Source: a virus. Taken from it: a stretch of 24,934 nt of DNA. The position numbers were made by a program, and so were the translations under genes. The notes beneath the pieces are model-generated. The model searched no databases. It was given only the letters and a program-made list of their open reading frames with translations, and was not told the origin of the DNA. Where the stretch lies: positions 1 to 24,934 of the IMG/VR virus record IMGVR_UViG_3300009408_000105. The stretch is one strand, 5' to 3'. Positions 1 to 24,934 of the stretch are shown here, in pieces (positions within the stretch are counted from its first letter, which is position 1; every line of letters begins with the position of its first letter).

Positions 1-202
1 CACTTTCCTTCATTGCAAGCGCGCGAGCATTTTCAATGTCGGCGGTTGCGGCTTTGCTTTCCTGTATACTGAGTTCCGTGGCCTTGAGTTTAAAATCAGC
101 CTTCTCGGCCTCACTCATTGACGCAGGGAGATAATGGTCTGCCAGTTTACCTACCACTTTGCCTACTGTTGATTCTATCAAATCGCCTATGATGGGAGTC
201 AT
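1..202 (-). CDS. Holin, 3TM GTA-release type, N-terminal part (cut by window edge)
   Basis: The gene begins at 202 and runs off the left edge, so only about 67 residues are visible. They begin MTPIIGDLIESTVGKVVGKL and go on through a charged, Ala/Glu/Lys-rich helix. An N-terminal 'VxKVxxxLxxxxLP' stretch followed by such a helix is what I recall of the 'holin of 3TMs, gene-transfer release' family; its membrane segments would lie beyond the window. ATG 202 is chosen over ATG 208 because AAGGAGG ends 7 nt before 202 but abuts 208. The stop of the upstream DUF5675 gene overlaps ATG 208 (ATGA), so the two are probably translationally coupled. Position after the DUF5675 gene supports a lysis role. 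The family call is recall-based and the membrane helices cannot be checked here. Confidence 0.6.
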   Translation of the reverse strand, partial: MTPIIGDLIESTVGKVVGKLADHYLPASMSEAEKADFKLKATELSIQESKAATADIENARALAMKES

Positions 203-204
203 AA

Positions 205-774
205 TCATCCCTCCTTATTGTCGCTCAATGGATGTGTATCAATGGGCGTCCATACGATATTAAGGTTAAAATTATCATGTTCTCTTGTCCGTGCCAAGAA
301 CTCATTAAACCCGGCCTTGCTTGACAAAATCGATATCTTGCCATTCAGAAACCCGAATTGCTCGCCAATAAGAATACATCCCCGGCTATCCTTTTCTGTA
401 TTTCCCTTATGGAAAAGGATATGACTACGGCCCGGCACATCCATAACCTCAAAGGTCTCTCCGAAATGAGGGGATATCAGTCTGTGACACCAGTATCGGC
501 CATCGGGAATACAAGAAACATCTGGTTCGTTATCTACCCATGGTCTCTCAAGGGTAAGTGCGTCTTCAAGGGTCTTACTTTGCAAGGAGCAAAAATTCTT
601 CTCAACATAACTGTCTCGGTTAGTTCCGAAGCAAGTACGAATATCTTTCTCTGCCTGAAGAACACGCTTTCCCATTTCATTGTTGCTTTTTTTGATAGAA
701 TAGCTACTTTTAAAAAAGCTGATTGTAGCCGTGAGTCCTGCGGCTATGACTGCATAAAATGTCTTGTCGGGCAT
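205..774 (-). CDS. DUF5675-family protein with N-terminal membrane anchor (lysis cassette)
   Basis: 189 residues. A hydrophobic segment (about residues 5-20) is followed by a basic stretch, giving a likely membrane or signal anchor. Residues 58-175 match what I know of DUF5675: a TLERPW segment, SCIPDGRYWCHRL (88-99), a VPGRSHILFHKGN segment (113-125) and RGCILIG (131-137). DUF5675 proteins are common in phage lysis regions; their biochemistry is not settled. The H122...G132-C133 arrangement resembles the HG...GC signature of YkuD L,D-transpeptidases, so a peptidoglycan-active role is possible, but this is inference. ATG 774 has GGAG about 10 nt upstream. The gene follows the polyvalent gene by 17 nt and overlaps the start region of the holin gene. 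No other endolysin candidate is visible, so this could be the lysis enzyme or an accessory protein. Confidence 0.7.
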   Translation of the reverse strand: MPDKTFYAVIAAGLTATISFFKSSYSIKKSNNEMGKRVLQAEKDIRTCFGTNRDSYVEKNFCSLQSKTLEDALTLERPWVDNEPDVSCIPDGRYWCHRLISPHFGETFEVMDVPGRSHILFHKGNTEKDSRGCILIGEQFGFLNGKISILSSKAGFNEFLARTREHDNFNLNIVWTPIDTHPLSDNKEG

Positions 775-791
775 TGTAAATTCACTCCTTA

Positions 792-3700
792 TTATTGAAG
801 ACCTGTTCCTGTAAACCCAAAAATCTGAGCTTGGCCGCCTCGTAGAGCCTTTCTTGTATTCAATAGAGATCTCACGTTCTGGGGCAATGCTTTGTTGAGC
901 ATTTCCGTCTGTAGCTGTGCGTCTGTTATGTCTACACCGTGCTTGGCGGCCCGAGCTAAAGCATTGGCAAGAGCTACACCATCACCGCGTTTTAACGCTT
1001 CTATGGAAAGGTCTATGAATTTCTGCTGTAAATTAGAATATTGCCTATTCCTATATCTTCTGATGGCCTCGGAATCCGACATTATAGTTTCTTTTACTGG
1101 GCGGAATCCTGCCATTTTAATAGCTATGTCTGCTTTGGTAGCCACATATTTCAACCTACCTCTATGGAAAGGGTCCTTCACCGCTCCATGGTTAAGCGCC
1201 GTCTGTATTCCAGTGAGGAAATTACCCACTGATGGCGAAAAGTCTTTGATTAACTGCGTTGCGCCTTGCCTTTTCTTAACTGCGCTTAATGCACTCGCAA
1301 TGGTTGTGAGGGTGGGCCCCAGAAAATCAGAAGCCCTGTCTGGGAGTATATTACTTGGTCCTACCCTCTGAGAGATGTCCACGCCAATGGCCGCGCCCAC
1401 GCCATAGAGAGCAATTTCGGCGGCCTTCTTCTTCTTAGGATCACTACCTGCCCACTTAAAGAGGAACGATTTGACCTCCAAGATAGGGTTTACCCCGGTA
1501 AAATATTCAATGACATTACTTATGCCCTTGGCCATGGGTATACCAATAAATCCAGCCATGAGTATCATGGGTATCCAAAACTTAATGTGTTGCAACCCCT
1601 TCAAATTGGCCATGAACTCAATCTCTTTGATGGCGAAAGGTTTAAATTGGCCGAAAAAACGTCCAATCGGATTCCTGAATACCTGCGCGGTATCCGCTAC
1701 GGAATAATCAAACTGAGTGTCGTCTACCATGCCCCGGGCGAAGAGGATGGCTTGTTTAACACTCATGCCCTTACCCTTTATCGCCCACCTATAAGCGGCA
1801 AGCGCGGTCACCCTACGGTTTAATTGCTCCGCCCCGTTGAAGAAGAAGAGAGATCCATTGACAATCTTACCACCGGCATTTGTAATAGAAAATCCACCAG
1901 TATTGGCAAGGCCAAGATCAAAAGGGACACCAATGCGTTTTAAGAGATTTTTATTCTTTTGGCTTAGGAACCACCATGGTCTCACAGCCATAGCATTGGC
2001 CCATACGAAATGCTTTACCGGGACCTTAGAAAAGGTATTTATTAACTGCGTAAGATTGACGAGACCTGATGACAAATTAAATAGTCCAAGTTTCAGTACT
2101 GCCGTTGCGTGCAATAGAGAATTAACGGTCCACACTGCCGGGCGCTCGGAACCCACAAGGGAACCAATTACAGGGAGTTTCTTAATCGAAGCATTCAGCA
2201 TATCCTCTACGTGCGTAGGAACACCTCCGACGTCATTGATGTATCTTTCTATATAGAGGGCAAGCGTCTTGTCTCTCAGTGCGTTACCTGCACGTCCATG
2301 TTCTACGCCAAAGTCTCTTTCAAACTTAGGAATAACAGCGGCTTTGAAGTCATCGAGGACTATATATCGAACACTTGAATTGTAATATCGACTAAATATC
2401 TTGTGTATATCAGCCTTATTAAATCCAGTCTGGCCTGTTCTCTTTAATAGATTACCAAAGAAGCGTCTCCTGTTTTTACGTCTTGATACGCTATTTGCGA
2501 GGCCCATCGCCTCTTCCCGAGTAAGCTCCAACCCCCTTTCAAACTTACCAACGAGACGAAAGAACGCCGTATCCTTCAAAACAGTCTTACCCATAAGGAA
2601 GTCTGGTAAGGTAAACGTCTTTGGGCGGACCACATATTTCTTTTTAGGGTCTAAGGTATTGGCAAAGGCTGTCGCTTGCCTAAGAGACCGATAAGAGCCT
2701 ACAATTCCACCGAGGGTTCTATTTACTGTTACCTCACCCTTTTTATTTTTCTCGGCAACTTCACTTTTGACCTCATAGACATTCCAGTTCTCGAAGACAT
2801 GGGGAACGTGGCCTTCCACATAGCCCGTAGTCCCTCCGTAAGCTCTCCGGTGGGCATTGAGTAACCTCCACATCTGATTATGCAACTTGCGATGTCTCAG
2901 GTAGACCTCAGCAACTACAGGACCGACCCCCATCTCAGCTAAGTCCGACGCCTTATATTCAGTTGCCTCCGCGTCTCCCATCCATTGCAAGGCGGAAAAT
3001 TCATCATGGAGTTTTTTGTTCTTGAGAGGTTTAAAAATATCATTAAGTCTCTTCTCTACACCAGTTCTAAGCCTATCCTGTTTATGACCGGCGCTCTTAG
3101 CCGCAACCACATAAAACCTCGCCTTACCTTTTACGAACTTAGGAGACGCAAGATAAGTCTTGAGGAAACCAATCTGTTCTTGTTTGTCGAGAGCTATATT
3201 TACATTGTCGGCGGCCTTTGGGAACATACGTCTAAATAACGACATAGAGGCGTTATATATAGATTGGAACCCCATGAAATCAAGGTTTACTGGCGGTTCT
3301 CCGGTTATCCTGCTATCGGCTTCTGTAATTGGAATCTCATATTTAACACCGGCTTCCTCTGTCATTGCCTTCAAAAAAGGCCGTATGTTTTCCTCGGGAA
3401 CACTTGCGACCATGTTTATACCACGTGAAACAAACTCATTATGTCTGACATGCTCAAGTATGTTTTTATTAAGAAAATATCTTCCCCCTGCTTTTGTACT
3501 TTTAGGGACTTCTACTCGTAAGCGACCATTTTGCTGAATAATATTAACCGAATCGTCAGTGGTTTTGAGTTTAATGGCAGGGTTATTGACATTCTCTGAT
3601 AAGAACTTTATGGCGTCATCCAATGTTCCTATTCTATGGGAGAAAAGAGTCTTTACATCATCTTGAGAAAGAGAGCGCGGCAATAATATACCTGTCTGTT

Positions 3701-6700
3701 TCCCACCATTGGCAAGGGTATAATTTACGATTTCAGCGTTCCTGCCGAATCTCTCAAAACCTGCAAGAAGATTACCCGTGACAATACTTCTGTTCTCACG
3801 TCCTGAACTTGGGATAATATTGTCCCATTTATTAAAAGGACTTTGGTTGGCGTTCATGTCTAAAACATTTTTAGTAATTTCTCGCGAAGCCCGGAGATTT
3901 ATTTTCTTAGATAAAGGTATCTGGATAGTCTGAGTAGCGTCGGCCATAGCGAAAGTGATTTTAACTGTAGATGGCGCAACCGGGTTACTGCCTTTACCAA
4001 CACTATGCTTTATTCCAATAATTACGCCCTTCTGGTTGTAAGAATCAGATACCTGAACATCCATCATCCTGCCGATTGTAAACGACTGCAATACTTCCTT
4101 CATGTAAGAAAACTGAGAAGACAACCCGTGAAGGTGGATACTGAGAATCTTTTGCGCCCCCACCGATAGGTCGGGTAACTCCGCCTTTCTAACCTTCAAG
4201 TATTGTTGTGCCTTGCTTTTAATGTCTGACAATAAATTATCGCTGAAAGCGATAGGTGTTTCGTCACCCAAAGTTTCGGTTATAAGTTTCTTTATCTTGG
4301 CTTGATTAAAAGGCTTTTTAAGTATTTTAACTGAAACGGTTTCGAGATTAGCGTCTGATGTAAATTGCTTGCTCTGGTCTTCACCTTTAAAAATCGTAGT
4401 AGCATTGATAGGTTCGGCCTGAAAATCAAAATCTCTCGAAACCAAAGTGTTTTCACCTATCTGGTTCAGGTATTCTATGTGATCATTGTATAGGGCTTCT
4501 ATATCGGCAAAGAAAGTCTTCTGAGTTGCAACAGGCATTAAAGCAATCTTGCCAGTAACCTTCGCCATGGCCCCTGCTACGCTATCTCCGACTTCATCAC
4601 CAGATAAATCCCCGAGTGGAGTGCCGAGAGCTTCATCCAATTCCTGATGATCGTTAAGGTAATCAGATACTATCTTGTCCCCCTCTATATTGAGCATATC
4701 GGGAACATCTTTAAGGGTATTGGCGCTCTCGGCGTTCGCTGAAGTATTGGCGTTAAGAGAAGCCATCTTCTTCTGCAAGACTACTGCCGGGCGAATTTCA
4801 GCCGGGAGTGCAGTCTGTAAAATAGTATACTCAGGCTTAACCACCTGACCGGTTCTGAATATGCGTCCAAGTGACTGTATAAAGGTGTCTATGTTAAGAT
4901 CGGCCTGAGTTACGATTAGATGTCTCTTGCGCTTGTCCTCAAACTTTTCCGAAGCGTGCATGGACAGCCCTGTCGCTCCCGCGCTATTAAACAATATGGA
5001 ATCAAGTTTGCCCGAGTTGAAGTCGTTAACCGCTTTGTTTCTGTCAAGATCAGACTTCGTCCTTTTGGCCAAGACTGGTGGGCTCTTAGTATAGTCAACA
5101 TAAAGGTCTCTTCCCGTAATCTCTCCAATAGAAAACCCTGCTTTCTGAATACCTGCCTTTATGAAGTCTATCGGAGACGCAGGAACATTGGCTTGAAATG
5201 AATCAATCCTGTCAAGAAGATCCTTCCATTGTTTTAAAAGCTTCGGAGAGAAATCTTTTTCTGGTATCAATACCTTTTTAACCGAATCCCCTTTAGCGTC
5301 AGTAACCGTGTATTTAAGCGTCCCCTCTGCCGCTTTTCTTAGAACTTCCCTGAACGAAAAGTCAACTACGTCTCCTACCTTGGCTCCTGTTTCATTGATA
5401 TAATTTTTAAGAAACGAACCCATCGTATTTGACAAAGTGATAAGAACTTTTTTATCATTCTTGAGTATCGAGACGGCTGTCTTTATGGTCGAATCAGCTT
5501 TAAGTCCAAGTAACATCTGGCTAACCGCATTATGGACAACAGCTGAAAAGCTCGTAGAGGTGACACCGGCGAGAGTGGTTTTTCTGCCGTTAATGACTTC
5601 TCCACCACGAACCGCGTCTCCATTTAATGTGCTTATTACCTCCTTTTTTGCTTCGTCAAAATCCACAATATCACGAAGGATAGACGTCACCGCGTCAGCG
5701 TTCTTAATATCCTTCGCTTCATTCTTTGCGTCTATGAAGGTTTCGATGTTAACACCGGAGAAATCTAACTCTTTTCTTACATATTGTCCCGATCCTGAAA
5801 GAGACTGTGCAATTACCTGCTGTAACGGGACTCCGCCTATCTTAATGGCCTCTACGAGCTTTTCGATGGGAAGTCCTATGTCTCCAAGACTGGTTCTGTA
5901 ATAGACAGGAAGAGTATCGGGCCTCTTAGCATAGGTGGCGGAAAGATAAACCACACCTTCTGCGTCAGGCAATATGTTCTTAATAATAACTTGACCGGTA
6001 GCAGACGTTCCAGAGGCTGTATGGGATTCATCTAAAATTATAATGTTGCCCACGGCCAACTGCTCAAGTATTATTCTCTGTTTATTTGGCCTTTGTAACT
6101 GAGAATATGTGGTAAATATAGCGTCAAAATCTGCCATAAAACCTTGAGGATCAGCAATCAACTTGTTATGGTTTCCAGATGTGCCGCCTTTTTTTATAAT
6201 TACCTGCCCAATCGAATCCCTAATCGGTGCGTCAGGCGCGCTACTAAGGAGAAATGGTTTTATACGATGATCTATGTCAACAAGGTCGTTATACATATCT
6301 GTAAACAACTTTGCCTTAGCCGTTATAAAGATAGGTTTCTTTCCACGTTTATTGGCATACCTTATAACCGCGGCGGCTGTCCGGCCCTTACCAACGCCAG
6401 TTTGGTCTCCTACAATAATGCCTTTCCCGTTCTCAATATTGGATATGGCAAGAGCAACCGTATCAATCTGCTCGGCAAACAGAGATTTAAAGAGTTCCGC
6501 CTCTGTCTTGTAGTCGAGTTTGCCCATGACGTATTTATGCAAGTCACCGACTTCTTGACGGAGTGAATCTAAAGAAGCCCTTGTCTGTTGCTCAAGATTC
6601 TTAGGCGTGAGGAAATTGCCACTATTGCCCCGGGACGATGGAGTATATTTAGACTGTAAGGTATTAACTACCTCTCCGGGCCTCCCGCTCTGAATCTTTC

Positions 6701-9284
6701 CGGAGTTGGTGCTATCGACGACAGAAACTCCATCAGACTTGGCGGGTCTCCCCCCTCCTTTTCCAGTGTCAACTGGGAGTCCACTTCCTGAACCGCTCGT
6801 GTTATCAAGTCCATGTTTTGTAAGTCCGCTATTATCTCCTGGCCTATCGCGAGAGGTGACATTGTTATCCGTGCCTGTAGGTGCGCTTGGGTGTCCGCCC
6901 CCAGAAGTTCCAACATCTGTTCCAGAAGGCTTTGCTGGCTTACCACCGGCAGATCCGATACCTCCTGCTGAAACTCCCGAGCCACCCGTTCCAGAAACTT
7001 TTCCACTTTCATTATTTCCTCTTGATAGTCCATTTTCCTTTCCTCCCTTGCTCAAAACATCCGGCAATTTACCACCGGAAAGCACCTTTTTTACCTCATC
7101 AAAAGTTGACGCCGATTCTACTTGATTAGGTGCGAATGGCCCAACAGCACTATCGGGCGTAACTTTCCTGCCATCTATCGTGATTATACGAATAGGAAAC
7201 TTTGTTCCCTGTTTATTGTAGAGATCCCCGGACACATCCACATTATGGGTTACGTTGTAATGGCTGTAGAGATAATTGAAAAACACCCTGTCTGCGGCAG
7301 TTTGAGCCCCCTTTTGTGCGAAGTTATGTCCACCGATGATAAAAGCGGCCTTGCCGTCATCCTTCATGGCAAGTAGGGACTCAACGACTATACGATGTTC
7401 AAGCTTATGAATTTTAAACCCATCATATAATTTAACGTCAGTGTTTCCAAAAGGCGGATTCATTATTACGGCATCGAACTTCTTGACAAAGGTCCCGGGT
7501 TTATTTTCCACAAGGGTAAGAGCGTCTTCATTAAAAACCACGCTGAATCTTAATTTAAGGTGCGTAGAACGCATGCCTATATCAAGCTCATTGACCACTG
7601 TACGTGCAGGTGAGGCGCCCATAACGAGCATTCCATTCCCCGCGGTAGGTTCATAGACCCGTCCATTACCTATATCAACGGCTTTGCCCATAAGATAAGC
7701 AATCGGTAGCGGTGTAGAATACTGCTGATTGGCGATAGAGCCCGATGTCCTCTGAGAAAGGATGGGCTGGTTGTCATAGATCTTTTTAAGAAGCGCAAAC
7801 TTGACATCCTCGGGCCTATCACTATGTATTATCTCACGCCCCTTATCCACAAGAGCAAGCTCGAAAGCCTCCTCGATGGCCTTCTGACTGAGATTGATAT
7901 TGTTACGAAGTTCAGACATCGGGACACCAAGAGCGTCTGCCACTATTTTAATAGTCTTGAGTTTGTTGAGTTTTACTCCCGCGTCTATGTGTTCCTTGAA
8001 TACACCTGCAAGGACAACTGTATTTATCTTCTCAGGAGTCCCTATATTCCCGTATTTGTTTCGTATCTCCTGCGGAGAAGACGATTTAAGTGAGATTTCC
8101 GGTTTTGTCACATTATTTGAGGGCGCAAGGTCAGGGTAATCCTTCAATACCTTGGCAGGAACGGGCTTACCCTCGGATAGGGCTTGCTTGACAAAGGCTT
8201 TATGCGCTCCTTTGTCAATTATACTTGGAGTCATTTGAATTGGGACGGTTTTCTGCCCCAGTTCTTTAGCAATTAAAACTCTATGAGTCCCATCACTTAC
8301 ACCTATTCTATTTTTGGAGTCAGCATATAGAGCCACCGGATTTTTAATACCTTCTTCTGATATTTTTTTCTTAAGCTCTCTAAAATTATCAGCCTGTTTA
8401 GCATCTGTTCCGAGAGTTATGCCTCCTATCTTTTTTCTATCTCGCACACTCGTTGTATCGGCATTAAGAAACTGCCTATTTCTCAATGTGTCAACACCCA
8501 TCTCCAAAGGAGTATTGTTGAAAAATGCTTGTTCCAATTCTTTCTTCGTCATCTCCCACGGTTGCTTTCTTCCTCCCCCGCCTACTTTTTCAAACTCTGT
8601 CCTCGTCATTTTCCAAGGCAATTTTGAGATTTCCGGTTTTGTCACATTATTTGAGGGCGCCGAAGCGGTTGCATTGGCCGCGGCTTCAACTTTAGCAATA
8701 TTCCTCTCGGCTATGGCTCTTGTAGCACCAGTAAACCTAAAGTCTTCGGCTTTGGGGCCATTGCCCACGACTTCTGTTTTGCCATTAACTGTGCGGAGCA
8801 GGACTGTGTTGGTGTCAAGAACCCTATCAGTGGTGTCGATAGAGAGAGGTACGGACTTTACAGCCCCACTCTTCGTGTTGAAGGTATAAAACTTAGTTCC
8901 CTTAGCCTTCTCAGCCTTAAGCCTTGTTAATGCCTCAAGGCTCGCGGCGTTCCCGCCCGAGGCATTATTCTGCGTCTTGCCAGTGTCACGCGTTGTCACG
9001 CGTGGCACAGATGAATTCTCAATAGGTGGCCCAAGCGTAGGTCCTTGTTTGGGGGATGGTCCCTGCGTTAACCCGGGTCCCTGTATCGGGGGCTGAAAGG
9101 GGCCTTGGAATGGTCCTTGCGCAGTAAGACCAGCCTGAGGGGGGGCATTGACAGCCGATGCCGCCGCCGCCTCAGCCCTTTTCTTGGCCTTAAATTCCTC
9201 CCGGATTGCATTAGCCTCATCTGTAACGGCCTCGTCGAGCGTTTTAGGGGCTGTGGGAGGCCCTGAGTTGCCCTGCGAGGCCAT
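792..9284 (-). CDS. Polyvalent protein: ParB-like, DNA methyltransferase, Strawberry-notch/DarB-type helicase, phage-associated C-terminal regions
   Basis: 2830 residues. Regions in order: Gln-Gly-Pro repeats (about 57-87); a ParB-like module (about 298-351, with DGTHRVLIAKELG) followed by a GKPVPAKVLKDYPDL segment typical of phage polyvalent proteins (361-386); an adenine-type methyltransferase with motif I YEPTAGNG (544-551) and NPPFG (609-613); a Gly/Ser/Thr linker (about 738-880); a superfamily 2 helicase with Walker A GDQTGVGKGR (959-968), DESH (1085-1088), YLSAT (1113-1117), SAGATGLSMHA (1434-1444) and QSLGRIFRTGQ (1470-1480). These motifs fit the Strawberry-notch/DarB branch. The C-terminal part has HVPHVFENWNVY (2159-2170) and an LPD38-like region (about 2375-2830) with a hydrophobic stretch near 2568-2590. 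P1 DarB, a comparable fusion, is packaged and protects injected DNA from restriction; by analogy and position this is a likely ejection protein. ATG 9284 lacks a good ribosome binding site and has an in-frame TAG three codons upstream. Confidence 0.85.
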   Translation of the reverse strand: MASQGNSGPPTAPKTLDEAVTDEANAIREEFKAKKRAEAAAASAVNAPPQAGLTAQGPFQGPFQPPIQGPGLTQGPSPKQGPTLGPPIENSSVPRVTTRDTGKTQNNASGGNAASLEALTRLKAEKAKGTKFYTFNTKSGAVKSVPLSIDTTDRVLDTNTVLLRTVNGKTEVVGNGPKAEDFRFTGATRAIAERNIAKVEAAANATASAPSNNVTKPEISKLPWKMTRTEFEKVGGGGRKQPWEMTKKELEQAFFNNTPLEMGVDTLRNRQFLNADTTSVRDRKKIGGITLGTDAKQADNFRELKKKISEEGIKNPVALYADSKNRIGVSDGTHRVLIAKELGQKTVPIQMTPSIIDKGAHKAFVKQALSEGKPVPAKVLKDYPDLAPSNNVTKPEISLKSSSPQEIRNKYGNIGTPEKINTVVLAGVFKEHIDAGVKLNKLKTIKIVADALGVPMSELRNNINLSQKAIEEAFELALVDKGREIIHSDRPEDVKFALLKKIYDNQPILSQRTSGSIANQQYSTPLPIAYLMGKAVDIGNGRVYEPTAGNGMLVMGASPARTVVNELDIGMRSTHLKLRFSVVFNEDALTLVENKPGTFVKKFDAVIMNPPFGNTDVKLYDGFKIHKLEHRIVVESLLAMKDDGKAAFIIGGHNFAQKGAQTAADRVFFNYLYSHYNVTHNVDVSGDLYNKQGTKFPIRIITIDGRKVTPDSAVGPFAPNQVESASTFDEVKKVLSGGKLPDVLSKGGKENGLSRGNNESGKVSGTGGSGVSAGGIGSAGGKPAKPSGTDVGTSGGGHPSAPTGTDNNVTSRDRPGDNSGLTKHGLDNTSGSGSGLPVDTGKGGGRPAKSDGVSVVDSTNSGKIQSGRPGEVVNTLQSKYTPSSRGNSGNFLTPKNLEQQTRASLDSLRQEVGDLHKYVMGKLDYKTEAELFKSLFAEQIDTVALAISNIENGKGIIVGDQTGVGKGRTAAAVIRYANKRGKKPIFITAKAKLFTDMYNDLVDIDHRIKPFLLSSAPDAPIRDSIGQVIIKKGGTSGNHNKLIADPQGFMADFDAIFTTYSQLQRPNKQRIILEQLAVGNIIILDESHTASGTSATGQVIIKNILPDAEGVVYLSATYAKRPDTLPVYYRTSLGDIGLPIEKLVEAIKIGGVPLQQVIAQSLSGSGQYVRKELDFSGVNIETFIDAKNEAKDIKNADAVTSILRDIVDFDEAKKEVISTLNGDAVRGGEVINGRKTTLAGVTSTSFSAVVHNAVSQMLLGLKADSTIKTAVSILKNDKKVLITLSNTMGSFLKNYINETGAKVGDVVDFSFREVLRKAAEGTLKYTVTDAKGDSVKKVLIPEKDFSPKLLKQWKDLLDRIDSFQANVPASPIDFIKAGIQKAGFSIGEITGRDLYVDYTKSPPVLAKRTKSDLDRNKAVNDFNSGKLDSILFNSAGATGLSMHASEKFEDKRKRHLIVTQADLNIDTFIQSLGRIFRTGQVVKPEYTILQTALPAEIRPAVVLQKKMASLNANTSANAESANTLKDVPDMLNIEGDKIVSDYLNDHQELDEALGTPLGDLSGDEVGDSVAGAMAKVTGKIALMPVATQKTFFADIEALYNDHIEYLNQIGENTLVSRDFDFQAEPINATTIFKGEDQSKQFTSDANLETVSVKILKKPFNQAKIKKLITETLGDETPIAFSDNLLSDIKSKAQQYLKVRKAELPDLSVGAQKILSIHLHGLSSQFSYMKEVLQSFTIGRMMDVQVSDSYNQKGVIIGIKHSVGKGSNPVAPSTVKITFAMADATQTIQIPLSKKINLRASREITKNVLDMNANQSPFNKWDNIIPSSGRENRSIVTGNLLAGFERFGRNAEIVNYTLANGGKQTGILLPRSLSQDDVKTLFSHRIGTLDDAIKFLSENVNNPAIKLKTTDDSVNIIQQNGRLRVEVPKSTKAGGRYFLNKNILEHVRHNEFVSRGINMVASVPEENIRPFLKAMTEEAGVKYEIPITEADSRITGEPPVNLDFMGFQSIYNASMSLFRRMFPKAADNVNIALDKQEQIGFLKTYLASPKFVKGKARFYVVAAKSAGHKQDRLRTGVEKRLNDIFKPLKNKKLHDEFSALQWMGDAEATEYKASDLAEMGVGPVVAEVYLRHRKLHNQMWRLLNAHRRAYGGTTGYVEGHVPHVFENWNVYEVKSEVAEKNKKGEVTVNRTLGGIVGSYRSLRQATAFANTLDPKKKYVVRPKTFTLPDFLMGKTVLKDTAFFRLVGKFERGLELTREEAMGLANSVSRRKNRRRFFGNLLKRTGQTGFNKADIHKIFSRYYNSSVRYIVLDDFKAAVIPKFERDFGVEHGRAGNALRDKTLALYIERYINDVGGVPTHVEDMLNASIKKLPVIGSLVGSERPAVWTVNSLLHATAVLKLGLFNLSSGLVNLTQLINTFSKVPVKHFVWANAMAVRPWWFLSQKNKNLLKRIGVPFDLGLANTGGFSITNAGGKIVNGSLFFFNGAEQLNRRVTALAAYRWAIKGKGMSVKQAILFARGMVDDTQFDYSVADTAQVFRNPIGRFFGQFKPFAIKEIEFMANLKGLQHIKFWIPMILMAGFIGIPMAKGISNVIEYFTGVNPILEVKSFLFKWAGSDPKKKKAAEIALYGVGAAIGVDISQRVGPSNILPDRASDFLGPTLTTIASALSAVKKRQGATQLIKDFSPSVGNFLTGIQTALNHGAVKDPFHRGRLKYVATKADIAIKMAGFRPVKETIMSDSEAIRRYRNRQYSNLQQKFIDLSIEALKRGDGVALANALARAAKHGVDITDAQLQTEMLNKALPQNVRSLLNTRKALRGGQAQIFGFTGTGLQ
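6668..7033 (-). CDS. Possible overprinted small gene inside the polyvalent gene linker
   Basis: 121 residues, same strand as the polyvalent gene but in the +1 frame, starting MDYQEEIMKVEKFLERVARE. ATG 7033 follows AAGGGAGG (7049-7042) with 8 nt between, as good as the site of any confirmed gene here. The product looks mostly helical and acidic, without Cys or membrane segments. In the main frame this stretch is the low-complexity Gly/Ser linker (about residues 751-873), and the nested frame starts and stops almost where the linker does. Caution: shifting GGN/AGN-rich codons by one base yields Glu/Asp/Gln codons, so a helical look can arise by chance. No family is recognised. Expression would need proof. 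Confidence 0.35.
   Translation of the reverse strand: MDYQEEIMKVEKFLERVAREFQQEVSDLPVVSQQSLLEQMLELLGADTQAHLQARITMSPLAIGQEIIADLQNMDLITRAVQEVDSQLTLEKEGGDPPSLMEFLSSIAPTPERFRAGGPER
7042..7049 (-). promoter_or_regulatory. Internal ribosome binding site for the nested frame
   Basis: AAGGGAGG on the minus strand, 8 nt before ATG 7033, in the middle of a long open frame. In the main frame it encodes Lys-Gly-Gly, so it may simply be linker sequence, but the spacing to an out-of-frame ATG is close to ideal. Confidence 0.4.
8091..8126 (-). repeat. 36-bp perfect direct repeat, copy 2 (C-terminal side of ParB module)
   Basis: This copy encodes APSNNVTKPEIS (polyvalent residues 387-398). It is identical, base for base including synonymous positions, to the copy at 8625-8660; the two start 534 nt apart. 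The pair brackets the ParB-like segment. Confidence 0.95.
8625..8660 (-). repeat. 36-bp perfect direct repeat, copy 1 (N-terminal side of ParB module)
   Basis: This copy encodes APSNNVTKPEIS (polyvalent residues 209-220) and is exactly 12 codons long and in frame. Just after it in the protein come two related short motifs, PWKMTRTEFE (223-232) and PWEMTKKELE (242-251), a smaller imperfect duplication. Confidence 0.95.
8984..9003. repeat. 10-bp perfect tandem repeat
   Basis: TGTCACGCGT occurs twice in a row on the + strand, within the polyvalent gene (around residues 94-101). The unit is not a multiple of three, so gain or loss of one copy would shift the frame of the largest gene in the window. 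Confidence 0.9.
9021..9120 (-). repeat. Gln-Gly-Pro-encoding low-complexity repeat
   Basis: Imperfect short repeats around the core CAGGGNCC on the minus strand encode spaced QGP units in the polyvalent protein (about residues 55-88). This looks like a flexible N-terminal leader. A related LGPA motif occurs twice at the N terminus of the upstream 556-residue protein. Confidence 0.7.
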
Positions 9285-10738
9285 ATTCTTCTAAGAACCC
9301 TTGTTTTGGTGACCAGTACATCTCCCTCAAGATTACGAACTGCCTTGGCCGCGAATCTATTTTGTTCAGCAATAGTCATCTTGCCGATAACTTTTGCTAC
9401 TTCGGGAGCAACAGGGATTTTACCACTCACCATATCCGCTATGTCTTGCCCGGAAAATGAAACTTTTATTTTCTTAAACTTAGCAAAATCTATAAGACCC
9501 TTGCCAACTACACGCGCGGCACTCGAAGCAAGATGAAATGAACCAAAGAGGATGGCGCCCTTAACCGCCTTATTGAGAAGAGTCTGCTTACTTTTCGGAT
9601 TTCCACCTGCATAAGCCGCATTATACAAGGCTCCCGAGAGAGTAGGGCGTACAATATCGATTATTTTCGGCAAGGTTTTCCCGAGGAAGGTCTTGTTTAT
9701 TATACCTGTTCCTTCCGCAAATAAGGATTTACTGCGCAGAACATTTTCAAGCGCATTAACGCCTGCATTGACACCCTTTTCTATCCCGCTGAAAGCTCCT
9801 GATGGAGTAGCGAGACCGATAAAGTCACCCACCAACGGCAAGATAGGACTGTTTGTTACAGAAGGGTCGACTCCGAGGGCTTTATTACTCTGAGTTAAAG
9901 AAGGCCCAAATCTTCCAATAACCTTATTTGATAAAGGATAATTTATCGTTCCACGGTTATAATCAACAGTATTGAGTGATATTGCGGATGTAGCTACCGC
10001 TCCCAATTTGGCAGTCGCACCAATAGCGTCAATCAAAGCACTCTTGGCAAGTACACCGGGGGTGTTTCCTTTGAAGGTATTTCCCCTGCTAACCTTAGAG
10101 AGATTCCCACGCATAAGTACGCCTTGTGGTGCATTACCCTGTTCTCCCTTCTGAGCAAATGGACTTTGACCGTTAGACATCCTCTGTCGCGCGTGCATGA
10201 CAGCTTTTCTTACTATTTCAGGTGTTGGTTTACCACCCTTCAAAAGATAATTTATTTCATCTTTGTTTAAAGTGGGAACCAATGAAGGGATGGCTATTTC
10301 TTTGCCATCCATATTGACACCTATAGAGAGTTCGGAAGATATTTTTCCGTCAGGTCTTGCCAAGATACCGAAGAATCCCAGTCCTTTTTGTGACCCATCG
10401 GCACGTTTCCCGAAAGATTGAGTATTGAAACTCTTCGGTCTTGCACCATAAGGAATTGGAGATTCCAAGGGCTGTGTATTGTTTTTGTTGGGAATACTCC
10501 CGACAGGAGGATTAAAGTAAGGGTCGTTAAAGGAGCCACCGTTAGTAAGGCGGAACGCTAACCCGGTCTTGGGCGTAGGCGTGAAGTCACGTGGCTCGGG
10601 GGCAGGAAGCGGACGTATGACATTGGGAACGTAAGGACTGGTGGCAATACGACTGATAAGACCCTTCTTCTGCTTTGTATCTGGCAGAGCAGGGCCAAGA
10701 GTACCCTTCTGTTCTATTGCAGGACCGAGAGTAGCCAT
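9068..10738 (-). CDS. Putative internal/ejection protein, overlapping the polyvalent gene
   Basis: 556 residues. ATG 10738 has GAGGT upstream. The N terminus repeats TLGPA (MATLGPAIEQKGTLGPALP). Residues about 119-196 form a module I recall from phage structural and polyvalent proteins, with SSELSIGV, IPSLVPTL and a helical HARQRMSNGQSPFA segment. The middle (about 230-430) is Gly/Ala-rich with hydrophobic helices. The last 70 or so residues, past position 9284, overlap the polyvalent gene out of frame and are Arg/Pro/Leu-rich and unlike the rest, as expected of a shadow reading. Either a natural 217-nt overlap, a frameshift event or a sequence error explains this. Position between tail genes and the polyvalent gene suggests a co-ejected virion protein. 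No named family. Confidence 0.65.
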   Translation of the reverse strand: MATLGPAIEQKGTLGPALPDTKQKKGLISRIATSPYVPNVIRPLPAPEPRDFTPTPKTGLAFRLTNGGSFNDPYFNPPVGSIPNKNNTQPLESPIPYGARPKSFNTQSFGKRADGSQKGLGFFGILARPDGKISSELSIGVNMDGKEIAIPSLVPTLNKDEINYLLKGGKPTPEIVRKAVMHARQRMSNGQSPFAQKGEQGNAPQGVLMRGNLSKVSRGNTFKGNTPGVLAKSALIDAIGATAKLGAVATSAISLNTVDYNRGTINYPLSNKVIGRFGPSLTQSNKALGVDPSVTNSPILPLVGDFIGLATPSGAFSGIEKGVNAGVNALENVLRSKSLFAEGTGIINKTFLGKTLPKIIDIVRPTLSGALYNAAYAGGNPKSKQTLLNKAVKGAILFGSFHLASSAARVVGKGLIDFAKFKKIKVSFSGQDIADMVSGKIPVAPEVAKVIGKMTIAEQNRFAAKAVRNLEGDVLVTKTRVLRRIWPRRATQGLPQPLKRSTRPLQMRLMQSGRNLRPRKGLRRRRHRLSMPPLRLVLLRKDHSKAPFSPRYRDPG

Positions 10739-10747
10739 ATTTACCTC

Positions 10748-10797
10748 TGTATGATTTTATGTCTCTTTCTATTGTATGATTTTATGTCTCTTTTTAT
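10748..10797 (-). repeat. 25-bp tandem duplication at a gene junction
   Basis: Two adjacent 25-nt copies (10748-10772 and 10773-10797, + strand) differ at one base. Each contains TGTATGATTTTATGTCTCTT. The upstream copy in transcription order encodes the last residues (KRHKIIQ) of the 284-residue protein; the second is non-coding and leads into the ribosome binding site of the next gene. Confidence 0.95.
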
Positions 10798-11623
10798 CAC
10801 TGTAAAGTATTGTCCCGTCTGGTGCAATAACATAATCATGGCCATCTATCGTAGCAATCCCGTTAGATACACTTACTTGTGTCGGTTTAGTATTCGGTGT
10901 AGCAGTAGAATTATCTTGGCCTGAAAATGATTTTCCAGTAGTGTTTTTAAACTCCTGCTTAAGCAAATCCAAAGTACGGTTCAAACCTACAGTCGAATCA
11001 CCTTTTTTCAACCCAAGTGCCGCAAGTTGCGCGGGATTATCCTTAAATGTGGTTCTCAGCAAAGCGTCAGTGAAATTATTGTTATTCTGTCGGGCCGCGA
11101 TAGAAGACTGAGTAATCCGTATATCTTTTAGTATTTTATCAACAGATCTACCGGACTTTTTAGTGACACTGGGAAATGCTCTTTTGCCTGTTAATACGAA
11201 ACGCTGAAACCCCTGAGCGTCCTTAATCGTCTTTGGTGTTTTAATAGTAGGAGCCTTTAACTTATCGTATCCATACGTCTTTAAGACGCTCTGAATTTCA
11301 GACAGTGGCCTATTATTCTTTATACCAAATTGAATAATCCTATCACGATGGTCAATCTGCTGTTGGTTGAATAAAGGACCTTGAGCGGATGCCGCATTAG
11401 GAGCAGGTTGAGGATTAACGGGAGCAATAGGAGGCGGTGAAGGCAACACGCTAAAAGTACCACGCCCGGCAAAACTATTATCAGGTGTAAGACCCGAAGG
11501 GGTGTTGGGAGTCCTCTTGAATATACCAAGAGGGGCATTTGTCCCTATTGGACGGTTACTCAATCCCCGGAGATCGTTCTTGTAAATAAGATTTGGGTTA
11601 TTGGTAATCAATGTATTTGCCAT
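10769..11623 (-). CDS. Hypothetical protein, putative internal virion protein
   Basis: 284 residues of unrecognised family. ATG 11623 is preceded by AAGGAGG at good spacing. Residues about 1-90 are Pro/Asn-rich and probably disordered (many Pro, Asn and Thr). The middle (about 97-215) is basic and helical, including a DRIIQFGIKNNRPLSEIQSVL segment that looks like a short helical hairpin. The C terminus has a small beta-like segment IATIDGHDYVIAPDGTILYSD. Its stop lies within the tandem repeat junction. The gene sits in a run of low-complexity proteins between the tail genes and the polyvalent gene, where podoviruses such as P22 encode ejection proteins; that role is inferred from position only. 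Confidence 0.6.
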   Translation of the reverse strand: MANTLITNNPNLIYKNDLRGLSNRPIGTNAPLGIFKRTPNTPSGLTPDNSFAGRGTFSVLPSPPPIAPVNPQPAPNAASAQGPLFNQQQIDHRDRIIQFGIKNNRPLSEIQSVLKTYGYDKLKAPTIKTPKTIKDAQGFQRFVLTGKRAFPSVTKKSGRSVDKILKDIRITQSSIAARQNNNNFTDALLRTTFKDNPAQLAALGLKKGDSTVGLNRTLDLLKQEFKNTTGKSFSGQDNSTATPNTKPTQVSVSNGIATIDGHDYVIAPDGTILYSDKKRHKIIQ

Positions 11624-11635
11624 CCCAAAACCTCC

Positions 11636-12376
11636 TTATTGATTTAGTATCTGCTGACCTGTATTCGGATCAACCATAAAGGGTTGATTTGTCTTGGGAT
11701 CTATAAGTTGTCCTGTATTTGTATCTCTGAAATAACCGGCACTGTTATCAAAAAACTGACTTCTTCCTATAGTCAACCCGGCATTGGGATCAGCCTGTGA
11801 TTGATTCAACTGTGGATAACTACTTACATTAAATGATTTTGTCGAACCGTTATTGGCATCAAAGGTTCCGGTATGCTGATTTTGCCCAAAGGCGTTCAGC
11901 CTCTGTTGTGCCGCATTATAACCGGCCTGTAAATCATTGCCGCTATTTGTACGAGAATTACGTAAACTCTGAGCAAGTAAAAACTGCCCCAACTTATTTT
12001 GGTAATCCTTATTCTGCTGATTCACCTTTGCATTAAAGTTAAGGAGGTCTGACTGATTCTGAGAAGCGAACTCCTGACCGAACTGATTTAGGCCTGTCCG
12101 GGAAGCCTGTCCTATGACATTACTCACACCGGTCCCAAAACCTTTAAGGGCATTTCTGGCAACAAGCGCCTGTACATTGGGGTTATTAAAGCGCTGATTA
12201 AGACTTTCAGAGAGACCTGTCTGCAATCCTCTGAGTCCGGGCGCCGCGGCCTGTTGAGTAAGAAAGTTTATTCTATTCGTATCAACCTGTGCAGGCACGA
12301 AAGTAGGTGGAGTTGGAGCAAGAGGGACACGAGACCCGGGCCCGAAGTTTGTACCGAAATTTTGATTTATCGCCAT
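11636..12376 (-). CDS. Asn/Gln-rich hypothetical protein, putative internal virion protein
   Basis: 246 residues from ATG 12376. An in-frame ATG at 12382 is only 2 nt after AGGGGG, whereas 12376 is 8 nt away, so 12376 is preferred. The protein is very rich in Asn, Gln and Gly. Residues about 30-160 look helical (GLQTGLSESLNQRF, LLNFNAKVNQQNKDYQ). The C terminus carries short repeated units with NTGQ and DP (DTNTGQLIDPKTNQ, DPNTGQQILNQ). No Cys and no membrane segment were seen. I recognise no family. Composition and position resemble internal core or ejection proteins of short-tailed phages, which is an inference. Confidence 0.6.
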   Translation of the reverse strand: MAINQNFGTNFGPGSRVPLAPTPPTFVPAQVDTNRINFLTQQAAAPGLRGLQTGLSESLNQRFNNPNVQALVARNALKGFGTGVSNVIGQASRTGLNQFGQEFASQNQSDLLNFNAKVNQQNKDYQNKLGQFLLAQSLRNSRTNSGNDLQAGYNAAQQRLNAFGQNQHTGTFDANNGSTKSFNVSSYPQLNQSQADPNAGLTIGRSQFFDNSAGYFRDTNTGQLIDPKTNQPFMVDPNTGQQILNQ

Positions 12377-12393
12377 AATCATATCCCCCTTTT

Positions 12394-12651
12394 TTATCTT
12401 TCCTGCGTCGCAAGAAAATAACTGGCTCCATATATGACCAATATACTATAAATATCAGAATAAGCAAGACCAACGCCGATACTAACGTAGAGTCCAACGC
12501 ACATACGACAGTCAATAAAATGCCTTCCACCACGCTTCAACCAAGATGTTTTCTTCTTGAACCATTCCCTGAATCCATAAAGGACATTACTGCGGACAAT
12601 AACCGCCGTAATGATATATGTTGTAAATATCTGTAAAATAAGACTTGTCAT
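12394..12651 (-). CDS. Small membrane protein with CxxC (DUF1360-like)
   Basis: 85 residues with hydrophobic segments at about 4-20, 52-65 and 67-81. A basic loop (REWFKKKTSWLKRGGRHFIDC) leads to C48-x-x-C51 just before the second segment. The pattern of a CxxC followed by a membrane helix is reminiscent of DUF1360, small membrane proteins of unknown function in phages and Gram-positive bacteria; this is a resemblance by eye only. The start overlaps the stop of the upstream gene (ATGA), so translation is probably coupled. It could also be a holin-like protein, but it sits far from the lysis genes. Confidence 0.6.
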   Translation of the reverse strand: MTSLILQIFTTYIITAVIVRSNVLYGFREWFKKKTSWLKRGGRHFIDCRMCVGLYVSIGVGLAYSDIYSILVIYGASYFLATQER

Positions 12652-12956
12652 CTTAAACGCCCTCCCGCTTCTTTTTTACTGCCGCCACAACCTCCACAAC
12701 CTGTGCCGGGTGGAGCGTTCTTTGATTTTTCCTCTTCAATAACCGAAAGTCTATTCATATCTTCAATAAACCTCAGATAAGCCTCTAATGGAGCAAGGCC
12801 GGGATACTTCACTATGGCCACCTTTAACATCCCGACTTTCTGCGCGAACTCGCCCATGGAAAGAATCGGAGTATTTTCTGCCTTACATTTTAGCTTAAAC
12901 TCCTCGTAATCAAAGGGGTTTTCAAGCGAGAGGATTATTTTATGTCGTCTCATCAT
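12648..12956 (-). CDS. Small hypothetical protein with C-terminal CGGCGG motif
   Basis: 102 residues from ATG 12956, which overlaps the preceding stop (ATGA); GGAG lies 6-7 nt upstream. A TTG at 12962 is the other option and fits the ribosome binding site less well. Residues 1-78 look helical and mixed-charge (MMRRHKIILSLENPFDYEEF at the start). The tail is Gly/Lys/Cys-rich, with GTGCGGCGGSKK giving a CxxC that could bind metal. Family not recognised. Coupled at both ends, it is translated between the Cys-rich Ig-like gene and the CxxC membrane protein, so three consecutive genes encode Cys pairs. Confidence 0.6.
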   Translation of the reverse strand: MMRRHKIILSLENPFDYEEFKLKCKAENTPILSMGEFAQKVGMLKVAIVKYPGLAPLEAYLRFIEDMNRLSVIEEEKSKNAPPGTGCGGCGGSKKEAGGRLR

Positions 12957-14017
12957 GGGCAACTCCAGTTATAGACTCTCTTTGACACGATAACATGGCA
13001 AAATCCATATTTTCCGTCTGGAGGGAGACAGGTGTCGCATAAAGAACTAAGCACGGCGATAGCATCTGCATCGTTACAAGCCGAAGGGCATCCGTACGCA
13101 TCCCCACAAGGCGTTCCACAAGACGCAAATTGCCCGTTAAGGTTTATCTCTACCTTTTGCCCATTTGGCAGGATCCGAGTAAACATCGTCGAGGGTATCG
13201 AGCAGTATGCTATGCTTGAAAAAAGCACCCAAACACCTATTGGAAATATGACTGTTTTTGTCGATTGAAGGCCGCAAGCGTCTTCGACTATTAAGGTTCC
13301 AGTGCCACAACACCCTGTAAGATCTTGGACTATCCCATTTGTATCTATCGATCCACAACTCAGTGACCATTTATAGGGTTCCGTTCCACCTGTAACACTA
13401 TAATTTGCTGAAACAAATATAGAATCGGGGCCTGATATAGTTCCAAGTTGCTGTGCTTCTGGCGGATCCACATGAATAATAACATTGGCTTCACCACATT
13501 GATTGGCGCCGGTAAGGTTAATGTCAAATCCGAAACATGAATCGATCCCTGTTACTTCACTCCCTGATGGTGCAGTATATGAAGAACCGGATAAAATCCC
13601 TCTATTTGTGAGATCGCCAACCGAACTCCATAATACGTTTTGCCATGGATTCCCATTGCCATCATGACCGCCTATTGATAAATTAACGCTTTCACCAAAT
13701 TTAACAGTATAAGTAGATGTCCTTGCTCCGTTCACCTCACCATACATGACAGCCCCATTGCAACCATTATCTACCGGTATGATTGGCTGTCCGAGAGGCT
13801 TTTTCTGATTTACATTTTGAGGTTTAAACGCCTCCATGGCATTGTAATCATTGGAATCGCCGTATGGTTTTATGAACTCTGAGTGCTTAGAGAGATTATG
13901 AAAAGGGTCACTGAAATTAGTATTAGCCCTCATCATAGCGGAATAGTCTTTATATTCCGTCTCTGAATTCAATTCCGGTTTCCTTCCGAAATCTCTATTT
14001 ATGGCTTTTTTAGACAT
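12953..14017 (-). CDS. Cys-rich Ig-like virion protein (putative tail-associated)
   Basis: 354 residues. The first 85 or so are polar and Cys-free; the rest holds 16 Cys in beta-rich sequence. Two Ig-like stretches can be seen: about 90-185, with SYTAPSGSEVTG, and about 190-260, with YSVTGGTEPYKWSLSCG, which is like the bacterial Ig folds often placed on phage surfaces. The C-terminal part (about 280-354) has dense Cys pairs (SCGTPCGDAYGCPSAC, LCDTC). The start overlaps the end of the tail hub gene by 8 nt. Ig-like domains on virions often help attach to cells or surface polymers; here that is an inference. Function in the tail or as a decoration is likely from position, but no specific family is assigned. 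Confidence 0.6.
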   Translation of the reverse strand: MSKKAINRDFGRKPELNSETEYKDYSAMMRANTNFSDPFHNLSKHSEFIKPYGDSNDYNAMEAFKPQNVNQKKPLGQPIIPVDNGCNGAVMYGEVNGARTSTYTVKFGESVNLSIGGHDGNGNPWQNVLWSSVGDLTNRGILSGSSYTAPSGSEVTGIDSCFGFDINLTGANQCGEANVIIHVDPPEAQQLGTISGPDSIFVSANYSVTGGTEPYKWSLSCGSIDTNGIVQDLTGCCGTGTLIVEDACGLQSTKTVIFPIGVWVLFSSIAYCSIPSTMFTRILPNGQKVEINLNGQFASCGTPCGDAYGCPSACNDADAIAVLSSLCDTCLPPDGKYGFCHVIVSKRVYNWSCP

Positions 14018-16673
14018 TCGTATCTAAGGCGCCTATTGATAATCCGGTCGAGAGAAGATACATCGACTCACCTGAGTTATTATTCCTCCATCTTATGGAA
14101 AGATGGTCTCCATCGACAACCTGATTGAAACGATGGCGGCGATAAGTATCATTGGTCTGCAATCCCATCATTGATAATAATGATGTGACTGGAAAATCCG
14201 GATTTCCATTTCTTGTAATTTCAAAATCTATATTACCATTTGACCTTGCGGCTACCTGTAAAACCACCTCTCTAAGCCTTAAACGGTTTCCTTCTCCCGA
14301 TAATTCTACGGTCAAATCAGAATCTATAGGGACATTGACATCGTCATTAGTCTGATTGAGTTGATATACATACCCGTCTGCCCCTCCGGCCATCTGAATA
14401 GTAGATACCTTACCTGTATCGGCCTCTGCTTCCACCATACACTCAAGAGATTGCCCGAGTGTATCGAAACTCCACGTCCTGTCAACAAGATCAAACACCG
14501 GGAATATATTTGGTTCTGTTGCGGTCTGACCACTGACAAGCCCGAGCCTCAATACATTTTCGCTCGAATCATGGTTTAACCACATCTTATTTTCATAACC
14601 CTTCCTTAAACTTTCATCACGGGCCGGGTCGAAATAGTTTCTGATGTCATCACTTACAGCAGTAATCGTGCGGCCATCGGTCATCATCACGCCGAATCTT
14701 GACAGCCAGAAGGCCAAAGTCTTTACCTTTTCTTCTGTTCTCGTAGAAGTAATCACGCCTTCAATAACCACAACGGCTTTAGAATTAAGTATCCCTATCT
14801 TTGTAGAGATTACGAGTTTTCCATAATTGGTAGGATTAAACCCTTCAACAAGAGTCGTGCATCCCCCGGCCTCCCCACGCTCTTCCTGCCAAACAAGCAT
14901 TTCATTATAAAACTTACGTATTGCCCTTACCGGGTTGATCCTACCATCACCCATCTCTAATATTCCGAAATCGGATCCGTTAAGTACCATGGGAGCATCA
15001 GTCGCAGAAATGTTTATATACTGAGGAAACTGATCAAATACATATACGGCCCTGTTCTTCCAAGCCTCTACAACAAGTCCTTTCCCGAAAGAGGACATAG
15101 AGTAATATGGCAATACTGTTATCCCGATATTGACTTTTGCACTTAGAGCTTTATCGAACGTCATCCTATACCAATACGCATAGAACGTGGATTCATTGAA
15201 CTGTGTTCTCTCTGGGATTACTGAATTTCTGTCCCATGTAATGAATCCGGATTTTGTAAGCCCGAGTATCGTATCATCACGGGTTCCGACGGCAGTCCAT
15301 CCCGATCCAGTCCATACCTCAAAAGTATTTAACGCTGTTGTATTAGGTCCGAAAGTGATTGTAACGGCGGCGCCTGCGACCTCCGCGACAAGTGTTCCCG
15401 TAGGAAAGAATATTGAATTGGAATTTACGGCAATAATGGTAGCGGTGATGTTATTACTTGCAGAGCCAGAGATTGTAACGCTCTGACCGGCCTCAAAACC
15501 TGCCGATAAGACATCAGCGGCCGCGCGTTTAATATAGTCATCACTCGTACCACCATCATTGAAACTCATATCTGAACCGGTGATGGTAGCATTAACCTTA
15601 TTTGGAGTAGCGCCTGTATTAACATTAACACCGAAGATGGGATCTATTGTGGCGAAATAAACATGATCTCCGGATTTCAACTTGCTTACATCGATGCCTG
15701 TCGAACCATATATCAGGTATGTCTGCAATATTGAACTATACACCTGCGCTTCAATGGCATTGGTAAGTACACCGTTCCATACATTACGAATATCCTGAAA
15801 AGACGCTCCACAAGTGACTTTTGAGATATTTACAGTTGCATCAAGGGCGAGGGTTACCGTGACAATCTTGTACCAGAATCCACTCTGCCCAAATTGGTAA
15901 TTCGGGAGTTCATCCGTAGGCATGGTCCATGACATCGTTCCCGATTTCCCAAGCATAGCCCCCGCAAGGTCTGTAGTGTCTGTGAGGCCCGCAACCGCCA
16001 CATAGGCTGTTCCATTCCAATAATAGATATTTGCCACTGTAATGGCTGTATTCGGTGTCTCCATAGTGAAATTAAACTGTGAGACAGGAACATCGCTCAT
16101 GATAAAAATAGCATTGTTTGCGGTACTAAGCCCCCCTACTTTTCCAAAGGTAGTTGTAAAGTTATCAGTAACTTCATCGGTGTATCTTTCTCCATTGATC
16201 GGTATACGTGGTATTGCGACTGTACTCTTATGTACTATAAACGCCTTTATACGCGCCGTATTACCTAAAAGTAATTGATGTTGACGAACATTATCGGAGA
16301 ATAGAACCATATCGTTAAGGACTGCCCATGACGCGGGTAGGGCCCCGGATACGGCTGATAACACATCAGATCCGAATGTGCCGAGAGATATACCCGGTGG
16401 CAGGGTTGACGCCTCTTGAACAGAGCCATCCGACAACTGTCGGAAGAAGCGGCGTTCGGTTACCTCTCCTTTGGCAGATGAATAAAGCGTCATCGTCTCA
16501 AGGGTAGCGTCGGCTGTGGCGTGAGTGCGTATCTGGCCCTTCCGCTGTTCCATACCGGGATGTCTCTGCCTAAGATTCTTCATAACAGAGAATTTACCCG
16601 AGGGGATAAGGCTTTTTTCCAAAATCGTATTTACTCCGCCCTGAAACGGAGTGGTCTTTATTTGATTAGCCAT
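14010..16673 (-). CDS. Tail hub / stabilisation protein of short-tailed phage type
   Basis: 887 residues, beta-rich. The N terminus (MANQIKTTPFQGGVNTILEK, then VMKNLRQRHPGMEQRKG) and the C-terminal half (FGVMMTDGRTITAVSDDIRN, RHRFNQVVDGDHLSIRWRNN) are in the style of large tail hub or nozzle proteins that follow the adaptor gene, as P22 gp10 and T7 gp12 do; that equivalence is inferred. Two similar modules, about 217-290 and 451-522, flank an Ig-like insert (about 375-441, GFEAGQSVTISGSASNN). The start overlaps the adaptor stop as TAATG, indicating coupled translation. Expected role: close the head-tail channel and form the tail body. A receptor-binding role cannot be excluded. Confidence 0.65.
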   Translation of the reverse strand: MANQIKTTPFQGGVNTILEKSLIPSGKFSVMKNLRQRHPGMEQRKGQIRTHATADATLETMTLYSSAKGEVTERRFFRQLSDGSVQEASTLPPGISLGTFGSDVLSAVSGALPASWAVLNDMVLFSDNVRQHQLLLGNTARIKAFIVHKSTVAIPRIPINGERYTDEVTDNFTTTFGKVGGLSTANNAIFIMSDVPVSQFNFTMETPNTAITVANIYYWNGTAYVAVAGLTDTTDLAGAMLGKSGTMSWTMPTDELPNYQFGQSGFWYKIVTVTLALDATVNISKVTCGASFQDIRNVWNGVLTNAIEAQVYSSILQTYLIYGSTGIDVSKLKSGDHVYFATIDPIFGVNVNTGATPNKVNATITGSDMSFNDGGTSDDYIKRAAADVLSAGFEAGQSVTISGSASNNITATIIAVNSNSIFFPTGTLVAEVAGAAVTITFGPNTTALNTFEVWTGSGWTAVGTRDDTILGLTKSGFITWDRNSVIPERTQFNESTFYAYWYRMTFDKALSAKVNIGITVLPYYSMSSFGKGLVVEAWKNRAVYVFDQFPQYINISATDAPMVLNGSDFGILEMGDGRINPVRAIRKFYNEMLVWQEERGEAGGCTTLVEGFNPTNYGKLVISTKIGILNSKAVVVIEGVITSTRTEEKVKTLAFWLSRFGVMMTDGRTITAVSDDIRNYFDPARDESLRKGYENKMWLNHDSSENVLRLGLVSGQTATEPNIFPVFDLVDRTWSFDTLGQSLECMVEAEADTGKVSTIQMAGGADGYVYQLNQTNDDVNVPIDSDLTVELSGEGNRLRLREVVLQVAARSNGNIDFEITRNGNPDFPVTSLLSMMGLQTNDTYRRHRFNQVVDGDHLSIRWRNNNSGESMYLLSTGLSIGALDTNV

Positions 16674-17518
16674 TATCTCTGCCTATATGCGGGTGCTGAG
16701 AATTCCTCATCGATATATTCCCCGTCATCATCTTTCATAATCTCTTTAAGGGCAATACCGGCCTTTGAATTGAGATAATTCCTCTCTGGTAAGGATAAAG
16801 AATAATCCTCTGAGAGTTCAGCCGCAAGTCGGTAAATGAGAGGGGAAATCCATTGTGTTGGGAAATCGGCATCATTACCGCCAATCACGAAATCTTCGAG
16901 TTTTCTAATGCGCTGATAATGGATCATGTAAGTCCCATCATCAGGAATAGGATATAAGGTCACAGTTTTATTAGCGAGTGTTTTTTCGAGCCAGAATTTA
17001 TGAGGGCGGCCAAACCAATGTTTAAGGCCAATACGGGCATATTCAAGTCTTCCAAGGCTTCCGATGGGAAAGTCGGTATCGTTGAAACGATAGAACATGT
17101 TGTCTATCCCGAGAGTATCGGCGGCCACGGTAAAGTCGGCAATGGATGTATAAGCCGTTGCGTCAACCCATGCCCCCCCACCTGTGCCTGCAAGAGTCCA
17201 ATATGTAGACCACTCGGCCCCCGAGACTGGCTGTGTCGTAGGCGATGACGTATGGGTCTTATGGCATGTATACATATTACCATCGGAACCGAGTACTACT
17301 GACGATGTCTGCAATACCTGTGTAGCCTGTTCAACGGTCCATAATCTTATACCTTTCAATTGTAAATTTTTAACAATGGAGTTGAGAATATCTGCGGCCC
17401 CATCCATCTGAGAGGGGCGTGGTATGTCCCCAAATGATATAGCATGAACTTTCTGTAGAGCCCTGATTATAATATCATCTCTGTTTTCAGTCCAAGTACT
17501 TACTCCACTGGTAGTCAT
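16673..17518 (-). CDS. Head-tail adaptor (P22 gp4 / T7 gp11-like) with inserted module
   Basis: 281 residues; ATG 17518 has AAGGAGA just upstream. The N-terminal helices (RDDIIIRALQKVHAISFGD, then ADILNSIVKNLQLKGIRLW) match the pattern of podovirus adaptors that dock under the portal, and the C terminus returns to helix (PLIYRLAAELSEDYSL). Between residues about 73 and 123 is an insert of another kind: GSDGNMYTCHKTHTSS, TQPVSGAEWSTYWTLAG, then WVDATAY. It resembles small Trp/Tyr-rich carbohydrate-binding-type modules (CBM5/12 style). The gene is first after the terminator-like hairpin and overlaps the hub gene start. The adaptor call rests on position plus helix pattern. Confidence 0.65.
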   Translation of the reverse strand: MTTSGVSTWTENRDDIIIRALQKVHAISFGDIPRPSQMDGAADILNSIVKNLQLKGIRLWTVEQATQVLQTSSVVLGSDGNMYTCHKTHTSSPTTQPVSGAEWSTYWTLAGTGGGAWVDATAYTSIADFTVAADTLGIDNMFYRFNDTDFPIGSLGRLEYARIGLKHWFGRPHKFWLEKTLANKTVTLYPIPDDGTYMIHYQRIRKLEDFVIGGNDADFPTQWISPLIYRLAAELSEDYSLSLPERNYLNSKAGIALKEIMKDDDGEYIDEEFSAPAYRQR

Positions 17519-17530
17519 GATTCTCCTTTT

Positions 17531-17564
17531 AAAAAAGATAGTGGAAGGGGCCGGAGCCCCTCCC
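17531..17564 (-). terminator. Rho-independent terminator-like hairpin after the capsid genes
   Basis: On the minus strand GGGAGGGGC (17564-17556), loop TCCG, then GCCCCTTCC (17551-17543) form a 9-bp stem with one G-T pair, followed after 6 nt by six T (17536-17531). It lies 21 nt past the stop of the small capsid-associated gene and just ahead of the adaptor ribosome binding site. It could lower transcription of downstream genes relative to capsid genes; the gap before the T run may make it partial. Confidence 0.7.
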
Positions 17565-17584
17565 GTGATGTTACTATTTCAGAC

Positions 17585-18007
17585 TTACTTGTCCATAGTA
17601 TAGAAGGCAGTAAGACTGATATTACCAACTACCGCGGCTGTCGCGGGAGCCGCAGATACCGTTATGTCTATGGTATCTTCCGCGGCATAGGTCTTGGGGT
17701 GAGCGCCTACGGCATCCATTCTGCCGATACCACCAACCTGACCTATGGCAGAGCCACTCATGTAATACGCAGGAGCCACGCCATCACCTACATCGTAGGT
17801 CACGGCAGGGACGCCGTTGGTATCAACGTCGTCAGATACGACGATAACATCGAGGACTGTGGCCCCCGCTGGTATCTTAACCATCTGGATGACATCGTTG
17901 AGTGCGAGTGCGGCGGAGAGATTATACTCCCCGGTAACCGTGTTTACGCCGATATTGGCTCTGGGCTGAACACCGGCGGCGGCTTTATCGCTTAAAAGAA
18001 TTGCCAT
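17585..18007 (-). CDS. Small capsid-associated (decoration/head) protein, putative
   Basis: 140 residues; ATG 18007 has AAGGAGGT 8-9 nt upstream. The sequence is beta-rich and small-residue-rich (Ala, Val, Asp, Gly), with almost no charge clusters and no Cys: NTVTGEYNLSAALALNDVIQ, IPAGATVLDVIVVSDDVD, then a C-terminal strand pattern ending in LTAFYTMDK. A small jelly-roll-like protein next to the major capsid gene is commonly a decoration or head-stabilising protein. It lies 35 nt after the capsid gene, upstream of the terminator, so it is likely made in similar high amounts. The role is inferred from position and composition. Confidence 0.6.
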   Translation of the reverse strand: MAILLSDKAAAGVQPRANIGVNTVTGEYNLSAALALNDVIQMVKIPAGATVLDVIVVSDDVDTNGVPAVTYDVGDGVAPAYYMSGSAIGQVGGIGRMDAVGAHPKTYAAEDTIDITVSAAPATAAVVGNISLTAFYTMDK

Positions 18008-18042
18008 GTTAAATTACCTCCTTGATTTTTTTTGTAACGCTA

Positions 18043-19038
18043 TTAAGCGTCGCTGACCTGCGTTCTCGCCACATGGACGGCCATAGAGCCATAATCCTTG
18101 GAATTAAAGGCAGGTTTTGCGCATTTGGCGGTAAGAGACCACCCGAAGCCATGCTCCTCATCATAATCGAAGGTCTTGCTTACAGTCTTGGGTCTCTGGC
18201 CCCATGCCCACACAAGAGACTGGGCCCCAAGCAAGGCACACTTAGCCCCGGGGACGTTACCGGCGGCTCCAAATGTAGTGAGGATAGGAACGTTCTCATG
18301 TTCGTGTACCACAACACCATCCCAGATAGCCTCAGCTCCCGTAAAGATAGGGTTGTCTTTGCCTCTGGTAAGCGCATCGCGCCGGGCCTGTGCGAAGGTA
18401 GCATCCTGTTTAAGATCAAACATCACGTCAGGATGGACAAGGAGGACGAAGTAAGTCTTTCCGCCTATCCTTACCGGCCTAAGTGGAGTCTGCGACCTAT
18501 TACCACCTGTAAGCGCCCATACACGAGCCCTTGAGATAAGCGCAGGAGTTATCTTATCAGCGGCGGCTATGTTAGCGTCTGCCGTAGCAGTACCACCATA
18601 GAATATCTTGGTGGGAGCGACAGCAAGAGCATCGAAACAGAGCTGATCCATTTTTTCACCGCCCCAATCCTGCAAGGCATCCCTGCTCTCAAGGTCGATA
18701 GAGAACATAGCTCTCTGGCGATCGAGGTCTCCCGAGTCTCTAACGGCATGACGATAGCGCTCAAGCGAGATTGAGAAATCATGCGTTACGAGTTTCTCTT
18801 CGTTGCCTTCGAGTATCTGCCCCGAGGTAACACCGTTGCCGGTAAGTCTCATCCTGATACCAAAGGTAATGGTATCGCCTTTAGACTTAACGAGATTGGT
18901 CTTCACATGGACTATCGAACTTGAAGAATTGCCCATGAACCTTGAAAAATATGAGGTCTTTTTGGTATCCCGGAACAATTTTTCGTCCCAGACCTTTTTC
19001 GTTAGTGGATTGTTTGTAGCAAATGAAGTCTTTGCCAT
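18043..19038 (-). CDS. Major capsid protein, N4-gp56 / DUF4043 family
   Basis: 331 residues; ATG 19038 follows AAAGGAGG with about 10 nt spacing. The family pattern is clear: an N-terminal WDEKLFRDTKKTSYFSRFMG segment, ITFGIRMRLTGNGV, LEGNEEKLVTHDFSISLERY, then RHAVRDSGDLDRQR and LQDWGGEKMD. This combination is what I know from N4-gp56-type (DUF4043) HK97-fold major capsid proteins. Length is typical. It follows the scaffold gene by 16 nt and precedes the small capsid-associated gene, the usual order. Many copies would assemble the procapsid shell around the scaffold. A prominent ribosome binding site and the downstream terminator fit high expression. Confidence 0.85.
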   Translation of the reverse strand: MAKTSFATNNPLTKKVWDEKLFRDTKKTSYFSRFMGNSSSSIVHVKTNLVKSKGDTITFGIRMRLTGNGVTSGQILEGNEEKLVTHDFSISLERYRHAVRDSGDLDRQRAMFSIDLESRDALQDWGGEKMDQLCFDALAVAPTKIFYGGTATADANIAAADKITPALISRARVWALTGGNRSQTPLRPVRIGGKTYFVLLVHPDVMFDLKQDATFAQARRDALTRGKDNPIFTGAEAIWDGVVVHEHENVPILTTFGAAGNVPGAKCALLGAQSLVWAWGQRPKTVSKTFDYDEEHGFGWSLTAKCAKPAFNSKDYGSMAVHVARTQVSDA

Positions 19039-19054
19039 GGTCTTTTAACCTCCT

Positions 19055-20002
19055 TTACTGTGCCTTTTTTAAAAAATCTTCCAATTCAGCATCAGACATA
19101 TTAGAGACCTGAGAGGTTGTGAGTTCTTTGGCCTGACCACGAGGCGACGGGGGTGTTTTCCCATTAAGGGACCCTATATTGCCATCTGCATTAACCATTT
19201 TATTCAGTTGCGCTTCGGAGTTGTCTGGATTTACTCCGCCATTTTCCATGGAATTTAACGATCTCTTCAATTCGGCCCTCTTGGCGTACTGAATCAGGAT
19301 ATTTGGATCCGAAGACCCGTAAGGATCTGCCTTAAAAGAGGAGATGTTTTCCTCACTATATCCATCTTCCTTAGCCAATACTGCCATGTCATCAAGGAGA
19401 TCATCAATGTTTGGCACGTATTCTTTAACGAAACGCTTTGATTGCTCAATCTGAATCAGATGTGCGTTATCGTTATTGACTTTCTGCGCCTCGCGCTCCT
19501 GTAAAATCTGATTAACTCTACGGTCTATGGCCGCTTGCGGATTATCGAAGTAATCTTCTTCGCTGGCATCACCCATAGCATCATCAGCCTCAGATACTCC
19601 CTTATTTTCTACGGGCTGTTGCTGTTGATTCTGAAGTAAAAATGCCTGTAAATCCGTAACCGATTTTCTCAGTTCTCCTATTTCATTAGACTGTCGCTGG
19701 ATGAAAGCCTCTTTATCCTGTAGTTGTTTAATGACATCAGCATTATCGGTTGAATCAGGTATGTTTTTCAAATCGGAAGGTTTCGAGCCTTCTTTTTCTT
19801 CTTCCTTCCCTTTATCAACCTCATTACCTTTATCCTCGTCTTCTACAGGGGCTTTATCCTCTTCGTGAGGATGAGTATCGTCATCTTTCTCGGATGAATC
19901 TTCTTCAAGCAATTTTTCGAGTTCATCGTCTTCGAGTTCAGATGGATCGACAGTATTCTCTTCCTCTTTCTCTTCTTCTTTATTTTCGTCAGTTGTTAAC
20001 AT
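19055..20002 (-). CDS. Scaffolding protein, acidic coiled-coil
   Basis: 315 residues. The first 75 or so are extremely acidic (runs of Glu/Asp). A coiled-coil-like helix follows (about 90-125, IKQLQDKEAFIQRQSNEIGE and on), then a Gln tract, then another helical part (about 155-255). The C terminus is a short helix, MSDAELEDFLKKAQ, of the kind scaffolds use to bind the coat. Gene order portal-scaffold-capsid supports the call; scaffolds vary too much in sequence for motif proof. AAGGAG lies upstream of ATG 20002. No protease motif was seen, so the scaffold is probably not a protease fusion. Confidence 0.75.
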   Translation of the reverse strand: MLTTDENKEEEKEEENTVDPSELEDDELEKLLEEDSSEKDDDTHPHEEDKAPVEDEDKGNEVDKGKEEEKEGSKPSDLKNIPDSTDNADVIKQLQDKEAFIQRQSNEIGELRKSVTDLQAFLLQNQQQQPVENKGVSEADDAMGDASEEDYFDNPQAAIDRRVNQILQEREAQKVNNDNAHLIQIEQSKRFVKEYVPNIDDLLDDMAVLAKEDGYSEENISSFKADPYGSSDPNILIQYAKRAELKRSLNSMENGGVNPDNSEAQLNKMVNADGNIGSLNGKTPPSPRGQAKELTTSQVSNMSDAELEDFLKKAQ

Positions 20003-20074
20003 TGAACATCTCCTTGGGTGCTATTAAGCAGTATTCCCGTATTTGTGTCGGCGCCGTAGCGGTTTCCCGACCTG

Positions 20075-22255
20075 TTACAGTTTATTCTCGTCTATCTTAT
20101 GATCTCCACACCAGTCATCGAGATAGACGACAGGATAACCATTCATGGAAGGCGCGTGTCGGCGGCATCTTCCGAGTATTATCGGTTTACCTACTTCAGC
20201 CTGTCTCGTCTTTTCGGCTTCTGCGGCTATCTGTTGCGCTCTCTCTGCAATCTTCGCCTTGACCTTATCTTTCTCTGGCAGGTCTGAGAGGTCGATAAGT
20301 ATTTCAAGTGGTATTGTCTCAGGATGTGTTTTTGAGAGTTCCGCCCATGTAGCGAAGTTAGCATGTTTCGTCGTAGGACTTGCCGCACTTTCTCCGACCG
20401 CGACATCGTATTTCGTGAGATCGGAATTAAATAGAAGTTCAAGAATATCTTGAGGATCGATTTCATCAAAGTTTTGTCCTCCAAGAGTGAGAGGTTTCTT
20501 TTTATGTGAAGTTTGAAGGATTCTTAGAATACGCATAGGCGTATAGATATGCTGAATCAACTGTACGAATTTCTTTCCTATTCCTTTTTTGGCAATAGCG
20601 AGGTTATCGAATAGGAATTCATTGCCGATAAGTCCCTGTCTTTTTTTCTCAGCGATGGCGACACCGCTTTCTTTTCTCTGTGATTGTCCCTGCAATTCAG
20701 GGTTAATATTCATAATCGAATTTATTTTATCAGTAGCAAGGGTCTCAAGGGCCACTATTTCCTTTGGGAATTTAACTCCCGCGACCTGCACGGGTGGGCG
20801 TGTAATATCCGTTAGTTTAGCGTGAAACCCGGGTGAAGATGAATTCCTTTTAAACTTATTGGCCTCTGTTTGTGTAGAGAAGGTAGTCTGTTCATAGAAC
20901 CATCCGTAAGAAGCCACTTTATTCATAATATCGACTGATTGTGAGTGTCTCTTATTTATTTCAATTTGCGGGTCTTTAGCGGCATGGACTTTACCCCATA
21001 CCTTTTTCCCGTGTTTTTTACTATATGATGGAACTATTCCGAAGTTTCCGTCAAAGAATTTATCTTTCGTTTTAGACAGAAGGACATTACCGGCCACCTT
21101 GGTTATAGTCATCTCGGTTTTAACACGTGGAAGGATATGAAATCCCTCCATGGTCTTTACTGCCGCGACATCATCTTTCGCCCAATCCTCTGCGTTAAAC
21201 AATATGTGTTTCTTTGGATTTATGAAAGCGAACACACGTTCGTAATCCTTATGCCAACATTCGAGGACCCTATATTCTTTACGTGCTATATCGAAGATTT
21301 CGTGATTGGAGGGCGTATTAAGTATTTTATCGGGGTGTTCATAAGGCTCATCCCTATAAACTCTTTCGGGATCCATGCCATCTTCGCGCATGGCTATATC
21401 GCGCTGTATATCATCGGCCTTGTCGGGCCAAGTCTTTTTTACACGGGCGTAGCTGAACCATTTGCCCTTTATTAAATATTCACAGTCTTTGAGGTCTTTA
21501 CGAAGATGAGGTCCGAACCAACAATCTGCCCATGGGTATTTTTCAATTACAATTTTACCGCGAATATCATCATCGAAATCAACTCGCAAGTTGAATAGTC
21601 CACGTCCGGCGACCATTTCATCGAGGAATACTTCGTTTTCTTCTTCATCGTAGCCATTATCTTCATTGATAACCTTTACGACAGTCGTCAAAATATCGGC
21701 GATATGTTGATCTCCATCTTCAACCGGAAAATATCTTATATCGCTTCTATTCTGTCTCTGATAGCCTGACAAAAGGTCAATCTTGGGTTCGATTTCGTTA
21801 ATAGTAAGTGCCGCTCGATTTTGTCTTACGAGGTCATCCCTAATCGATTTATCCCATTGGTCGCCCTCATAGAATCTTTCGCAAGACCGTGCGTCTTTCC
21901 GGAAGTCGAATTCGTAGTCCCGGGCTTCCTTAAAAAGTTTCTGTATTTTGATGGCGATTTCATTATCTGGTTCGGGGTCTTTTTCTTCGGGTTTTTTCTT
22001 AACGACTCCGGCAAATGAATGTGAGTGTCCATCCGGCGCCGGGATGATATGCCATTGCCCCTCTACCGGGCTTTGGATTGTCTGTCCTGTACTTTGATCA
22101 ATGGTAGGCATAGGAAGGGGCATTTGGTAGCCGATCTTGTGTCTATGCCCATTAGACAGAGACGTTGCCCCGGTTTTATTCGTCTTTGATAACCATGCAA
22201 TATGAGAATGTCTATTATTCTTGGAAGTCCGTAAGAAAATTACGCTGTCATCCAT
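20075..22255 (-). CDS. Portal protein, P22-like, with His-rich N terminus and C-terminal Cys motif
   Basis: 726 residues. From about residue 97 it follows P22-type portals: FRKDARSCERFYEGDQWDK, NRAALTINEIEPKIDLLSGY and ESGVAIAEKKRQGLIGNEF. The portal forms the dodecameric ring for DNA entry and exit at one capsid vertex. Unusual: the first 85 or so residues carry three HxH pairs (H16/H18, H37/H39, H77/H79; NGHRH, DGHSH), and the end has GRCRRHAPSMNGYP...DDWCGDHK with C698 and C717. That end matches the last half of the four-Cys motif in the small protein at 23781-24098. The start overlaps the terminase stop by 16 nt, with AAGGGAG about 9 nt upstream of ATG 22255. Confidence 0.8.
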   Translation of the reverse strand: MDDSVIFLRTSKNNRHSHIAWLSKTNKTGATSLSNGHRHKIGYQMPLPMPTIDQSTGQTIQSPVEGQWHIIPAPDGHSHSFAGVVKKKPEEKDPEPDNEIAIKIQKLFKEARDYEFDFRKDARSCERFYEGDQWDKSIRDDLVRQNRAALTINEIEPKIDLLSGYQRQNRSDIRYFPVEDGDQHIADILTTVVKVINEDNGYDEEENEVFLDEMVAGRGLFNLRVDFDDDIRGKIVIEKYPWADCWFGPHLRKDLKDCEYLIKGKWFSYARVKKTWPDKADDIQRDIAMREDGMDPERVYRDEPYEHPDKILNTPSNHEIFDIARKEYRVLECWHKDYERVFAFINPKKHILFNAEDWAKDDVAAVKTMEGFHILPRVKTEMTITKVAGNVLLSKTKDKFFDGNFGIVPSYSKKHGKKVWGKVHAAKDPQIEINKRHSQSVDIMNKVASYGWFYEQTTFSTQTEANKFKRNSSSPGFHAKLTDITRPPVQVAGVKFPKEIVALETLATDKINSIMNINPELQGQSQRKESGVAIAEKKRQGLIGNEFLFDNLAIAKKGIGKKFVQLIQHIYTPMRILRILQTSHKKKPLTLGGQNFDEIDPQDILELLFNSDLTKYDVAVGESAASPTTKHANFATWAELSKTHPETIPLEILIDLSDLPEKDKVKAKIAERAQQIAAEAEKTRQAEVGKPIILGRCRRHAPSMNGYPVVYLDDWCGDHKIDENKL

Positions 22256-23778
22256 CCCAGTCCACTCCCTTTGTATTTAGAATACTCGTCGTCATCGACT
22301 TCGTATGGATCTTTTTCTTTAACTCTGAACATTAAATCGTTCATAAAATATGTGAGTCCGAGAGCGTCGGCCTTATTAGGACTCTCAAGTCCCCGGTGTC
22401 TTAATTCTTTTTTCCCTTCGATCTTTATCTTTCCGCTGGAATCGGTATCGTATTTAATAGTTGTCAATTCACCGATAAGTTCTTCATCATTTGGAATAGA
22501 GATCGTTCCTTCTTCAAATTTTTCGCGTAACTTCCACCAAATTTCGTCACGTACCTTATGAAATCGAGCCATGTGCCGGGCAGTATTTCGAACATCCACA
22601 GAATATGTCTTCGATAAGCCCATTTCCCTTAATCTGTTATAAACTCCATTGCCCAAACCAATAATATCAACGAACAGAGCGTCAACTTCATCTTCATCAC
22701 ACTGAATTTTAGCCCATCCCGTTACCTGCATCGTATTTTCACTATGATTCTGACTGATCTTTATTACCTTGCCACCTCGGCGATATAATAATATGCTCGG
22801 GTCGCCTCCGCCACCAACATCTAATCCCGCAATCAAGGGATCCGTAATAGCTGGAATAATCTCCCTGTCTACAGCTGACATGACCCAATCCCATGGTATC
22901 AACGTATCAGGGTCCGATAAGGGCGGTAACCCGTTTACCCTTATCCTGAACGCATTGGAATCACGCCCGTACTTCTTCTCCATGCGCTCCACATGGTTGC
23001 TCGATACCCGTTCACTCTTCTCGGCGTCCCACTGCAATAACGCCCAATCCTTACGATTCTTAATGTGACTGTCAATCGCAAACCCGGTACTCCGAGTTGG
23101 GTTGAATATCATAAAAACAAAGTTGCATTTGCCCGTTAATGTCCCCTCAAGCGGCCTAAATACCGGGTTCGGTATGCCCGAAGCCTCATCAACCACTATC
23201 ATTAAATAATCTTCGTGAAACCCAGCTAATGTCTCGGCTTGATCATCTGCACTACCCTTAACATTAACAGTCTTGGAAAATGCGAACCAACTCCGACCAC
23301 CATACTCCTTTAAAAATACCTTCTCACTCTGCCATACTAACCAATCCTCAATAGCACTGTCCCTTATCCATTTACTTATTTCCGACCATAAAACTACCTT
23401 CAACTGCTTGTCCGTCGGGGCTGTACACGGTATCTTAGAATCAGGAAAACAACATAAAAACCATAAAATCACCAAACTCGCTAAAGTGTCCTTGCCAGTC
23501 CCATGACCACTCATTATGCTTATCCCTATCTTCTTCGAATACTCACGCTCCCAAGAATTCATTGGCTTATGCTCGGAAAACTTTACCTTGGCACTTACTA
23601 TCTTCCTGACTTCCTCTAACCCATCCTCCTGCTGACTGCTTAACGTGAACCCTCGCTCAGTAAACCGCAACCCCTCAATAACAAACTTGCGCGGATCCTT
23701 CGCCCATGACTTTAATAAATCAATGTCACCCGGATTTACTAATATCTCATTGTCAACCTTAACAGAATCCCTCGACAA
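22240..23778 (-). CDS. Terminase large subunit (ATPase-nuclease)
   Basis: 512 residues. Packaging ATPase: Walker A SGHGTGKDT (90-98), Walker B LMIVVDE (192-198, catalytic E198), coupling motif FNPT (225-228). RNase H-like nuclease: D320 in GLDVGGGGDPS, D371 in VDIIGLG and D471 in NKADALGL make a plausible metal-binding triad. It cuts concatemers and pumps DNA through the portal. The start is TTG 23778: no ATG or GTG lies between it and the in-frame stop upstream, and a G-rich GAGGGGGG sits about 8 nt before. It begins 2 nt after the stop of the small Cys protein gene and overlaps the portal start. All key residues are present, so it should be functional. Confidence 0.95.
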   Translation of the reverse strand: MSRDSVKVDNEILVNPGDIDLLKSWAKDPRKFVIEGLRFTERGFTLSSQQEDGLEEVRKIVSAKVKFSEHKPMNSWEREYSKKIGISIMSGHGTGKDTLASLVILWFLCCFPDSKIPCTAPTDKQLKVVLWSEISKWIRDSAIEDWLVWQSEKVFLKEYGGRSWFAFSKTVNVKGSADDQAETLAGFHEDYLMIVVDEASGIPNPVFRPLEGTLTGKCNFVFMIFNPTRSTGFAIDSHIKNRKDWALLQWDAEKSERVSSNHVERMEKKYGRDSNAFRIRVNGLPPLSDPDTLIPWDWVMSAVDREIIPAITDPLIAGLDVGGGGDPSILLYRRGGKVIKISQNHSENTMQVTGWAKIQCDEDEVDALFVDIIGLGNGVYNRLREMGLSKTYSVDVRNTARHMARFHKVRDEIWWKLREKFEEGTISIPNDEELIGELTTIKYDTDSSGKIKIEGKKELRHRGLESPNKADALGLTYFMNDLMFRVKEKDPYEVDDDEYSKYKGSGLGWMTA

Positions 23779-23780
23779 CC

Positions 23781-24098
23781 TTAACCCCCCTCTTTGTCAA
23801 CCTCAGACCGACTACGTACCACTAACTCACCACACCAATCTTCAACACTGTCTACAAGAGGAAACCCGTAACCATTGTCAACGTCACGACCATATCCCGC
23901 TTCAGGCGGACCCTTCCTGCATATCCCGCCTACCTGTGTAAAATCAAAATCCATCTCACTGAAATATGCGCAATCACGACATCTATGACTCCGCTCAACC
24001 TTCTTCCGAGTGACTTCCTTCTTACGAACCTTCCTCTTCTTCACCCGACGACCATCAGAACCTATCTCCCACTCACTATGATTATGACCTGCACACAT
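23781..24098 (-). CDS. Small basic protein with four-Cys (zinc-finger-like) motif
   Basis: 105 residues. ATG 24098 has AAGAGGTG about 8 nt upstream. The N terminus has GHNHSEW, then a strongly basic stretch (residues 17-38, many Lys/Arg) that could bind DNA. C40-x-x-C43, C60 and C89 form a four-Cys pattern (HRCRDCAYF, GGICRKGPP, DSVEDWCGE), likely to hold one metal ion. The P/DWCG end is shared with the portal C terminus. It lies directly before the terminase large subunit gene, where a small terminase would often be, so a packaging role is conceivable but not shown. It may otherwise be a phage regulator or virion assembly factor. No named family is claimed. Confidence 0.65.
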   Translation of the reverse strand: MCAGHNHSEWEIGSDGRRVKKRKVRKKEVTRKKVERSHRCRDCAYFSEMDFDFTQVGGICRKGPPEAGYGRDVDNGYGFPLVDSVEDWCGELVVRSRSEVDKEGG

Positions 24099-24274
24099 TC
24101 CGTTACACCTCTTTTAAAAATTATATATATTTTTTTTCAGAAAAATACCCTATTCAAAATTGCATGTGGTGATTACGAGGGTACATAACATAGGGTGATG
24201 GCCGTGTTAAGGGCCGTCCCCCCCCTCCCCCCCCCTGCCCCTTCGCTCTGCCGGGGCGCGATGACTTGAACCCC
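24099..24274. other. Non-coding spacer: AT-rich stretch and long C runs
   Basis: This 176-nt gap separates the 86-residue gene from the four-Cys gene. It holds an AT-rich stretch (24112-24160) with a perfect TATAAT on the minus strand (24125-24120) but no matching -35 box, and two long C runs (8 C at 24218-24225, 9 C at 24227-24235). I see no convincing terminator. It is the largest gap without a gene in the window and lies at a change of base composition. A phage promoter, packaging site or assembly seam are all possible; none is shown. Confidence 0.5.
24218..24235 (-). repeat. Long homopolymer C/G tract
   Basis: On the minus strand this is nine G, one A, eight G, followed by ACGG; a run of four G lies just before it. 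The tract could form a G-quadruplex on the coding strand and is prone to slippage and to read errors, so its exact length should be treated with care. Confidence 0.9.
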
Positions 24275-24535
24275 TCAATGACCTGAAAGATATCTCCACG
24301 TGCTGATGATAGCAATCAGGAGCATGCCATCGAATACAACCGCGCAGGTGAACAGCCATAGGACCGGGACCGGTTTGTCCTCTGCCCGCTCGGCCAGCTC
24401 CCTCTGCATGCGGAGTGCCTTGGCAATATCCTTGTCCCTTGCCTTGCAATACCGCTCGTATCCCGTAGTCTCACGGTGGGGACCTGACTCATTGCCGTTG
24501 TCCGTCTCACGAACATCGTCGCCTCGATTACTCAT
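24275..24535 (-). CDS. Small single-pass membrane protein, hypothetical
   Basis: 86 residues. The start ATG 24535 overlaps the stop of the upstream gene (ATGA), so translation is likely coupled. Residues 1-54 are polar and charged (MSNRGDDVRETDNGNESGPH, then YERYCKARDKDIAKALRMQR), with one hydrophobic segment near the C terminus (about 58-79, VLWLFTCAVVFDGMLLIAII). The polar N terminus and C-terminal anchor suggest a tail-anchored membrane protein. No family recognised. Its base composition is richer in GC than the genes from 24098 down. It could be an accessory gene or part of a different module. Confidence 0.55.
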   Translation of the reverse strand: MSNRGDDVRETDNGNESGPHRETTGYERYCKARDKDIAKALRMQRELAERAEDKPVPVLWLFTCAVVFDGMLLIAIISTWRYLSGH

Positions 24536-24934
24536 AATGCCTCTGCCCTCTCACTGTTGGTGATTGTCCCGGCGGCCTCGGCGGCCTCCTGCCGTTGACT
24601 GGGCAGTGCCTCATCGCCTAACGCATTGGTTACCGCTATTCGAGCTCCACGGACCTGCTGACCATGCGCCAGGCGGATTGTGGCAGAGATTGATTGGTTC
24701 TGCGTGCTTTTGCCATCGAGCAACCGGCGCTTATCAAACAGTATCCCATACGCCACGGCCACGGTGTTGATATTGGCCTTGGATATCTTCTCAGGAGTGA
24801 TTCCATCCAGTAATAGCGCACACTTTGAGCGCAGAACGTTGGCCTCGGAATGTTGCAAGGCCTTAGCTAACGGCCTATCTACGCTCCCCTGCTCCTTCCG
24901 GAGGTCTTTTTTGACGTACTGAAGGGCAGTGCTT
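24532..24934 (-). CDS. Partial gene: possible DNA-binding or small-terminase-like protein (N terminus missing)
   Basis: The frame is open from the right edge to the stop at 24532, giving at least 133 residues; a TTG at 24858 is not needed as a start, because the frame continues upstream with coherent protein (QYVKKDLRKEQG, then LAKALQHSEANVLRSKCALL). The visible part has a helical region and a INTVAVAYGILFDKRRLLDG segment, which I recall from small phage and element proteins that carry a helix-turn-helix and 'GILxDKxxLLxG' pattern, some near terminases. Lying upstream of the terminase genes, it could be a small terminase subunit; evidence is weak. It overlaps the next gene by ATGA. Confidence 0.45.
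   Translation of the reverse strand, partial: STALQYVKKDLRKEQGSVDRPLAKALQHSEANVLRSKCALLLDGITPEKISKANINTVAVAYGILFDKRRLLDGKSTQNQSISATIRLAHGQQVRGARIAVTNALGDEALPSQRQEAAEAAGTITNSERAEAL

Follow-up and report, generated by a model that had tools for sequence, protein, structure and literature searches.

How does a polyvalent protein of a phage take up a new domain? These proteins are poorly understood, and their gain of many unrelated domains without breakage of the reading frame has hitherto been a guess. One gene in the 24,934 nucleotides of the IMG/VR virus record IMGVR_UViG_3300009408_000105, positions 1 to 24,934 (the whole stretch analysed, hereafter the window), puts the question in concrete form, because a segment of it is bracketed by two identical direct repeats. 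The features concerned are as follows.

792-9284, minus strand: 2830-aa polyvalent-protein ORF containing the cassette (AAA_34 and Helicase_C_4 above cut-off)
8625-8660, minus strand: linker repeat, N-terminal copy (copy 1), APSNNVTKPEIS, residues 209-220 (exact 36-nt match to 8091-8126)
8583-8624, minus strand: orphan N half-motif KLPWKMTRTEFEKV, an additional one that immediately follows repeat copy 1 and has no C motif of its own (motif reading)
8517-8567, minus strand: frame N motif KQPWEMTKKELEQAFFN (conserved across 120 cassettes; modelled at pLDDT ~95)
8229-8402, minus strand: ParB/Srx-like guest core with ...GVSDGTHRVLIAKELG... (ParB_N and PHROGs matches; similar segments in the loci L003 and L049)
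8127-8204, minus strand: frame C motif HKAFVKQALSEGKPVPAKVLKDYPDL, ending immediately before repeat copy 2 (conserved motif; pLDDT ~95)
8091-8126, minus strand: linker repeat, C-terminal copy (copy 2), APSNNVTKPEIS, residues 387-398 (exact 36-nt match to 8625-8660)
7146-7877, minus strand: methyltransferase-like part, which follows repeat copy 2 at a distance of ~70 residues (resembles sequences of Bacteroides phage BS-TP4 and of an Acinetobacter phage)
4701-6470, minus strand: Strawberry-notch-type helicase (AAA_34 and Helicase_C_4, above cut-off)

The ORF is polyvalent in the usual sense, a very long phage ORF with several unrelated enzymatic domains (helicase, methyltransferase-like and ParB-like parts in 2830 aa); its C-terminus is PLxRFG/tail-700-like, below cut-off. 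Early delivery of the domains into the infected host is another mark of such proteins. Methyltransferase and helicase resemble those of BS-TP4 and the Acinetobacter phage: residues 470-713 share 42% identity with the former and also match a gene of the latter annotated N-6 DNA Methylase. Methyltransferase-helicase relatives carry neither PWxMT nor YPDL motifs and give no significant ParB match. No close relative of the gene was found in IMG/VR by search with the methyltransferase segment, none of the contigs with related terminases (many of them fragments) carries this polyvalent protein, and the DNA around the cassette has no similarity to named phages. A second contig of the same phage stops short of the cassette and differs by a 180-bp indel elsewhere.

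The repeats are two exact 36-nt copies of TGAGATTTCCGGTTTTGTCACATTATTTGAGGGCGC, 534 nt apart from start to start, and no other exact repeat of that length was found within the window. Both are codon-aligned and in frame when read on the minus strand. By hand calculation, the chance of an exact 36-nt repeat in 25 kb is roughly 1e-13 (n^2/2 x 4^-36), and the probability that every codon is identical, given the same 12 residues, is ~6e-7 under uniform codon use. The exact coordinates confirm what an earlier note on this DNA had reported, two identical in-frame 12-codon copies around a ParB-like segment. That note had also proposed searching other polyvalent genes for the same 36-mer, and here the outcome was negative: there is no exact copy elsewhere in IMG/VR, none in any other locus compared and, with up to three mismatches allowed, no further copy in the window's own record. 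The 36-mer is thus ruled out as a shared recombination site; being private to this phage, it is a copied local linker.

Directly abutted by the repeats at both ends lies a cassette in one open frame, its variable, ParB-like core enclosed by two motifs, K[QE]PW[EQ]MTxxE (N motif) and HxxxVxxALxEGKPVPxEVLxDYPDL (C motif). The core resembles the ParB/Srx domain (ParB_N; DdrB-like ParB of polyvalent proteins) in its ...DGTHR... motif and in aligning to ParB_N and to ParB-like families of PHROGs, but the Pfam match is below cut-off (E = 0.0087, 16.5 bits against 26.3) and the guest is modelled at low confidence; the DdrB-like form is distinguished by a conserved arginine in the active site and by an additional helix bearing a conserved tyrosine. 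With E = 2.9e-4 for the PHROGs family 'ParB-like partition protein', the label ParB-like can be kept in the sense of weak-to-moderate homology. With a GC3 of 0.37, the cassette stands no lower than the 14th percentile of its gene, so that foreign origin is not proven, and low GC3 was rejected as proof of it.

The frame extends well beyond this phage. We found 120 distinct framed units, mostly in very long ORFs, with ParB, ADP-ribosyltransferase, acetyltransferase or almost nothing as the core, and five cassette ORFs are free-standing (L006, L008, L038, L041 and L043). Two closely spaced N motifs were flagged in the window's unit alone among the 120, and the double motif was rejected as a general feature. 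The frame has no convincing match in Pfam, NCBIfam, PHROGs or PDB. A fold search with the mini-domain of 47 aa against PDB gave nothing at E <= 0.001, only chance helical matches; by sequence it matches four plasmid records and no named phage, and the PWEMT motif was not found in a literature search. The empty frame was modelled at pLDDT 87.6. In the window model (overall pTM 0.44) the frame halves reach ~95, with the guest poorly modelled and repeat copy 1 of low confidence; one structure alignment was discarded because a group-A ParB-like module included in it spoiled the frame. Tentatively, and at somewhat less than an even chance, the PWxMT-YPDL frame may serve giant phage proteins as a dedicated docking platform; it would then be a helical mini-domain of ~47 residues, hitherto undescribed, with a loop that takes interchangeable effector domains. 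In combination with duplicated linkers, it could let phage populations change the domain set of one giant gene by in-frame exchange. The motif pair itself is a means of finding unknown effector domains as guests.

Repeated flanks recur around such cassettes in unrelated phages. A flank similarity score of at least 12 was reached by 16 of 112 units, against 17 of 2488 (0.7%) matched control pairs, which were linker-like pairs slid within the same gene (p = 3e-14), making repeated flanks about 20 times commoner around cassettes. The enrichment holds without the window (15 of 111 units, p = 3e-13) and persists in ORFs with a single C motif (12 of 95 versus 14 of 2068). Independent examples are L045 (37 of 38 nt identical), L214 (23 of 23), L049 (27 of 30), L086 (25 of 27) and L242 (17 of 17), and the repeated sequences are unrelated from phage to phage. 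No flank repeat can be recognised in about 85% of cassettes, owing either to decay or to another route of gain.

Natural alleles from other phages give clear support for the exchange. Eight related phage contigs carry modules with 84-100% (mostly 92-100%) DNA identity whose presence and order between repeated linkers vary from contig to contig; one of these modules is ParB-like. L311 and L314, in another polyvalent gene, differ by 321 nt that are cleanly present or absent in frame, with an exact direct repeat of 36 nt at the bounds; the difference is exactly one module plus one repeat copy, as repeat-mediated gain or loss entails. In the group with these natural alleles the tandem linkers are 15 nt long, and the PWxMT-YPDL frame is missing from most modules. 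Related genes of L125 and L192 hold different cassettes at one and the same position, and a half-cassette remains in L125; the comparison of these two supports repeat-mediated module gain and loss. The comparison of relatives for variants in module number, which the earlier note had called for, was thus run on other phages and did find them. Its broader proposal, that polyvalent proteins gain, lose and swap modules by way of in-frame repeats, is supported as a general process by the flank enrichment, the eight-phage alleles and the 321-bp variant. Modular exchange stands, but the unit exchanged is not ParB as such; it is the framed cassette (PWxMT...YPDL) or a linker-bounded module.

The segment in the window is therefore probably a self-contained exchangeable domain cassette: a small helical frame that holds a ParB-like guest in its loop and has a copy of a flexible linker on each side. 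The local linker would have been duplicated recently at the gain and would serve as substrate for later loss. A recent event bringing in the cassette would have duplicated the local linker, and the two identical copies would be its footprint. Homologous or single-strand-annealing exchange between them would delete exactly 534 nt, or 178 codons, without shifting the frame, and a single linker would remain. We infer that repeat-mediated gain and loss operates in the window's lineage; the enzymes are presumably of the phage or host recombination/annealing class, and the ParB-like guest presumably acts as an effector.

The same arrangement could have arisen by tandem duplication of a [linker-cassette] unit, one cassette then being lost or replaced, which leaves linker-cassette-linker and makes the repeats leftovers of duplication, not of insertion. 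We regard this history as a serious contender, if a little less than an even bet. Tandem cassettes with repeated linkers do exist in L086, where QSAPAEAKA follows each of two consecutive cassettes, in L214, where QKGEAAP likewise follows two, and in L055, and the window's orphan PWKMT half-motif resembles a remnant of a second cassette; however, a single C motif is left in the window, no cassette remnant is seen upstream of copy 1, and the enrichment in single-C-motif ORFs also argues against it. The window is an uncultured virus record and the other contig of this phage has its 180-bp indel, so an assembly error that brought in a misplaced or chimeric segment through a 36-nt overlap might be suspected. 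This is very unlikely, as the ORF is open throughout the unit, which forms a complete cassette with correct boundaries, and other contigs show the same layout independently. It is highly improbable that a 12-residue linker is simply used twice for its amino acids, as spacer or protease site, with DNA identity incidental: both copies lie at the edges of a folded unit and protease processing of phage polyvalent proteins is possible (PMC5512222), but they are identical at all silent positions, and conservation of the peptide does not extend to other phages, which repeat unrelated linkers. Equally improbable is a transposon or homing element with target-site duplication, or integration between att-like sites, despite the inserted look of the segment and the free-standing cassette ORFs, since the cassette has no terminal inverted repeats and encodes no transposase, integrase or HNH domain, a target duplication of 36 nt would be long, the 36-mer has no exact copy in other viral contigs, and the repeated sequence differs from phage to phage.

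An exchangeable cassette between duplicated linkers thus remains our preferred reading. As far as the compared sequences go, the window appears to be one case of a supported general pattern, the in-frame gain, loss and relocation of entire domains by phages at repeated linkers. With a defined exchangeable unit, private repeated linkers and alleles differing by one module plus one linker, the question of domain gain becomes testable by read mapping and simple phage genetics.

At mosaic boundaries of lambdoid phages and in the repeated linkers of tail fibres, short repeated or conserved joint sequences favour in-frame exchange, and the joint sequence is common to different phages; here, in contrast, each phage has its own repeated sequence, duplicated so as to flank a single unit. 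Polymorphic toxin systems exchange cassettes at the C-terminus, whereas the unit in the window is internal, in frame on both sides and placed between duplicated linkers. The likeness to these toxins, as cited in PMC5512222, lies in modular replacement of effector domains within a single large protein, for which small ORFs nearby may be donors. Closest are the polyvalent proteins of phages and plasmids described by Iyer et al. 2017 (PMC5512222), who suggested small ORFs beside polyvalent genes as possible recombining cassettes. What the window shares with them is a phage protein of great size whose several domains include helicase, methyltransferase-like and ParB-like parts, and cassettes elsewhere hold the same ART-PolyVal and acetyltransferase domain types. 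PWEM, 'linker' and 'direct repeat' are absent from the main text of that paper, so the PWxMT-YPDL frame and the linker repeats are not described there; a literature search on polyvalent proteins with direct repeats gave a single paper, irrelevant by its title and abstract. To that account, the present data add natural alleles.

The two 36-nt copies that the earlier note had placed 534 nt apart around a ParB-like segment are indeed there, perfectly identical and in register with a minus-strand ORF of 2830 aa. By hand calculation, about 1e-13 exact 36-nt pairs are expected in 25 kb, and with uniform codon use the 12 residues would be encoded by identical codons with a probability of about 6e-7; chance is therefore excluded. 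The window is an entire virus record of 24,934 bases, in which a terminase-like gene and further ORFs lie upstream of this one. The ORF encodes a polyvalent protein as meant by Iyer et al. 2017 (PMC5512222). Its relevant features are:

792-9284, minus strand: polyvalent ORF
within it: methyltransferase-like part (sequence match)
within it: Strawberry-notch-type helicase (AAA_34 and Helicase_C_4)
within it: PLxRFG/tail-700-like C-terminus (match below that model's cut-off)
8625-8660, minus strand: repeat copy 1, ending at the start of an extra N half-motif, KLPWKMT
8091-8126, minus strand: repeat copy 2, beginning immediately past YPDL

The repeats exactly abut a cassette on both sides. The 166 residues between them hold more than a ParB-like core: searching with the inter-repeat segment and inspecting the matches revealed a framed unit, starting with K[QE]PW[EQ]MTxxE, ending with HxxxVxxALxEGKPVPxEVLxDYPDL and enclosing a core that varies. 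Systematic extraction after profile and pattern scans yielded 120 distinct cassettes of 47 to 296 aa, which mostly belong to very long ORFs (median 1698 aa); sampling by motif is biased towards canonical cassettes. Candidate stretches were confirmed in 174 of 278 cases in viral contigs and 18 of 134 in the genome collection. ParB-like cores occur in the window and in locus L049, and by similarity in L003; other cores match ADP-ribosyltransferase (ART-PolyVal) or GNAT acetyltransferase, and many have no family, guest functions being those that family names suggest. A near-empty 47-aa form is predicted to be a compact three-helix domain (pLDDT 87.6). In the window unit each frame half is predicted at pLDDT ~95, the guest between them is poorly modelled and repeat copy 1 has low confidence. 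No convincing match to the frame was found among Pfam, NCBIfam and PHROGs families, PDB chains or PDB folds. A few PWxMT-YPDL units were found free-standing in viral contigs and bacterial genomes, as ORFs of 80-113 aa (L006:5767-6081, L008:2358-2642, L038/L041/L043:5001-5168); they are possibly cassette donors or independent small proteins.

To see how general flanking repeats are, we compared 75 nt upstream with 75 nt downstream of 112 cassettes in large ORFs. Of these, 16 (14.3%) had local scores of 12 or more, against 28 of 6249 same-gene pairs obtained by sliding at an equal distance (p 8e-18) and about 0.7% of cross-gene and codon-shuffled pairs. Low-complexity linkers may in part explain the weaker cases near the threshold; the control for these was slid pairs in linker-like sequence (17/2488, p 3e-14). 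The excess persists with the window left out (15/111, p 3e-13) and in ORFs that have just one C motif (12/95 versus 14/2068, p 1.5e-10); a filter for DNA common to several loci removed none of the 112. Besides the window, the strongest repeats are those of L045 (37/38 nt), L049 (27/30), L086 (25/27), L214 (23/23) and L242 (17/17), mutually unrelated in sequence. The window's 36-mer, for which the earlier note suggested searching other polyvalent genes, has no exact copy elsewhere in IMG/VR or the other fetched loci. Judged by these sequences, the flanking repeats are thus local linker copies, not a common recombination site.

The duplication may have arisen together with cassette insertion. 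Alternatively, it may be what is left of a linker-cassette unit duplicated in tandem; L086, L214 and L055 are examples of tandem cassettes with repeated linkers. Two further loci, L166 (5257, 5791) and L172 (8723, 9257), each have two C motifs (YPDL) at a distance of 534 nt, which equals that between the window's repeats; these are probably related tandem cassettes, the length being a coincidence. Identical silent sites, together with the unrelated linkers of other phages, make it unlikely that the repeat is explained at the protein level alone. An assembly artefact that would have produced the perfect pair is likewise unlikely, and an origin of the repeats as a transposon or att site is not supported.

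Exchange between duplicated linkers, by which complete framed cassettes are gained and lost, is the explanation that the data support best. Such exchange would add or remove a whole cassette; loss of the unit with one repeat would be exactly 178 codons and would therefore keep the frame. No close relative of the window's gene was found in the collections searched. Its methyltransferase-helicase relatives in BS-TP4 (a Bacteroides phage) and an Acinetobacter phage have neither a PWxMT or YPDL motif nor a significant match to the ParB segment, and L010, the sole second contig of the window's phage (99.8% identical), stops short of the gene. Natural alleles come from outside the window's lineage, from eight contigs with a related polyvalent gene: L311 (=L120), L312, L313, L314 (=L118), L315 (=L121), L117, L124 and L318.

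Order of named modules in the eight contigs
L311: M1-M9-M7-M5-M2-M3-M4
L312: M2-M5-M8-M4
L313: M11-M4
L314: M1-M7-M2-M3-M8 (contig end)
L315: M1-M12-M2-M3-M8-M4
L117: M1-M10-M3
L124: M9-M3-M7-M4
L318: M1-M5-M2-M10-M4

Module order differs among them, and DNA identity between copies of a shared module is 84-100%, in most cases 92-100%. The separating linkers consist of 15-nt units (PTAEM/PVAET) in arrays of varying length, that of L117 exceeding 10 units. The comparison of relatives for presence or absence of modules, which the earlier note had proposed, gave both states in these phages: M2, ParB-like (PHROGs E 6.6e-6), is in five of the eight and missing from three, and M9, bounded in L311 by an exact 36-nt direct repeat, is absent from L314, which in alignment lacks exactly 321 nt (107 codons) and keeps a single repeat copy. 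M3 is a divergent YPDL cassette. A further pair is L125 and L192, whose genes, ~88-92% identical in DNA on either side, enclose different cassettes; L125 retains a half-cassette that has a C motif but lacks an N motif, mirroring the orphan N half-motif of the window.

Some other features of the window were observed. The start of the polyvalent ORF is overlapped over ~217 nt, in a different reading frame, by a 556-aa ORF (9068-10738, minus strand) whose final portion resembles out-of-frame sequence; a frameshift, programmed or a sequencing error, possibly joins the two. A tandem 25-nt pair (10748-10797, 24/25 identical) spans the 3' end of ORF 10769-11623 (minus strand). At 20194/20195, in ORF 20075-22255 (minus strand), L010 has 180 bp extra (5593-5772), without which the window's portal-like ORF is fused to the next small Cys-containing ORF; the junction has no obvious direct repeat, and the difference is either a real deletion or an assembly difference.

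Searches of an open-access collection of papers and of the family libraries turned up no account of the PWxMT-YPDL frame, and those of the papers none of linker-repeat-bounded alleles in polyvalent genes. Polyvalent proteins themselves, and the suggestion that small ORFs neighbouring their genes may be recombining cassettes, are already known (PMC5512222).
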